Source of the DNA: Paenibacillus alvei DSM 29
Lineage (GTDB): Bacteria; Bacillota; Bacilli; Paenibacillales; Paenibacillaceae
Assembly (NCBI RefSeq): GCF_000293805.1
Contig: NZ_AMBZ01000008.1
Coordinates: 248,001-312,000 of the forward strand
Length of the DNA: 64,000 bases
Direction of reading: 5' to 3'
This document shows, in pieces, positions 1 to 64,000 of the stretch; within the stretch, counting starts at the first letter, position 1, and every line of letters starts with the position of its first letter. The notes beneath the pieces are model-generated. The model ran no database searches. It was not told the origin of the DNA and was given only the letters and a program-made list of their open reading frames with translations. The translations under genes were made by a program, and so were the position numbers.

Positions 1-478
1 TGCCGTTCGTAGTTCCCATGCCCGTTTCCAACAATGTCATTTCTCCATTTGGACGGATGCGCCAGATTTGCCCGGAATCATCGGCCCACTTCGGATCACT
101 TGCAAATATAATATCATTCGCCATAATTGCAATATCGTTCGGCTGATTCATTGTTGGATCGTGTGCAAGCACTTGCAGCTCCTTCGTCACAAAGGAATAT
201 CGGAACACATGATGTCCTGCATAATCGGCGATGCACATCTCCCCTCTGCGATTAAAGCGGATACCATTGCCTATGCATCCCTCGGGAAGCTCCAGAAACA
301 CAGAGCATTCGCCTGCCGGTGTGACTTTTCCAATAGTGCCTTGGCGTTCATAATTGACCGCGTACAAATTGCCTTCCTTATCGCAAGCAGGACCTTCTAT
401 GCCTTGTGTAAACCCATGCTGTGGTGTAAATACCTCACTGCTTCGCATTTCCACTGATCCATCAAACGTCTGACTCAT
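1..478 (-). CDS. SMP-30/gluconolactonase-family protein, partial
   Basis: The gene starts at 478 and leaves the window at base 1, so about 159 N-terminal residues are visible. The reading runs through repeated beta-propeller-like blades: EGPACDKEGNLYAVN, then IGNGIRFNRRGEMCIADY, then NQPNDIAIMANDIIFASDP. The G-(I/N)-x-F and PNDI motifs with a following D/N are typical of the SMP-30/gluconolactonase/LRE family, calcium-dependent six-bladed propellers that hydrolyse sugar lactones or related esters. A purine-rich ribosome site (GAGGGAGAGGGAG) lies just before the ATG. The substrate cannot be told from this fragment. It follows the NAD-salvage genes on the same strand, but about 200 bases separate them, so a functional link is not implied. 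Confidence 0.75.
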   Translation of the reverse strand, partial: MSQTFDGSVEMRSSEVFTPQHGFTQGIEGPACDKEGNLYAVNYERQGTIGKVTPAGECSVFLELPEGCIGNGIRFNRRGEMCIADYAGHHVFRYSFVTKELQVLAHDPTMNQPNDIAIMANDIIFASDPKWADDSGQIWRIRPNGEMTLLETGMGTTNG

Positions 479-684
479 GCTATCTCCCTCTCCCTCTTCG
501 CATGTACATCATTCATAACGTTAAACGATCTTGCTCATGGTACGGCCTAACAGAAGTAAATCGCTTCATAGCCGCAATTGCAGTATGACAGCGATTCCTA
601 TCCCCGCATAAAATTCGCACAATCTCGCGTTAGACGGGGAAGTCAACTCGTATGATCAGAGCTTGTCCAACTCACCGATGTTCA

Positions 685-2189
685 TTATTTATCGTGATCC
701 TCATCCGAATCTCCAGCATCCATTTGGAATGAACGCAATTTTTCCTTCTCTTGCACATGCGCCTCAATCATGTCGCGCTTGAGCTCCCAGGCCTTCGTGC
801 TCACATCGACATGATACTGCTCTGGGTTCGTCTTCCGCAAATATTCCGGCCAGAACAGTTGCAGCTGCTCCTTATGGTAGTTGCGGATCTCCTCCAGAGG
901 CGGGCGTTCATATACAAGCTTGCCGTCCCGATATACAGGCTGAAGCAGCAGTTCTGCATCATAACTCTCCACATATTTGTGTAAGTATGGGTGAATTGGA
1001 TCAAACAGCTTAATTTTCGCCCGACGCTTTACATCATCCTCTTCAGAGAGGCAAATGTAGTCAGCGATCGCTTTTTCTTTTTCTTATGAATGATGCGGTA
1101 AACATCCTTCTTGCCTGGCGTCGTGACCTTCTCTGGATTCGCAGAAATTTTGATCGTTGGCTGCATCTCTCCGTTTACTTCACGAGATACAAGCTTGTAC
1201 ACGCCGCCAAGCGAAGGCTGATCCGCTGCCGTAATCAGTTGTGTGCCGACTCCCCACATTTCCACACGAGCACCCTGTGATTTCAAGTCTGAAATCGTAT
1301 ACTCATCCAAATCGTTAGATGCACAAATCTGCACATTAGTCAGACCGGCCTCATCCAGCAGCTTGCGGGCTTGAATGGACAAGTACGCAATGTCCCCGCT
1401 GTCGAGTCGAATCGCCTGTAGCTTCTTCCCTTTTTTCTCCAGCTCAAGACCAATTTGAATCGCATTCGGAATTCCGCTGTGCAGCGTATCATACGTATCG
1501 ACGAGCAGCGTCACCTGATTAGGCAGCGCTTCAGCGAATGCATGAAAAGCCTCTTCCTCGCTCTCGAAGCTTTGCACCCACGCATGAGCATGCGTCCCTT
1601 TTGTCGGAATACCGAACCTACGGCCCGCGAGCATATTTGAAGTGGCATGGAAGCCTGCCAAGTAAGCTGCACGCGCGCCCCATAATGCAGCATCTGCCTC
1701 TTGGGCCCGGCGTGTGCCGAATTCCATCAAAATATCGTTCGGAGCGACATGCTTGATGCGCGAAGCCTTGGTTGCGATCAATGTCTGAAAGTTCATGAAG
1801 TTCAATAGAGCTGTCTCAATCAGTTGCGTTTCGAACACACGTCCCTCTACGCGAATAAGCGGCTCATTGGCGAATACGAGCGTACCTTCTCGAACTGCAT
1901 CAATCTGTCCGGTAAAACGGAATGCGCGCAGCTCTTCCAGAAACGCTTTCTCGTATTGCTCTTCCTGCATACCTAGATACTCTATGTCTTCTTCTGTGAA
2001 ATGCAAATGCTCAATATACTCAACAATTCGCTCAAGACCGGCGAACACGGCATACCCATTATGGAAGGGCAGCTTGCGGAAAAATGCTTCAAACACCGTC
2101 TGCTGATTATGTGTGCCATTCTTCCAGTGCGCATACATCATATTGATTTGATATTTATCTGTGTGTAAGGCCATTGATGTATTCATCAA
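685..2189 (-). CDS. pncB: Nicotinate phosphoribosyltransferase, reading frame broken once at 1071-1077
   Basis: PncB converts nicotinate, PRPP and ATP to nicotinate mononucleotide in NAD salvage. The first frame (2189 down to about 1071) carries MALHTDKYQINMMYAHW, GTRRAQEADAALWGARAAY, GTHAHAW, LDSGDIAYLS and ASNDLDEYT, all PncB landmarks. It then runs out of frame to a stop at about 1031. The missing C-terminus (AIADYICLSEEDDVKRRAKI onward, to RNYHKEQLQLFWPEYLRKT) continues in the -1 frame to the stop at 685. Joining the frames at GAAAAAG (1077-1071) gives about 501 residues, close to the family length of about 490. Either one base is missing from the A-rich stretch or ribosomes slip back one base there. 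It lies 49 bases downstream of pncA and is presumably co-transcribed with it. A start at the ATG at 2186 or 2174 is also possible. Confidence 0.85.
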
Positions 2190-2238
2190 GTCATCTCTCT
2201 TTCTACCGTTTACCAGTCAGACTGTATGCGGCAATTAA

Positions 2239-2802
2239 CTATTCTGTGCGGTACCCGCTTACAATTTGGGCACCAAGCGAATTGTGGAAGTGCTGCAATG
2301 CCCACGCATGAGCTTGCCCGTTAAAGGTTGCAACAGCATCCTCATGAACAACAATTTTATATCCTTTATTATAAGCATCCACTGCCGTATGAAGCACGCA
2401 GATGTCTGTACATACGCCAACCAAGTGAATCTCTTGAATATGTCTAGCTCGCAATTGCATATCTAGATCGGTACCGCAAAATGAGCTGTATCTGGTCTTA
2501 TCCATCCAATATACATCTGATTTATGACGCTCGTAGGCATCGGCTACTTTGCCGTATAGGTTCCGCCCTTCAGTCCCCCGAATGTTATGGGGCGGGAACA
2601 ACGCTGATTCCGGATGGTACGGATCCTGCTCCTCATGCAGATCCACGGCCATCGTAACAAAATCACCAGCAGCCGCGAAGGACTCTACCAAATCCGCAAC
2701 ACGATCCTCGATATGTACGGCTGGATCTCCGCAAGGAAGGCGACCAATCACAAAATCATACGTATAATCAATGACAATTAATGCCTTCAATTCCAATTGC
2801 AT
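2239..2802 (-). CDS. pncA: Nicotinamidase (isochorismatase-like hydrolase)
   Basis: The 187-residue protein has the isochorismatase fold and the nicotinamidase catalytic triad Asp12 (LIVIDYTYDF), Lys102 (WMDKTRYSSF) and Cys135 (GVCTDICVLHT). Metal ligands are likely Asp54 and His56 (VDLHEEQDPYHPES) plus His72. It deamidates nicotinamide to nicotinate, the substrate of the next gene pncB, so the two form a two-step NAD-salvage operon. The ATG abuts a GGAGAGGGG ribosome site with no spacing, so the TTG codon two codons on (2796) may be the real start. A strong SigA-type promoter precedes it. Confidence 0.92.
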   Translation of the reverse strand: MQLELKALIVIDYTYDFVIGRLPCGDPAVHIEDRVADLVESFAAAGDFVTMAVDLHEEQDPYHPESALFPPHNIRGTEGRNLYGKVADAYERHKSDVYWMDKTRYSSFCGTDLDMQLRARHIQEIHLVGVCTDICVLHTAVDAYNKGYKIVVHEDAVATFNGQAHAWALQHFHNSLGAQIVSGYRTE

Positions 2803-2843
2803 CCCCTCTCCGAGGCCCGCTATCCGATAGTTAGCTTATCGTC

Positions 2844-2871
2844 ATTATGACAAATCGGTGCTAAATGTCAA
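2844..2871 (-). promoter_or_regulatory. SigA-type promoter of pncA-pncB
   Basis: On the minus strand TTGACA (2871-2866) is followed after 16 bases by CATAAT (2849-2844), a near-consensus vegetative promoter. The -35 box contains the TGA stop codon of the upstream thioesterase gene. A TGACA-N13-TGTCA dyad (2848-2870) covers the spacer and could be an operator. Confidence 0.75.
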
Positions 2872-3293
2872 CCACCTGCACGCGGGCTTCTCACGTGAAA
2901 AGTTCCTGTCGCCATCGTACCGAGCTCACCTTGCTCGTTCACAATTGTCCCTTGAATCGTAAGCACGCGCTTCGTTGCATGGGTAACATGCGCTCGAGCT
3001 TCCAATATGCCCAGCTTCATTGGACGCAAAAAGTTCACATTCAAGCTCCCCGTCACAATGTTCTGATCCTGCTTATATGCAGTGGCGGCAATCCCCATCG
3101 TATTGTCCAGCAGAGAAGATAATACGCCTCCATTCACAATGCCCATCATATTCAAATGGTGATCCTTCGCGTCAAGACGAACGACCACTTCCTTCTCATC
3201 CGCATGAACGAGCTCACAGCCCAAGTATCCCCAGAATGACGTTTGCGCGCTTTCCTTTATTTCATCCCACCGCAAGATTTGCTCGTTGCTCAT
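2868..3293 (-). CDS. PaaI-family hotdog-fold thioesterase
   Basis: This 141-residue protein is the size of single-domain PaaI/YbgC-type acyl-CoA thioesterases. The segment HLNMMGIVNGGVLSSLLDN, with its HxxxxGxxxGG(V/A)-xxxxxD pattern, is the hotdog active site carrying the catalytic acidic residue on the long helix. It probably hydrolyses a small or phenylacetyl-type acyl-CoA; the substrate cannot be told. The ATG at 3293 has a good GAGAGGTGG ribosome site; an in-frame GTG three codons upstream sits inside that site and is less likely. It lies downstream of an acyl-CoA ligase gene on the same strand, which fits a role in acyl-CoA turnover. Confidence 0.85.
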   Translation of the reverse strand: MSNEQILRWDEIKESAQTSFWGYLGCELVHADEKEVVVRLDAKDHHLNMMGIVNGGVLSSLLDNTMGIAATAYKQDQNIVTGSLNVNFLRPMKLGILEARAHVTHATKRVLTIQGTIVNEQGELGTMATGTFHVRSPRAGG

Positions 3294-3383
3294 GTTGGCC
3301 ACCTCTCGATTTATCCGCCATTATTTACCTTACAGTATACCGACATTATGCCCTTCTATCACTAACAAAATGTCGAAAGAAGC

Positions 3384-3413
3384 GAAGGCCGATCGTTTTG
3401 ATGACCGGCCTTC
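3384..3413 (-). terminator. Hairpin after the acyl-CoA ligase gene
   Basis: GAAGGCCG and CGGCCTTC form a perfect 8-bp stem with a 14-base loop, 45 bases past the ligase stop codon. The following sequence is only moderately T-rich, so this may be a weak terminator. Confidence 0.55.
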
Positions 3414-3457
3414 TCCTCTATTTTATCACATTGTTGCTTCAAATGGTTCGTCTCCTG

Positions 3458-5176
3458 CTACTTATCGTCAGAAGAGTTGTCGCCATGATGCTCGTGTTGG
3501 AGCCGGCGCTGCGCCTCTTCTTCAACCAGCTTACGGCGAAGCACTTTGCCAACCATCGTCTTAGGCAGCTCCCCTCGGAACTCGATTTGCCGAGGAATTT
3601 TAAATGCAGCCAGCTTCGCACGGCACCAACCGACCAAGTCCTCCTCTGTAATCGTTGAACCATCCACTCGTACGATGAAAGCCTTGACCGTTTCCCCTCG
3701 ATATGGATCTGGAACTCCGATTACTGCTGCTTCTTTCACCTGAGGATGCTCGAACAGCACCTCTTCTACATCGCGCGGGAATACTTTGAATCCGCTTGCA
3801 TTAATCATCTCCTTCTTCCGATCAACGATCGAGAAGAACCCATCCTCATCCATCTTCGCCATGTCACCGGTTAGCAGCCAGCCCTCTTTCAATACTTCCG
3901 CTGTCTCTCTAGGCCGATTCCAATACCCCTTCATAACCTGCGGTCCGCGTACGGCGAGCTCTCCGATAGAGCCTATCGGCAATTCTTCAAGAGTATCTGG
4001 ATTTACAACTTTAGCATCAGTGTCCGGGAATGGAACCCCAATCGTTCCAGCCTTCCGATACCCCCATACCGGATTGGCATGCGTAACCGGGGAAGACTCT
4101 GTTAAGCCGTATCCCTCAATCAATCTCCCGCCCGTAATGGCTTCAAATCTTTCTTGTACCTCAAGCGGGAGAGGCGCGGAACCAGACACACATGCCTGCA
4201 CCGATGATAAATCATAACGAGCAACCTCTTTATGGTGATTGATCGCAATATACATTGTCGGAGCGCCGGGGAATATCGTTACCTTTTCCTTGGAGATCGA
4301 TTCCAGCACTTGTTTTGTATCGAACCGCGGCAGCAATATCAGCTTGCCTGCCAGATGGATGCCCAAATTAAGAAGAACCGTCAAGCCGAATACATGAAAG
4401 CACGGAAGTGCTGCAAGAAACGTTTCCTTGCCTCTTTGTGCGCAGTAGAACCAATTTGCCGTTTGCGTTGTATTTGCGAGCAAATTATAATGCGTCAGCA
4501 TGACACCCTTGGCTACTCCTGTTGTCCCGCCCGTATATTGAAACATAGCCACATCCTGCTCGGCATCGACAGGACAAATCGTAGTCAGCGGAGCACTTGA
4601 AGCGAGCCAGCGCTTATAGCGTATTACACCAGGCACCTCAGGAACCGCAAGCGATTGACCTTCCTTCTTCATTTTGAGCGGATACAGCCAATTTTTCGGG
4701 AAAGGCAAATAATCACGGATCGAGGTTACGATCATATGATTAAGCTTGGTTTTCTGCTTGACATGCAGTACACGAGCAAACAGCAAATCGAGTGTTATGA
4801 TTACCGTTGCCCCTGAATCCTCCAATTGGTGAGCCAGTTCTCCCTCCATGTACAGCGGACTGGTCATCACTACGATTCCACCCATAAATAACGTGCCATA
4901 ATAGGCAATAAGCATTTGCGGGCAATTCGGCAGCATGATGGCAACCCGATCCCCTGCACTCACCCCGAGCGAGCGCAAGCCGCCTGCAAATTGATAAACT
5001 GAAGCAAGCAATTCACGATAAGAAAGCGCCTTACCCATGAATTCAATCGCTGTACGCTCTGGGTACTCAGCAGCAGCCTTCTCCAGCAGGTGTGCCACAT
5101 TATGCTTCGGATAGTCGAACGACGGAGCTACTTCTTTCGGATAATGGCGCAGCCAAGGCCTTTCATCAGCACTCAT
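3458..5176 (-). CDS. lcfA: Long-chain fatty acid--CoA ligase
   Basis: A 572-residue ANL-superfamily adenylating enzyme that activates fatty acids to acyl-CoA through an acyl-AMP intermediate. Motifs in order: the AMP-binding P-loop YTGGTTGVAKGVML (around residue 215), PCFHVFGLT, EGYGLTESSPVTH (A5 motif), LLTGDMAKMDEDGFFSIVDRKKEMI (A7/A8 hinge) and the C-terminal catalytic lysine segment PKTMVGKVLRRKL. The C-terminus is rich in His, Asp and Glu. The start has an AAGGGGAG ribosome site. It follows the acyl-CoA dehydrogenase gene by 78 bases on the same strand, giving activation and first oxidation steps of beta-oxidation side by side. The family is clear; chain-length preference is not. Confidence 0.93.
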   Translation of the reverse strand: MSADERPWLRHYPKEVAPSFDYPKHNVAHLLEKAAAEYPERTAIEFMGKALSYRELLASVYQFAGGLRSLGVSAGDRVAIMLPNCPQMLIAYYGTLFMGGIVVMTSPLYMEGELAHQLEDSGATVIITLDLLFARVLHVKQKTKLNHMIVTSIRDYLPFPKNWLYPLKMKKEGQSLAVPEVPGVIRYKRWLASSAPLTTICPVDAEQDVAMFQYTGGTTGVAKGVMLTHYNLLANTTQTANWFYCAQRGKETFLAALPCFHVFGLTVLLNLGIHLAGKLILLPRFDTKQVLESISKEKVTIFPGAPTMYIAINHHKEVARYDLSSVQACVSGSAPLPLEVQERFEAITGGRLIEGYGLTESSPVTHANPVWGYRKAGTIGVPFPDTDAKVVNPDTLEELPIGSIGELAVRGPQVMKGYWNRPRETAEVLKEGWLLTGDMAKMDEDGFFSIVDRKKEMINASGFKVFPRDVEEVLFEHPQVKEAAVIGVPDPYRGETVKAFIVRVDGSTITEEDLVGWCRAKLAAFKIPRQIEFRGELPKTMVGKVLRRKLVEEEAQRRLQHEHHGDNSSDDK

Positions 5177-5200
5177 GTGCTACTCCCCTTCCTCGTTCAG

Positions 5201-5230
5201 TCTGCGCTGCGCGCAAGGCAGCAGCGCAGA
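5201..5230 (-). other. Intercistronic hairpin between acyl-CoA dehydrogenase and ligase genes
   Basis: TCTGCGCTG (5201-5209) and CAGCGCAGA (5222-5230) form a perfect 9-bp stem with a 12-base loop. No T-run follows, so it is more likely an mRNA-stabilising or partial-termination hairpin than a full terminator. Confidence 0.55.
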
Positions 5231-5254
5231 TCAGTCACTGAAAATAGCGCTTAA

Positions 5255-7072
5255 TTACATCACGATATACCGTTCGTTCGCGATTACACGAACAGCGATG
5301 TCCCGCTTCTGCGAAATTAAGGACAATGGCGAGGTGCGGCTGAACTTCTTGAGCAAAGAGAGCTGCGTGCGAAGCACGTCCCCTGATGCAGCTTCATGGA
5401 GTGTTTCCTTTGCTCTTTGCTCGATAACCTGGATCGAATCGCGAACGAATACCTGAGTCATCCGCATAGCCAGAGCAGCCTTCTCCTCTCCAAAGCGGTT
5501 GATTAGCTTATTCGTTCGCAGTATCGCGCTTTCTGCCGCATAAATGTAAATCATCATATCAGCAAGGGCAGAGAGAACCTCCTGCTGCTCCTCGATACGT
5601 GTTCCATATTTCTGAACAGCGGTTCCACCCACGACCAGAAAAGCGGTCTTCATTTGGTTCAATAGTCCATATAGAACAGACAAGGGATCCTCTTCGCTGT
5701 CGCTAAGAGATGGACGGAATGCAAGCACCTCTTCCTGCAGCCGCTCCAATCGCTCCATTAATGGGAGCTCTCCCTTCAATGCTTTTTTCAGCAGCGTACC
5801 TGGAATGAGAAGCCGGTTGATTTCATTCGTGCCCTCGAAAATGCGGTTAATGCGCGCATCACGATAAATTCGCTCCACCTTGTATTCTTGGGTGTAACCA
5901 TAGCCACCGTGAATTTGCACGCCTTCATCCGCAATTGTATGCAGTGCTTCACTGCCGAACACCTTAATAATGGAGCATTCAAGGGCAAATTCTGCGATTG
6001 CTTTGGCTGGAGACGCGACCGTATGCGTACCGCCTTGTGTTCCCGTATCCGTTGACTTCTCATGTAAGCCCTGGAGCATAGCGTCGATATAACCAGAGGT
6101 TCGATAAACCATGCTTTCTAATACATAAGTTAGCGTATTCATCTCGGCAAGCTTCTTCCCAATAAGCGGGAAGCTGCTGATCGGCTTGCCGAACTGCGTT
6201 CTTGCATTCGCATAGGCAGAAGCCAGCTGGATCGTTTCCTTTGCTGCGCCAAGACAGCCCGCCCCTAGCTTGAATCTGCCGATATTTAATATGTTAAAAG
6301 CAATAAGGTGCCCTTTCCCGATCTCTCCGAGCACATTATCAACAGGTACACGCATGTTATCAAAGTAAATCGGGCAGGTGGATGAGCCCTTGATTCCCAT
6401 CTTTTTCTCTTCCGGTCCAACCGTAAATCCTTCCATGCCCCGCTCCACGATAAACGCCGTAAATTTCTCACCGTCTACCTTCGCATATACGATAAAAATA
6501 TCCGCAAATCCTGCGTTCGTAATATACAGTTTTGAGCCGTTTAAAGTATAATGGGCCCCATCCTCAGTCAGCTTAGCAGTTGTACGAGCGCCTAGTGCAT
6601 CAGATCCTGAGGCGGGTTCGGTTAAACAATAGGCGGCTATTTTAGCGCCAGTTGCTAGTTGCGGCAAATATGTGCGCTTTTGCTGTTCGGTTCCAAAGTA
6701 CACGATCGGCAGTGTCCCAATCCCTACGTGAGCCCCAATGGACAATGCGAAGGACGATGCCTTCGCCAGATTCTCATTTACGATCGTGGAGCTCACCTTA
6801 TCGAGTCCCAGCCCGCCAAAAGCTTCGGGTATATCCACGGCTAATAGGCCGAGCTCACCAGCCTTGCGCATCAGTTGAACTGTCAGCTCGTAATTGAGCC
6901 GTTCAATCTCTTCATCATGCTGCAGCACATCCCCTTCGACAAAAGCCTTTGTTGTATCGGCGAACAACCGCTGCTCTGAGGTGAAATCCTCGGGCGTTAC
7001 TACCCATTCAAGCTTCGGCTCGTCAATAACGAAACCACCGCCCCTTATTCGCGTCGTAGACGCTGCATCCAT
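5255..7072 (-). CDS. fadE: Acyl-CoA dehydrogenase, long two-part form
   Basis: A 605-residue FAD-dependent acyl-CoA dehydrogenase that introduces the alpha-beta double bond into acyl-CoA and passes electrons to electron transfer flavoprotein. Visible motifs: AYCLTEPASGSDALGARTTA (FAD/substrate binding), YITNAGFADIFIV, GIKGSSTCPIYFDNMRVP, and QIHGGYGYTQEYKVERIYRDARI followed by FEGTNEINRLLIPG with the likely catalytic Glu of FEGTNE. About 200 extra C-terminal residues beyond the usual 380-400 match the FadE/VLCAD-like long form known from Bacillus YusJ. An AGGAGG ribosome site precedes the ATG. etfA, the electron acceptor subunit, is divergently transcribed 600 bases away. Confidence 0.93.
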   Translation of the reverse strand: MDAASTTRIRGGGFVIDEPKLEWVVTPEDFTSEQRLFADTTKAFVEGDVLQHDEEIERLNYELTVQLMRKAGELGLLAVDIPEAFGGLGLDKVSSTIVNENLAKASSFALSIGAHVGIGTLPIVYFGTEQQKRTYLPQLATGAKIAAYCLTEPASGSDALGARTTAKLTEDGAHYTLNGSKLYITNAGFADIFIVYAKVDGEKFTAFIVERGMEGFTVGPEEKKMGIKGSSTCPIYFDNMRVPVDNVLGEIGKGHLIAFNILNIGRFKLGAGCLGAAKETIQLASAYANARTQFGKPISSFPLIGKKLAEMNTLTYVLESMVYRTSGYIDAMLQGLHEKSTDTGTQGGTHTVASPAKAIAEFALECSIIKVFGSEALHTIADEGVQIHGGYGYTQEYKVERIYRDARINRIFEGTNEINRLLIPGTLLKKALKGELPLMERLERLQEEVLAFRPSLSDSEEDPLSVLYGLLNQMKTAFLVVGGTAVQKYGTRIEEQQEVLSALADMMIYIYAAESAILRTNKLINRFGEEKAALAMRMTQVFVRDSIQVIEQRAKETLHEAASGDVLRTQLSLLKKFSRTSPLSLISQKRDIAVRVIANERYIVM

Positions 7073-7200
7073 GCCTCATTCCTCCTGTCCCATGCTGTTC
7101 ATCTCGTACAGTGCTGTTCGGATAGCTTCGTCCCAGGCTGTCCCAAGCCTATGTAGCCAAACCTGTGCCGAAAGACGGGTTTACAGCTATCCGTCCCCCA
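7073..7200 (-). other. Structured leader of the acyl-CoA dehydrogenase gene
   Basis: A perfect 9-bp outer stem, CGGATAGCT (7119-7127) with AGCTATCCG (7185-7193), encloses two smaller hairpins: AGGCT/AGCCT (7135-7139/7146-7150) and AAACC/GGTTT (7159-7163/7178-7182). This three-way-junction layout lies 47-121 bases before the start codon, where a leader RNA would be. The same stretch also has a minus-strand open frame that reads protein-like (AQVWLHRLGTAWDEAI) and ends in a TGA five bases before the ATG, so a decayed upstream gene is an alternative. Confidence 0.4.
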
Positions 7201-7672
7201 TTTGTAATGAGTAAGACAAGCCATTTTACATAAATTAGCAACCCTTCTCCCCTTCCTTATGCAGGATGCTGTCTAATCTGTACTCACGCAACTTGGCTGT
7301 ACGTAAAGAACTATGTTTGATGGATATGAGTTTTGACACTAAAAAATTCGTCCTTGCCCTTGCTATGACCGCTGGTTAATGAAATTGCTGAATCAGGAAT
7401 AGAGATAAGTTAACAAATTCCCCCATACAATGATTGCATAAAGTTGAGAATAAGTCTTAATTACAGACCGGTCTGCTCTTGGAAGACGGAGGAAAGAGGA
7501 TTATTCATCCTTATGACGAATATGGCAATAAAGAAACAGGAAAGTGGAAAGGGAACTATGGCGGACATCCCTCTAATCACTTCGTTACACATCGACCATG
7601 CGCTTGCTTCTAAACGATAAGATCTACAAGTAAGCCGCAAGCGTGCTATCGACTGGAAAGGAGTGCTGCCCT
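7201..7672. other. Divergent intergenic region between fadE and etfA
   Basis: No complete gene is seen here. It holds a 12-bp palindrome (7464-7475, listed separately). From about 7470 to 7620 there is a plus-strand open frame without a start codon, reading HPYDEYGNKETGKW and GGHPSNHFVTH, which looks like the tail of a lost coding sequence. A TTGACA at 7333-7338 has no matching -10 box. Confidence 0.4.
7464..7475. promoter_or_regulatory. Palindrome CAGACCGGTCTG, candidate TetR-type operator
   Basis: A perfect 12-bp palindrome lies in the divergent region between acyl-CoA dehydrogenase and etfA. Operators of TetR-family repressors often have a GACCGGTC core (family knowledge), and such repressors commonly control fatty-acid degradation genes. 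No regulator gene is in the window, so the assignment is inference. Confidence 0.4.
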
Positions 7673-8680
7673 ATGAGCCGCACATATGCTGTAATTGCTG
7701 AAATACGTGGAACTCGATTGCACCAGGTTACATTCGAAGCGCTTGGTGCTGCTGCGCAGATGGCGAAGCCTGATGATCGAATTATTGTGCTTGTCATTGG
7801 ATATCAACTTGCAGAGGACACCATCCAGTCCTTAAAGATTCGAGGAATTGCGCAAGTTAGCTGCGCAGATGATGAAAGGTATAGATATTACGAGGCAGAA
7901 ACCTATTTTTCGGCATTGCAAGCATTTACGGAACAGCAATCACCAGATGTCGTGCTGCTTGGACACACGGCTATGGGACGCGACCTTGCCCCTATGCTTG
8001 CTGCCCAGCTCCATACTGGCCATATTTCAGATGTCGTCTCCATACAATCGGATGCGGCTGGCAGTACGTTCTTGAGACCTGTCTATGCAGGCAAAGCATT
8101 TGAAACAAAACGCTTTGCCAACCAAGCCCGACCTTGGATTATCACGATCCGGCCTAACTACTTCAGTCCTATAACCCAACAAGCTGGAATGCTTCCCGCG
8201 TATCAGTCCGTAAATGATCCTCAATTTATTTCCCTGCTTGCCCCGGCCTCATCCTTACGGACTGTCGTCCATGAAGTTGTGACCAGAATGAGCGGATCTG
8301 TAAATTTGTCTGAGGCTAAAATTATTATATCTGGCGGGCGCGGTGTGAAAAGCCCCGCAGGTTTCAAGCCGCTGGAGCAGCTGGCCCGTGTACTGAATGG
8401 TGCAGTCGGGGCTTCGCGCGGCGCTTGTGATGCCGGCTATTGCGATTACTCTCTGCAGATCGGACAAACGGGCAAGGTCGTTACGCCCGAAATTTATTTC
8501 GCATGTGGAATTAGCGGCGCCATCCAACATATTGCAGGGATGGGTCAATCCCGCACTATCGTTGCCATCAATATTGATCCATATGCTCCTATTTTCAAGG
8601 TAGCCAATTACGCTATTGTTGGCGACTTATTCGAGGTTGTGCCGCTGCTTACCGAACAATTCCGCAAGCTATTATCCTAA
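7673..8680 (+). CDS. etfA: Electron transfer flavoprotein subunit alpha
   Basis: A 335-residue EtfA, which with EtfB carries electrons from acyl-CoA dehydrogenases to the respiratory chain. The N-terminal domain (YAVIAEIRGTRLHQVTFEAL) is followed by the C-terminal FAD-binding domain with SGGRGVKSPAGFKPLEQLA, then GASRGACDAGYCDYSLQIGQTGKVVTPE, IYFACGISGAIQHIAGM and IVAINIDPYAPIFKVANYAIVGD, the classical ETF-alpha signature. The ATG at 7673 has an AAAGGAG ribosome site; an upstream in-frame start is not supported. It is divergent from fadE. The partner etfB, normally adjacent, is absent from this window. Confidence 0.93.
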   Translation: MSRTYAVIAEIRGTRLHQVTFEALGAAAQMAKPDDRIIVLVIGYQLAEDTIQSLKIRGIAQVSCADDERYRYYEAETYFSALQAFTEQQSPDVVLLGHTAMGRDLAPMLAAQLHTGHISDVVSIQSDAAGSTFLRPVYAGKAFETKRFANQARPWIITIRPNYFSPITQQAGMLPAYQSVNDPQFISLLAPASSLRTVVHEVVTRMSGSVNLSEAKIIISGGRGVKSPAGFKPLEQLARVLNGAVGASRGACDAGYCDYSLQIGQTGKVVTPEIYFACGISGAIQHIAGMGQSRTIVAINIDPYAPIFKVANYAIVGDLFEVVPLLTEQFRKLLS

Positions 8681-8716
8681 TTTGCTTCCTCTCACCCTAT
8701 TTCCTTCAACAATCGC

Positions 8717-8755
8717 AAAAGAAGGCTTCCCGCCTTAACTGCAGGAAGCCTTCTT
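8717..8755. terminator. Bidirectional terminator between etfA and ricA
   Basis: AAGAAGGCTTCC and GGAAGCCTTCTT make a perfect 12-bp stem, flanked by an A-rich run on the left and TTATTT on the right. It serves the convergent genes etfA (plus) and ricA (minus). Confidence 0.85.
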
Positions 8756-8768
8756 ATTTCATCCTATG

Positions 8769-9272
8769 CTAATCGCATGATTCTGGCGCTTCTGGTGTGG
8801 CTGCTTCTACCTCGATCTTCTCAGATACCGTGTCACGAATAACCGACATGATCAGTTGAAGCAAATAATTTACATCACTCTGGCTTTGCTGGAATTCCAC
8901 AACGAGCGGAATATTATCCAGTTCGTCTTGGAGCTCGCTAATCTCATTTTCAATTTTATCCACCATCTTAGCGTTTTGGAATGATTGGAACGCAACCAAT
9001 TCCTTTTGCTTTTTCTTAATCGAGGAGATCAGCTCTTGTACCCTATTATGCATCTGAATTTGCTTCTCGGCTTGCTGGAATTGCCGAACCTCATCTGTCG
9101 TGAGAATAAGCTCGGACAACTGCTTCGCCTTTGCCATAATATCTTCGCGGACTAGCAAGTCCCGCGTATTGAACTTCGGTATTCCGCATCCCGATCGATG
9201 GACATGCTCCTCATGTTCCGAGTGTTCTGCGTGTTCCGAATTCACCTTTGAAGATTGTGACTGTTGCGTCAA
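8769..9272 (-). CDS. ricA: RicA (YmcA) family regulator of RNase Y and development
   Basis: A 167-residue Com_YlbF-family helical protein. RicA forms the RicA-RicF-RicT complex, which in Bacillus directs RNase Y to operon mRNAs and promotes competence, biofilm formation and sporulation. The central coiled-coil part (MAKAKQLSELILTTDEVRQF, then HNRVQELISSIKKKQKELVAFQ) is the family core. The first 30 residues are His/Glu-rich and include Cys29 (HRSGCGIP); another Cys is second from the C-terminus. The family carries an iron-sulfur cluster, and these may contribute. The start is TTG at 9272 with an AGAGG site. It follows miaB, as ymcB-ymcA do in Bacillus. Confidence 0.85.
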   Translation of the reverse strand: MTQQSQSSKVNSEHAEHSEHEEHVHRSGCGIPKFNTRDLLVREDIMAKAKQLSELILTTDEVRQFQQAEKQIQMHNRVQELISSIKKKQKELVAFQSFQNAKMVDKIENEISELQDELDNIPLVVEFQQSQSDVNYLLQLIMSVIRDTVSEKIEVEAATPEAPESCD

Positions 9273-9358
9273 TGAGAACCTCTCCCATCTATTCGGCCTG
9301 AATTGTATTGGTAAAATCTATCTCTTCTCGTTTATTGTATCCGATAATACAGAAAAGG

Positions 9359-10912
9359 TTAAGAAGTCATTTGCATCGGTTCTGTGACAAGCACACCCTT
9401 GATGTAATATGACATAATATCTGTAATTTTAACATGTACGATTTGACCGATCAACGATGCCGGACCTGCAAAATGGACAAGCTTGTTCGTACGCGTACGT
9501 GCAGATAAAATGTCAGGGTTATTCTTGCTTTCCCCTTCTACCAAGACTTCAACGACTTGATCCATCAATCGTTCGTTACTGCGACGACTCTGCTCCTGCA
9601 GCAGTGCATTCAAGCGCTGCAAGCGCTCCTTCTTCACTTCCATCGGAACATTGTCTTCCATCCCTGCCGCTGGCGTGCCTTCTCGCGGTGAATAGATAAA
9701 AGTGTAGGCAAAGTCGAATTCTACCTCTCGCACGAGAGACATCGTTTCTTCGAACTGTTCATCTGTCTCGCCTGGGAAACCGACGATAATATCTGTCGTA
9801 AAGACGACATCTGGAATCGCCTGCTTGATTTTGAAAGCCAGTTCCAGGAAGCGTTCCCGGTCATACTTGCGGCTCATTTTCTTCAATATTTCCGTGCTTC
9901 CTGATTGTACAGGAAGATGAATATGCTCAACCAAATTGCCGCGCTTTGCAAGCACCTCAATTAATCGGTCATCAAAGTCTCTTGGATGAGAAGTGGTAAA
10001 GCGAATGCGCGGTACATCGATGGTACGAATTTCATCCATCAAATCGCCGAATGAATAGGTAATGTCGGCAAAATCTTTACCGTAAGCGTTGACATTTTGG
10101 CCGAGCAGTGTAATCTCCTTGAACCCTTGACGAGCCAAGTCTCTAACCTCAGCAATTACGTCTTCCGGACGGCGGCTGCGCTCTTTCCCGCGTGTGTACG
10201 GAACGATGCAGTATGTACAGAACTTATCGCAGCCATACATAATGTTGACCCATGCTCGCATACCTTCCCGCTTCTTCGGCAGATTTTCAATAATGTCGCC
10301 TTCTTTAGACCATACCTCCACGACCATTTCCTTATTGAACAAGGCATCGCGAATCAGCACCGGCAAGCGGTGAATATTATGTGTACCGAATACGATATCA
10401 ACGAATTGATGCTTTTGCATGATTCGATTCACGACATTTTCTTCTTGGGACATACAACCGCACACGCCAAGAATAAGCCCAGGTCTTTGCAGCTTCAATG
10501 TCTTCAAATGTCCGAGTTCGCCAAAAACTTTATCCTCTGCATTTTCACGAATCGCACATGTATTTAATAAAATGATATCGGCCTGTTTCCGATCTTCCGT
10601 TTTTTCATAGCCCATTTGTTCGAGTAAGCCGCTCATTGTCTCGGAATCATGCTCGTTCATCTGGCAGCCGAATGTATAGATGATATATTTCTTTCCAACA
10701 CCTAGATCCTTTAGCTCCTCAGTCACTGCCTGATCATAATGCACCTGAATATCCTGTTTGCCCCGTTGCTTCTCTTGACGCTGGTTAGGCTCCGAAATAA
10801 TGTTGATTTCACGACCATTTATACGAATCCGTTTACCTTGTTCATCCTCGGAAATGACTTTGGCATTCGAGAAATCAAAATATTTGGAGTAATCTTTCGA
10901 CTCTTTGTTCAT
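9359..10912 (-). CDS. miaB: tRNA-2-methylthio-N6-dimethylallyladenosine synthase
   Basis: A 517-residue radical-SAM methylthiotransferase that converts i6A37 to ms2i6A37 in tRNA. Layout: N-terminal MTTase domain with three cluster cysteines ([35 protein letters not shown]), radical-SAM core with [23 protein letters not shown]-type CxxxCxxC, and a C-terminal TRAM domain ending near [14 protein letters not shown]. The extra 65 N-terminal residues are usual for Bacillales MiaB. The ATG at 10912 follows AAGGAG at a workable distance; an in-frame GTG at 10924 overlaps that site. It is the first gene of miaB-ricA and has its own promoter. Confidence 0.95.
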
Positions 10913-11026
10913 TTGTGTCGGCACTCCTTCTTCTCAATCGATTCTGTAGGTTTTCATTGTGGTGTTCATTTGTAGTCTTCTATCTTTATGCAAACCACCA
11001 ATGTATGTACATGAACATCACTTCGA

Positions 11027-11056
11027 ATTATACCATCATCCGAAGATGAGAGCCAA
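11027..11056 (-). promoter_or_regulatory. Promoter of miaB-ricA
   Basis: On the minus strand a perfect TATAAT (11032-11027) is preceded by an extended-10 TG (TGG-TATAAT) and by TTGGCT 18 bases further upstream (11056-11051). It lies about 115 bases before the miaB start. Confidence 0.65.
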
Positions 11057-11466
11057 GAATGAACTTCCAGATTTAGTTATTACGGAGTGGACAACATGGC
11101 CCTATGCTATCCAAAATACTGTAAACAGTAAGAATTTCCAAAATTCAAAATGGACAGGATTGGTCATTGTGGCCTGGTGTTAAACATCGTTTTTGCGGGT
11201 AGAGTGTGGATCATGTATGAAAAAAAGCCTCGGAGCATTCCGGGGCTTACTTTTTTGGCTTAGGTCTCATTGTGTCATAAACAGGTTTATTGCACTTTAA
11301 AGCAGGTATATACTTCATCCACCCAGCGGCCACGCATCGCAGTCATATAAAGATGAAATCCATTTCAGGTCAATATTTTATATTGATTGACGTACAATGA
11401 TGTTATAAGGAATAAGGAGGAAGAACATTCTCTTGAAGGTGCTAATTTTCCACTCACTTTATAGAT
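11057..11466. other. Non-coding stretch upstream of miaB with a gene remnant
   Basis: No intact gene is seen. A short minus-strand open frame (11287-11346, stop TAA at 11287) reads MTAMRGRWVDEVYTCFKVQ and is followed by a terminator, like the 3' end of a lost gene. At 11433 a TTG with an AAGGAGGAAG ribosome site opens a 29-codon plus-strand frame that runs into the transposase remnant. Neither can be assigned a function. Confidence 0.35.
11219..11256. terminator. Bidirectional terminator hairpin
   Basis: GCCTCGGA (11227-11234) pairs with TCCGGGGC (11239-11246), with one G-T pair and a four-base loop. An A7 run precedes it and a T6 run follows, so it could work in either direction. Confidence 0.75.
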
Positions 11467-11694
11467 TCAATTCTTTTCCGCTTTCCTTCTGTATCTTTTC
11501 AAGCTATATTGTTTGCCAATAGGCTGTTCAAGTCGCTTGTGTTCTCCGTTTTTGTACCATCTCATCCACGTTTGTATTTGCGTCCTGTTTTTGATGTGTA
11601 ACTCTTTCATGACTTCTTTAACGGTAATTCCCGCTAATCTCATTTCTATTGCTTTCAGCTTCACTTCCAATGGATAACTCACTCTAGGTGCCAT
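11467..11694 (-). pseudogene. IS3-type transposase OrfA fragment
   Basis: The frame reads MAPRVSYPLEVKLKAIEM then MKELHIKNRTQIQTWMRWY, the helix-turn-helix N-terminus of OrfA proteins of IS3/IS150-group elements. After GKQYS the frame continues with unrelated residues (LKRYRRKAEKN) and stops, where an intact OrfA has a leucine-zipper coiled coil. No OrfB follows and no terminal inverted repeats are evident. There is no ribosome site at its ATG, which overlaps the end of the preceding small gene. This is a decayed insertion-sequence scar. Confidence 0.75.
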
Positions 11695-11908
11695 CACAAG
11701 CACCACAAGAATCTACGTTCAGTACGAGACAGCTTATCGCGTATTCCCCAAATTCCTTGCCCTCGATTGTAATCTGATTGTCCTTTACAACCGTAATGAC
11801 ACCATTCGAAATACAGTGAGTCAACTCATTCGGTAATAGTGGGTGAACCGGAGGAACTGGCATCGCTAAAACCGTTGCTGTTGCCAATACATTGGATGAT
11901 TTTTTCAT
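11684..11908 (-). CDS. Small Cys-containing protein of unknown function, probably truncated
   Basis: I do not recognise this 74-residue protein. It begins MKKSSNVLATATVLAMPVPP, resembling a short signal or membrane-targeting segment, then has a hydrophilic part (ISNGVITVVKDNQITIEG) and a Cys-rich end (CLVLNVDSCGACDGT). AGGAGG precedes the ATG, so it is likely translated. Its 3' end runs into the transposase fragment, and its stop codon lies inside that sequence, so the original C-terminus may have been replaced. Confidence 0.45.
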   Translation of the reverse strand: MKKSSNVLATATVLAMPVPPVHPLLPNELTHCISNGVITVVKDNQITIEGKEFGEYAISCLVLNVDSCGACDGT

Positions 11909-11967
11909 AGTCTGTAAGCCTCCTAGGTATGTTCCTTTGCGTTACATTTCCTAAAGACGGGCGCGCG

Positions 11968-12210
11968 TCAACTAATGTTGCAAGTGAAAAAAAGCCAATC
12001 CCCCCTGAAAACGGAAGGACGGGAGCCTGTACCTGCTTGACCTTCCCGGGCGTGTACTACTTCACCAGCTACGAAAGCACAGATAGGAGCTTTATGGCTC
12101 TTAACAATATCAATGTCTGTATGAAATACTGTGCCGCCGTTGAATGGATCACTTCTGTATCCATATGGGCTTGTTACGCGGAATCCATATTCTCCCCAAT
12201 TAATTGTCAT
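11968..12210 (-). pseudogene. Truncated phage-type M23 endopeptidase (endolysin)
   Basis: The frame reads NWGEYGFRVTSPYGYRSDPF, GTVFHTDIDIV and APICAFVAGEVVHAREG, the start of an M23 (lysostaphin-type) metallopeptidase with the HxxxD zinc-binding motif. After GQAGTG the homology breaks off into SRPSVFRGDW and a stop, so the second half of the domain, with the HxH motif, is missing. An AAAGGAGATG ribosome site precedes the ATG. It lies directly downstream of a broken holin gene, the usual lysis-cassette order in phages of Bacillota. Confidence 0.75.
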
Positions 12211-12240
12211 TCTGACATCTCCTTTTCGTGACTCTAACCG

Positions 12241-12496
12241 TTATTTTTTATCAAGATCCGATTTGCCCAGTTCAATAACCCAATTCAATACAGGCAGCGG
12301 CAGCTAGTCATTCCATCCTGATCCTATGCTGTTGGCTATCATGGACTGTAACACATGGTAGAGAGTACTGAGGGCGATCGCCCCAAATACAAGACCAGGC
12401 AACCCGAACATGACGTCAAGCAGATGCCCGCCACACGGAAGCAGCAGAATGAAAAATGTCCTTGCCACGCCTCCAAACCGCTTTCCATTTGTCCAT
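12241..12496 (-). pseudogene. Phage holin gene remnant with internal stop and frameshift
   Basis: From an ATG at 12496 (MDKWKAVW) the frame is lost within about ten codons. Homology-like sequence resumes in another frame as GHLLDVMFGLPGLVFGAIAL and STLYHVLQSMIANSIGSGW, a hydrophobic stretch. It hits a TAG at 12306-12304 and then continues in frame as LPLPVLNWVIELGKSDLDKK to a TAA at 12243. This resembles toxin-secretion/phage-lysis holins. With the M23 remnant it marks an old prophage lysis module. Confidence 0.6.
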
Positions 12497-12631
12497 CTCT
12501 AAACCTCCCCAATTGAAATAGCCCCCACGCTGGTGAGGGCATAAAAATAGCATAGCGCTGACCGTCTATGCGGCAGCGCCTAAACTACATATTTAATATG
12601 AACTCTGCTCTTACAAAGTAGTCATCTATGC

Positions 12632-12664
12632 AAAAAAGGCACAGCCCATAAGGACTGCACCTTT
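12632..12664 (-). terminator. Terminator after pduL
   Basis: On the minus strand GGTGCAGTCC-TTAT-GGGCTGTGCC folds into a 10-bp stem with wobble pairs and is followed by TTTTTTG. It lies 24 bases past the pduL stop. Confidence 0.8.
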
Positions 12665-12687
12665 AATTTCTTAGTATGATTCAATAA

Positions 12688-13257
12688 TTAATCAATGATC
12701 TCAGCTGTGTCGCCGTTTTTTACACCAGCAGCATTCGCTTCGTCTGTGTCGATATGCATGTCCAATGCAAATTTTTCGGAAACACGTGCAATCACGTTTT
12801 CAAATACAACACCGCGCTCTCCGCCTACACGTACGCGAAGCTTTTGCTTGTCTTGAATCCCCCATTTTTCTGCATCAGAAGTATGGAAGTGAATGTGACG
12901 CGCAGCTACGATAACGCCGTCTTGCAGTTCAACTTCACCGGCAGGTCCTTTTACAAGAATACCTGGAGTACCTTCGATATCACCAGATTCGCGAACTGGT
13001 GCTTTTACACCAATTGCAAAGGAGTCAGTACGGGAAATTTCCAATTGGGATGCAGGGCGTGCAGGTCCCAAAATACGAACTTTATTGAAGGATCCTTTGG
13101 AACCTACAACTTCAACTGTTTCGTTCGCAGCATATTGTCCTGGCTGGGACAATGGCTTGAACTCAGTCAATTGATAGCCTTTGCCGAACAAAATCTCGAT
13201 ATGTTCTTGAGTCAAATGAATATGGCGAGCGGATACGCCGACAGGTACGTTTTTCAT
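12688..13257 (-). CDS. pduL: Phosphate propanoyltransferase (PduL family)
   Basis: A 189-residue PduL-type phosphotransacylase interconverting acyl-CoA and acyl-phosphate (acetyl or propanoyl). The N-terminal VGVSARHIHLTQEHIEILFG and the internal VAARHIHFHTSDAEKWGI carry the paired His motifs that hold the two zinc ions; CDMHIDTDEAN-like sequence (LDMHIDTDEANAAG) completes the second half-barrel. There is no microcompartment-targeting N-terminal extension, so this is a housekeeping form rather than a compartment enzyme. It lies downstream of korA-korB, whose acyl-CoA product could be converted to acyl-phosphate; that link is inference. GAGGTGG precedes the ATG. Confidence 0.9.
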   Translation of the reverse strand: MKNVPVGVSARHIHLTQEHIEILFGKGYQLTEFKPLSQPGQYAANETVEVVGSKGSFNKVRILGPARPASQLEISRTDSFAIGVKAPVRESGDIEGTPGILVKGPAGEVELQDGVIVAARHIHFHTSDAEKWGIQDKQKLRVRVGGERGVVFENVIARVSEKFALDMHIDTDEANAAGVKNGDTAEIID

Positions 13258-13325
13258 TTCTCTTCCACCTCACGTATGTGTTCTCTCTAGCTAGTACCAA
13301 ATCATATTATACTACGAAAAGCAAC

Positions 13326-13353
13326 AAGGCATGCGCCTAAAGACGCATGCCTT
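13326..13353 (-). terminator. Terminator after korB
   Basis: AAGGCATGCG and CGCATGCCTT form a perfect 10-bp stem with an 8-base loop, just after the korB stop. On the minus strand it is followed by GTTGCTTTT. Confidence 0.75.
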
Positions 13354-13361
13354 TTCAACAA

Positions 13362-14228
13362 TTATTTGAATTCTGCCACCAATTTGTCAAATTCTTCAGA
13401 AGAAAGACGAATATTTTGCTTCGCTAACGGTTCAGCGCGGAATCCAGATACGAGATTCTCATAGCTCTTCTTCGATGTATCTTGATAGATAAGACCTGTT
13501 ATCATTCCATCTGTTTCCATCAGCTTCGTCATTGCCGCGATGCGGTTAGACGGATCATAGCCTTCCACGGAATCCAAATTGATGATGTTCTCCTTGAACC
13601 AATCATACGTATTGATCTTGTTGAAGGTTACACATGGGCTGAACACGTTGATTAATGAGAAGCCTTCGTGCTTGATGCCTTCTTCAATCAAGGATGTCAG
13701 CTGCTTCAAATCACTTGAGAACGATTGTGCTACGAAGGTAGCTCCCGCGGAGAGCGCAATTTCAAGCGGACTCAATGTGTTCTCGATTGCGCCTTCCGGT
13801 GTACTCTTCGTCTTAAAGCCGACCGCGCTGCGTGGCGAAGTCTGACCTTTCGTTAATCCATAGATTTGATTATCCATTACGATGTAGGTTATGTTGATGT
13901 TACGACGAATCGCATGCACCGTATGTCCCATCCCAATCGCGAAGCCGTCTCCATCCCCGCCGGATGCAATGACGGTCAAGTCGCGATTGGCCAGCTTCAA
14001 TCCTTGTGCGATTGGAAGCGCACGGCCGTGAATGCTGTGGAAGCCGTATGCATTAATATATCCTGAAATCCGACCAGAACAACCAATCCCTGATACAACT
14101 GCCAAATTCTCAGGTTCCAATCCGACATTGGCAGCTGCGCGTTGAATGGCTGCCTGAATTGAGAAGTCGCCGCAGCCTGGGCACCAATTCGGCTTCACAT
14201 TGTTGCGAAACTCTTTGAACGTTGCCAT
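13362..14228 (-). CDS. korB: 2-oxoacid:ferredoxin oxidoreductase, beta subunit
   Basis: A 288-residue thiamine-diphosphate-binding subunit of a 2-oxoglutarate (or related 2-oxoacid):ferredoxin oxidoreductase. Visible motifs: NWCPGCGDFSIQAAIQRA near the start, GIGCSGRISGYINAYGFHSIHGRALP, and the ThDP/Mg motif ASGGDGDGFAIGMGHTVHAI followed by YIVMDNQIYGLTKGQTSP. The true start is the ATG at 14228 (MATFKEFRN); upstream in-frame codons lie inside korA. It starts one base after the korA stop, so the pair is translationally coupled. The complex oxidatively decarboxylates the 2-oxoacid to acyl-CoA and reduces ferredoxin. Confidence 0.93.
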   Translation of the reverse strand: MATFKEFRNNVKPNWCPGCGDFSIQAAIQRAAANVGLEPENLAVVSGIGCSGRISGYINAYGFHSIHGRALPIAQGLKLANRDLTVIASGGDGDGFAIGMGHTVHAIRRNINITYIVMDNQIYGLTKGQTSPRSAVGFKTKSTPEGAIENTLSPLEIALSAGATFVAQSFSSDLKQLTSLIEEGIKHEGFSLINVFSPCVTFNKINTYDWFKENIINLDSVEGYDPSNRIAAMTKLMETDGMITGLIYQDTSKKSYENLVSGFRAEPLAKQNIRLSSEEFDKLVAEFK

Positions 14229-14229
14229 T

Positions 14230-15963
14230 CTAGACCAACTCCTTGCTTTGTTTGTACAATTCCAAAGGCAGGAACGGAGTTCCATCATATTTATTAATTC
14301 GGCGAAGCTTCTCTCCGAATCCGACGTTCAGTTTCACTTGATCAGCCAATTGGCCAGTAGCATTGTTCTCTACCACAACGATTTGCTTCGCCTTCTGCGC
14401 ATGCGGAGTGAATAGCTCTGTTGGGAACGGATAGATTTGACGAACGGTGATGTGGTTCGTCTTTACACCGTCTGCTTCCAAGCGTCTGCGCGCTTCATCA
14501 ATCGTACCGCCTGTGGAGCCCATACCCACCAGAAGTAAATCTGGTTCTTCATGCGGTACATCTGCATGAATGGCGTTTGTCACCTGCAGCCCATTCAATT
14601 TGTTCAACCGTTTGTCCATCATCTTCTTGCGGTTCACTGCACTTTCCGACGGTCTGCCGATCTCGTCGTGCTCTACGCCAGTTACGTGGTGAAGCCCGCC
14701 TTTCTCTCCTGGGATAACACGTGGAGAGATGCCGTCTTCCGTAAACTCATAGCGCTTAAACTGTTGGTTAGCCTCTAACGGAGGTACATCACTCACCAGC
14801 TTGCCGCGGTCGATCATGATTTGCTCATAATCCAGCATTTCACATGTTTGCTTGCCGAGAGACAATTGCAAATCCGTCAATACGATAACTGGACATTGGT
14901 ATTTCTCTGCTAGGTTGAATGCTTCTACTGTATCGAAGAAGCACTCTTCTATTGAACTTGGCGCGATCACGATCTTTGGAATTTCACCGTGCGTCCCGTA
15001 AATCATCGCGTTCATATCACTTTGTTCCTGCTTCGTCGGAAGCCCTGTACTTGGACCGCCGCGCTGTGTATTTACGATTACAATCGGTGTTTCCGTCATC
15101 CCCGCAAGACCGATTGCCTCAGTCTTCAAGGATAGACCAGGACCTGCGGACGCAGTCAATGCACGTACGCCTCCATAGTTAGCGCCGATCGCCATCGTAA
15201 CTGCTGCGATCTCATCCTCTGTTTGAATAACCGTGCCGCCGAACTTCGGCAGACGCTTAATCAAATATTCCATAATCTCAGATGCTGGCGTAATTGGATA
15301 AGCCGCCATCAGGCGGCATCCTGCTGCCACTGCACCCAAGCCAATTGCATCGTTACCTATCATGAACAGCTTCTGCTTGCCATCAGCCGGCTCCAGCTTG
15401 AAATCATCAAGCGGACCGCCTGCTTGCTCCAGCACGAACTCTGCACCTCTACGTGCCGCCTCTACGTTCTTCTCTACGACTGCTGGACCCTTACGACTGA
15501 ATTCCTCTTCAAGCGCCTTGTTGAAGACCTCCAGCGGCAATCCAAGCAGTGCCCATGAAGCGCCTGAAGCAACCATGTTCTTCATGAGAGAAGCACCCAG
15601 CTCTTCCGCGATTGCTGTGAACGGAACAGCGAACAGACGTGCATCTACACCTTCTGGCACAGTCGGATTGAACTTTGCATCTGCGACGATAACGCCGCCC
15701 GAACGAAGTTCACCAACGTTCAAATCGATGGATTCCTGGTCGAATGCGACCAGAATGTCCAAGTCGTCTGAAATTGCACGAATCGGCTTCGTACTGATAC
15801 GAATCTTGTTGTTCGTATGACCACCCTTAATACGAGAAGAAAAATGACGGTAACCATATAAATAGTATCCAAGACGATTCAATGCCGTCGAGAAAATACG
15901 GTCCGTACTTTCTACGCCTTCCCCTTGCTGACCCCCGATTTTCCAAGACAATTGACTAATCAA
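14230..15963 (-). CDS. korA: 2-oxoacid:ferredoxin oxidoreductase, alpha subunit (gamma-alpha fusion)
   Basis: A 577-residue subunit with the gamma domain fused N-terminally (WKIGGQQGEGVEST, YGYRHFSSRIKGGHTNNKIR) to the pyrimidine-binding alpha domain (NDAIGLGAVAAGCRLMAAYP, ITPASEIMEYLIKR, TEDEIAAVTMAIGANYGGVR, SAGPGLSLKTEAIGLAGMTE). The start is TTG at 15963, chosen because AAAGGAG lies eight to nine bases upstream and residues ISQLSWKIGGQQGEG match the family start. It forms a complex with KorB. In Bacillus subtilis the genes between spoVS and miaB are tdh-kbl, so this pair is a local replacement. Confidence 0.93.
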   Translation of the reverse strand: MISQLSWKIGGQQGEGVESTDRIFSTALNRLGYYLYGYRHFSSRIKGGHTNNKIRISTKPIRAISDDLDILVAFDQESIDLNVGELRSGGVIVADAKFNPTVPEGVDARLFAVPFTAIAEELGASLMKNMVASGASWALLGLPLEVFNKALEEEFSRKGPAVVEKNVEAARRGAEFVLEQAGGPLDDFKLEPADGKQKLFMIGNDAIGLGAVAAGCRLMAAYPITPASEIMEYLIKRLPKFGGTVIQTEDEIAAVTMAIGANYGGVRALTASAGPGLSLKTEAIGLAGMTETPIVIVNTQRGGPSTGLPTKQEQSDMNAMIYGTHGEIPKIVIAPSSIEECFFDTVEAFNLAEKYQCPVIVLTDLQLSLGKQTCEMLDYEQIMIDRGKLVSDVPPLEANQQFKRYEFTEDGISPRVIPGEKGGLHHVTGVEHDEIGRPSESAVNRKKMMDKRLNKLNGLQVTNAIHADVPHEEPDLLLVGMGSTGGTIDEARRRLEADGVKTNHITVRQIYPFPTELFTPHAQKAKQIVVVENNATGQLADQVKLNVGFGEKLRRINKYDGTPFLPLELYKQSKELV

Positions 15964-16167
15964 GCTCGCCCACTCCTTTTGAAAGGTGACTCGCATATGC
16001 ATCACGACGGATGCCACCAAAATTCGATAAATTGTAACAAGTAAAATACTGTAATGGTTGAGTCAATCTCATTCTATGTCCAGAGGTTGGAAAAAGCAAG
16101 CGTTTTCGCCGATGTCCACGATAGCAAGTTTCGATAGATATGATACCTTCATGAGATGAATGGACAA

Positions 16168-17127
16168 TTATCCTTTCCTCGCAGGAAGGTTCGTCTTCAG
16201 AAACTGGACAGCATTGCTATGAGCAATGCGATTGACAAATTCCGACGAATATCTGTATTCGATCGCTTCCAGCAAATTGCCGTATCGACCGGCGTGTTCC
16301 AACCCTTGCACCTTGCGATCAATGCCGTCGAAGTCCGAGCCGAACATGATATGATGTTCACCGCCCAATTCACATATCCGATCGATATGGCGAAGCAAAT
16401 CCTCAATCGTAACAGCTTGGCGATCCGAGATAAATTGCGGTACAAATGTTATTCCGATTCTGCCGTCACGCTCGATAATTGCCTTAATCTGTGCATCACT
16501 CAAGTTTCTTGGATGGGCAAGCACATGAGCCGAATTGGAATGAGATGCGAATACGGGACGCGCTGTGAGCTCCAACAGCTCCCAGAAAGCACGTTCATTC
16601 AAATGGGAGACATCTACCAGCATCCCCAGCTTGTCACACTCGCGAATGAGTTGTTTCCCCTTGTTCGTAAAGCCAGCCTGCCTCGGCTCTAGGGTTCCGT
16701 CTACAGCCCAGTTTGAGTGATTCCAAGTCAATCCAAGGAAACGAACGCCAAGCTCAAATGCAGTTCGCACATACACCATGTCGCCTTCCAGACCGTCAAC
16801 ACCTTCAATGGACAGCAATGCCCCCGTTGCCTGGGGAATTTTCTCCCAATGCTCAACATCTTCGCGCCACCGAATAAGGGACACGTCTGGCAGTGAACAT
16901 ATCCGTTCTCGCAGCAAATCAATACAACGCAAAATTTGAGAGAATTGCGGAGGGCCGCTAAGTAAAGCTTCTTCTAAAAATACCGCAAAAACCTGCATGC
17001 CTACATTACCTGCCCGCATACGCGGCAGCGTAATATCCAGTGCATCCTCGCTCATAAAATCCAGTTTGCCAGTGTAGAGCATCTTGTACAATACATCGCA
17101 ATGAAAATCAATAATTCGTTGTGTCAT
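16168..17127 (-). CDS. Membrane-dipeptidase-type M19 peptidase
   Basis: A 319-residue zinc dipeptidase of family M19 (renal dipeptidase). The start IIDFHCDVLYKML gives the first zinc ligands (HxD); LSIEGVDGLEGD contains the bridging Glu; LVDVSHLNERAFWELL and VFASHSNSAHVLAHPRNLSD provide His ligands; HIMFGSDFDGIDR holds the conserved late Asp. It probably cleaves dipeptides, including L-D or D-containing ones; the substrate is unknown. AAGGAG precedes the ATG. It stands alone between korA and spoVS; no signal peptide is seen, so it is cytoplasmic. Confidence 0.9.
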   Translation of the reverse strand: MTQRIIDFHCDVLYKMLYTGKLDFMSEDALDITLPRMRAGNVGMQVFAVFLEEALLSGPPQFSQILRCIDLLRERICSLPDVSLIRWREDVEHWEKIPQATGALLSIEGVDGLEGDMVYVRTAFELGVRFLGLTWNHSNWAVDGTLEPRQAGFTNKGKQLIRECDKLGMLVDVSHLNERAFWELLELTARPVFASHSNSAHVLAHPRNLSDAQIKAIIERDGRIGITFVPQFISDRQAVTIEDLLRHIDRICELGGEHHIMFGSDFDGIDRKVQGLEHAGRYGNLLEAIEYRYSSEFVNRIAHSNAVQFLKTNLPARKG

Positions 17128-17260
17128 GTTATCCCGTCTCCTTCTTTTTGTTATTCTTATCGGATCGCTAATCTATTCCGCCGCTATTCGAAACTGTGCT
17201 TGTCCGAATTGCCGCACCTAGATCCATCTTATCCATCTTTCTTCCCGAGGAACACAAAGC

Positions 17261-17290
17261 AAAAAACCTGCTTACGTTGTAAACAGGCTG
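17261..17290 (-). terminator. Terminator after spoVS
   Basis: On the minus strand CCTGTTTAC and GTAAGCAGG form a 9-bp stem with one wobble and a three-base loop, followed by TTTTTTGC. Confidence 0.85.
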
Positions 17291-17327
17291 AAAAAAGTCG
17301 TTACTCACACACCACTGTCGACGTATA

Positions 17328-17588
17328 TTATCTGGGCTCAACTATCAATTTAATTGCTGTCCGATCCTCGCCATCGATGACAATATCCGTGAAAGCGGGA
17401 ACACAAATCAAATCCACACCACTTGGTGCAACGAATCCCCGTGCAATGGCAACGGCCTTAATTGCCTGGTTCAAGGCCCCTGCGCCAATTGCTTGCAGTT
17501 CGGCTGCTCCCCGTTCACGCAAAACCCCTGCTAACGCTCCAGCTACCGAATTAGGATTGGACTTTGCTGAAACCTTTAATACTTCCAT
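17328..17588 (-). CDS. spoVS: Stage V sporulation protein S
   Basis: An 86-residue Alba-like protein, the exact family length, starting MEVLKVSAKSNPNSVAGALA. SpoVS is required for progress through sporulation to coat and cortex assembly and influences septation. The chosen ATG at 17588 has a CGAGGAGG ribosome site; the upstream in-frame ATG at 17627 lies between the promoter and this site and would add 13 unsupported residues. A SigH-type promoter precedes it and a terminator follows, so it is monocistronic. Confidence 0.96.
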   Translation of the reverse strand: MEVLKVSAKSNPNSVAGALAGVLRERGAAELQAIGAGALNQAIKAVAIARGFVAPSGVDLICVPAFTDIVIDGEDRTAIKLIVEPR

Positions 17589-17638
17589 GGAAAGTACCTC
17601 CTCGGGATTGTTAAGGTTAGACTCCATTATTACAACAT

Positions 17639-17663
17639 ATTCGTGAATGTGCTAAAAATTCCT
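17639..17663 (-). promoter_or_regulatory. SigH-type promoter of spoVS
   Basis: On the minus strand AGGAATT (17663-17657) is separated by 14 bases from GAAT (17642-17639), matching the SigH pattern AGGAWTT-N12-14-GAAT. spoVS is a known SigH target in Bacillus subtilis, which supports the reading. Confidence 0.7.
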
Positions 17664-17935
17664 TCACAATGCAGATTCATTCACTTTCGGGCAGCCTGGC
17701 TCGACTGGTTCGGATTTAGGCTCCGCTCTGTTCAAGCGTCATCCGTTAACAATAACCATTCCATAAACGCTTCTTTATCGCTTCCCCCCAATTCAAGAAC
17801 CTCCTGAGCACCTTCCTATCCCAACGTTTAGCATGGCTTACCGTTCATCTTACCTATCATTCAACGCATACAGCAAAAAGGCGAAGCCAGTGCTCTCGCA
17901 CTTGCCTCGCCTGCTTCTTACCGCAATTACTGCAA
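17664..17935. other. Intergenic region between ymdB and spoVS
   Basis: About 270 bases with no open frame of note. The only clear element is the ymdB terminator at 17876-17911. Confidence 0.5.
17876..17911 (-). terminator. Strong terminator after ymdB
   Basis: GGCGAAGCCAGTGC and GCACTTGCCTCGCC pair over about 14 bp with two mismatched pairs around a four-base loop, followed on the minus strand by TTTTTGC. Confidence 0.85.
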
Positions 17936-18730
17936 TTACTCCATTATCCACTCGTCTTCACGAACACGGATCTTTTCAAGCTTAACAGCCTTGCCGGTAG
18001 CTTCATCAATTTCGACTACAAGCCCATGGAACTGCCATTTTCCTTCGTCAACAACGAAACGGACTGGTAGCTGTGTCTTGAACTTGCGTAGCACAGCTTC
18101 CCTTTCCATTCCCAGCACGCCTTCCTTGGAGCCTACCATACCCACATCTGTTAAGTAAGCAGTGCCTCCTGGCAAGATTGTATCGTCATTTGTCTGTACA
18201 TGCGTATGTGTACCTACTACAAGTGACGCGCGGCCATCCAAGTGCCAACCCATCGCAATCTTCTCTGACGTTGCCTCAGCGTGGAAGTCAACAAGTATCG
18301 CCCGCGATTTCTTCCCCAGTGATTCAATGATTTCATCCGTCGTACGGAATGGGCAATCAATAGCCGGCAAAAAGGTGCGGCCTTGCACATTGACGATTAC
18401 CAGTTCCTTGCCGTTGGCCTTAATTACCGTATGACCTTGGCCTGGTGTCCCGGGCGGGAAGTTCGCTGGGCGAACCATGCGTTTCTCGTTGTCAATCCAT
18501 TCGAATATATCCTTATTGTCCCATGTGTGGTTCCCCATTGTAAAGCCGTGAACGCCTAGATCAACGAACTCCTTAATAATCGCAGAAGTTACACCTCTGC
18601 CTCCGGCAGCATTTTCAGCGTTCGCAATGATGATGTGCGGATTGTGCTTTTGCTTGAGTGACGGAAGAACCTGCTTGAGGGCTTTGCGCCCCGTATTTCC
18701 GACGATATCTCCGATAAACATTACTTTCAT
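17936..18730 (-). CDS. ymdB: YmdB metallophosphoesterase (2',3'-cyclic nucleotide phosphodiesterase)
   Basis: A 264-residue TIGR00282-type calcineurin-like phosphoesterase. Metal-binding motifs: MFIGDIVGNTGRKAL (first Asp), IIIANAENAAGGRG (Asn/Glu), TMGNHTWDNKDI (GNH), VDFHAEATSEKIAMGWHLDG and VGTHTHVQTND (GTHTH). In Bacillus YmdB controls the choice between motility and biofilm and affects RNA turnover. It lies downstream of rny as in Bacillus (ymdA-ymdB), but here 400 bases and an apparent mobile repeat separate them, so the two are probably transcribed separately. GGAGGA precedes the ATG. Confidence 0.94.
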   Translation of the reverse strand: MKVMFIGDIVGNTGRKALKQVLPSLKQKHNPHIIIANAENAAGGRGVTSAIIKEFVDLGVHGFTMGNHTWDNKDIFEWIDNEKRMVRPANFPPGTPGQGHTVIKANGKELVIVNVQGRTFLPAIDCPFRTTDEIIESLGKKSRAILVDFHAEATSEKIAMGWHLDGRASLVVGTHTHVQTNDDTILPGGTAYLTDVGMVGSKEGVLGMEREAVLRKFKTQLPVRFVVDEGKWQFHGLVVEIDEATGKAVKLEKIRVREDEWIME

Positions 18731-18832
18731 CTTGCCTAAGTCCTCCTTGCGACAGCCTCTAGCCCAGTTCTTCTTGAGTTCCGACCAGTTGAGGCAGCTT
18801 TCTATCTCCTAACCATTTCTTCGATGTATTAA

Positions 18833-19066
18833 AAAAAGGTCGGTTTGCAGCATCGAGAAGGTTGCGCGAACTTGAAGCGTATGCTTCCGTAGTGAGTTTT
18901 GCATTGCAAAACTTGTAGGGAGCGGCGAAGTGTAGATGAGACTACATGAGCAGCTGAATGTTTCCGTTGGAAACATACTTCGAAAGCATACGCCCTTCGA
19001 AAGTGAACGCACGATTCGATGTCAAGTTACTCTCTGTATCTCTTTGTGCCCAAAAGCGAACTTTTT
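18833..19066. repeat. MITE-like structured element with terminal inverted repeats
   Basis: The ends form imperfect 19-bp inverted repeats (18833-18851 and 19048-19066; 14 of 19 positions agree when one is inverted). Inside, CATCGA/TCGATG (18851-18856/19016-19021) and a perfect 10-bp pair GCGTATGCTT/AAGCATACGC (18877-18886/18984-18993) continue the symmetry. Three perfect hairpins follow in the middle: 18896-18912, 18931-18946 and 18958-18976. No ORF of useful size exists. It lies between ymdB and the rny terminator. It may be a non-autonomous mobile element, a structured RNA, or both. Confidence 0.6.
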
Positions 19067-19078
19067 GAACAACCGCTA

Positions 19079-19112
19079 AAAGGGAGAAGTGGCCTAATTA
19101 GGCCACTTCTCC
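19079..19112 (-). terminator. Terminator after rny
   Basis: A perfect 30-base palindrome (19083-19112; arms of 15 bases with the centre CTAATTAG) lies 19 bases past the rny stop and is followed on the minus strand by CTTTTA. Confidence 0.8.
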
Positions 19113-19130
19113 AAATCCTATATGTGCATC

Positions 19131-20678
19131 CTATTTCGCATATTCAACCGCTCGGGTTTCGCGAATGACCGTTACCTTAATATGCCCTGGATAATCCAAT
19201 TCATTTTCAATCGTCTTCGTAATTTCACGAGCAAGACGATATGCTTCGGCATCATCAATCTTCTCCGGTTGTACCATTACGCGGACTTCACGTCCCGCTT
19301 GAATCGCGTATGATTTCTCAACGCCCTCGAACGACTCTGAAATCTCTTCCAGTTTTTCAAGTCGTTTGATGTATGTTTCAAGCGTTTCCCTACGAGCGCC
19401 TGGTCTTGCTGCCGACAAAGCGTCAGCGGCAGCGACCAGCATAGCGATGACAGATGTTGCTTCACAGTCGCCATGGTGGGATGCGATGCTGTTAATGACT
19501 ACAGGATGTTCTTTATACTTCTTCGCCAACTCTACGCCGATTTCGACGTGAGATCCTTCAACTTCATGATCCAACGCTTTTCCGATGTCATGCAACAGCC
19601 CGGCACGTTTGGCTAACGTTACATCCTCTCCAAGCTCTCCTGCCATCAAACCGGCAAGATAAGCCACTTCCATAGAGTGCTTCAGTACGTTCTGTCCATA
19701 ACTTGTACGGAACTTCAAACGACCCAATATTTTGATCAAATCAGGATGCAATCCGTGCACGCCGACTTCGAATGTAGCTTGTTCTCCGTATTCGCGAATC
19801 CGCTCGTCCACTTCCTTGCGCGACTTCTCCACCATTTCCTCGATGCGAGCTGGGTGAATACGTCCGTCTGCAACGAGCTTCTCAAGAGATGTTCTTGCAA
19901 TTTCACGGCGAATCGGGTCGAATCCGGACAGAATAACCGCTTCAGGCGTGTCATCGATAATGAGATCGATCCCTGTCAACGTCTCGAGCGCGCGGATATT
20001 TCGTCCTTCGCGACCGATAATGCGGCCCTTCATCTCTTCGTTCGGCAATGCAACAACGGATACCGTCGTTTCTGCGACATGATCTGCAGCGCAACGCTGG
20101 ATAGCCATCGTAATAATCTCACGGGAGCGCTTGTCCGCTTCCTCGCGAGCTTGCTGCTCAATCTCTTTAATCATTTGCGCCGTTTCATGACGCACTTCTT
20201 GCTCTACATTCGTCAAAATAATTGTACGCGCATCTTCCATCGTCAGATTCGAAATGCGTTCTAATTCTGTAACTTGCTGCTGACAAATTTGATCGATCTG
20301 TTCTTGTGTTTCTTCGATTCGTTTCTCTTTAGCAGCTACTTGTTCTTCTTTACGTTCCAGCGCTTCTAACTTTTTATCCAACGACTCTTCTTTTTGCAAT
20401 AAGCGTCTTTCGAGTCGTTGAACTTCGTTCCGTCGTTCGCGGATGTCCTTCTCCGCTTCATTGCGAAGCTTATGGATTTCGTCCTTCGCTTCAAGCACTG
20501 CTTCTTTCTTCAGCGCTTCAGCTTCCTTGCGCGCACCATCCATAATTTGTTCCGCGGCGTGTTCAGCACTCGTTATCTTCGCTTCGGCAAGCGATTTGCG
20601 AATCAGGTATCCGATTCCAAACCCCAAGAACAATGCGGCCACAACGAGAACGATCGCGAGCCAAAGTTGTACGTTCAT
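19131..20678 (-). CDS. rny: Ribonuclease Y
   Basis: A 515-residue membrane-anchored endoribonuclease that starts bulk mRNA decay in Bacillota. Order: one N-terminal membrane helix ([20 protein letters not shown]), a long charged coiled coil (residues about 30-190), a KH domain with [20 protein letters not shown] (GxxG = GREG), and an HD domain with [13 protein letters not shown] and [20 protein letters not shown] (HD at LLHDIG). It ends [12 protein letters not shown] as usual. GGGGAGGTGAG precedes the ATG. It has its own promoter and a long structured leader. RicA, a partner of the RNase Y regulatory complex, is encoded in the same window. Confidence 0.97.
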
Positions 20679-20772
20679 TGCCTCACCTCCCCGTTGGTTC
20701 CTCCAAGCACTGCTTGGGACAGGTTACATTTTTGGTTTTCAAGTTTCCCTATTCATTAATCAACTCAATAGA

Positions 20773-20836
20773 CTAGTGTTCGTGCACTAGCCTATGTATA
20801 TGCTCTAGGCATACACGGGCGTCGCCTTAAGGCGAC
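20773..20836 (-). other. Three consecutive hairpins in the rny 5' leader
   Basis: CTAGTG/CACTAG (20773-20778/20785-20790), GCCTA/TAGGC (20790-20794/20806-20810) and the 16-base palindrome at 20821-20836 lie in a row in the roughly 240-base untranslated leader of rny. None has a T-run behind it, so they are not ordinary terminators. They could be protein-binding or RNase-sensing structures. Confidence 0.5.
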
Positions 20837-20926
20837 AATCGGAAATCAGTAAATTGGCGAAATGAATCATTAGAAATCAATCTCTGGAAGAGGGGATTGA
20901 TCTCGTGAAAATAAAGATACATGTTC

Positions 20927-20956
20927 ATTTTATTATTCATGAAAAGATATTGTCAA
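20927..20956 (-). promoter_or_regulatory. Promoter of rny
   Basis: On the minus strand TTGACA (20956-20951) is followed after 18 bases by TAAAAT (20932-20927), five of six bases of the -10 consensus. It lies just after the recX stop and implies a leader of about 240 bases. Confidence 0.75.
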
Positions 20957-20981
20957 GCAAATGACGTGAGTGGTCACTTTA

Positions 20982-21662
20982 TTATTCGTCAAGATGGCCT
21001 GATACACCCTCTTCATCAACTTGCTCATCCGCTGCAGCATAAGCTGCCCGACGCGCCATATCCATTGGGAAGCCTCTGCGGGCGAGGAAGGCTGCCACTT
21101 TTTGCTTGCGCAGATGCATTTCCCCCTTCGTCTGTCTCCATTTTTTGCGAGCGGCATGCAGTGCGCTTTCCCATTCCTCTTCCGGATCTATCGAATAAAG
21201 CGCAGTTTCAATATGCCGATCCTGCACTCCCTTTTGCTTCAGCTCATGCTGAATCCAGCGGCGCCCCTTCATATGACGATTCAGACGCTGATGCGCCCAT
21301 TGCATTGCATATGATTTATCATCGACCAACCACTCCCGTTCCAAACGATCGAGCACCTCATGCACGATGCCGTCTTCATAGCCCTTCTGGGCTAGGTTAC
21401 GTGCGAGTTCGATGCGTGTACGTGGTTTGCGCTGCAAATACTTAATCGCTTGCACGTAGGCCTTATTCCCTTCGTCTGCACGCAATATCTCCGTAAGGGA
21501 GTCGAGTGACAGTTCTGATCCTTTTAATAGTCGGAACTTGATCATCACATCTTCATGCACTTCAAGCGGAGCTGCCCCATCGAAATGAATCGTATAGCGA
21601 CCAGCCTGTCTCTCCACGCGCTCTACGCGTGTGATTGTTACGATACGTTCACTATCCTTCAA
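20982..21662 (-). CDS. recX: Regulatory protein RecX
   Basis: A RecX protein of about 226 residues, which binds RecA filaments and modulates their activity. It has the three-helix tandem repeats of the family: AIKYLQRKPRTRIELARNL, VLDRLEREWLVDDKSYAMQW, HMKGRRWIQHELKQKGV and VAAFLARRGFPMDMARRA. The TTG at 21662 is chosen because GGAGGAG ends five bases upstream; an in-frame ATG at 21677 and GTG at 21695 are alternatives, but the latter lies in the hairpin that follows recA. It is directly downstream of recA, so readthrough of that hairpin probably sets the RecX level. Confidence 0.88.
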   Translation of the reverse strand: MKDSERIVTITRVERVERQAGRYTIHFDGAAPLEVHEDVMIKFRLLKGSELSLDSLTEILRADEGNKAYVQAIKYLQRKPRTRIELARNLAQKGYEDGIVHEVLDRLEREWLVDDKSYAMQWAHQRLNRHMKGRRWIQHELKQKGVQDRHIETALYSIDPEEEWESALHAARKKWRQTKGEMHLRKQKVAAFLARRGFPMDMARRAAYAAADEQVDEEGVSGHLDE

Positions 21663-21689
21663 ACGGCTCTCCTCCATACAAATACATAG

Positions 21690-21720
21690 AAGCACCTTCG
21701 CCTAACGCGAAGGTGCTTTG
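21690..21720 (-). terminator. Attenuating hairpin between recA and recX
   Basis: GCACCTTCGC (21692-21701) and GCGAAGGTGC (21707-21716) form a perfect 10-bp stem with a 5-base loop between the two genes. No long T-run follows, so it probably lets part of the transcripts through to recX. Confidence 0.65.
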
Positions 21721-21733
21721 AGCAGACAACGAA

Positions 21734-22792
21734 TTATTCGTCGTCACCTAATTCCAATTCTAATGTATCATCATCATCTTCACTAACACCCTTAGCAGGG
21801 ATTGTTGTCGTTAGATTGCTTGCTTCACGAATTTGATTTTCAATGGATAACGCAATTTCCGAATGTTCCTTCAAGAATTGCTTCGCATTCTCGCGACCTT
21901 GGCCCAATCGCTCACCCTCGAAGGAATACCAAGCACCGCTCTTCTGCACGATATCCATCTCTGTGCCAATATCGACGATGCTTCCCTCGCGTGAGATACC
22001 TTCACCATACATGATGTCGATGTCTGCCTGCTTGAACGGAGGAGCAACCTTATTCTTAACAACCTTGATGCGTGTACGGTTACCAATCATATCTGTACCT
22101 TGCTTAATTGTCTCAACACGGCGTACCTCAAGACGAACACTGGAATAGAACTTCAATGCACGGCCGCCTGGCGTTGTTTCTGGGTTACCGAACATCACGC
22201 CAACCTTCTCACGAAGCTGGTTGATGAAGATCGCAATCGTCTTCGATTTGCTGATTGCACCAGACAATTTACGCAATGCCTGCGACATCAAGCGAGCCTG
22301 AAGACCGACATGGGAGTCTCCCATTTCGCCTTCAATCTCTGCCTTCGGAACAAGTGCTGCAACAGAGTCAATAACGATAATGTCGACAGCACCGCTTCGT
22401 ACCAATGCTTCCGCAATTTCAAGCGCTTGCTCCCCTGTATCTGGCTGGGACAACAGAAGTTCGTCAATATTGACGCCCAGCTTGCTTGCATATAGCGGAT
22501 CCAACGCGTGTTCCGCATCAATAAATGCAGCTTGTCCACCAGTCTTCTGTACTTCAGCGATCGCATGAAGCGCAACCGTTGTCTTACCGGAAGATTCTGG
22601 TCCATAAACCTCGATAATTCGACCTCTCGGCAAACCGCCGATTCCTAAAGCTATATCTAATGCAAGAGATCCGCTTGGTACAATCTCGACTTGCATGTGA
22701 TTGGATTCGCCAAGTTTCATGATCGAACCTTTACCGAATTGTTTCTCAATTTGACGCAAAGCCATTTCTAACGCAGCGCGACGATCTGACAC
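21734..22792 (-). CDS. recA: Recombinase RecA
   Basis: A 352-residue RecA, the ATPase of homologous recombination and co-protease for LexA. Motifs: Walker [10 protein letters not shown], the Walker B region around [12 protein letters not shown], the L1/L2 loop region with [20 protein letters not shown] and [21 protein letters not shown], and an acidic tail ending ELELGDDE. The start is taken as GTG at 22792 because AGGAAGTGAG lies before it and [21 protein letters not shown] matches the family N-terminus; the longer in-frame extension covers the LexA box and must be untranslated leader. Confidence 0.96.
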
Positions 22793-22866
22793 AAACTCAC
22801 TTCCTTCACTGATTCGTTTGATATATACATCATAACGTGTTTCATTCGGTTTGCCAAGCATTTTTT

Positions 22867-22880
22867 CGAACATACATTCG
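22867..22880 (-). promoter_or_regulatory. LexA (DinR) box of recA
   Basis: The minus strand reads CGAATGTATGTTCG, which fits the Bacillus LexA consensus CGAACRNRYGTTYC closely and resembles the known Bacillus subtilis recA box. It lies 75 bases before the recA start. Confidence 0.8.
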
Positions 22881-22956
22881 TTTTTTGACGAACACACCCA
22901 CTTCAATATCCATTTTTACCATATATTAGATATATCAATTTGCCGGATGCAGCCAA

Positions 22957-22999
22957 CAAAAAAACCGCAACAAAGCGCACATACACTTTGTTACGGTTC
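22957..22999 (-). terminator. Terminator after cinA
   Basis: AACCGCAACAAAG and CTTTGTTACGGTT pair over 13 bp with one mismatch around a 10-base loop. On the minus strand a T7 run follows, separating cinA from recA. Confidence 0.85.
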
Positions 23000-23056
23000 T
23001 TCCGCATCTATAATCGATTGTAGCTTCCGCTCTTTATTTTGTCAACAATTTCTAAA

Positions 23057-24328
23057 TTACATCGCATTATGCACGGATCGTTCCTGCAGCCGTCTCCATA
23101 ACCGATACATAATGGCATATACCGTACGGCGGCGTATCCCTTCCCGATCTCCATTCAAACGCAACTCTTCAACAACAACTTCCTTCCCCTTCTCGGCAAT
23201 TGCTATATAAACCAAGCCGACAGGCTTACGCTCCGAATGGTCAGGCCCTGCAACTCCTGTTATGGCTACTGTGAAATCAGTATCAGCAATGTCCTGCATC
23301 CCTTCAACCATAGCCTTGGCAGTTTGCTCACTTACTGCTCCAGGTGCATGCTCTCCCTCAAGCAGCTCATGAGGCACGCCAAGAATTCGTTCCTTCATTT
23401 CGTTCGAGTAGGTCACCGCACCGCCAGCGAACACATGCGAGCTTCCAGGGATCGCCGTAATCGTATCAGCGAACATCCCTCCTGTACAGCTTTCGGCAGC
23501 GGATAAGGTTAACCCATATTGCGTCAACTGCTTCACAAGCACTTCTGGGAGCGGCAAATCCTCAGTTGCATAGAGATGCAAGCCCAGTCGGGTGCGAATT
23601 TCACGTTCCACCTGATCGAGCTTCAACTCGGCTTCTGTCCGATCTGTCCCTTTTACAGCCAATCGAACAAGTACCTCCCCTTCCTTTGCATAGGTGGCAA
23701 TCGTTGTATCTGTTTGCTGCTCGATCAGATCGAGAAGAGCATTTTCGAGACCTGATTCTCCGATGCCCGCAAATTTCAGCATTCGCGTATACAAGGAGGA
23801 TTGATCAATGACTTGCCGACGCTGCAGCCACGGAATCGCCTCATTGTCGAGCATTGGCTTCATTTCACGTGGAGGTCCTGGAAGCAGTACATACGTTGTT
23901 CCATTATGTTGGAGGACATTCCCAACGGCGAGGCCTGTCGAGTTCTGCAGTACATCAGCCCCATCAATGACATGCGCTTGACGCTTATTGCTTTCAACCA
24001 TATGGATGCCGCGCCCTGCAAACATCTCTGTCATCTTGGCCATTGCCGGTTCATCGTATGTCATCTTACGACCTAACATTTCCGCAAGTACATCCTTCGT
24101 CAAATCATCCATCGTTGGTCCTAGACCGCCGGTAAAAATGAGCAGGTCAGAACGATCCCGAGCTGTTTCAATAGTCTGTTGAATTCGCTTGGCGTTATCT
24201 CCGACAACCGTATGATAAAACACATCCACACCAACCAAAGCCAATTGCTGTGAAATATATTGAGCATTCGTATTTACAATTTGTCCGAGCAGCAGCTCAG
24301 TGCCAACTGCAATGATTTCTGCTTTCAT
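23057..24328 (-). CDS. cinA: CinA-type competence/damage-inducible protein
   Basis: A 423-residue protein with an N-terminal MoCF-like nucleotide pyrophosphatase domain (MKAEIIAVGTELLLGQIVN, TGGLGPTMDDLTKDVLAEM) and a C-terminal CinA/PncC amidohydrolase domain (LSAAESCTGGMFADTITAIP, AVTYSNEMKERILGV, GVAGPDHSERKPVGLVYIA). The family hydrolyses ADP-ribose and deamidates nicotinamide mononucleotide, a pyridine-nucleotide repair route. It lies immediately upstream of recA as in many Bacillota, but a terminator separates the two here. The ATG at 24328 is chosen because MKAEIIAVG is the family start. Confidence 0.94.
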   Translation of the reverse strand: MKAEIIAVGTELLLGQIVNTNAQYISQQLALVGVDVFYHTVVGDNAKRIQQTIETARDRSDLLIFTGGLGPTMDDLTKDVLAEMLGRKMTYDEPAMAKMTEMFAGRGIHMVESNKRQAHVIDGADVLQNSTGLAVGNVLQHNGTTYVLLPGPPREMKPMLDNEAIPWLQRRQVIDQSSLYTRMLKFAGIGESGLENALLDLIEQQTDTTIATYAKEGEVLVRLAVKGTDRTEAELKLDQVEREIRTRLGLHLYATEDLPLPEVLVKQLTQYGLTLSAAESCTGGMFADTITAIPGSSHVFAGGAVTYSNEMKERILGVPHELLEGEHAPGAVSEQTAKAMVEGMQDIADTDFTVAITGVAGPDHSERKPVGLVYIAIAEKGKEVVVEELRLNGDREGIRRRTVYAIMYRLWRRLQERSVHNAM

Positions 24329-24361
24329 GTCAACCACCATCCCCATAAGTCTGTACATAAG

Positions 24362-24416
24362 AATAGGTGCCTCTTCCACCCCGGAAACAGCCGGAAATAC
24401 GGAAAAAGCACCTATT
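24362..24416 (-). other. Long hairpin between pgsA and cinA
   Basis: AATAGGTGC (24416-24408 on the minus strand) pairs perfectly with GCACCTATT (24370-24362) across a 37-base interior that repeats TTTCCG three times. No T-run follows, so the role is unclear; it may tune cinA expression. Confidence 0.45.
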
Positions 24417-24440
24417 TACCTAACAGCTTCCGCTCATCTA

Positions 24441-25019
24441 TCACGAAAGATGCAGCACATTTTTATTTTTGACAAAATAGTCAATTCCCGAGTAGACCGT
24501 GATCAACGCGGCAACCCACGTCGCCAATATATCAAATCGGAAATGAAGAAACGCAAACGGAAAGTTGTTAAGCAGCATTGCCGCAATCGCCGTTATTTGT
24601 GTTGCCGTCTTCCATTTTCCCCACTTGCTGGCAGCAACAACCGTTCCTTCGAGCAAAGCAACTTGACGAAGGCCTGTAACCGCGAACTCACGGCTGATAA
24701 TGACAACCGCGATCCACGCATCACACTTTTGCATCTCAACAAGAGAGATGAGTACCGCCGCTACGAGCAGCTTGTCCGCAAGAGGATCAAGCAGCTTTCC
24801 TAAATTTGTAACCATTTTGCGTTTACGGGCGATATAACCATCCAATCCATCAGTACTTGCAGCAATAATGAAGATCAAGGCCGCAATAATCTGGTTGTAA
24901 GTAATCGAAAACCCCTCTAGTTCAATCGCAGGCAAATAATCAAAGTTCACCAATAGGAAGAACATCATTATTGGCACAAGAAAAATACGGACCAACGTTA
25001 TCTTGTTCGCCAGATTCAC
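24441..25019 (-). CDS. pgsA: CDP-diacylglycerol--glycerol-3-phosphate 3-phosphatidyltransferase
   Basis: A 192-residue integral membrane enzyme making phosphatidylglycerol phosphate, the committed step to phosphatidylglycerol and cardiolipin. The CDP-alcohol phosphotransferase motif DG-x2-AR-x8-G-x3-D-x3-D is complete in DGLDGYIARKRKMVTNLG followed by KLLDPLADK. Several hydrophobic membrane helices flank it (ITLVRIFLVPIMMFFLLV; IIAALIFIIAASTDG). Its ATG overlaps the rimO stop by four bases (ATGA), so the two are translationally coupled. Confidence 0.96.
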   Translation of the reverse strand: MNLANKITLVRIFLVPIMMFFLLVNFDYLPAIELEGFSITYNQIIAALIFIIAASTDGLDGYIARKRKMVTNLGKLLDPLADKLLVAAVLISLVEMQKCDAWIAVVIISREFAVTGLRQVALLEGTVVAASKWGKWKTATQITAIAAMLLNNFPFAFLHFRFDILATWVAALITVYSGIDYFVKNKNVLHLS

Positions 25020-26344
25020 GCGAGACCCTCCCCGGCTAAGTCAAATTCAAGCGCATGAGTAATCCTTACCTTGGCAATTTCCCCAATACTCAATGGCTGG
25101 CCGGAAATAAATACTTCCCCGTCAATTTCAGGGGCGTCGAATTGCGAGCGGCCGATGAATACATCATTGCGGCCATCGTAACGCTCAACAAGGACTTCCA
25201 ATATATCACCAATACGCTTCTCACTTACTTCTTTAGATACTTGACGTTGAATCTCCATAAGCGTATTCGCACGCCATTCTTTCACCTCATCAGGGACATG
25301 GTCAGGCAAGCGAGTTGCCGGCGTGTCCTCTTCGGAAGAATAGGTGAATACACCTAATCGATCGAACTTCATTTCCCTAATAAAGTCGCATAGTCTGTCA
25401 AAGTCTTCGTCCGTTTCTCCGGGGAACCCTACAATAATAGACGTACGCAGCGCTACACCCGGGATTCGTTCACGGATTTTGTTCACGAGCTCTCTGGAAT
25501 CACGCTGGCGGCCCGGACGTCTCATACGCTTCAAAATGCTATCTTCGCTATGCTGCAATGGCATATCGATATACTTGCAAATCTTCGGATTGCTTGCAAT
25601 CGTATCCATAAGCTCCTCGGTGAAGAAACCAGGATATGCGTAGTGCAGGCGAACCCATTCCACACCTGGAATTTCGCTTACTTTATTCATCAACTCCGGC
25701 AGCTTGAAGCCATCGTACAAGTCTACACCGTAATTCGTGGAATCCTGGGCAATTAAGCTAATCTCCTTAACCCCTTGTTCTGCCAGCTGGGCTACCTCCG
25801 CAAGAATTGACTCCATTGTACGGCTGCGGAACTTGCCTCTCATAATTGGAATACTGCAGAAGGTACAATTGTTGTCACAGCCCTCGGCAATCTTGACATA
25901 CGCCGTATAGCGCGGAGTCGCCACTTTACGCGGAAGGATGCGATCATAATCGAACACAGGATTGCCTACCCGGATAGGCTTGCTTCCCTGCAGTGCTTCA
26001 TCAACAATATCATTGATTTTATCAAAGTCGCCTGTACCAACGATACCATCAATCTCCGGCATTTCATCGAGAAGCTGCTCTTTGTATCGCTGTGTTAAAC
26101 AGCCCGAAACGATGAGCGCCTTCAGCTCTGCGGTTTCCTTCAGATCTGCCAATCTTAAAATCGTATTGACCGATTCTTCCTTAGCAGCATCAATGAATCC
26201 ACATGTGTTGACGATGATAACCGTTGCGTCTTCTTCATTTTCCACCAACTCATATCCACGCTCATAAATTAAGCCGGACATAATCTCGGAATCAACCAAG
26301 TTTTTGTCGCAGCCCAACGTTACGATTTTAATCTTTTCTGTCAT
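25016..26344 (-). CDS. rimO: Ribosomal protein S12 methylthiotransferase
   Basis: A 442-residue radical-SAM enzyme of the MiaB/RimO family that adds a methylthio group to an Asp of ribosomal protein S12. Cluster cysteines in the MTTase domain: VTLGCDKNLVDSE, IVNTCGFIDAAKEES and IVSGCLTQRY; radical-SAM motif AEGCDNNCTFCSIPIMRGKF; TRAM domain at the end. GCDKN and NTCGFI are RimO-type, distinguishing it from the MiaB encoded in the same window. GGGGGATG precedes the ATG. Confidence 0.95.
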   Translation of the reverse strand: MTEKIKIVTLGCDKNLVDSEIMSGLIYERGYELVENEEDATVIIVNTCGFIDAAKEESVNTILRLADLKETAELKALIVSGCLTQRYKEQLLDEMPEIDGIVGTGDFDKINDIVDEALQGSKPIRVGNPVFDYDRILPRKVATPRYTAYVKIAEGCDNNCTFCSIPIMRGKFRSRTMESILAEVAQLAEQGVKEISLIAQDSTNYGVDLYDGFKLPELMNKVSEIPGVEWVRLHYAYPGFFTEELMDTIASNPKICKYIDMPLQHSEDSILKRMRRPGRQRDSRELVNKIRERIPGVALRTSIIVGFPGETDEDFDRLCDFIREMKFDRLGVFTYSSEEDTPATRLPDHVPDEVKEWRANTLMEIQRQVSKEVSEKRIGDILEVLVERYDGRNDVFIGRSQFDAPEIDGEVFISGQPLSIGEIAKVRITHALEFDLAGEGLA

Positions 26345-26449
26345 TTTACATCCCCCATAAGGCAGACTCCTATTTGGAGTATTTTCATATCCGTATATCT
26401 ATGTATCTCATCAAGTATAATACAGTCATGACTTTGGAGTCAAAAAACA

Positions 26450-26494
26450 AAAAAGGCCCATCATCCTTCTACCTTACAGCTGTGATGATGGGCT
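26450..26494 (-). terminator. Terminator after yajQ
   Basis: GCCCATCATC and GATGATGGGC form a perfect 10-bp stem with an 18-base loop; on the minus strand CTTTTTTG follows. Confidence 0.85.
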
Positions 26495-26500
26495 ATCCGC

Positions 26501-26989
26501 TTAGCGATAATTCGTAAATTGCAGATCTAGCGGCAGATTTGCACCCCGTAGCAGCTGCATGACAGCTTGCAAATCGTCTTTACTTTTACCAGTAACTCGA
26601 ATCTGATCTCCTTGAATCTGGCTTTTTACTTTAAGCTTCGAGTCACGGATCATAATATTAATTTTTTTAGCTGTATCCTGATCAATCCCCTGCTTACACT
26701 TCGCCCGCTGTCGTACAGCAGCTGACGCTGCCGGCTCAATTTTACCGAAGTCCATATTTTTGATAGCTACACCGCGCTTGGCCATTTTTGATTGCAATAT
26801 ATCAATGACACTCTTTAGTTTGAACTCATCATCCGATACAATGATCACTTCATCCTTCTCAAGGGTAATTTTACTTTTACTTCCTTTAAAATCGTATCGA
26901 GATTCAATTTCCTTCATTGCCTGAGTAATTGCATTATTCATTTCCTGCAGATCCAGCTTGGATACAATATCAAATGAACTGTCCGCCAT
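26501..26989 (-). CDS. yajQ: YajQ family nucleotide-binding protein
   Basis: A 162-residue UPF0234/YajQ protein, the full family length, starting [20 protein letters not shown] and containing [12 protein letters not shown] and the C-terminal [24 protein letters not shown] end typical of the family. YajQ proteins bind nucleotides, including cyclic di-GMP in some bacteria; the role in Bacillota is not settled. AAGGAGG precedes the ATG at 26989; the longer upstream frame is not supported. In Bacillus subtilis this gene is not at this position, so it is a local difference. Confidence 0.92.
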
Positions 26990-27057
26990 ATTTGGTTCCT
27001 CCTTCAAGATACCACTTAATTCCATATGTACAAACTTAACGTTATGTATATACACAA

Positions 27058-27102
27058 AGGCATTCTCAAACAGGCTCAAGCCTGCAAAAGAATGCCCCTG
27101 CA
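27058..27102 (-). terminator. Hairpin after the small membrane-protein gene
   Basis: GGCATTCT and AGAATGCC bracket an inner CAGGCT/AGCCTG hairpin, just past the stop of the small gene at 27115. The T-run is short (TTTGTGT), so termination may be partial. Confidence 0.55.
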
Positions 27103-27114
27103 GCATGCGATTGT

Positions 27115-27279
27115 CTAAAAACGAACGCGTGCTGGCGCTCGGAACATATCAAGCACTCCTAGTAAAATATGTGCAAGCCCAAAGCCTAACACGCCATACC
27201 CCCAAACACTTGGCATCAAGTAATACCCTAACAAGCTGACCACAATACCAGCACCGGTAACGATCCAACTGGTTGCCAT
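27115..27279 (-). CDS. Small two-helix membrane protein, unknown function
   Basis: A 54-residue frame starting [20 protein letters not shown] and ending FRAPARVRF. It has two hydrophobic helices (about residues 5-22 and 30-46) joined by a short MPSVWG turn, and a positive C-terminus, suggesting a hairpin membrane protein with cytoplasmic ends. AAGGTGAGGTG precedes the ATG at a suitable distance, and a hairpin terminator follows. It lies between rodZ and yajQ. I do not recognise a named family; existence is supported by ribosome site, composition and position. Confidence 0.65.
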
Positions 27280-27419
27280 TGCTCGACACCTCACCTTGTA
27301 TTTAATCGGAGTTCACAATTATCGCCGCAGCTATATTGTCTCCTGTGAAAAAGTGATTATGTCCAGCGGCAGGATGTAATTCGAACCAAACCAGCCATTG
27401 GGTCATGCTGTTTATGCAC

Positions 27420-28387
27420 CTAGTGATTGCCTTGATCCATGTTCGTTGTAGGGGATCCCTCTTGCTTTTCTGCTTGTAGCTTCTGCGCTTCCTCGTAAGA
27501 AATCCATTGCAGGCGAATATTTTTGGAGCCCTCATTGTCGGATTTATTCAACGGCTCCCCAGCAACCGTAACTTCGATCGCCTTAGCATAACCAGCGCGA
27601 ATGAACATACCTTGATCCGTCATATCGAACGATACGGTTTGATCCTTCTCCAATGTTTCATAATGGAGCTTCTTCCCGCTGCTATTCTTCTCATGAACGG
27701 CCAGCCAGCTTCTGTCATTAACTGCTTTAATTTCAACCTTCACAGGTGTATTCGCTGGGGCCGATACTTGATACACATCCTCAGAACGCTTAGAGGTTTG
27801 CAATACGACAATTGGCTTCTGCTCCTGTTTCGGAGGTTCTGGAGTAGTAGGCTTAACTGGCTGTTGAACCGCTCCACCGGCATTGTTTTGTCCTGCTTTG
27901 TCGCCATTGGCCGCTCCATTCGCGCCCGTAGATGGTGTCTGTGTCTCCGTAATATTCGTATCATCAGAAGTGTTGTCCGATGTTCCCGGATTCACTTTCA
28001 TGACGACGAAGAAATAGACAATGACACCGATTAAAATGATGAAAGCCCATAGAAGCAGCGTCGATGCCCAGCGTCCAAATCGATCAGACGATGACGATTG
28101 TACACTGCGTTTCTTCGTTCGCATGAGCGGCTCGACTGACGGCTCGGGTTCCGGTGTCGGAATATCGTTGCGATAATACTGCAAAATTTCATCAGGGTTC
28201 AAGCCTACCGTCTCTGCGTACGTTTTGACAAAGGCACGTACATAGAACGAACCCGGCAGCACCTTATAGTCCCCTTCCTCAATCGCCTCCAAGTAACGCT
28301 TACGAATTTTCGTAGCTTCTTGGACATCATCCAGGGAAAGATTTTTTTCTAGCCTTGCTTTTTTAATAATTGCCCTAACTCTGACAC
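27420..28387 (-). CDS. rodZ: RodZ-like cell-shape protein, frame broken after codon 10
   Basis: The GTG at 28387 with GGAGGTGA upstream starts MSELGQLLKK and then meets TAG at 28351 in frame. Shifting back one base at AAAAAAG (28364-28358) restores ARLEKNLSLDDVQEATKIRK, RYLEAIEEGDYKVLPGSFYV and the rest to 27420, giving about 322 residues. Order: Xre-type helix-turn-helix (to about residue 80), a membrane helix (WASTLLLWAFIILIGVIVYF), a Pro/Thr/Gln-rich linker and a C-terminal DUF4115 beta domain. RodZ links MreB to the membrane and the elongation machinery. A missing A in the run, or -1 slippage, must be assumed. In Bacillus it is YmfM at the same locus. Confidence 0.85.
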
Positions 28388-28435
28388 AACTTCACCTCCT
28401 GTCCATAATCCAAGCTGCACCTGCGTACTGCTATG

Positions 28436-29199
28436 TTAAATTTCGTTATAATTTATCGTAAACGATTCGTACGTAATTTCCTCATCCGGATTGTTGCGCA
28501 ATTCGATAATGTAATCAAAAAATCATAATCATAACTGGTTTCTTGAACAAATATATCTGGATGCTCAATTACCTTCGTGGATGGCATATTGATAATTTCC
28601 TCGAGCAATGAAGCATGTTTCTCATTCGAACGAATCGTGCTTACAATGCCATCGATAATAAAGATATTGTTCGGGTTCAGTTCCTCATCAGACATTTGAC
28701 TGCGCACGGTCTGTCTGAGCAGCGTAGAGGATACAAATGTCCAGCGCTTCATCGCACACACGCTTCCAGCAATAATGGATTCCGTCTTGCCAACCCGCGG
28801 CATTCCTCGAAGCCCGATCACCTGTTGCCCATCACGCTTGAATATTTCACCCAAAAAATCAACAAGCAAGCCAAGCTCGTCTCTTGTAAAGCGGAACGTC
28901 TTTCGATCATCAGAATCGCGTTCAATATATCTGCCATGGCGTACAGCCAGTATATCAACCAGCTTCGGCTGCCGCAGTGCGGACACTGTAATATTGTCAA
29001 CCTTTTTCAGCATCTGCCCCATGATTTCGATCTTCTCATCATCATCCGTTTGCAGAAGCATTCCTCTTGTCTTGTCTTCTACACCGTTAATAGTCAAAAT
29101 GTTTACTTCGAGCATTCCTAGCAGCGAAGCAATATCCCCGAGAAGACCAGGGCGGTTTTTATGTATCTTATATTCCATATACCACTGTTTGTACTCCAT
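28436..29199 (-). CDS. ymfK: YmfK, DUF3388 protein, frame broken near the C-terminus
   Basis: The protein begins MEYKQWYMEYKIHKNRPGLL, an ACT-like regulatory domain (VNILTINGVED), and has a P-loop-like motif GLRGMPRVGKTESI, matching the DUF3388 family known as YmfK in Bacillus. In the raw frame the end reads YDYDFLITLSNCATIRMRK. Adding one T to the T6 run at 28517-28522 gives YDYDFFDYIIELRNNPDEEI and then TYESFTINYNEI with a stop at 28436, the expected family C-terminus. The whole is then about 254 residues. Function is unknown; position in the ymf block is conserved. GAGGTG precedes the ATG at 29199. Confidence 0.85.
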
Positions 29200-29384
29200 G
29201 ACACACCTCATCCGCGGTTATCCGCCGTTTTCCATTCTACAATACATGGGACACAAATTCCACCGGAGTCGGGCTAAAAAACGAGAAAAAACGCAATACT
29301 TTCTAAATTTCTCCGATTCAGTACCATTATAGCAGGTTCTGAGCATGTATTCATGTCGTTTGCATGAAGATGAGGGTATGAAAA

Positions 29385-29416
29385 GAAAGAAAGTTCGGTT
29401 CAGAACTTCCTTTCTT
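29385..29416 (-). terminator. Hairpin after ymfJ
   Basis: GGAAGTTC and GAACTTTC pair over 8 bp around a 6-base loop. On the minus strand TTTCTTTTC follows. Confidence 0.65.
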
Positions 29417-29440
29417 TTGATATATGGACAAAATGACGAA

Positions 29441-29695
29441 TTACCCGTTTTGCTCAGCCAATTTTACCATCAAACGAGCAATCGTTTTCCGCTCCTCGTC
29501 AGAGCCGACACTCCACAATTCTTTCAATGCACTTTCTTGTGCATTTTTCGGGTCAACCTTCTCTTCCAAAAACGAACCGATTTCATAAGCAAGCTTGGAA
29601 ATTGTTTCTTCAGACATGCCTAGCCCTTTTGCTTGCTTGACACGTTCTCCAAGAAACTTTTTCCACGAGTCGAAGTTTTCAAGTACTGATGACAC
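29441..29695 (-). CDS. ymfJ: YmfJ, DUF3243 protein
   Basis: An 84-residue protein, SVLENFDSWKKFLGERVKQA to LVKLAEQNG, matching the DUF3243 family (YmfJ), which is about 85 residues long. It is a small soluble alpha-helical protein of unknown role, present in Bacillales at this conserved locus between ymfI and ymfK. A terminator-like hairpin separates it from ymfK. Confidence 0.9.
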   Translation of the reverse strand: MSSVLENFDSWKKFLGERVKQAKGLGMSEETISKLAYEIGSFLEEKVDPKNAQESALKELWSVGSDEERKTIARLMVKLAEQNG

Positions 29696-29787
29696 GAGAA
29701 CGCCCTCCTAGTGGTCTAATGTGAATTCATCAGTCGTAATATGTGCCTATGCCACCGGAATTATGCGTAACATATCAAGCATTAGAC

Positions 29788-30534
29788 TTACATTTGCCAT
29801 CCGCCATTTGGACTAATAACTTGTCCTGTGATATATCCCGATTCAGGCAGTGCCAAATAATAAATCAGGGAAGCAACCTCTTCCGGTGTTCCAAGTCTGC
29901 CTAATGGAATATCTTCTTGGAGCGCCATTCGTTCTTCTTTATCCAAATGCTTAACCATATCGGTATCCACCACACCCGGTGCTACCGCATTTACAGTTAC
30001 TCCAGAAGGCGCCAGCTCTTTCGCTAATGCCTTTGTAAAGGCATTAACGCCGCCTTTGGCCATCGAATACATGACTTCACAGGAGGCTCCAGTGATTCCC
30101 CAAATGGAGGATACATTGATAATTCGACCATACTTTTGCGTTATCATATACGGAGCAAATCGTTGCGTACACATGAACATCCCCTTCAAATTAATGTCCA
30201 TACAGTCCATCCATTCCTGCTCCGTTACATCCGTGAACAGACCGTAATAAGCAACACCAGCATTATTGACCAATATATCAGGTGTGAAACCCAACTCATC
30301 AAGCTTTTCCTTCATTCGATCAAGCTGCTCCATATCTCTGAGATCAGCAGTGATTGTCATGACCTGCGCACCATGATTCAGACACTTGCGAGCCACTTCA
30401 TTCGCAGCTTCGTGTGAATTTAAATAATGAATCACGATCTTCATACCTACTTGAGCGAAACGTTCCGCAATCGCTGCTCCAATCCCACGGCTAGCTCCAG
30501 TTATTAGGACAGATGTCTCTGACAAAGCTTTCAT
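29788..30534 (-). CDS. ymfI: SDR-family reductase (YmfI, EF-P 5-aminopentanone reductase type)
   Basis: A 248-residue short-chain dehydrogenase. The NAD(P)-binding motif is TGASRGIGAAIAERF (residues about 12-26), NNAG occurs in DILVNNAGVAYYG, and the catalytic Ser and Tyr-x3-Lys lie in NVSSIWGITG and YSMAKGGVNAF. By position in the ymf block it corresponds to Bacillus YmfI, reported to reduce 5-aminopentanone attached to elongation factor P; the broader FabG-like function is an alternative. GGGGGAG precedes the ATG at 30534. The upstream in-frame extension overlaps ymfH and is not supported. Confidence 0.9.
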   Translation of the reverse strand: MKALSETSVLITGASRGIGAAIAERFAQVGMKIVIHYLNSHEAANEVARKCLNHGAQVMTITADLRDMEQLDRMKEKLDELGFTPDILVNNAGVAYYGLFTDVTEQEWMDCMDINLKGMFMCTQRFAPYMITQKYGRIINVSSIWGITGASCEVMYSMAKGGVNAFTKALAKELAPSGVTVNAVAPGVVDTDMVKHLDKEERMALQEDIPLGRLGTPEEVASLIYYLALPESGYITGQVISPNGGWQM

Positions 30535-30617
30535 ACTTGCTCTCCCCCTTTTTTTGTGGACAAGTATTGTACATATAAAAAAGAAAGCGCACCTGATTGC
30601 AGGTACGCCTTCGTATG

Positions 30618-31898
30618 TTACGGTTGTTCGACAATAGACACTGCTAGTCGATTCCAATCAAAATGATCCTTCAACCGCTGATGCACTTGTTCTAACGTTA
30701 GCGTCTCGTATACCGAAAGTATATCAAATAAATCGGTATCACGGAACTTATACTTCGTAAATTCGTTGGCAATCGCTTCAGGAGAATTTAGCATCCGCAA
30801 GTAAGAGCCAATCGACTTATTGCGGATACGCTCGAATGCACCCTGCTCGAAGCCCGATACTTTGCGCTCATCAATTAGCTCCCTAACCCGCTTCACCAAA
30901 CCATCAGGGTCTTTCGTTTCCCCGCCGATAATCGAGAAGGCATAATCAGAGCTGCAATTGAATTCGCTGCCAAATGAATCTGTCGTTAAACCTTCCTCAT
31001 ACAGCGTCTGATATAACGGCGAGCTACTGCCCAACATCAAATCCAGCATAATGCGCGTCTTTATTTCATGCTCCAACAGTTCCTTACCCTCTAGGCCGGG
31101 ACGAGGTTCTTTACAACCGAATAAACATCGAGGAAGAGATACGGGAAGCTTGGAGACTCGTCTTGTCTCCTTCACCGTGTCTGGTTCCTCCTCGAATATG
31201 CGGCGTATCTGCCCTTGCGGCTCATATGTCTTGCTGGCCTGATTGCTGCGTACTAACTCGAAGATGCTTTTCGGTTCAACACCGCCTACGACGAACAACA
31301 GCATGTTGGAAGGATGGTAGAAGGTATGGTAGCACGTATAGAGTGTTTCCTTCGTAATCGTCCCGATTGATTCTATCGTACCTGCAATATCAATATGTAC
31401 AGGATGAACATGGTACATTGCCTCAATAAGGCCAAAGTACACCCGCCACGCTGCATTATCGCGATACATGTTAATTTCCTGACCGATTATGCCCTTTTCT
31501 TTTTCTACATTTTCATCTGTAAAATAAGGCCTTTGTACGAAATCAATCAACGTCTCCAGGCTCTCTTCAATTCGGGACGTGGATGAAAACAAATAGACCG
31601 TACGATCAAAAGTAGTAAAAGCATTCGCAGATGCACCCTGTTCGGCAAACTTAGCAAAAATATCTCCTTCAGGCTCTTCAAACATTTTATGCTCCAAGAA
31701 GTGTGCGATCCCATCTGGAACTTGAATCTCTTCTTGTCCTTCCACATGAAAATGATTATCGATAGAGCCATATTTTGTGGAAAAAGTAGCGTATGTCTTC
31801 TGGAATCCCGTCTTAGGGAGCACGTACACATCTAATCCATTATCCATCTGTTCATAATAGATCGTTTCTTGCAAATTGGAGTAATGACGTTGTTCCAT
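30618..31898 (-). CDS. ymfH: M16-family zinc peptidase (YmfH)
   Basis: A 426-residue insulinase/pitrilysin-type protein with the inverted zinc motif HFLEH at residues 66-70 and the following KMFEEPEGD typical of the active subunit. It pairs with the upstream YmfF, which lacks the motif, as in AlbF/AlbE-like heterodimeric M16 peptidases. The start is three bases after the ymfF stop, and its ribosome site GGGAGGAGG lies within the ymfF 3' end, indicating translational coupling. The substrate is unknown. Confidence 0.93.
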   Translation of the reverse strand: MEQRHYSNLQETIYYEQMDNGLDVYVLPKTGFQKTYATFSTKYGSIDNHFHVEGQEEIQVPDGIAHFLEHKMFEEPEGDIFAKFAEQGASANAFTTFDRTVYLFSSTSRIEESLETLIDFVQRPYFTDENVEKEKGIIGQEINMYRDNAAWRVYFGLIEAMYHVHPVHIDIAGTIESIGTITKETLYTCYHTFYHPSNMLLFVVGGVEPKSIFELVRSNQASKTYEPQGQIRRIFEEEPDTVKETRRVSKLPVSLPRCLFGCKEPRPGLEGKELLEHEIKTRIMLDLMLGSSSPLYQTLYEEGLTTDSFGSEFNCSSDYAFSIIGGETKDPDGLVKRVRELIDERKVSGFEQGAFERIRNKSIGSYLRMLNSPEAIANEFTKYKFRDTDLFDILSVYETLTLEQVHQRLKDHFDWNRLAVSIVEQP

Positions 31899-31901
31899 CG
31901 A

Positions 31902-33185
31902 TTAGGCCTCCTCCCTATTGCGCAAGAAATAAATCGTATCCAACTGGAAGGTCAGAGCGACCTTTTGAATATGCGCTGCGTCGATATGCTCTACCTCGTC
32001 AATGAGTTGGGACGTACTGCGCTCTTTTCCAGACAGCACCCGGTTGAAATCAAAGCCAATCATTTCAAACGAGGAATCATCAATTTCACGCAGTTGATTC
32101 GCAATCATGGCTTTCGTCTGACTGATTTCGAGTGGCTGCAGTTGTCCTGCCTTCATTGCCTCAAGCTGCTCAATAATAATTTCCCTGGCTTTATCAAAAT
32201 GCTCGAACTCAATCCCAGACTGAATCGTGCAAATGCCTTTATGCCCTTCGAAGCGGGAGGCAGCATAGTAGGCTAGACTGTTCTTTTCACGCACATTGAT
32301 AAACAGCTTGGAATGCGGGTACCCGCCCAAGATGCCATTGTACATTAACACAGCAGGATAGGCATCATCAGCATAGGTAATGGTGGAGCGAAGCCCCATA
32401 TTCAGTTTTCCTTGACTGACTTCGAGACGTTCAATAACGGTGTTCGGTTCGCCTATGCGCGGCACTGGTATAGAACGGGCATATGGCGTCTCAACCGAGC
32501 GACCGATACGGAACGATGACTCTACACAGCGTTCAACCTCTTCATAGGTTGTATCCCCAACAACATAAACGTCAATTGCCGCATGCTCAAGCAGCCAGCG
32601 ATACTTTTCGGTTAATGCGGCCGCATCAATCGAGTCTAAATCTTGCCGATTGCCAAGCGCATGCAGGCGATACGGTTCGTTTTTGCACATTTCCTCTACG
32701 CAGCGTTCTGCCGCATAACGGATTTTATCGTTAACGATCGACTCAATACGCTGACGCAAGGTTTCTTTCTCCTCGTCCACATACTTACTGCGAAAGGTAC
32801 CATTATCCATGGCTGGAGTCGTAATTGCTTCGCCTAAAAACTGAAATGCCTGTGCAAGCAAGGACTCTGACGAGCTCACAAAAACATCATTGATAACGTC
32901 CATACGGAACTGAATGATTTGATAATCCGCTCGCTTGAACACATCGAAGCCAAATCCTGCTCCGTACAACTCATCCAAGCGCTCGCGGAATCGTATCGTT
33001 TCCGGATACGAAGACGTGCCTCTCCGCAGTACAAAAGGCGTTAGTGCCGTAGTCGTTAAGGTATCCTCTTGGAGTGGGATCCCTACATACACAGAGATGG
33101 CGAACGTTTTAAAGCGCTTTGTCGGCATAACATGAACACGCATGCCTTTTACCTTTCCCCGTTCAAATGTCGGTTTGCTCACCAT
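31902..33185 (-). CDS. ymfF: M16-family peptidase-like protein without zinc motif (YmfF)
   Basis: About 427 residues in the M16 fold (VHVMPTKRFKTFAISVYVGI at the start; LNMGLRSTITYADDAYPAVL in the C-terminal domain). Where active M16 proteins have HxxEH, this one reads ALTPFVLRRGTSSYPE, so zinc binding and catalysis are lost. It likely forms the substrate-holding partner of YmfH, with which it is coupled. The ATG at 33185 is chosen, though ribosome-site support is weak; an ATG at 33197 is also possible. Confidence 0.9.
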   Translation of the reverse strand: MVSKPTFERGKVKGMRVHVMPTKRFKTFAISVYVGIPLQEDTLTTTALTPFVLRRGTSSYPETIRFRERLDELYGAGFGFDVFKRADYQIIQFRMDVINDVFVSSSESLLAQAFQFLGEAITTPAMDNGTFRSKYVDEEKETLRQRIESIVNDKIRYAAERCVEEMCKNEPYRLHALGNRQDLDSIDAAALTEKYRWLLEHAAIDVYVVGDTTYEEVERCVESSFRIGRSVETPYARSIPVPRIGEPNTVIERLEVSQGKLNMGLRSTITYADDAYPAVLMYNGILGGYPHSKLFINVREKNSLAYYAASRFEGHKGICTIQSGIEFEHFDKAREIIIEQLEAMKAGQLQPLEISQTKAMIANQLREIDDSSFEMIGFDFNRVLSGKERSTSQLIDEVEHIDAAHIQKVALTFQLDTIYFLRNREEA

Positions 33186-33248
33186 ATCTAACCCCATTTC
33201 TTCATATGATCAATCATTCATTACCAATAACATACCGGAATGGAAACA

Positions 33249-33280
33249 AAGAAGCAAATGGCCTGCTGCCATTGCTTCTT
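33249..33280 (-). terminator. Terminator after sleB
   Basis: GAAGCAATGGC and GCCATTTGCTTC pair with one mismatch around a short loop. On the minus strand TTTGTTTC follows. Confidence 0.7.
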
Positions 33281-33343
33281 CATCCCGCTTCCATATGTAA
33301 CATCTCGTTACGTCTCATTTCTTTCGTCGCTTCGATCACTTCA

Positions 33344-34099
33344 TTACATACAGAATATATGCTTGCCGATTGTTTTCACCTGAGGACGTGTCCAAATCCA
33401 TTTGGACGTAGCGGTTTCAGGGTTGAAATAATATAGGCAGCCGCCGGAAGGATCCCATCCATTAATTGCATCCTTAACTGCTCGTTTTGCCGTCTCATTT
33501 GGTTCTAACCAGATCTGTCCATCGGCTACTGCGGTAAAAGCGCCTGGTTGGAAAATAACACCGTATGCCGTCTTCGGGAAGCTCGGCGATTTCACCCGAT
33601 TCAAAATAACAGCTGCTACAGCTACCTGCCCTTCATAAGGCTCTCCACGTGCTTCACCATAGACCGCATTCGCCATAAATTTCAGATCATTTTCCGATAG
33701 CCCCAAATTGTTGGAACCGCTTATATTGTTATTTGTTGAGCCAGAAGGCTTGTTTGGTGCCGTCCCGCCCGTAGTTTCAGGCTTCCAGTTTTTCGTCGCC
33801 TTTACTAGCATTTCTTTGGTCTTCGGCCCAACGATTCCGTCTGACTTCATGCCAAACTTCCATTGGAACCACGTCACTGCATTTTTCGTCGCTGGGCCAA
33901 AGATACCGTCGGTCTTGCCGTCATAATACCCGAGAAACTTCAATCGACCTTGTAACTCCTTCACATCTTGCCCCTGTGAGCCTTGCTGCAATGTCGCATT
34001 GCTAAATGTGGCTTCCGTCTTGCCCATTTGCTTGTACTGGAATGCCCCAATCAGCACGAATACGATGCATATCGTAATCCAAATCATCCGTTTTCTCAT
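33344..34099 (-). CDS. sleB: Spore cortex-lytic enzyme SleB
   Basis: A 251-residue protein with an N-terminal membrane or signal segment (WITICIVFVLIGAFQY), a peptidoglycan-binding repeat (GSQGQDVKELQGRLKFLGYY to DGIVGPKTKEML, residues about 40-97), a Thr/Asn/Ser-rich linker and a hydrolase_2 lytic transglycosylase domain (NDLKFMANAVYGEARGEPYE, with the catalytic Glu in YGEARGEP). It degrades cortex peptidoglycan containing muramic-delta-lactam at germination. A SigG-type promoter lies upstream and terminators lie on both sides, so it is monocistronic and forespore-expressed. The partner ypeB is not adjacent. Confidence 0.94.
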   Translation of the reverse strand: MRKRMIWITICIVFVLIGAFQYKQMGKTEATFSNATLQQGSQGQDVKELQGRLKFLGYYDGKTDGIFGPATKNAVTWFQWKFGMKSDGIVGPKTKEMLVKATKNWKPETTGGTAPNKPSGSTNNNISGSNNLGLSENDLKFMANAVYGEARGEPYEGQVAVAAVILNRVKSPSFPKTAYGVIFQPGAFTAVADGQIWLEPNETAKRAVKDAINGWDPSGGCLYYFNPETATSKWIWTRPQVKTIGKHIFCM

Positions 34100-34147
34100 G
34101 CCTAACGTCTACCTCTCTCTTGTGAATTTGACAGGATTGGCAACTTT

Positions 34148-34178
34148 ATTATGAGATAACAGGGAAAGATCTATGCAC
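34148..34178 (-). promoter_or_regulatory. SigG-type promoter of sleB
   Basis: On the minus strand TGCATA (34178-34173) is followed after 18 bases by CATAATA (34154-34148). This fits the forespore SigG pattern (gHATR, N17-18, CATnHTA). sleB is a SigG gene in Bacillus subtilis. Confidence 0.7.
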
Positions 34179-34202
34179 TTGCATACACTCCTCCATGCAC
34201 AA

Positions 34203-34232
34203 CAAAAGAGGACGCCAAAGCATCCTCTTTTA
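34203..34232 (-). terminator. Terminator after spoIIIE
   Basis: AAAAGAGGATGC and GCGTCCTCTTTT form a 12-bp stem with one mismatch and a TTTG loop, followed on the minus strand by GTTGTG. Confidence 0.7.
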
Positions 34233-34244
34233 TGGTTCCCTACA

Positions 34245-36977
34245 CTATGATGATATTTTACTCTGCTGATACTGTTCCAGCGTCATTAGTACTTCGCGCG
34301 GTCGACTGCCTTCATGTGCGCCGATCAAACCTTGCATATGCATATGATCAATTAAGCGGCTGGCGCGGTTATATCCGATTCTCATCCGGCGTTGAAGCAG
34401 TGATGCCGATGCTTGCTGCGCCTCCAGCACAATTTGAATAGCTTGGTCGTACAATTCATCGACTGGTTCATCCGAGGCATGTCCGCTTTCATCAATCTCC
34501 GGCACTAATTCCTCATTGTATTCCGCCTGCGCTTGACCGCTTACGAAGCCAACGACAGCTTCGACCTCTTGATCGGATAAGAATGCTCCCTGCACCCGTA
34601 TCGGCTTGGAGGAGCCCATCGGCAGGAAGAGCATATCGCCACGTCCAAGCAGCTTCTCAGCGCCAGCCATGTCCAAAATGGTTCGTGAATCCACTTGAGA
34701 AGATACACCGAATGCAATTCGCGATGGAATGTTTGCCTTGATGACCCCAGTGATAACGTCAACAGAAGGACGTTGAGTCGCGATAATCAAGTGAATACCT
34801 GCTGCACGCGCCATTTGGGCTAGGCGGCATATCGAATCCTCTACATCATTGGCAGCAACCATCATCAAGTCCGCAAGCTCATCGACAATAATAACGATAT
34901 ACGGCAGAACCTTATCCGGTTCATCTGCTACTAGCTTGTTATACCCCTCAATGTTCCGGGTTCCTGATTTGGAGAACAATTCATATCGTTTTTCCATTTC
35001 AACGACGATTTTCTTCAAGGCTAACGAAGCGCGTCTCGGATCTGTAACGACGGGGGCAAGCAAATGTGGAATACCGTTGTATACATTCAATTCGACCATC
35101 TTCGGGTCAACCATCAGGAACTTCACTTCATCCGGTTTTGCCTTGTAGAGGATACTCGTTATAATCCCATTAATACATACCGACTTCCCTGAACCTGTAG
35201 CACCTGCAACAAGCAAGTGGGGCATGCGGGCCAGATTACCTACGATTGGCGTTCCTGCAATATCACGTCCCAATGTAATGGACAACCTTGATGGCGCATC
35301 GATAAACGTCGGTGTCTCCATGACTTCACGCATCGTTACAACCGAAACCTCATTGTTCGGCACTTCAATCCCAATAGCGGATTTGCCCGGAATCGGCGCT
35401 TCCATGCGAATGTCCTTAGCGGCTAGCGCAAGTGCGATATCATCCGACAGACTAACGATTCTGCTGACCTTTACCCCGATGTCAGGCTGAATTTCATAAC
35501 GAGTTACTGCCGGTCCACGTACAACCTCTAGCACCTTCGCCCTTACACCGAAGCTCTCAAGGGTTGCTTCCAGCTTGCGAGCCGTCTGCATGAAGTCGGA
35601 TTGATCGCCACCTTTCCCGCTTCCTTGCTGTTTAGCAAGCAGGTTGAATGGCGGCATTTTATATGGCTTCGGAGGCGGCTTCTGAATAACAACAGCTTCG
35701 TTTGTACCTTCACCGTCACTCAGCAATCCATCCGTCTCTAATTGGACGTCACCTTCACTCTCCACTACGTCATTCTGATGGCGAAGAGGAGACGCTCCTT
35801 GCTGTACACCTTGTGTTTCTGCTTGAGGATCATTATTCCAATCATCTTCAATATCATCCGCCCCTTCTTCCCACGTTGCAGGCTTTGTAAAGCCTCCTAC
35901 CTCCTCAGCATGATGGGACTTCTCATCTCCGCTATCATCTGTCGCTGTAAAGTCGCGGAACAACGGGGTATGTGACTGATCATCATCCTGTTCAATGCGA
36001 GCAAGCAGCGCATTCAGCTTGGAAGCATTGCTTACCGTATTCATTGATGCTGTATCAGCTTCTGGGTGTATATTGTGATCGTCATTCAATCTAGCTGTAT
36101 GCGGCTTGCTCGAATGAGCGGTATGTCGCTCATTATATTCCTCATCCTCTTCTTTCGATGCGAGGAATCGCTTTTTTCCTGCTTCACTTAATTTGCCGAA
36201 TATTTGCATGAACACTGGCGTTCTGCTTGAATCATTCTCTTCTTCATCGTCCAATTCATCATCCAGCATGTAATCGTCGTCTGAATCCTTTTTCGCCGAT
36301 TTACGATTTTTACTTTCCATACGTTTGCGTTCATTAAGACGCGCCTTACGTTTCTTCTTGATGATTGCCGCAAATTTCTTCACTTGAACACGGATAAGCT
36401 TCACAAGATCGACATAAGACAATTGCGTTGCCAGCATGAAGCCGATGAAGAGCATAACAATGGTAAGCAGCTTTGTTCCTAGAGCTCCAAACAGCACAAA
36501 TAGCGTACAGTAAAGGATTGCTCCAATGTAACCGCCGCTAATATCCTTCTGCAGCATCGTTCCTGCCGTCCCCGTATCGGTAGCCTGCACGAGCTCTAAG
36601 TTCAAAGCTTTATGTATATCATTTAATATGTATCCAGCACTTACTTCATCTGCAGTTGGCAAAATACGCTGTTCTACTGCATGCACGGTACTTATCATCG
36701 TCAAAGCTAGTATAATGACCATGATGCCACTCTTGCGGGAGTTCCAGCCTGAAGGCCACTGGCGTTTAATCATAACCGACAATCCAATATATATGAACAC
36801 GAGCGGTATGAAAAAGTACCATTTACCTAACAACAAGCCTGATATTTTGGATAAGGAGCGCCCGAACGCCGCTCCGCCTGCCAATGCAATGACGGAACAG
36901 GTAATCAGCAATATGCCATATATTTCATATTTCAAGCTCTTGCTGAAGGATTGCTTTTTCTTCTTCTTACGGGCCAA
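34245..36977 (-). CDS. spoIIIE: DNA translocase SpoIIIE/FtsK
   Basis: A 910-residue membrane-bound hexameric motor that pumps the chromosome through the septum during sporulation and division. Four hydrophobic N-terminal helices lie within residues about 15-185; then come a long acidic, low-complexity linker (about 190-450), the motor with Walker [17 protein letters not shown] and Walker [17 protein letters not shown], and a C-terminal winged-helix gamma domain that reads SRS sequences ([20 protein letters not shown]). The start is TTG at 36977, chosen for the GGAGGTGA site eight bases upstream. The promoter carries a LexA-like dyad. Confidence 0.95.
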
Positions 36978-36999
36978 AATGCCGTCACCTCCATCCCTC

Positions 37000-37022
37000 A
37001 TTATAACACAGAACAACCGTTC
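37000..37022 (-). promoter_or_regulatory. Promoter of spoIIIE with GAAC-N4-GTTC dyad
   Basis: An extended -10 (TGT-TATAAT, box at 37005-37000) lies 23 bases before the TTG start. Six bases upstream of the -10, GAACGGTTGTTC (37022-37011) is a perfect GAAC/GTTC dyad, the core of Bacillus LexA boxes, placed in the promoter spacer. The outer bases and part of the middle differ from the full consensus, so LexA binding is inference. Confidence 0.5.
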
Positions 37023-37057
37023 TTCCTATGACCATTCCATAACTAGGGAAAAGGGAA

Positions 37058-37092
37058 AATAAAAAGACAGAACCCAGGTCAGGTTCTGTCTG
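37058..37092 (-). terminator. Strong terminator after ylzJ
   Basis: AGACAGAACC and GGTTCTGTCT form a perfect 10-bp stem with a 7-base loop, followed on the minus strand by TTTTATTTT. Confidence 0.9.
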
Positions 37093-37146
37093 TCTGCTTG
37101 AACATATATGGGATTAAACCATCCGCAATGTCTTAGACCTTACATA

Positions 37147-37356
37147 TTAACACAGTGATAATATGGTGCCAGGGGCGAAGCTTGGATCCAAAAAGTCCTG
37201 CATGCCTGTATTCTTCAACAGCCGCTCGACTTTCACGGTCGTATTGTCGACCTGCTGCACTAGCAGCGTACGTCCCTGCCACTGCATTTCGAAAAATGCC
37301 GGCTCCTTATCGAATCCTTGCAAGACCTGCTCCATCGGTATGATTGTATGAAGCAT
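37147..37356 (-). CDS. ylzJ: YlzJ-like protein
   Basis: A 69-residue protein (LHTIIPMEQVLQGFDKEPAF to DPSFAPGTILSLC) matching the YlzJ-like family, found in spore formers beside tepA and spoIIIE. Its function is unknown. The ATG overlaps the tepA stop codon by one base (TAATG), so it is translationally coupled to tepA. A strong terminator follows, ending the unit before spoIIIE. Confidence 0.85.
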   Translation of the reverse strand: MLHTIIPMEQVLQGFDKEPAFFEMQWQGRTLLVQQVDNTTVKVERLLKNTGMQDFLDPSFAPGTILSLC

Positions 37357-38267
37357 TATCCTCGCTCCTTTGCCGGCACATACATTGCTTGCGTACCTGC
37401 ATGCTGATTGTGTTGCTGCTGCTGCTGATTAGCTCCACATTGTTCACCAGATATGATCGGCTGCTCAGCCCCAGCATGATGCCCGCCATGTTCTTGATGC
37501 GATCCATAATGATTAGCGTGCGCATGGTCATGATGGCCACCATCCGAGCCTCTCTCCTCACGTTTCTCATCAATTAAGCGATTCAAATGCTTCAATGCCG
37601 TACCAATACCCCCGACTTCATCAATAAGACCATACTTAACAGCATCATGCCCAATTACTGTCGTACCGATATCGCGTGTCAGTTCTCCAGTTGTGAACAT
37701 TAAGTCCTTGAATTTGGACTCTGAAATATTTGAATGAGCCTTTACAAAGCGTACGACCCGCTCCTGCATCTTCTCCAAATACTCAAAAGTTTGCGGTACA
37801 CCGATTACGAGCCCTGTTAATCGAATTGGATGAATCGTCATGGTTGCCGTCTCTGCAATTAAACTGACATCGGCAGCTACGGCAATTGGAACCCCGATGC
37901 TATGCCCTCCTCCTAGCACCAATGTCACGGATGGCTTGGACAATGAGGATATCATCTCGGCTATGGCCAGCCCTGCCTCTACGTCTCCCCCAACCGTATT
38001 TAATACGATGAGCACACCCTCAATTTTTGGATTCTGTTCCACCGCAATTAATTGTGGGATCACATGCTCATATTTGGTTGTTTTATTTTGAGGAGGCAAT
38101 ACAATATGCCCCTCGATTTGACCGATAATGTTCAAGCAATAAATATTAGATTCGCCGGTTGTCGGGATCGACGCCGTACCTAGTTGTTGAATTGTTTCCA
38201 CTGTAGGGGGAGCTTTAGTTGGCTGCTGCGGCTGACCTTGTGGATCTAAAGGCTGTTCGTTCATCAT
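37356..38267 (-). CDS. tepA: TepA, ClpP-like translocation-enhancing protein
   Basis: A 303-residue ClpP/crotonase-fold serine protease. The catalytic Ser is in [18 protein letters not shown] and the His in [14 protein letters not shown]; an Asp/Glu follows as in ClpP. In Bacillus TepA is associated with protein secretion and spore development. Both ends are unusual for ClpP: a Pro/Gln-rich N-terminus (about 35 residues) and a roughly 60-residue tail with 11 histidines within about 25 residues ([20 protein letters not shown]), then a Gln run. GGAGGTAATGG precedes the ATG. It lies downstream of RNase J as in Bacillus (rnjB-tepA). Confidence 0.9.
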
Positions 38268-38349
38268 CTTCCATTACCTCCAATTGACCGGTACAATGCC
38301 GTCATAGCATGCTTCACGTAAAGATGTTTTATACGCTGATTCATATGCA

Positions 38350-38392
38350 TAAAAAAGCTGCCGTCCCTGCAGATTGCAGAGACGGCAGCTTG
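38350..38392 (-). terminator. Strong terminator after RNase J gene
   Basis: AAGCTGCCGTC and GACGGCAGCTT plus an inner CTGCA/TGCAG pairing make a stem of about 17 bp with a three-base loop; on the minus strand TTTTATG follows. Confidence 0.9.
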
Positions 38393-38444
38393 TAACGTAC
38401 GTGAGCGAGAATGACTGGTGACTGGGATTCTCGCTCACTTCGTT

Positions 38445-40121
38445 CTATACTTCCATAATGATTGGCAAAATCATCGGACGACGACGCGTTTGTTCGTACA
38501 AGAAACGTCCAAGCGCATCTTTTACGTTCGTCTTCAATGATGCCCATTCGTTCACATTTTCATTCATTAGCTTATGCAGTGTTGAAGTGACGATGCGGTT
38601 CGCTTCATCAAGCAGTCCTTCCGATTCACGGACATACACAAATCCGCGAGAGATAATGTCTGGTCCGGAGAGAATCGTACCTTCTTGCTTGCTGAGTGTA
38701 ACAACAACAACCAATATTCCGTCTTGTGACAACAGCTTTCGATCGCGCAATACGATATTGCCGACATCGCCGACACCAAGACCATCAATAAGTACATAAC
38801 CGGATTGAACCTTAGAGCCCCGGCGTGCAACACCATTCGTAATTTCAACAGTATCGCCAATATCCGTAATAAAGATATTCTCCCGCTCAATTCCGACTGC
38901 TTCTGCCAAGTCAGCGTGGTGACGCAGCATGCGGTATTCACCGTGAATCGGAATGAAGTACTTCGGCTTCATCAGATTCAGCATCAGCTTCAGTTCTTCT
39001 TGGCTGCCGTGACCGGATACGTGTACACCAGTCTTGGAGCCGCCATAGATGACATGAGCGCCGAGGCGGCACAGTTCATCTACCGTTCTGCCCACATATT
39101 TCTCATTGCCTGGAATTGGTGTAGCCGCGATCACGACTGTATCCCCTGGCAAAATATCAACCTTGCGGTGCGTAGAGCGCGCCATGCGCGTTAAGGCTGA
39201 CATCGGTTCACCTTGAGAGCCCGTGGACAGGATAACTACTCGATCAGCAGCCATCTTATTCACTTCTTCTGGTTCGATCAGCATACCATCTGGTATGTTC
39301 AAGTAGCCTAGCTCGGAAGCGATCGTGACGACGTTCACCATGCTCCGACCGATAACGGTTAACTTGCGATTTGTCGAATATGCAGCATCAATGACTTGTT
39401 GAATACGGTGAATATTTGAAGCGAATGTCGCAACAACTACGCGCTGCTCCGCCTTCCGGAAAATATCTTCCAGAACGACACCCACACTACTTTCAGATGG
39501 AGTAAAGCCTGGGCGTTCTGCATTCGTACTGTCTGACAACAGTGCAAGAACCCCTCTTTGGCCAATTTCCGCCATACGCTGCAGATCAGCATATTGACCG
39601 TTAACCGGCGTATGGTCAAACTTAAAGTCTCCTGTATGAACGACGCATCCTTCTGGAGTATCGAGACATACACCGACCGAATCCGGGATGGAATGGTTCG
39701 TTTTGAAAAAGCTTGCGCGAATAGTGCCTAGCTGAATTTCCGAATCAGCTGTAATCAGAATTCGCTTTGTTTCACCTAGCAAATTCGCTTCCCGCAACTT
39801 GCTCTCAATCAATCCGAGCGTCAATCTTGTTCCGTATACTGGAACGTTCAAATGCTTCAGTACATATGGCAACCCGCCAATATGATCTTCATGTCCGTGC
39901 GTAATCAAGATTGCTCTTACCTTATCTCGATTCTCCGTGAGGTATGAAATATCCGGGATGACAATATCTATTCCGAGCATGTCTTCTTCCGGGAACTTCA
40001 ACCCTGCGTCTACGACGACGATATCGTTACCGTATTGGACGACGTACATATTTTTTCCGATTTCACCTACGCCGCCCAATGCGAAGATGGACAATTTATC
40101 AACGTTGTTTTTCTTCGACAA
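38445..40121 (-). CDS. rnj: Ribonuclease J
   Basis: A 558-residue metallo-beta-lactamase/beta-CASP ribonuclease with 5'-3' exo- and endonuclease activity in mRNA decay and rRNA maturation. Motifs: ALGGVGEIGKNMYVVQ, the complete metal site THGHEDHIGGLPYVLKHLNV (HGHEDH at residues 75-80), VVHTGDFKFDHTP, LSDSTNAERPGFTPSE and VHVSGHGSQEELKLMLNL. The start is TTG at 40121 behind AGGAGG. The locus (dapA-rnj-tepA) is that of rnjB in Bacillus subtilis, but the intact metal site is more like catalytically strong RNase J1, so I leave J1/J2 open. It has its own promoter. Confidence 0.93.
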   Translation of the reverse strand: MSKKNNVDKLSIFALGGVGEIGKNMYVVQYGNDIVVVDAGLKFPEEDMLGIDIVIPDISYLTENRDKVRAILITHGHEDHIGGLPYVLKHLNVPVYGTRLTLGLIESKLREANLLGETKRILITADSEIQLGTIRASFFKTNHSIPDSVGVCLDTPEGCVVHTGDFKFDHTPVNGQYADLQRMAEIGQRGVLALLSDSTNAERPGFTPSESSVGVVLEDIFRKAEQRVVVATFASNIHRIQQVIDAAYSTNRKLTVIGRSMVNVVTIASELGYLNIPDGMLIEPEEVNKMAADRVVILSTGSQGEPMSALTRMARSTHRKVDILPGDTVVIAATPIPGNEKYVGRTVDELCRLGAHVIYGGSKTGVHVSGHGSQEELKLMLNLMKPKYFIPIHGEYRMLRHHADLAEAVGIERENIFITDIGDTVEITNGVARRGSKVQSGYVLIDGLGVGDVGNIVLRDRKLLSQDGILVVVVTLSKQEGTILSGPDIISRGFVYVRESEGLLDEANRIVTSTLHKLMNENVNEWASLKTNVKDALGRFLYEQTRRRPMILPIIMEV

Positions 40122-40211
40122 TTGGATCTTAACCTCCTATATTCAGTTGGCCGTCGTACCAATGAACATCCTTCTTTTGAAAAATATACCGCACCCAGTC
40201 ACTTGATATCC

Positions 40212-40241
40212 ATTATACATGAACAAAAGTAGAAAACACAA
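40212..40241 (-). promoter_or_regulatory. Promoter of RNase J gene
   Basis: A perfect TATAAT (40217-40212 on the minus strand) lies 18 bases after TTGTGT (40241-40236), about 90 bases before the TTG start. Confidence 0.6.
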
Positions 40242-40270
40242 GTCGGCGATTTGTCCCCTATTGTTGCCGA

Positions 40271-40305
40271 AAAACACAAAACCGATGCTGGATATCAGCA
40301 TCGGC
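40271..40305 (-). terminator. Terminator after dapA
   Basis: CCGATGCTG and CAGCATCGG form a perfect 9-bp stem with a 5-base loop; on the minus strand TTTTGTGTTTTT follows. Confidence 0.9.
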
Positions 40306-40340
40306 TTAGTAAAAGTGCAATTATTCGCTTACTAAAACAG

Positions 40341-41225
40341 CTATTTTCCTTTATTTTTGATCGATTGTACCAGTTCACGAATAGCTGCCGCTTCTTGTGA
40401 AGTCGGTTCTACGAGCGGAAGTCGAACACTTCCTACTTGGAAGCCAGACAATTGAAGCGCATGCTTAACCGCTACTGGGTTCGGACACATGAACAGTCCC
40501 TTGAATACCGGGAACAGCTCAAGATGAATACGAGCAGCCTCTTCATGCTGACCAGCCAGATGATTTTCAATCATTGCCTTTATTTGAGCACCAATAATAT
40601 GGCTGGCCACACTGACAGCACCATATCCGCCTACGGACAAAATAGGCAGCGACAAGGAATCCTCGCCACTGTACACCTTGAATGAGCCAGGAGCGCCAGC
40701 GACGATCTGGGATACTTGCTCTAGACCCGCACACTCTTTCGTAGCAACAACATTAGGCAGTTCAGCCAATCGAAGCGTCGTCTCGACTGAAAGGCTGGAT
40801 GCCGTACGCCCTGGAACATTGTAGAGCATGATCGGCAAAGAAGTAGATTTCGCAATCGCTTCAAAATGTCGATACATCCCCTCTTGCGAAGGACGATTAT
40901 AATAAGGAACCACGAGTAAAATGCCGTCTACGCCCGCTTCTTCTGCTGTCTTCGTCAAATGGATAGAATGTGCCGTATTATTGCTTCCTGTGCCGGCAAT
41001 AATGCGTGCGCGTCCGTTGGCTTTCTCGACCGCAAAACGGAACAGCGCCACCTTCTCTTCATCTGTCAACGTAGGAGACTCTCCTGTCGTCCCGCACATA
41101 ACGATGCTGTCACTCTTCTGTTCCTCAATTAAGTAATTTATCAATCGTTCACATTCAGGCCAATTTACCTCATTCTGACCGTTGAATGGTGTCACCATCG
41201 CCGTAATTAATCTACCAAAATCCAT
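40341..41225 (-). CDS. dapA: 4-hydroxy-tetrahydrodipicolinate synthase
   Basis: A 294-residue class I aldolase that condenses pyruvate with aspartate semialdehyde, the first step toward lysine, diaminopimelate and dipicolinate. The Schiff-base Lys163 is in PNVVATKECAGLEQ, Tyr135 in MLYNVPGRT, and the pyruvate site GTTGESPTLTDEEK is at residues 45-58. It is the third gene of asd-dapG-dapA; its product feeds SpoVFAB encoded just upstream. AGGAGGAG precedes the ATG. Confidence 0.96.
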   Translation of the reverse strand: MDFGRLITAMVTPFNGQNEVNWPECERLINYLIEEQKSDSIVMCGTTGESPTLTDEEKVALFRFAVEKANGRARIIAGTGSNNTAHSIHLTKTAEEAGVDGILLVVPYYNRPSQEGMYRHFEAIAKSTSLPIMLYNVPGRTASSLSVETTLRLAELPNVVATKECAGLEQVSQIVAGAPGSFKVYSGEDSLSLPILSVGGYGAVSVASHIIGAQIKAMIENHLAGQHEEAARIHLELFPVFKGLFMCPNPVAVKHALQLSGFQVGSVRLPLVEPTSQEAAAIRELVQSIKNKGK

Positions 41226-41284
41226 AAAGACTCCTCCTCTTGCGACTATATGCGCTCAAGGTTCGCGTTCCTAGCGCTGCGTGA

Positions 41285-42502
41285 TTATCGATTCAGATGG
41301 AACTTCGCATGCAGCGCCCGCAAAGCCCGAACCATATCTTCCTTACGTACCAGAACCCAAATCGTTGTATTGGAGTCGGCGGATTGAAGAATCTGAATTT
41401 CTTGCTCAGTCAAGGCTTCAACGATGTGCGCCATAATACCTGGCACCCCATTGATGCCTCCACCGATTACAGATACTTTCGCGCAACCCGATAACGATTT
41501 CGGCTCGAATCCCATCTCTCCCAGCACTTGCAGCGCTCGCGGCGCGTCACTGTCAAATACCGTATAAACAGCGCCAGATGGGGTTACATTAATAAAATCA
41601 ACACTAATTTGATTTTGCGCCATTGCCTTGAACACTTTTAATTGTAAATCATACACGCCCTCACGAGATTCCACCGTGATTTGTGTTACATTGCCAACAT
41701 AAGCAATTCCCGTTACGTAGCGATCAACGATGTCAGGCTGCATATCACGGAATCCTTCCGGATTCGTCACAAGCGTCCCTTCCTCATCGCTGAATGTAGA
41801 ACGGACACGAACTGGAACCTGAGCTTGCATTGCGATCTCAACAGCACGCGGATGAATAACTTTGGCACCATGATGCGCCATGTTGCATATTTCTGCATAG
41901 CTGACGATAGTAAGCGGCTTCGCATCCTCAACAAGACGAGGATCAGCGGTCAATATTCCATTTACATCGGTATAAATATCGACTATTTCTGCGTGCAGCG
42001 CCGCACCCAATGCTGTTGCAGACGTGTCACTGCCACCGCGTCCAAGTGTAGTAAAGTCGCCTGTTTCCGTTTGCCCTTGAAATCCAGTTACAATGACAAC
42101 CTGTACATCTTTCCAGGCATCAATAACTCGATCAGGAGTAACATCCAAAATACGCGCATTATTGAAATGGCTATCCGTCTTAAACCCGGCTTGTGCGCCA
42201 GTAAGAACCGTGGATGTGATACCTTCACTATTCAACAAGCTGCATAAAGTGGTAGCGGAGATAATCTCTCCACAGCACAAAATCATATCCTTCTCACGTG
42301 ATGGCAAACTATCGCCATTCTGACCTATCCAATCAAGCAAAGTATCTGTCGCATATGGCTCTCCCCGTCTGCCCATCGCCGATACAACCACAGCTAATTG
42401 GTATCCCTGCGCCAATTCTCTACGGATATGGTGTATGACTCTTTCTCTAGCTTCTGGTGTAGACAAAGAAGTTCCGCCAAATTTTTGTACTAATATTCGC
42501 AT
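41285..42502 (-). CDS. dapG: Aspartate kinase I (DapG type)
   Basis: A 405-residue aspartokinase phosphorylating aspartate. The N-terminal VQKFGGTSLSTPEARERV is the kinase signature; FTTLGRGGSDTSATALGAAL is the second conserved block; two ACT domains follow (VTQITVESREGVYDLQLKVF and KVSVIGGGINGVPGIMAHIV). Bacillus DapG at this locus is the diaminopimelate-sensitive isozyme, and the operon setting agrees; effector specificity cannot be read from sequence alone. GGGGGAAATA precedes the ATG. Confidence 0.95.
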   Translation of the reverse strand: MRILVQKFGGTSLSTPEARERVIHHIRRELAQGYQLAVVVSAMGRRGEPYATDTLLDWIGQNGDSLPSREKDMILCCGEIISATTLCSLLNSEGITSTVLTGAQAGFKTDSHFNNARILDVTPDRVIDAWKDVQVVIVTGFQGQTETGDFTTLGRGGSDTSATALGAALHAEIVDIYTDVNGILTADPRLVEDAKPLTIVSYAEICNMAHHGAKVIHPRAVEIAMQAQVPVRVRSTFSDEEGTLVTNPEGFRDMQPDIVDRYVTGIAYVGNVTQITVESREGVYDLQLKVFKAMAQNQISVDFINVTPSGAVYTVFDSDAPRALQVLGEMGFEPKSLSGCAKVSVIGGGINGVPGIMAHIVEALTEQEIQILQSADSNTTIWVLVRKEDMVRALRALHAKFHLNR

Positions 42503-42601
42503 GTGTTATTTCCCCCAACTAAATGAAAACTGACTGCCAGAACGAATAAAGGCAATTCAACCCATCACATCGTGACCAAGCTGAATACCTTGTCAAGTAA
42601 G

Positions 42602-42625
42602 AAAAAAAGGCAGGAGCGGCCTGCC
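42602..42625 (-). terminator. Terminator after asd
   Basis: GGCAGG (42609-42614) and CCTGCC (42620-42625) form a 6-bp GC-rich stem with a 5-base loop; on the minus strand a T7 run follows. The hairpin begins only two bases beyond the stop codon, separating asd from dapG in part. Confidence 0.75.
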
Positions 42626-42627
42626 AA

Positions 42628-43668
42628 TTACTGCCGCTCCGAAGCAATGTACTCTGCGATTTGTACCGCGTTCCATGCAGCGCCTTTCATTAAGTTGTCG
42701 GATACGACCCACATATTCAATGCGCGTGGCTGAGACAAATCACGACGCAAACGGCCAACGAATACATCTGGCTTGCCTGCAGATTCGGTAGCGAGCGGGT
42801 ACTTTTGTTCGGAAGGCTCATCGACGAGCGTCAAACCTGGCGCGTTAGCCAGCAACTCGCGCACATCCTCCATTTGGAAGTCGTCCTTCAACTCAACATA
42901 TACAGATTCAGAGTGGCCATGTACGACCGGGATACGGACGCATGTTGCCGTCACTTGAAGGCTATCATCATTCATGATCTTTTTGGTTTCACGGATCATT
43001 TTCATTTCCTCGAGCGTGAATCCATTATCTTGGAACTTATCGATTTGAGGAATAGCATTGAATGCGATTTGATGCTTCACGGGCAAAGAACCAACTGGAA
43101 GAATGTCTGGCTCAACTTCATTGCCTGCAAGCACTTCTGTAGATTGACGCAATAGCTCGTTAATTGCTTTGCTGCCAGCGCCTGACACTGCTTGATACGT
43201 AGACACGATGATACGGGAAATACCGTAGCGATCATAGAGCGGCTTCAAGGCTGCTACCATTTGAATCGTGGAACAGTTCGGATTGGCAATTATGCCTTGG
43301 TGTTCCTTCACTTTCTCGATGTTCACTTCGGGAACAACGAGTGGCGTGTTCGGATCCATACGGAATGCATTGGTATTATCAATACATACCGCTCCGCGTT
43401 CTACTGCAGCTGGAGCCAACTCTTTACTAACATCGCCGCCAGCACTGAACAAGGCAATATCAATACCTTCGAAGCTTTCTGGCTTTGCTTCCTCAACCGT
43501 AAATTCTTGACCATTAAACATGATCTTCTTGCCGGCTGATCGTGCCGAAGACAACAGCTTCAAGGATTGAATGGGGAATTGACGTTTTTCTAACAATGCT
43601 ATGATTTGTTCCCCTACTGCACCCGTAGCGCCGACTACAGCAACATTAAACCGCTTCTGATTCGTCAT
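42628..43668 (-). CDS. asd: Aspartate-semialdehyde dehydrogenase
   Basis: A 346-residue NADP-dependent enzyme reducing aspartyl phosphate to aspartate semialdehyde. NADP motif VAVVGATGAVGEQI at the start; active-site Cys in IANPNCSTIQMVA; VVSTYQAVSGAGSKAINEL; substrate-binding and His region in VTATCVRIPVVHGHSESV. The ATG at 43668 with GGGGAGAAA upstream is used; the 12-residue longer frame is not supported. In the order spoVFA-spoVFB-asd-dapG-dapA it supplies precursor for dipicolinate and cell wall. Confidence 0.96.
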   Translation of the reverse strand: MTNQKRFNVAVVGATGAVGEQIIALLEKRQFPIQSLKLLSSARSAGKKIMFNGQEFTVEEAKPESFEGIDIALFSAGGDVSKELAPAAVERGAVCIDNTNAFRMDPNTPLVVPEVNIEKVKEHQGIIANPNCSTIQMVAALKPLYDRYGISRIIVSTYQAVSGAGSKAINELLRQSTEVLAGNEVEPDILPVGSLPVKHQIAFNAIPQIDKFQDNGFTLEEMKMIRETKKIMNDDSLQVTATCVRIPVVHGHSESVYVELKDDFQMEDVRELLANAPGLTLVDEPSEQKYPLATESAGKPDVFVGRLRRDLSQPRALNMWVVSDNLMKGAAWNAVQIAEYIASERQ

Positions 43669-43741
43669 CTGTCGTTTCTCCCCTCTATACCCACAATCTT
43701 TCAACCATCTATATTATGATAATTTGCGTGGTATGCTATGT

Positions 43742-44335
43742 TCAGTACTGGAACCGTTCAATTAATACCGGTTGAAGCTGCCTGCCCTCTAATGCTGCAT
43801 AGCAGGCCTCTGGTACCAAGTCCATGCGCGCCACCAATGAATTCGGCTTCTGCTTTGGATTATCTTGGCCGAACGGAACGAAGTATATGTTCTTGGCAAC
43901 GAGAAGTTTGGCAATATTGGCCGCATTCAAGCCCAGTCCATCATTCGTCGATATCGCCAGCACAAGCGGGCGCTGATTGCGCATCTGTGCCTTCGCCGCC
44001 ATAAGGACAGGACTTTCTGTCATTGCATTCGCCAATTTACTCGTTGTATTGCCTGTGCAAGGTGCTATGACCATCACATCCAGCAGCTTGGAAGGCCCAA
44101 GCGGCTCAGCATCCACAATTGTAGAAATGATATCATTGCCAGTTATTTCTTTCAACTGTTTCTGCCAGTGATCCGATGCTCCAAAACGCGTATCCGTCGT
44201 CATCACCGCTTGCGATGCAATCGGAATAACCCGTGCTCCTGCATCTACGAAGCGCTTCACCTGAGGCATTATTTCCTCTAATGTACAGTGAGAACCTGTT
44301 ACTGCATAGCCGACTGTTTTCCCCGTGAAGTTCAT
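43742..44335 (-). CDS. spoVFB: Dipicolinate synthase subunit B
   Basis: A 197-residue flavoprotein-fold protein (HFCD family): TGKTVGYAVTGSHCTLEEIM at the start, VMIAPCTGNTTSKLANAMTE (with PCTGNT for flavin binding), and LVARMDLVPEACYAALEGRQ near the end. With SpoVFA it oxidises dihydrodipicolinate to dipicolinic acid, the major spore solute, in the mother cell. Its ATG overlaps the spoVFA stop (ATGA). Confidence 0.95.
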   Translation of the reverse strand: MNFTGKTVGYAVTGSHCTLEEIMPQVKRFVDAGARVIPIASQAVMTTDTRFGASDHWQKQLKEITGNDIISTIVDAEPLGPSKLLDVMVIAPCTGNTTSKLANAMTESPVLMAAKAQMRNQRPLVLAISTNDGLGLNAANIAKLLVAKNIYFVPFGQDNPKQKPNSLVARMDLVPEACYAALEGRQLQPVLIERFQY

Positions 44336-45231
44336 TGTCCACTCCCCCGATTCCGCATGTCCTCAAGCAACAGTTGTGTGATACTCTGTGCCAATATTCG
44401 TCCAGCAGATTTCGGTGCGACAATGCCTGGCAACCCTGGTGCCAGCATAGCCTTAATCCCCCGCTTCTCCGCGAATCTAAAATCCACGCCCCCCGGGAAG
44501 GAAGCAAGGTCGATAATCACGGCACGGTTAGGGATTTGCGCTATGACCTGCGCTGTGACTATCATAGTCGGTATCGTATTAAAAAGCAAGTCGATATTTG
44601 ACACCTGTCGTGCGAGATCTGCTATGAAAAAAGGCTTAAATCCCATTTCTACCGCTCTGGCAAAATGTTCGTCTCTGCGCACCCCAATTCGTACATTGGC
44701 CCCTAACCCGAGAAGGGTACGAGCCAATGTGAAACCTGTTCTTCCCATGCCAAGGACAACTGATTCAGAACCATGCAGCGTAATGTCTGTGTTCTGTATC
44801 GCCATCATAATTGCGCCTTCGGCTGTTGGAATCGAATTGTAAATGGCAACATCGTCCCGATCGAACAGTTCAATTAATGAAATGCGGTATTTTGCGCATA
44901 GCTTGCTTAAATACGGTTTGGCCATTCCCGTAAAAATGACACACTGATCCGGAAGTGCCGCAATATGCTCCTCGGTCAGCAACAATTCATCCGACGTAAA
45001 TATGGCATGAACCTTGCCGCTGTCATCTGTGCCTACCGCAGGAAGCACAAGAGCGTCCGCATGCTTCAGCAGCTCAATAGATAAAGGCTGGCGCTGCACG
45101 CCATGGTACGGATTTTGCAGTTGGTCATACCCTACAATCGTGACACTGGCATCTAATTCAGTCAGCTTATGGATGATCTCTAGCTGGCGGGCATCTCCGC
45201 CAATAAACACGACCTGAACCCCAGTCAACAT
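44332..45231 (-). CDS. spoVFA: Dipicolinate synthase subunit A
   Basis: A 299-residue NAD(P)-dependent dehydrogenase-fold subunit, with an N-terminal domain (VQVVFIGGDARQLEIIHKL) and a Rossmann motif SVVLGMGRTGFTLARTLLGL; IDLASFPGGVDFRFAEKRGI and LAPGLPGIVAPKSAGRIL are family blocks. With SpoVFB it makes dipicolinic acid for the spore core. AAAGGAGTGATC precedes the ATG. A SigK-type promoter upstream fits mother-cell expression. Confidence 0.95.
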   Translation of the reverse strand: MLTGVQVVFIGGDARQLEIIHKLTELDASVTIVGYDQLQNPYHGVQRQPLSIELLKHADALVLPAVGTDDSGKVHAIFTSDELLLTEEHIAALPDQCVIFTGMAKPYLSKLCAKYRISLIELFDRDDVAIYNSIPTAEGAIMMAIQNTDITLHGSESVVLGMGRTGFTLARTLLGLGANVRIGVRRDEHFARAVEMGFKPFFIADLARQVSNIDLLFNTIPTMIVTAQVIAQIPNRAVIIDLASFPGGVDFRFAEKRGIKAMLAPGLPGIVAPKSAGRILAQSITQLLLEDMRNRGSGQ

Positions 45232-45276
45232 CCTCGCTGATCACTCCTTTCACAAACATGCACACAACATATAAAA

Positions 45277-45303
45277 CATCTTATGCCGCCGCCTAAAAAG
45301 GGT
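45277..45303 (-). promoter_or_regulatory. SigK-type promoter of spoVFA
   Basis: On the minus strand an AC (45303-45302) is followed after 16 bases by CATAAGATG (45285-45277), one base off the SigK -10 pattern CATAnnnTA. spoVFAB is a known SigK operon in Bacillus subtilis. Confidence 0.55.
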
Positions 45304-45333
45304 GCAGCCATAATCGCACCCATCTGCATGCAC

Positions 45334-45377
45334 AAAAAAACGCAGTCGTTTTACCTATTAGGTAAACTCAACTGCGT
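45334..45377 (-). terminator. Terminator after dut
   Basis: ACGCAGT...ACTGCGT with an inner TTTACC/GGTAAA pairing forms a long imperfect stem; on the minus strand TTTTTTT follows. Confidence 0.85.
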
Positions 45378-45389
45378 GATTTATAACTT

Positions 45390-45848
45390 TTATTTCGTTC
45401 CCGTATGTCCGAAGCCGCCTTCTCCGCGCATCGTTTCAGTCAATTCATCCACCTCGACAAGTTCAATAGAAGGAACAAATTGAATGACCATTTGAGCAAT
45501 GCGCTCATTGCGTTCAATCTTGAAGTGTGTCTGTCCTAGATTGGCCAGCAATACCTTCACCTCGCCGCGATAGTCGGCATCGATCGTACCTGGTGAATTC
45601 AAGCATGTAATACCATGCTTATAGGCAAGTCCGCTGCGCGGACGAATCTGTGCTTCTAAGTATCCAGGCATCGCCATGCAGAACCCAGTAGGGACAAGGG
45701 CACGATGACCAGGCGCTAATGTAAGCGGTTCTTCTACTGCTGCATATAGATCGAAGCCTGCTGCTAGTTCAGACATTTTCTGAGGAAGCGGGACATCCTC
45801 ATTGCCTGGCAGGCGCTTAATTTGAACTTGGTGTAATTGCTGTAACAA
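45390..45848 (-). CDS. dut: dUTP diphosphatase
   Basis: A 152-residue trimeric dUTPase hydrolysing dUTP to dUMP and pyrophosphate. The five motifs are present: AAGFDLYAA (I), [12 protein letters not shown] (II), [15 protein letters not shown] (III), NERIAQMVI (IV) and [11 protein letters not shown] (V, C-terminal P-loop-like). The start is TTG at 45848 because AGGAGG sits seven bases before it; this start lies inside the end of mlpA (32 bases of overlap). In Bacillus subtilis ymxH stands between mlpA and spoVFA; here dut takes that place. Confidence 0.94.
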
Positions 45849-47091
45849 GTTGATCCCTCCTAAATGCCGATATTGCTTTGTCATTTGCTCCGACCATTGC
45901 TCCTGCGAATGAATGGGAAAGCATACGCTTCAATACAAATGTAACATCATCTAACGCGATTGAATCAATGCGCGCGATGATTTCATCCAACGTATAATGC
46001 TTGCCAAGCATGAGCTCATTTTTCCCTAACCGATTCATGCGGCTGCCGGTACTTTCTAAGCCAAGAATAAGACTTCCTTTTAACTGCTCCTTGCCCTTGT
46101 GCAGTTCTCCCTCAGACAATCCCTTCACCGCCAGTTCGCCTAACATATCCATAGTCAGATCTAGCACTTCTTTCGTCTGCTTCGGCGCTGTACCTGCATA
46201 GATCGTAAACAGACCACTGTCTGCATGTGAGGAATGATAGGAGTAGACCGAGTAAGCAAGCCCACGCTTCTCCCGAATTTCCTGGAACAGGCGAGAGCTC
46301 ATGCCTCCCCCGATCAAGTTGTTAAGCAAGATCATCGCATATAAGCGCGGATCCGTCATTGAACAGCCAGGCAGGCTGAGACAAATATGATTCTGTTCCG
46401 TCTTCTTCTTATGATAAATGAATTCACTGTGGAAACTAGGTTCCGATATATTGGCTGCAAGCTCATCATTCGAAAATTGCCCGAAGTGCTTTTCCAGCAG
46501 CTCAATGATCGAGTCATCAAAGTTTCCCGCTACAGCAATGACTGTATTCGAAATCGTATAATGGCTCTTCATATAAGCCCGCAAATGATCTGGCCCCATC
46601 GGTGTGAGTCGTTCCTTTGTTCCTAAAATCGGATACGCCAACGGATGCGCACCAAAGGCAGCACGAGTAACCAGATCATGTACGGTATCATCTGGTGTAT
46701 CCTCGTACATCGCAATTTCTTCAAGTATTACATTTTTCTCTTTCTGCAACTCCTCGTCCAACAAAGATGAACGGAAAAACATATCGGATAATACATCGAC
46801 GGCAATTGGCAAATGCTCATCGAGTACCTTCGCATAGTAACAAGTATATTCTTTGGAAGTGAACGCATTTACATTGCCTCCAATCGCATCAAAAGAGTCT
46901 GCGATTGCTTTTGCATCAAACCGTTCCGTTCCTTTGAACATCATATGTTCGATAAAATGGGAAATCCCGTTGGTCGTTTCATCCTCATTTCGAGAACCTG
47001 TCTTCACCCAAATTCCAAATGAAACGGAACGGCAGGTTGGGATTTTTTCCATAACGACACGCAGGCCGTTAGACAGCTGCACTTTCTCCAC
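45817..47091 (-). CDS. mlpA: M16-family zinc protease (MlpA/YmxG)
   Basis: A 424-residue processing-peptidase-like M16 enzyme with the zinc motif HFIEH at residues 45-49 ([20 protein letters not shown]) and the distal Glu region. MlpA homologues act as zinc proteases; in Bacillus the gene lies downstream of ylxY and pnp. The GTG at 47091 is preferred because GGAGGAA lies eight bases upstream and the residues [13 protein letters not shown] match the family start; an ATG at 47118 is the alternative. Confidence 0.93.
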
Positions 47092-47167
47092 CGGCAATTC
47101 CTCCTCGTCCAAGTACATTCCAAGTATGCCTTTCTAATCCTACCAGAAAACTTACTCCCTCTCAACT

Positions 47168-48157
47168 TCATTTGGAGGGCATTCGCTTCTCCGAAAGCGT
47201 CTCCCCAACCGTTCCCGGTGTAATGCCCTTTTCCCTTAGAATCCGTATCATATCGTTCAAGGCAGTACTGGATGGAGCAGTTGGATGCATCAAGATGAGC
47301 GACCCTGGCTCCGTCTTCTCTTGAAATCTTCGCAATATTGTAGATACGGCTGGCTTCATCCAATCTCTCGTATCAAATGTCCACAGCACCGTCTTGAGAC
47401 CAAGTGTACGCGCCGTGCGTACTGTCAGCATATTAAAATCTCCTGATGGAGGAGCAAACCATTTATTTTCTACCCCAAGCGTTTCCTTAAGCAGTTGCTT
47501 GGTCTTGTCAATTTGCTGGGTCTGTAGTCCTTCGCTCAGTTCACTCATGTTCGGATGGGAGTACGCATGATTCTCCATCTCGTGGCCAGCCGCCTGAATG
47601 CGCTTCGCAATGTCTGGATGTTTTTTCAACCAGCTTCCATCTAAGAAAAATGTCGCTTTCACCTTCTCTTTCTCCAACACGTTAAGCATCGGATCAATGA
47701 ATTCATTGCCCCATGCAACATTAATCATGAGAGCGGCCATTGGCTTATTCGGATTCCCGCGATATATCGGTTGTGGATCCAGATCATTCAGCGTAATAGC
47801 TGGCTTAATCTCCCGCATAACGAATTGAAGCACATCACCTTGCCCCTTACCTTTGTTGGCCGCATAGGTTTGCTCCAGGTCAACTTCTATTCCATTATAT
47901 CCGGGGATAGCCTTCCATACCCGATCCACGCGGGCATTAATAGGAGCAATATATTGTTTGGCTGCTTCCTGCTTAATTCGGGCCATGAGAGCATCATCTG
48001 CAGCCTTATCGTCTTGGTTTGATTGATACGCATAGCTAACGGCGAGCTCAGCCTTTCTTTCCTGTAAATAGCTTCTTACATCTGGCTGCGCTCCAACTGC
48101 AAGCACGATGACAATCCCTGCTGTTACGGCAATCCACTTCTTGAAAATTGGCTGCAT
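47168..48157 (-). CDS. ylxY: YlxY, sporulation polysaccharide-deacetylase-like protein
   Basis: A 329-residue secreted or membrane-anchored NodB-fold protein: N-terminal hydrophobic segment WIAVTAGIVIVLAVGA, a charged stalk, and a deacetylase-like domain. The first catalytic motif (TFDDGP in active enzymes) reads MINVAWGNEF, so the catalytic Asp pair is missing, although the zinc-type HSxxH analogue (MENHAYSHPNMSEL) is kept. This matches the YlxY subgroup of sporulation-associated, probably inactive or altered deacetylases. The ATG at 48157 has AAGGGAA upstream. It lies between pnp and mlpA as in Bacillus. Confidence 0.9.
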   Translation of the reverse strand: MQPIFKKWIAVTAGIVIVLAVGAQPDVRSYLQERKAELAVSYAYQSNQDDKAADDALMARIKQEAAKQYIAPINARVDRVWKAIPGYNGIEVDLEQTYAANKGKGQGDVLQFVMREIKPAITLNDLDPQPIYRGNPNKPMAALMINVAWGNEFIDPMLNVLEKEKVKATFFLDGSWLKKHPDIAKRIQAAGHEMENHAYSHPNMSELSEGLQTQQIDKTKQLLKETLGVENKWFAPPSGDFNMLTVRTARTLGLKTVLWTFDTRDWMKPAVSTILRRFQEKTEPGSLILMHPTAPSSTALNDMIRILREKGITPGTVGETLSEKRMPSK

Positions 48158-48326
48158 CAAGTCCATTCCCTTCCATGATAGTCCTTTTGATTCTATGCGT
48201 TTTCGGGACGAGTTATGCGGTCAGAATGAAAACCGTTCCATCTTCTACTCTAAAGAAGTTTCTACAGCAGTAAAATTGTCCATAGCCGATGTTGATCACT
48301 TCGCTCTGTGATTCATTTTTTGCATC

Positions 48327-48358
48327 AAAAAAAGAGCCAGAAACCAGTCTGCCTCTTT
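48327..48358 (-). terminator. Terminator after pnp
   Basis: AAAGAG-CAGA pairs with TCTG-CTCTTT around a short loop, with single-base bulges; on the minus strand a T-run follows. Confidence 0.75.
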
Positions 48359-48414
48359 CCTTGCTACGTATGTTGTGTTGCCTTCTTCAGGCTTGTCTTG
48401 CTCTCGTACCCGAA

Positions 48415-50619
48415 TTAGCTTTGCGGCTTAGACGGACGCGGTCCGCGAGGTGGACGATTGCCGCCCCCTTGCGGAGGTCTGCTGCTGCGTGGACGTTCCG
48501 TCCCTGCAGCTTCGGAGCTTGCAGAACCTTCTGTCTGCGCAGGCTCAAGCAATACTTTACGGGACAAGTTGATACGGCCCTGTTGATCAATCTCGACAAC
48601 CTTAACCTCAATCTTATCGCCGATGTTCACGACATCTTCTACTTTCGCTACACGCTCAGTCGACAATTGCGAAATATGCACAAGCCCTTCCTTGCCTGGA
48701 AGCACCTCAACGAATGCACCGAATTTCTCAACGCGCTTCACTGTTCCTGTGTATACCTCACCAACGACAACTTCCTTCACGATACCTTCGATAATTTCAC
48801 GGGCACGCTCGTTGGACTCTGCATTTGTAGATGCGATGAAGATGCGTCCATCCTGCTCGATGTCAATTTTGACACCTGTTTCCTCGATGATTTTGTTGAC
48901 GACTTTACCGCCGGCACCAATAACATCACGGATCTTATCTGGATTAATATGCATCGTCAAGATCTTAGGCGCATACTGTGACAAGGATTCACGTGGAGTT
49001 TGGATAACTTCATTCATTTTACCCAAAATGTGCATACGTCCTGCACGTGCTTGATCCAGCGCTTGCGTCAAGATGCTGCGGTCAATACCATCGATTTTGA
49101 TATCCATTTGAATGGCTGTAACACCTTCAGCAGTACCAGCAACCTTGAAGTCCATGTCGCCGAGGTGGTCTTCCATACCTTGAATATCGGACAAGATGGA
49201 GAAGTGTTCCCCGTCTTTGATCAGACCCATAGCAATACCTGCAACTGGCGCTTTGATCGGTACCCCTGCATCCATCATAGCAAGTGTGCTTGCGCAAATA
49301 CTTGCTTGCGAAGTTGAACCGTTAGACTCCAACACCTCAGATACGAGACGAATTGTATATGGGAATTCGCTCTCTGGCGGAATAACCTTGGACAAGGCAC
49401 GTTCTCCAAGTGCACCGTGACCAATCTCGCGGCGTCCAGGCGCGCGAAGCGGACGAGCTTCTCCTACGGAGAATGGCGGGAAGTTGTAATGATGCATGAA
49501 ACGCTTCGATTCTTCCAAGCCAAGACCGTCCAAAATTTGCACGTCTCCAAGCGCACCAAGCGTACAGATGCTGAGTGCTTGCGTTTGTCCACGTGTGAAC
49601 AAGCCTGATCCGTGAGTACGAGGCAGCAGTCCTGTATCGCAATCAATCGGACGAATCTCCTCTAGTTGTCTGCCGTCTGGGCGAACTTTGTCATGTGTAA
49701 TCAAGCGGCGAACTTCTTCCTTCACGATATCGTACAAGGTTTCGTTCACATCGCTCATATTCTCAGGCGTTTCTACATACAATTGTTCGAAATGTGCAAC
49801 TGCTTCTTGATTGATTGCATCAATCGCGTCTTGACGCGCATGCTTCTCAGGAATACGAATCGCCTCAACAAGACGTTCCTGTGCGAAAGCACGAACAGCA
49901 GCATTCACATCCGTATCAACTGCATGCAGCTTTACTTCCATTTTAGACGTGCCCGCGATTGCCGCGAACTCTTCAATCTTCGCAACAATTTTCTTGATTT
50001 CTTCGTGACCGAACATGATTGCTTCAAGCATAACCGATTCCGGTACTTCGTTCGCTTCTGCTTCAACCATCATGATCGCGTCTTTCGTACCCGCTACAAC
50101 AAGGTGAATATCGCTCTTTTCCTCTTGTTCAACAGTTGGGTTAATAATAAATTGACCGTCGATACGTCCAACAATCACGCCCCCGATTGGCCCGTTAAAT
50201 GGCACATCAGAAACCGTTAAAGCAGCGGATGTCCCGATCATTGCCGCGATTTCAGGTGGGCAATCTTGATCCACGCTCATAACCAAATCCACGATTTGCA
50301 CATCGTTGCGGAAGCCTTCCGGGAACAATGGGCGAATTGGGCGGTCAATAAGACGGCTGGCAAGAATCGCTTTTTCGCTTGGGCGACCTTCGCGCTTAAT
50401 GAATCCTCCAGGAATTTTACCTACAGCATATAATCGTTCTTCGTAATTGACAGTCAATGGGAAGAAATCTAGATCTTTAGGTTCCTTCGAAGCCGTTACA
50501 GTACACAATACAACGGTGTCGCCGTACTCGACTTTGACTGCGGCATTTGCTTGCTTGGCCAAGCGTCCCGTTTCCAGGATAAGCGTTCTGCCGCCAAGTT
50601 CCATCTCGATGCGGTTCAT
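48415..50619 (-). CDS. pnp: Polynucleotide phosphorylase
   Basis: A 734-residue 3'-5' phosphorolytic exoribonuclease. Two RNase PH-like domains ([40 protein letters not shown] with the phosphate-binding RGQTQ), the KH domain ([20 protein letters not shown]) and the S1 domain ([20 protein letters not shown]) are in the usual order, followed by an Arg/Pro/Gly-rich tail. The ATG at 50619 follows AAGGAGGGATCCG; the longer frame is not needed. It is downstream of rpsO, whose terminator and leader separate them. Confidence 0.97.
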
Positions 50620-50751
50620 CGGATCCCTCCTTAAGTGATTCACTTTATAATCTTCGGTACTACTCCCATTATTTCCTGCATTTCATTTGAAATACCGTTT
50701 CATTGGAAGCTTGTATTCTATGACAATATGTAGCAACTTATGCAATCACTA

Positions 50752-50812
50752 AAAAGCAACCCGGTTGCATGCCGCTTTATCAGGCGGCGATGAACAACCA
50801 GGCTGCTTTGGT
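50752..50812 (-). terminator. Terminator after rpsO
   Basis: A compound hairpin: GCAGCCTGGTTG pairs with CAACCGGGTTGC around an inner GCCGC/GCGGC hairpin; on the minus strand TTTTTAG follows. Part of transcription could still read into pnp. Confidence 0.75.
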
Positions 50813-50820
50813 TCGTGCTA

Positions 50821-51090
50821 TTAACGGCGAAGACCGAGCTTTGCGATCAATGCGCTGTAGCGTTTAACATCTTTGTTTTTCACATAAGCCAACAATTTAC
50901 GACGTTGACCTACCATTTTCATCAAACCACGACGGGAATGATGATCTTTCTTGTGTGTACGAAGATGCTCCGTCAAATTAACGATGTTTTCAGTAAGGAT
51001 AGCGACTTGCACTTCCGGAGAACCAGTGTCCGTAGCGTGCGTCTTATGTTCTTCAATAAGCTGTTGCTTACGCTCTTGAGTCATAGCCAT
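50821..51090 (-). CDS. rpsO: 30S ribosomal protein S15
   Basis: An 89-residue S15, the usual length: [60 protein letters not shown] and a LIAKLGLRR end. It binds 16S rRNA helices 20-22 and starts platform assembly. AGGAGGTGAATAGG precedes the ATG at 51090. S15 commonly represses its own mRNA; the promoter here leaves a roughly 100-base leader where such a site could lie. Confidence 0.97.
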
Positions 51091-51197
51091 CCTATTCACC
51101 TCCTAAAATATGTTAGTTTACGCCATTAGCCTCGTTATCGACGGTGAGATCGAGTAACCAAGCTATGGACAGGTGCCGTTTTCACGACAACGTTATT

Positions 51198-51226
51198 AGT
51201 ATAGCATTATCATCTTCAAAAGTAAA
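51198..51226 (-). promoter_or_regulatory. Promoter of rpsO
   Basis: On the minus strand TTTACT (51226-51221), a 17-base spacer and TATACT (51203-51198) form a reasonable SigA promoter, leaving a leader of about 100 bases before rpsO. Confidence 0.6.
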
Positions 51227-51282
51227 ACAAGTCTTTGCAATCTATTCATACAAAATAGAAGCTTAGAAAATGGAGCGCAATA

Positions 51283-52260
51283 TTAAACGCCAATTGTTAA
51301 TGCAGGCGCCTTATCCATCTTGCTCAGACGTTGGCGTGCTTCCTCTGAATCCGCAGTAATCTGCGTAATCAGCTCTTGTATGGAGCTGAACTTGCGCTCT
51401 GGACGAATATAGCTCATCAGGGCAACCGTTATGGTCTCTCCATATATATCTTGATCAAAATCAAATAGATGGGCTTCAATCGATTGAACGGTTTCTCCCG
51501 TCTTGAACGTCGGCTTTAAGCCGATATTCAGCACCCCATCATACCATGTTCCGTGCACAAGCACCTTCACGGCATATACGCCATTCGCTGGGATGACATA
51601 TGCTTCTTCTGCCCGAACATTCGCAGTTGGGAAGCCCATCGTACGACCACGGGCGTCACCGTGAATGACCTCGCCACGAATGATATACGTTCGGCCTAGC
51701 AGCCGATTCGCATTGACAACATCACCTTGCAATAGACTTTCGCGAATCCGTGTACTGCTTACCTTCACTGCGGTTTCTACGTCGTTATGTGCTGGTATGA
51801 TATCAACAGTAAAGCAGCCCTTGCCCCATTCCTGCAGCAATTGGGCGGTACCTTCTCCGCCATGACCGAAGCGATAGTCGAAACCGACAACAACATGTTT
51901 CACCTTCATACGGCAGATCGCTTCTGCGAACTGCTGCGCTGTTACCTTAGCAAACGACAAATCAAACTGTACAACATACAAGCGGTCAAGCCCAAGCTGA
52001 CTCAAAATTCGCTTTTTCTCCGACAATGGCGTAATGAATCGTTCATACTCCGGCTTGCCGAATACTCCCTTGGGATGTGGATGGAAGGTCATCAGCCCTA
52101 CAGGCAATTGTTGCTGCTTCCCATAGTCTAACGCACGTCGAATGACCCTTACATGTCCCTCATGAATGCCGTCAAAATGTCCTAATATTAATACTTGCGG
52201 CTGCTCCTGCAGTCGCCAGCTCGAATCATCGAGCGCTGCATGTAATGCTATCGTTTCCAT
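51283..52260 (-). CDS. ribF: Bifunctional riboflavin kinase/FAD synthetase
   Basis: A 325-residue enzyme making FMN and FAD. N-terminal FAD synthetase domain with the nucleotidyl-transferase motif ILGHFDGIHEGHVRVI and VVGFDYRFGHGGEGT, then STRIRESLLQGDV; C-terminal flavokinase domain with GRTMGFPTANV and a NIGLKPTF segment. It lies between truB and rpsO in the translation cluster, its usual place in Bacillota. Confidence 0.96.
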   Translation of the reverse strand: METIALHAALDDSSWRLQEQPQVLILGHFDGIHEGHVRVIRRALDYGKQQQLPVGLMTFHPHPKGVFGKPEYERFITPLSEKKRILSQLGLDRLYVVQFDLSFAKVTAQQFAEAICRMKVKHVVVGFDYRFGHGGEGTAQLLQEWGKGCFTVDIIPAHNDVETAVKVSSTRIRESLLQGDVVNANRLLGRTYIIRGEVIHGDARGRTMGFPTANVRAEEAYVIPANGVYAVKVLVHGTWYDGVLNIGLKPTFKTGETVQSIEAHLFDFDQDIYGETITVALMSYIRPERKFSSIQELITQITADSEEARQRLSKMDKAPALTIGV

Positions 52261-52432
52261 TATAATCAGAGCCCCTGCGTATTATCGATTTGTGATTAAA
52301 CTACTAATCCAGTTACACGGACAGTCAACAGTAGTGTCTACCTTCTAGTATGTTCTCCCTTTCACAAGAGTAGACAAAAAGCTGGCGCATACCGAGTCAC
52401 TTGACGCTCGATCTGCGCACTAGCTATGCTTG

Positions 52433-53353
52433 TTACTCGTTCGGAAGAAATACCTTCACAGGACGCAATACAGTTTGCCCCTGTGGAACTTGGAATATCC
52501 CATAGAACGTTCCTTGTTCATCATACAATCGAATCGTACCATTCGTCAAAGGTTTCGGCTGTAAAGCATGAAGGGGAATCGATCGCCCTGTAATTGCATA
52601 GTGCGCATACTTCTCAGAAACCTCGATTCTAGGCATATCTGATATCGCATCTTCCACAGATAGCAGCATCTCTTCAAATGTCCCATCCGCGACAGCTTGC
52701 TCGATCTGTTCAAAGGTTACACATTGAGACGGCACAAACCCAGCAGATACCGTCCTCGTTAGCTTGGCCATCGTAGATGGAACGCCAAGCTTGCGGCCTA
52801 TATCAACGCATAGTGTCCGGATATACGTTCCTTTGGAGCACTCGACAAGGAAGCGGATTTCCGGTTCTGCTGCGCCTAACTGCATATCCAGAAGATCAAT
52901 CTTGTGGATCGTAACCTGCCGCGCTTTGCGTTCCACCGTTTTTCCCTCACGTGCTAGATCATATAGTCGCTTACCATCCACCTTAACGGCTGAATACATC
53001 GGAGGAATTTGCTCGATGTCTCCAATAAAGGAATGAACCGCCTCCCGTATCATCTCTGCCGTCAAGTGAGAAGCATCCGATCGCTCCAATACTTCTCCAC
53101 TCAGATCCTCTGTGTCGGTAGATAGACCAAATCGAAGAACTGCCTCATACTGCTTCGGCATCTCCTGCAAATATTCAACAATTCGCGTTGCTTTGCCAAT
53201 GCAAAGCGGCAGCACTCCGACAACCTTCGGATCCAATGTTCCCGTATGCCCGATACGCTTCTCCCGAATTAGTCGGCGTACTTTGGCGACTACGTCATGG
53301 GACGTCCAGTCCTCAGGCTTCCATACGGGCAATACACCATGATAGTTACTCAT
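52433..53353 (-). CDS. truB: tRNA pseudouridine(55) synthase
   Basis: A 306-residue TruB making pseudouridine 55 in the T-loop of tRNAs. Catalytic Asp41 lies in GHTGTLDPKVVGVLPLCIG; KPEDWTSHDVVAKVRR is motif I; TYIRTLCVDIGRKLG follows, then a PUA-like C-terminus. Its ATG overlaps the nrnA stop by four bases (ATGA), so translation is coupled. Confidence 0.96.
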   Translation of the reverse strand: MSNYHGVLPVWKPEDWTSHDVVAKVRRLIREKRIGHTGTLDPKVVGVLPLCIGKATRIVEYLQEMPKQYEAVLRFGLSTDTEDLSGEVLERSDASHLTAEMIREAVHSFIGDIEQIPPMYSAVKVDGKRLYDLAREGKTVERKARQVTIHKIDLLDMQLGAAEPEIRFLVECSKGTYIRTLCVDIGRKLGVPSTMAKLTRTVSAGFVPSQCVTFEQIEQAVADGTFEEMLLSVEDAISDMPRIEVSEKYAHYAITGRSIPLHALQPKPLTNGTIRLYDEQGTFYGIFQVPQGQTVLRPVKVFLPNE

Positions 53354-54348
53354 AAAGCTTGCTTCACCCGTTCTATTACAATGGTAATGACTTCTTCTAA
53401 TGTACCAGTAAGCTTGCAGCCTGCTGCACGAACATGGCCGCCTCCACTGAAGGATTGAGCAATCTCAGCCACATTGGCAAGTCCTGCGGAACGCATGCTC
53501 ACCTTAACTCCTGTGTCATCTACTTGCTTAAATAAGATACCAACTTCTACACCATCGATATTGCGCGGATAATTGACCAAGCCTTCCAGATCTTCATTTA
53601 GCGCACCGGTCTCCTGCATATCCTGAGGGGTCACATACAACCAGCCAATTCGATGATCTTCGCTAAATGCCAATCGCGACAGGCCACGCTGTATAAGCTG
53701 CATCTGTGCCATCGACATCTTTTCAAGCAATCGATCCGCAATGTCATTACCGTTAACACCTTGCTTCAGCAGCTCAGAGGCTATCGCCATCACATGCGGA
53801 GTCGTATTGCTGTACCGGAATCCGCCCGTATCGGTTAACAAGCCGGTATACAGTACTGTTGCTACACCTAAATCGAGTGTGATCCCGTAGGAAGTAATCA
53901 TATCGAATAATATCTCAACGGTTGCCGCAGCATCCTCGCGGATGACTGCAACTTCCCCATAACGGTCATTCGTTGGATGATGATCAATATTTAAAATACG
54001 AGCATCTTTATCGATCCATTCTGCTATTTTGCCGATGCGTGCATAATCCGCACAATCCACACAAATAACGTTATCAAACGGCTTGGCAGCAACGTTCTCG
54101 CGATCTTCATGTACATTGATTTGATCAGATCCCGGCAAATAGCTTAGCTTGTTAGGAACTCCATTCTCATTCACCATGACGAAGGATTTGTTCCATTGAC
54201 GAAGCAGCCAGCCTACTGCCAATGTTGAGCTTATTGCGTCTCCGTCAGGCTGAACATGTGCAACAACAAGAAAATGATTTCCCTCTTGAATAAAGCTTCT
54301 AGCTCTCTCGATCTGTTCTGCATAAGATAGCGTCGTTAGTCCTGTCAT
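53350..54348 (-). CDS. nrnA: DHH-family oligoribonuclease/pAp phosphatase
   Basis: A 332-residue DHH/DHHA1 protein. Metal motifs: VAHVQPDGDAISSTLAV (first), VCVDCADYARIG, and the DHH motif ILNIDHHPTNDRYGE; the DHHA1 motif is SFSGGGHVRAAGC. NrnA degrades short oligoribonucleotides and dephosphorylates pAp. The ATG at 54348 follows GGAGG; it lies between rbfA and truB as in other Bacillota. Confidence 0.95.
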   Translation of the reverse strand: MTGLTTLSYAEQIERARSFIQEGNHFLVVAHVQPDGDAISSTLAVGWLLRQWNKSFVMVNENGVPNKLSYLPGSDQINVHEDRENVAAKPFDNVICVDCADYARIGKIAEWIDKDARILNIDHHPTNDRYGEVAVIREDAAATVEILFDMITSYGITLDLGVATVLYTGLLTDTGGFRYSNTTPHVMAIASELLKQGVNGNDIADRLLEKMSMAQMQLIQRGLSRLAFSEDHRIGWLYVTPQDMQETGALNEDLEGLVNYPRNIDGVEVGILFKQVDDTGVKVSMRSAGLANVAEIAQSFSGGGHVRAAGCKLTGTLEEVITIVIERVKQAL

Positions 54349-54366
54349 TAATAACCTCCATACAGA

Positions 54367-54398
54367 CAAGTGAACCGAGCCTAGGCCCGATTCACTTG
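54367..54398 (-). other. Intercistronic hairpin between rbfA and nrnA
   Basis: CAAGTGAA (54367-54374) and TTCACTTG (54391-54398) form a perfect 8-bp stem with further CG/GCC pairing inside. No T-run follows, so it is more likely a processing or stability hairpin than a terminator. Confidence 0.5.
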
Positions 54399-54418
54399 TG
54401 CGTTCTTATGCAGCTGTC

Positions 54419-54772
54419 TTAGTTATTGTCGCGATCGCGAATTTCACCAAGCAGCTTTTCGATATGGCTGCCGTATTCGATCGAAGAATCGATCTTGAAC
54501 AACAGCTCTGGAGTATGACGAAGACGAATTCGCTTGCCAATCTCGGAGCGAAGGAATCCGCTCGCCTTCTCCAAGGCTTTCATGGATTGTTCCTTTTGTT
54601 CTTCATTACCCATGACACTCAAGTACACTTTGGCTTGTGATAAATCGTTCGTTACATCAACGCCTGTCACCGTTATGAAGCCGATTCGAGGATCCTTAAT
54701 CTCGGTTTGAATCAACTGGCTAAGTTCCTTCTTCATCTGCTCGCCAACACGTCCGGAGCGAAAGTTCGCCAT
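54419..54772 (-). CDS. rbfA: 30S ribosome-binding factor
   Basis: A 117-residue KH-like assembly factor for the 30S subunit and 16S rRNA 5' end: [40 protein letters not shown] and [20 protein letters not shown] are family blocks. The ATG at 54772 has GAGGTG six bases upstream. It follows infB by 53 bases. Confidence 0.95.
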
Positions 54773-54825
54773 GGGAAACACCTCATTTCATTTATAACTT
54801 ACAACATCATCCGAGTGAAACCATT

Positions 54826-57690
54826 CTATTTGCGTTCGATGGTTTCCATAACAAACGCTTCGATGATGTCGCCTTCCTTCATATCGTTGTACTTCTCAAG
54901 CATAATACCGCACTCGTAGCCTTGTGCAACTTCCTTCGCATCATCCTTGAAGCGCTTGAGCGAGTCGATCTTGCCTTCGTGAACAACAATACCGTCACGG
55001 ACAAGGCGTACTTCTGCAGAACGGGAAATCTTACCTTCTGTAACCATACAGCCGGCAATTGTTCCGACCTTGCTGATCTTGAACGTGTTGCGCACTTCAG
55101 CATGACCGATAATAACTTCTTTATATTCTGGGTCAAGCATACCTTTCATCGCTTGCTCGATTTCTTCTACGATCGAGTAGATGACACGGTGCAGACGAAT
55201 ATCAACCTTCTCTTGCTCTGCGGTAATCTTCGCTTGCGCATCTGGACGAACGTTGAAGCCGATTACGATCGCATTGGATGCTGTTGCCAAAATAACATCC
55301 GATTCGGTAATTGCACCCGCACCGGAGTGAATGATCTTAACGCGAACGCCTTCCACTTCAATCTTCTCAAGCGAACCGCGAAGTGCTTCTACGGAACCTT
55401 GAACGTCACCTTTAATAATCACGTTCAGTTCTTTCATTTCGCCGTCTTTAATATGCTTGAACAGATCATCCAGCGTTACTCGAGTATTCGCACCCAGTTG
55501 GCTCTCTCTGTATGTTGTCGAGCGCTTCTCAGCGATGGAACGAGCTTTGCGCTCATCCTCAAACGCGACGAACATATCGCCAGCCTGTGGAACATCTGTA
55601 AGACCTGTAATTTCGATCGGTGTGGACGGGCCTGCTTCTTTCAAGCGGCGGCCGCGGTCATTCACCATTGCGCGCACACGGCCGAAGCATGTGCCTGCAA
55701 CGAATGGATCTCCGACTTTCAATGTACCTTGTTGAACGAGTACACGTGCAACTGGTCCACGACCTTTGTCCAGTTCAGCCTCGAGTACAGTACCGCGAGC
55801 ATCCTTATTCGGGTTCGCCTTGAACTCGTTCACTTCGGATACGAGCAGGATCATTTCGAGCAATTCTTCTAAACCCGTACGCTGCTTCGCAGAAACGTTA
55901 ACGAAGATAGTGTCTCCGCCCCACTCTTCTGGAACCAATTCATATTCAGTCAGTTCCTGCTTCACGCGATCGACATTGGCTTCTGGCTTATCGACCTTGT
56001 TTACAGCAACGATGATTGGGCAGTTCGCCGCTTTCGCGTGGCTGATTGCCTCAACCGTTTGCGGCATAACACCATCGTCAGCAGCAACGACGATAATCGT
56101 AATGTCGGTTACTTGAGCACCGCGAGCACGCATCAGCGTAAACGCTTCATGGCCTGGTGTATCCAGGAACGTAATCTTCTTCGAGTTAAACTCAACTTGG
56201 TATGCACCAATATGCTGCGTAATGCCGCCTGCTTCTCCACCCGTAACATTCGTTTTGCGGATCGAATCAAGCAATGTCGTTTTACCATGGTCAACGTGAC
56301 CCATAATCGTAACAACTGCTGGCCGTTCAACCAAGTCTGCTGCATCTTCTTCTTTTTCTTCTGTTTCCTCGAACGGATCTTCGGATACAGGCAGCTTCAA
56401 ATCAACTTCAACTTTGAATTCGTCTGCAATCAATTGGATTGTATCCAAATCGACTTCTTGGTTGATTGTTGCCATAACGCCCATGAGCAAGAACTTCTTA
56501 ATAACCTCGGAAGCGTCTTTATGAAGCAATTTTGCCAATTCACCTACTGTCATTGCACCGCGTACAATAATCTTTTTCGGCGTATTGTCAATTTTCTCAC
56601 GCTGTACCTGCTGTTGATTATTTCTGCCTCTGTTCTTGCCGCCGCGGCCGCGCATGCCTCCGCCATTACGGTTGTCATCGAAGCGTTTCTTATTATTATT
56701 GTTGTTTCTTGATTGATTTCTTCCACCGGAAAAATCATCACTGCGCTCACCGAAGTTTCTGTTCGGACGTTGCTGGCCGCCTTGACCTGCACGCGCTTGA
56801 TCACCTTGACGCTGTTGACCGCCTTGTGCAAAGCGCGCTTGCCCGCTGCTTTGTTGACTACCTTGACCTGGACGGGATCCACCGCCTTGACCTGGACGCG
56901 GAGCGCCACCTTGACCACCTTGACCACCTTGACCACCTTGACGCGGAGCGCCACCTTGACCACCTGGACGCGAAGCACCACCTTGACGTGGTCCGTTTCC
57001 TTGCCCGCCTTGACGCGGAGCGCCACCTTGACCTGGACGGGAGTTCCCGCCTTGGCCTTGACGTGGGCCGCCGCCTTGACGCGGAGCACCTTGGCCTTGT
57101 CTTTGCTGGCCATTAGATCTGTTACCTTGATTATGCTGTTGTTCACCTGATCGACGTTGTTCTTGTCCGTTCATATTCCCCTGTTGGTTTCCTTGTCTTG
57201 TATCCATATTAATGTTTATCTCGCCCTGTCTATTATGGTCTTTTTGACCGTCATGACCTCCACCGCGAGTAATGCGTTCCTGGCGTTCATTACGTCCGCC
57301 TCGGTTGCCTTCGCGCTGATGGTCGCGACCGTCACGTTGCATTTGTTGCTGCTGTCCAGCATGTGAGTCACGCTGATCCGCCTGTTGACTTGTCTTTCTT
57401 GCCGGTTGGCTAGCAGTTTTATCTGGTACTTCTGATGTTTTCGTCTGGCTAATGTTCACTTGTGGTTGCGAGGTACTATTGCCTTCACGCTTTGCCTGTG
57501 CATTTTCCTTAATCGTGCGCATGTACGACTCTACTTTCCCTACAGCATCATTCTCCATAACGCTCATATGATTGTTAACTGGTATGTTAAGACGTTTGAG
57601 TATCGTAATAATTTCTTTGCTGCTCATATTAAGCGATTTGGCATATTCATAAACTCTTGTTTTGTCCTTAGTGTTCTCTTGTTTGCTCAA
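54826..57690 (-). CDS. infB: Translation initiation factor IF-2
   Basis: A 954-residue GTPase that brings initiator tRNA to the 30S subunit. The C-terminal two thirds hold the G domain ([19 protein letters not shown], around residue 460-475; [17 protein letters not shown]) and IF-2 domains II to IV; a conserved IF2_N domain lies just before ([20 protein letters not shown]). The region from about residue 60 to 350 is an unusually long Gly/Gln/Arg/Pro low-complexity linker with repeated [10 protein letters not shown]-like units. The start is TTG at 57690 behind GGAGGTGGAG; it overlaps ylxQ by 23 bases. Confidence 0.96.
56906..56941. repeat. Four tandem 9-bp repeats inside infB
   Basis: The unit CCACCTTGA occurs four times in a row, in frame, encoding repeated Gly-Gln-Gly within the IF-2 linker. 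Slippage at such repeats would change linker length by three residues without loss of frame. Confidence 0.8.
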
Positions 57691-58006
57691 TATACTCCAC
57701 CTCCGACATAGTTTTCAGCCCGTTCGTCATCATGGTCGCAAATCCATCATCCGTTACCGCCAATACTACCCGCTGCAGTTTGCCAATGCTCTCACCGAGC
57801 TCGCTGCGCGTAAATCCGATAGCAAGTGGCACTCCGTACGACTTACATTTATCTCGAAACTTCTTCTTCGTGTTGTCAGAAGCGTCCGCCGCAACAATCA
57901 CCAAGCGTGCTTGCTTATTGCGAATCGCCTTGAGGACAATCTCATCACCAGTCGTCAGCTTTCCTGCCCGCTGGGCAAGACCAAGCTGCGACTTTACCTT
58001 ACTCAT
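57668..58006 (-). CDS. ylxQ: YlxQ, L7Ae-family RNA-binding protein
   Basis: A 112-residue L7Ae/L30e-like protein ([40 protein letters not shown]), a K-turn RNA binder by family. It lies between rnpM and infB, its standard location. AGGAGGATGATT precedes the ATG at 58006; it overlaps the rnpM end by eight bases and infB start by 23 bases. Confidence 0.93.
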
Positions 58007-58310
58007 AATCATCCTCCTGCTCCTTCAAGGCGTGGAATTCATCCTCCACCTTAATGAAGTCTTGAGCAAGCTGTTCATAGATGGAAGAATTCACCTGATG
58101 CTTCAAAGCCCGATCAAGCGCACGAGACTTATGCGCAAGCTTGAAGCAGGACAATTTCCCGCACAGGTATGCGCCGCGTCCAGACTTCTTCCCTGTCAAA
58201 TCAATTAAAACCTCATCCTGTGGTGTCTTTACCACACGAATCAGTTCTTTCTTCGGCATCATTTCTTGACATGCGACACACTTCCGAAGTGGAACTTTCC
58301 TCGGTTTCAT
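57999..58310 (-). CDS. rnpM: YlxR/RnpM, RNase P modulator
   Basis: A 103-residue YlxR-family protein, KPRKVPLRKCVACQEMMPKK to GKKSGRGAYLCGKLSCFKLA, with the conserved GRGAYLC motif and the paired N-terminal Cys (CVAC). YlxR proteins bind RNA and have been reported to modulate RNase P. The Asp/Glu-rich C-terminus extends beyond the core. AAGGGGGG precedes the ATG. Confidence 0.93.
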   Translation of the reverse strand: MKPRKVPLRKCVACQEMMPKKELIRVVKTPQDEVLIDLTGKKSGRGAYLCGKLSCFKLAHKSRALDRALKHQVNSSIYEQLAQDFIKVEDEFHALKEQEDDYE

Positions 58311-58398
58311 GACTCAATCCCCCCCTTACGATTCGGTCTGACTTCCCCTGCTTGAAAGAAGCGACCGCTTCATATGGCGTTGGTCGCGCCTTCGGTGT

Positions 58399-59496
58399 TT
58401 ACTCGCTTACTTCAATGCTGTCGTCAACAGGTCGCTCATCCGAAGTCGCCGGGAATTCTTCCTCATCTGCTTGGGATTCACTCTTAATATCGATTTTCCA
58501 ACCAGTCAATTTCGCGGCAAGTCGAGCGTTCTGTCCTTTAATCCCGATTGCTAGCGACAACTGATAGTCAGGCACGATAACACGAGCCATCTTCTCAGCC
58601 TCTCGCACTTCGACATCAACAACTTTGGAAGGGCTAAGTGCATTTGCTACATACTCGCTCACATCTTCAGACCATCGTACAATATCAATCTTCTCACCAC
58701 GAAGCTCGTTGACAATCGTTTGTACGCGCATTCCTTTTGGCCCGACGCAGGAGCCTACCGGATCGACTTCCTCGTTGCGGGAGTATACTGCAATTTTGGA
58801 GCGTTGACCCGCTTCACGAGCAACTGACTTGATTTCAACGACGCCATCAAAGATTTCTGGTACTTCCAGTTCGAACAGGCGCTTCAGAAGCCCTGGATGC
58901 GTACGGGACAAAATAATTTGCGGTCCCTTCGTTGTGTTCTCCACTTTCGTAATGTATGCTTTGGTACGATCACCGTGCTTGAACTTCTCGTTCGGCATCA
59001 ACTCGTTCAAAGGAAGGACTGCTTCCACTTTGCCCAAATCTACATAAACATTGCGCATATCCTGACGTTGCACGATACCTGTGACGATATCATCGGACTT
59101 GTCGATGAACGCGTTATAGATAAGGCCGCGCTCCGCTTCGCGAATACGTTGTGTTACGACTTGTTTCGCCGTTTGTGCAGCGATGCGGCCGAAATCACGC
59201 GGTGTAACTTCAATCTCGCAAATATCATCCAGCTGGTAGTTCGGATTATGTTCACGGGCAGCATGAAGTGAAATTTCAAGACGCGGGTCCAACACCTCGT
59301 CCACTACGTTTTTGCGTGCATATACCTTAATTACTCCAGTTGCCCGGTTAATATCTACTCGTACATTTTGTGCAGTATTGAAGTTGCGCTTATAGCTCGA
59401 AATCAGAGCCGCTTCAATTGCATCAATGAGTACTTCCTTGCTAATTCCTTTTTCTCTTTCGATTTCCGACAACGCGTCAATAAAATCCATACTCAT
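58399..59496 (-). CDS. nusA: Transcription termination/antitermination protein NusA
   Basis: A 365-residue NusA of the short Bacillota type, without the C-terminal acidic repeats of E. coli. The N-terminal RNA-polymerase-binding domain (FIDALSEIEREKGISKEVLI), the S1 domain (DDIVTGIVQRQDMRNVYVDL) and two KH domains (SCVGPKGMRVQTIVNELRGE; IGIKGQNARLAAKLTGWKID) are visible. It ends with an acidic tail. GGGGGAA lies upstream of the ATG. It follows rimP in the nusA operon. Confidence 0.97.
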   Translation of the reverse strand: MSMDFIDALSEIEREKGISKEVLIDAIEAALISSYKRNFNTAQNVRVDINRATGVIKVYARKNVVDEVLDPRLEISLHAAREHNPNYQLDDICEIEVTPRDFGRIAAQTAKQVVTQRIREAERGLIYNAFIDKSDDIVTGIVQRQDMRNVYVDLGKVEAVLPLNELMPNEKFKHGDRTKAYITKVENTTKGPQIILSRTHPGLLKRLFELEVPEIFDGVVEIKSVAREAGQRSKIAVYSRNEEVDPVGSCVGPKGMRVQTIVNELRGEKIDIVRWSEDVSEYVANALSPSKVVDVEVREAEKMARVIVPDYQLSLAIGIKGQNARLAAKLTGWKIDIKSESQADEEEFPATSDERPVDDSIEVSE

Positions 59497-59616
59497 TTGG
59501 TGAGTTCCCCCTTTCAGCCGAATCCGGCTTCATTCCAATAATGTTAAAATTCAGCAGGCCGATTCCCAATCTAAGATCACGATCGTCCTAAAAAACGATA
59601 GCAAGACGTGCGCTTG

Positions 59617-60048
59617 CTACCTTCTCAAACGGAATTGCATGTTCTTTTTGCCGACTTGAACAACGACCGTCTGTTCATCGAAGGAAGAGAGAACTCCTTC
59701 AAATTCCTTCAATCCGCCTATCGGTTCGTATGTAGTCACATACACATGCTTGCCCACCGCTTTGACGAAATCCTTCGTCTTCTTCAACGGACGTTCCGCA
59801 CCTGGAGACGAAACTTCCAAGAAGTAAGCGTCTGTAATCGGATCGTTCTCGTCCAGCTTCTGACTCAATACTTCGCTGATGCGGCCGCAATCCTCGATGT
59901 CAATGCCGCCTTCCTTGTCCACAAACACGCGCAGGAACCAACTGCTGCCTTCCTTTACGTATTCCACATCGACAAGTTCGAAGTTGTTCTCTTCCAAATA
60001 GGGTGTGATCATATTCTCAACTGTCGATTTGATATTGGCTGAGCTCAA
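59617..60048 (-). CDS. rimP: Ribosome maturation factor RimP
   Basis: A RimP of about 143 residues needed for 30S maturation: [60 protein letters not shown] are the family blocks. Two TTG codons could start it: 60054 is three bases after AGGAGG, 60048 is nine bases after, so 60048 is preferred. It is the first gene of the rimP-nusA-rnpM-ylxQ-infB unit. Confidence 0.94.
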
Positions 60049-60116
60049 ATTCAAGAACCTCCTAGAATGTTAGGAATAATGATGTTCCTCTATGTTAGAA
60101 CCCGATACTAAACATG

Positions 60117-60140
60117 AAAGAGTGGGTTTCCCCACTCTTT
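60117..60140 (-). terminator. Terminator after polC
   Basis: AAAGAGTGGG and CCCACTCTTT form a perfect 10-bp stem with a GAAA loop (minus strand), between polC and rimP. The T-run is within the stem and continues only weakly. Confidence 0.7.
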
Positions 60141-60223
60141 ACGTAACGGATTTATCCACATGATTACCAAAAAAATTATATCATAGCCATCTACAATATG
60201 GCAAGGGCAACTCCGATCATGCC

Positions 60224-63200
60224 TTAGAACAGAGACAATTGGTTCGTTTCCGGCAGTCCGCGGAAGCAGCCCATCTGATTAAGCAGCTCGACAATTGTCT
60301 TTGTAGCCTTTGAACGCATTTGGAAATCCTCAATGGACAAATACTCCGCCCCATCGCGAGAAGCTGCGATATTGCGAGCCGCATTTTCACCAATCCCCTG
60401 CACAGCAGAGAATGGCGGAATGAGCGAGTTGCCATCAACGAGGAATTTCGTCGCATCGGAACGATACAGATCAATCGGCTTAAAAGTGAAGCCCCGTGCC
60501 GTCATTTCAACAGCCATCTCCAAAATAGAGATCATCGCCTTTTCTTTCGTTGTTGCTTGGAAGCCCTTCGCCTCAATCTCATCGATCTTCTTATTGATAG
60601 CCTCGTATCCTTGGCAGCACAATTCGATATCAAAGTCCTCAGCACGGACGGTAAAGTAGGTCGCGTAGAACTCGATCGGATGGTAGAGCTTAAAATAAGC
60701 TGTCCGCACCGCGGAAATAACATAAGCGGCAGCATGGGCTTTCGGGAACATATATTGAATCTTTAAGCAGGAATCGATGTACCACTGCGGCACATTGCAG
60801 TTTTTCATTTCTTGAATCCATTCATCACTCAAGCCTCTTCCCTTACGAACGCTTTCCGTTATTTTAAAGGCAAGACCTGCATCCATGCCTGCTTTGTAGA
60901 TCAGGAACAACATAATCTCGTCACGACAACCAATAACGGTCTTGATCGTACAGATTCCATTCTTAATCAGTTCTTGCGCATTACCAAGCCATACGCCGGT
61001 ACCATGAGATAACCCGGATATTTGCAATAAATCAGCGAACGTGCTTGGCTGTGCTTCCACAAGCATCTGTCGCACGAAGCGGGTTCCCATCTCAGGAACA
61101 CCATAGGTCGCTACTGGTGTCCGGATTTGCTGCGGCGTTACGCCAAGAGCATCGACGGAGTTGAACATACTCATAACCTTCGGATCATTCATTGGAATCG
61201 TTGTCGGATCGACCCCTGTCAAATCCTGCAGCATCCTCATCATCGTCGGATCATCGTGCCCAAGAATATCAAGCTTCAATAAATTATCCTCGAACGCATG
61301 ATAATCGAAGTGCGTCGTCTTCCATTCGGCACTTGTATCGTCCGCTGGATATTGAACAGGCGTTACATCTTCAACTTCGATATAATCCGGTACAACGACG
61401 ATACCGCCTGGGTGCTGTCCTGTACTGCGCTTCACGCCCGTACAGCCTGCTGCAAGGCGGTTAAGCTCTGCCCCTCGCCATCGCTTGCCATGGTCTTCTT
61501 CATATTTCTTTGCGAAGCCGTATGCCGTTTTTTCCGCGACCGTACCAATCGTACCTGCACGGAACACACTCTTCTCACCGAACAGCACCTTCGTGTAGTT
61601 ATGCGCCACAGGCTGATAATCACCTGAGAAGTTCAAATCGATATCGGGAACTTTGTCTCCCTTAAAGCCGAGGAATGTTTCGAACGGAATATCCTGTCCA
61701 TCCCCCTTCATCGGCTGGCCGCATTCTGGGCAATCCTTGTTTGGAAGATCGAAACCGCTCGGTACACTTCCGTCCGTAAACCATTCGCTATGCTTGCACT
61801 CCGGATTGCGGCACACATAATGCGGCGGAAGCGGGTTAACTTCTGAAATGCCAAGAAACATCGCTACAACCGAGGAGCCTACCGATCCCCGCGAACCAAC
61901 AAGATACCCATCTTCGTTCGACTTCTTCACAAGACGCTCTGAGATCAGATAGTTCGCGGAGAAACCGAATTTAATGATTGGAATCAGTTCCTTCTCAAGA
62001 CGCTGTACAATAATGTCATTTAACGGTTCCCCGTAAATGCTCTTCGCCGTATTGTAGCATTTATCACGGATTTCTTGATCCGCTCCCTCAATATTCGGCG
62101 TAAACAGCTCTTTCGGGAATAAATCGAAATCCTCAAATCGTTCCAGCAACGCATTCGTATTCTCTACAACAAACTTATGCGCCTGCTCTTTACCCAAAAA
62201 CTCAAATTCCTGCAGCATTTCATTCGTCGTCCGGAAATGTGCATCAGGCTTGCGGAGATCCTTGAGCGGACTGAAGCCCGTGATCCCATGGATAGTTATA
62301 TCACGGAACAGCTTGTCTCGCGGATGCAAGTAGTGCACATTACCTGTTGCGACAACAAGCTTGTTCTGCTTTTCACCGATCTGAACGATTTTGCGAATTG
62401 CGCCTTCGATCTCAGCCGTCGAACCAACCAAGCCCTTCTCCACCAAGTGCATGTACATCGTCAGAGGCTGGATTTCAAGCACGTCATAAAACTCTGCTAC
62501 CTGCTCTGCTTCTTCCATTGATTTGTTGAGCACCGTCTCGAAGAACTCACCCTTCTCACAACCTGACATGATCAATAAGCCTTCACGCATGCCGACGAGC
62601 TTGCTCTTTGGAATACAGGCGACGCGCTTAAAATACTCCGTGTGGGACATCGAAACGAGCTTGTACAAATTTTTCTTACCCACCGCATTAAGCGCGTAAA
62701 TCCCGCAATGGAACGGACGAGCATTTTGCAGGTTCTGACCTACATAATCGTTCATCCGATCAAGTGTTTCAATCCCGATAAGCTGCTGAGCGTCTTGAAG
62801 CAAGCCATTCAACACACCACCGAGAGCTATCGTATCGTCAATCGCACGGTGATGGTTCTCCAGCGATACTTTATATTTGTCCGCCAATGTATTCAGACGG
62901 TGATTTTTGAGCGTCGGGTGCAGTAGCCGCGCCAGTTCTAACGTATCTAGTACTGGATTGTTCATCTCAGACAAATTCATAAGCTTCAAATTATGCTGTA
63001 TAAAGCCAATATCGAACCTTGCGTTGTGCGCAACGAGGATCGAGTCCTGTGCAAACTCCACAAATTTCGGCAGCACTTCTTCAACATCCGGAGCTTCTGC
63101 CACCATTTCGTCCGTAATATTGGTGAGCTGCTGAATGTTATACGGAATTCGAACATGCGGATTGACGAATGTGCTGTAGCGATCAATCTCTTTCCCCTCT

Positions 63201-64000
63201 TGCATTTTTACAGCAGCAATCTCAATAATCTTATTGTTCGTTACAGACAAACCGGTTGTCTCGATATCAAACACCGTAAAAATGGCATCTTTCACCGAGC
63301 GATTGTCCGCATTCAGAACAACCTCCATATTATCATTCACAACATTCGCTTCTAAGCCATAGAGCATTTTAATGCCGTTTTTCTTTGCCGCTTTCGCTGC
63401 TTCTGGGTAACACTGCACGTTGCCATGGTCAGTCACCGCGATCGCCTTATGTCCCCATTTGGCTGCCTGCTTCACGTAATCGCTAATCGAAGTTACTGCA
63501 TCCATCGCACTCATCGTAGAGTGAAGATGAAATTCAATACGCTTCTCTTCAGCGGTATCCTGCCGTTCCGCTGGAGCCTTGACTTCATTCAAATCATTTG
63601 GCATCATCACCAGCTCAGGCACCTGCATGAAACGATCATATTCTACCCGACCGCGTGCTTTCAGCCATTGACCATCCCGAATAAGGCTAAGCATTTTGAC
63701 ATCTTCCTTCGTCTTCGCGAACATCTTCATTGCCATTGAGTCCGAGAAGTCCGTTAGGTTAAAGGTGAACAAGGTACTGCCATTGCGCAGTTCCTTCATC
63801 TCGACACCAAAAACGGCCCCTTGTATCGTGACACGCTTCTCCTCATCCTGTATGTTCATAATCGGAGTTGGATCATCCTTAATATCGTAACCAACATGCA
63901 GACGCTCAGGCGCTTCTCCCTCTTCTTCCACCACTTCACGCGCTGAATCTTCCATCATCTGCTGAATGACTTGACGTTCTTCCTCCATAAGCTTCTGCTG
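60224..64000 (-). CDS. polC: DNA polymerase III PolC, N-terminus cut off by the window edge
   Basis: The Gram-positive replicative polymerase with built-in 3'-5' exonuclease. At least 1258 codons are visible and the frame is open to base 64000; about 180 N-terminal residues are missing compared with the usual 1430-1440. In order: the OB-fold region (VTIQGAVFGVEMKELRNGST), PHP part (FHLHSTMSAMDAVTSISDYV; VTDHGNVQCYPEA), exonuclease (FTVFDIETTGLSVTNNKIIE), a zinc finger (CRNPECKHSEW...CPECGQP) and the polymerase core with DKVPDIDLNFSGDYQ, the catalytic Asp pair. It is required for chromosome replication. Confidence 0.97.
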   Translation of the reverse strand, partial: QQKLMEEERQVIQQMMEDSAREVVEEEGEAPERLHVGYDIKDDPTPIMNIQDEEKRVTIQGAVFGVEMKELRNGSTLFTFNLTDFSDSMAMKMFAKTKEDVKMLSLIRDGQWLKARGRVEYDRFMQVPELVMMPNDLNEVKAPAERQDTAEEKRIEFHLHSTMSAMDAVTSISDYVKQAAKWGHKAIAVTDHGNVQCYPEAAKAAKKNGIKMLYGLEANVVNDNMEVVLNADNRSVKDAIFTVFDIETTGLSVTNNKIIEIAAVKMQEGKEIDRYSTFVNPHVRIPYNIQQLTNITDEMVAEAPDVEEVLPKFVEFAQDSILVAHNARFDIGFIQHNLKLMNLSEMNNPVLDTLELARLLHPTLKNHRLNTLADKYKVSLENHHRAIDDTIALGGVLNGLLQDAQQLIGIETLDRMNDYVGQNLQNARPFHCGIYALNAVGKKNLYKLVSMSHTEYFKRVACIPKSKLVGMREGLLIMSGCEKGEFFETVLNKSMEEAEQVAEFYDVLEIQPLTMYMHLVEKGLVGSTAEIEGAIRKIVQIGEKQNKLVVATGNVHYLHPRDKLFRDITIHGITGFSPLKDLRKPDAHFRTTNEMLQEFEFLGKEQAHKFVVENTNALLERFEDFDLFPKELFTPNIEGADQEIRDKCYNTAKSIYGEPLNDIIVQRLEKELIPIIKFGFSANYLISERLVKKSNEDGYLVGSRGSVGSSVVAMFLGISEVNPLPPHYVCRNPECKHSEWFTDGSVPSGFDLPNKDCPECGQPMKGDGQDIPFETFLGFKGDKVPDIDLNFSGDYQPVAHNYTKVLFGEKSVFRAGTIGTVAEKTAYGFAKKYEEDHGKRWRGAELNRLAAGCTGVKRSTGQHPGGIVVVPDYIEVEDVTPVQYPADDTSAEWKTTHFDYHAFEDNLLKLDILGHDDPTMMRMLQDLTGVDPTTIPMNDPKVMSMFNSVDALGVTPQQIRTPVATYGVPEMGTRFVRQMLVEAQPSTFADLLQISGLSHGTGVWLGNAQELIKNGICTIKTVIGCRDEIMLFLIYKAGMDAGLAFKITESVRKGRGLSDEWIQEMKNCNVPQWYIDSCLKIQYMFPKAHAAAYVISAVRTAYFKLYHPIEFYATYFTVRAEDFDIELCCQGYEAINKKIDEIEAKGFQATTKEKAMISILEMAVEMTARGFTFKPIDLYRSDATKFLVDGNSLIPPFSAVQGIGENAARNIAASRDGAEYLSIEDFQMRSKATKTIVELLNQMGCFRGLPETNQLSLF

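Follow-up and report, generated by a model that had tools for sequence, protein, structure and literature searches.

What kind of DNA separates the genes for YmdB and RNase Y in the 64,000-nucleotide window analysed here (G000:C12:248001-312000, from a genome of 6.83 Mb)? The ymdB gene (17936-18730) and the rny gene (19131-20678) both lie on the minus strand, and their identities were confirmed by Pfam. Between them, the sequence-only reading had marked an ordered element at 18833-19066, for which a non-autonomous transposable element, a structured RNA gene and a lineage-specific repeat family were offered as explanations. The feature is real, and the symmetries described for it were recovered: the imperfect terminal inverted repeats pair 18833-18846 with 19053-19066 (86% complementary), the long internal symmetry pairs 18877-18899 with 18971-18993 (83%), and the three perfect hairpins comprise one of 9 bp at 18895-18913, one of 8 bp at 18958-18976, and a third, TGTAG/CTACA, at about 18931-18946, which was read from the sequence. 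On the minus strand, the arms of the long symmetry form an internal stem (18877-18993) around the three small hairpins. The place was right, while the limits were slightly short, as the family ends and an empty site give approximately 18815-19076. One frame of at least 60 aa overlaps the element (67 aa, minus strand, 18809-19012), which was taken as a chance frame. Outside the element, a perfect 15-bp palindrome at 19083-19112 (minus strand) is likely the rny terminator and a separate feature; a matching palindrome was present in all 12 of the relatives' rny-ymdB gaps inspected.

The limits of the element were determined by comparison with a relative. Among 80 YmdB loci, a set from which the own record may be missing, the closest named relative was Paenibacillus sp. 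NAIST15-1, with 95% identity in YmdB. Its rny-ymdB gap (L069) is 136 bp long and has no element, and the string CTCCCTTTTA is directly joined to GGAGATA. In the window, the same two strings are held apart by the element, and therefore the insertion occurred after TTTTA. The insertion point follows closely on the rny terminator, on the upstream side of ymdB, and the copy spans approximately 262 bp on the minus strand (18815-19076), with a family profile match at 18830-19075. According to the alignment, the left terminal repeat occupies 19042-19076 (minus strand) and reads GCGGTTGTTCAAAAAGTTCGCTTTTGGGCACAAAG, the family form being GAGGTTGTTCAAAAAGTCCGCTTTTGATCACGAAG, while the right terminal repeat at 18815-18862 (minus strand) has kept its inner CTTCTCGATGCTGCAAACCGACCTTTTT and has lost its outer GAACACGCAC, or holds it in decayed form. 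The left target-site copy, TTTTA, lies at 19077-19081 (minus strand), as determined from the empty site, and the presumed second copy at 18810-18814 (minus strand) is decayed to GGTTA, matching in three of five positions. Because of this imperfect duplication and the decayed outer right end, the window copy is old and probably immobile.

Similar ends were found in many other places. When the own genome was searched with a 341-base query, 18 rows were obtained, which corresponded to approximately 16 places including that of the window after a terminator self-match (L015) was removed and L014 and L018 were joined as one split copy. The copy search proposed in the sequence-only reading, together with the target duplications of the family, thus indicates a mobile repeat. 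Matches were obtained in 22 of 60 genomes, the own genome being among the 60, and a wider search with a better-kept copy from genome G014 (E 1e-5) gave matches in 194 of 295 Paenibacillaceae genomes and 14 of 19 genera; two candidates per genome were scored in the latter, so that it gives presence and not copy number. A repeat family was accordingly the right description, but its restriction to this lineage was too narrow. With one mismatch allowed, the end pattern occurred 35 times in the own genome against 7 for the reversed-pattern control, 280 against 6 in G014, and 86 against 9 in G036. Copies in different genomes have common ends and unrelated flanks. In one locus of G014 (L151:440-830), family copies form a tandem array with 183-bp spacing between two transporter-like genes.

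Records of other replicons were searched as well. No family match was found in phage records, and plasmid records gave one match, in Paenibacillus cellulosilyticus, with 66% identity and 4 places. Three stretches of viral contigs bear the exact end pattern (L320, L321 and L322). Two of these, L320 and L322, hold one isolated end-like string each. The third, an IMG/VR contig, carries a 329-bp element (L321:2297-2625) that is identical to locus L347 of genome G303; because the flanks are identical too, the contig probably comes from the same strain as G303 or a very near one.

In the alignment, the family ends are 5'-GAGGTTGTTCAAAAAG...CTTTTTGAACACGCAC-3', and similarity across genomes stops beyond them. 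To these ends belongs a target duplication of fixed length. The duplications were counted in 95 non-redundant end pairs from fetched loci outside the YmdB set, a non-random sample in which many loci had been fetched by an end-pattern match. Exact 5-bp duplications were present in 43 of the 95 pairs, compared with a mean of 4.5 and a maximum of 12 when the pairs were re-paired in 1000 shuffles, and 41 of the 43 have the form T...A, with T first and A last. Among the 52 pairs with no exact duplication, 19 match in four of five positions. Element length ranged from 35 to 407 bp across all 95 pairs and from 36 to 403 bp across the 43 with an exact duplication. Terminal inverted repeats, a target duplication of fixed length, many short copies that carry no transposase gene, and insertion polymorphism are thus found together, as in miniature inverted-repeat transposable elements (MITEs). 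Accordingly, the first explanation in the sequence-only reading, a non-autonomous transposable element, was borne out by the multiple copies, the 5-bp duplications and the empty site in the closest relative, and we regard the window element with high confidence as one copy of such a MITE family.

The copies form a modular size series. Hairpin modules are present or absent among them, often with both arms affected at once. In a subfamily of approximately 180 bp, both arms of the long stem are missing together, and the central hairpin and the outer parts are kept. Genome G303 has longer forms of 292-407 bp (L344-L348), in which an additional hairpin block follows CTTTTGAT at a single position of the left arm, as well as short ones of 37, 69 and 119 bp. 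Deletions can be asymmetric too, as 104- and 110-bp forms retain mainly one half. The shortest forms consist of approximately the two ends and little else, some of them with clean duplications. Five 36-bp elements (L050, L051, L052, L153 and L154) are barely more than two family ends, and exact 5-bp duplications flank L153 and L154.

The strong symmetry also raises the question of whether the element acts as RNA. On this view it would be first of all a structured RNA (sRNA or intercistronic mRNA element) that is also multicopy, and both its fold and its sense orientation would be maintained by selection. Folding is strong, as this explanation would have it: the minus strand of the window element gave a z of -3.86 (0 of 200 dinucleotide shuffles as good) and the plus strand -2.98 (1 of 200), while a better-kept copy from another genome folds at -8.0 and -7.1 (0 of 200 shuffles each). 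The covariance in stems asked for in the sequence-only reading was determined from 45 full-length copies out of 51, six from G025 being left out as their right parts were off the profile, and with a structure that was hand-defined on the same 45-copy alignment, which favours it. This structure was paired in 89% of cells. Changes on both sides were observed at 27 pairs against a shuffled mean of 13.9, and in 76 cells against 33.4. However, controls with a slid partner still gave 14-21 pairs and 22-45 cells, the 45 cells being obtained when the partner was slid by one column. GU-type cells exceeded AC-type cells by 142 to 93, an excess largely from one helix (43 to 10), but the pairs showing them were nearly equal in number (45 with GU and 43 with AC), and hence the strand preference is weak. 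In short, some compensatory change was detected, but little of the strand preference that an RNA would lead one to expect.

Orientation likewise bears on this explanation from both sides. Between co-directional genes, 36 of 51 copies were in sense orientation (p = 0.005), with 19 of 24 among copies scoring at least 200 but only 17 of 27 among the remainder, where the bias is weak. For this analysis, 84 loci were merged into 77 clusters by shared flanks, 74 with both neighbours called and 3 without; the gene contexts were obtained with a crude ORF caller rather than from annotation, and a few weak copies are included. Conservation was mixed: in seven orthologous pairs compared with four flank segments, the element was at least as conserved as all of them in three, less conserved than all in two, and between them in two. 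The best Rfam matches of the window were far below gathering scores, and five loci with other copies gave none at E 0.1. Given the lack of an Rfam family scoring close to its gathering threshold, the near strand symmetry of the wobble pairs and the inconsistent conservation of the orthologous pairs, a dedicated RNA gene, which the sequence-only reading had also put forward, is not supported, and a primarily RNA-based element seems distinctly unlikely to us. Nevertheless, the orientation bias and the compensatory changes are not expected from simple neutral decay. On their account a secondary RNA-level role is possible. We conclude that the family is explained by DNA mobility, perhaps with a minor consequence at the RNA level.

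Alternatively, a former MITE copy may, in this lineage, have been recruited to regulate ymdB. The element does occupy the leader of ymdB, beyond the rny terminator, and is in sense orientation there. In a distant species, Paenibacillus sp. D2_2, whose YmdB is 76% identical to that of the window, the corresponding gap contains a truncated family copy (L134:2388-2450), which is probably an independent insertion. It was also the only profile match in an rny-ymdB gap among the 80 YmdB loci, while L082 and L148 have family-profile matches outside that gap. Moreover, the element is absent from the gap of the closest relative and from all 12 gaps inspected, its right end is decayed, and a consensus-based scan of 18650-19250 gave no sigma-70-like promoter. 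Uptake as a regulator is therefore very improbable in our estimation. The same scan gave one terminator-like site within the element (minus strand, 19002-18978), where 0.8 were expected from shuffles. In the rny-ymdB gap of Paenibacillus phytohabitans (L142), AAGCTGATGCTTACAAAACTT is present twice, perhaps as another small repeat family. Finally, the symmetry might be a chance property of intergenic DNA that is present only once. The 64-kb window does contain no second copy, but the existence of many copies with defined ends and target duplications, and of an empty site, leaves this explanation practically no room, the copy and duplication counts having already refuted it.

As the window element is best read as a MITE copy, a transposase for it was sought. 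An autonomous parent is not necessary for a MITE, since parents can be lost. A search covering three Pfam transposase families and the facing ends of four genomes yielded no autonomous element with family ends. For the latter, family ends that face each other at the spacing of an insertion sequence were sought in G036 (all 86 ends) and, among the matches listed, in G012, G014 and G303. Five facing-end spans were opened, one in G036 (with an MnmE-like protein), two in G014 and two in G303, and by eye they contained ordinary-looking genes. In the case of the 20 apparently unpaired ends of G036, most belonged to very short or diverged elements, and none of the 20 had a convincing partner at insertion-sequence distance.

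Transposase loci were inspected from the other side. None of 26 DDE_Tnp_1 loci in G014, G036 and G012 was enclosed by family ends, and neither was any of 49 DDE_Tnp_1_6 loci (30 of 67 matches in 8 genomes and 19 of 19 in 8 more); a short decayed family copy lies near one transposase locus, L307. No DDE_Tnp_1_6 match was found in the own genome or in the high-copy genomes G285 and G064; the latter two gave 240 and 173 first-look family candidates, unscored, in the 295-genome search. Of 8 genomes tested, two (the own genome and G014) have Tn3 transposase, at 3 loci altogether, and the fetched flanks of up to 1.5 kb contained no pair of family ends. In the own genome, one Tn3-family transposase lies in an open frame of 1002 aa (L317, G000:C18:57355-58515), and another, incomplete, is found at C18:76666-77061. 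The DDE_Tnp_1_6 transposase elements of these genomes are presumably of IS1182 type. Derivation of the family from IS1182 is not supported, as the terminal repeats differ and 0 of the 49 DDE_Tnp_1_6 loci was bounded by family ends. Still, IS1182-type elements are the best lead to the source of the transposase, because their ends are of similar plan.

The following course of events may be proposed for the family. A transposase supplied in trans would have recognised the terminal repeats of approximately 35 bp, and the ends would have been joined to AT-rich DNA at a 5-bp staggered cut. Gain and loss of internal hairpins would then have produced the size series. The window copy has lost its outer right end and is now part of the leader of ymdB; there, its hairpin might influence processing of the transcript, and an effect on the leader is possible. 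On a broader and rather unlikely reading, the family would belong to a miniature-transposon superfamily that works as a construction kit of hairpin modules, in which whole helices are gained or lost, many copies throughout Paenibacillaceae have been recruited in sense as intercistronic RNA elements, and movement depends on a type of transposase not yet recognised.

The MITE reading defines a common Paenibacillaceae family and helps to annotate stretches that are otherwise blank. What is unusual about this family is the size series built from hairpin modules, together with very small forms that still carry duplications, a bias in orientation and a parent that was not found. The family also opens questions to testing. 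By what transposase were the many copies mobilised, when these genomes yielded none with matching ends? How do 36-bp elements acquire clean target duplications? And do hairpin modules disappear through palindrome instability in DNA, or does selection at the RNA level retain them?

The family can be compared with several known systems. BOX, RUP, REP and bcr1 are small bacterial repeats that are interspersed, palindromic and mostly intergenic, and the family shares this general character. IS1182-type elements in the same genomes have a similar end plan (GAGGCTGTCCCAAAAGT versus GAGGTTGTTCAAAAAGT), but the ends are not identical. Tn3 elements generate 5-bp duplications in AT-rich DNA and have ends of approximately 35-38 bp. 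With Tn3-derived miniature elements (TIMEs, the subject of PMC4133298) the present family would share the 5-bp AT-rich duplication and the approximate end length; a point of difference is that Tn3 transposase was found in only 2 of 8 genomes tested, and the fetched flanks of those loci contained no pair of family ends. No published description of the family was found at the level of titles and abstracts in the open-access literature searched, and the sections consulted of a review of bacterial MITEs name no Bacillus or Paenibacillus family (PMC10969869). According to the same sections, bacterial MITEs are short and non-coding, with terminal inverted repeats, target duplications, AT-rich intergenic targets and transcripts that can fold into stable stem-loops (PMC10969869). 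The Paenibacillus family differs in its wide modular size series (35-407 bp) and in that no parent insertion sequence was found, but all of those general features are common to it. It looks like a new MITE family, widespread in Paenibacillaceae, of a kind that is itself known.
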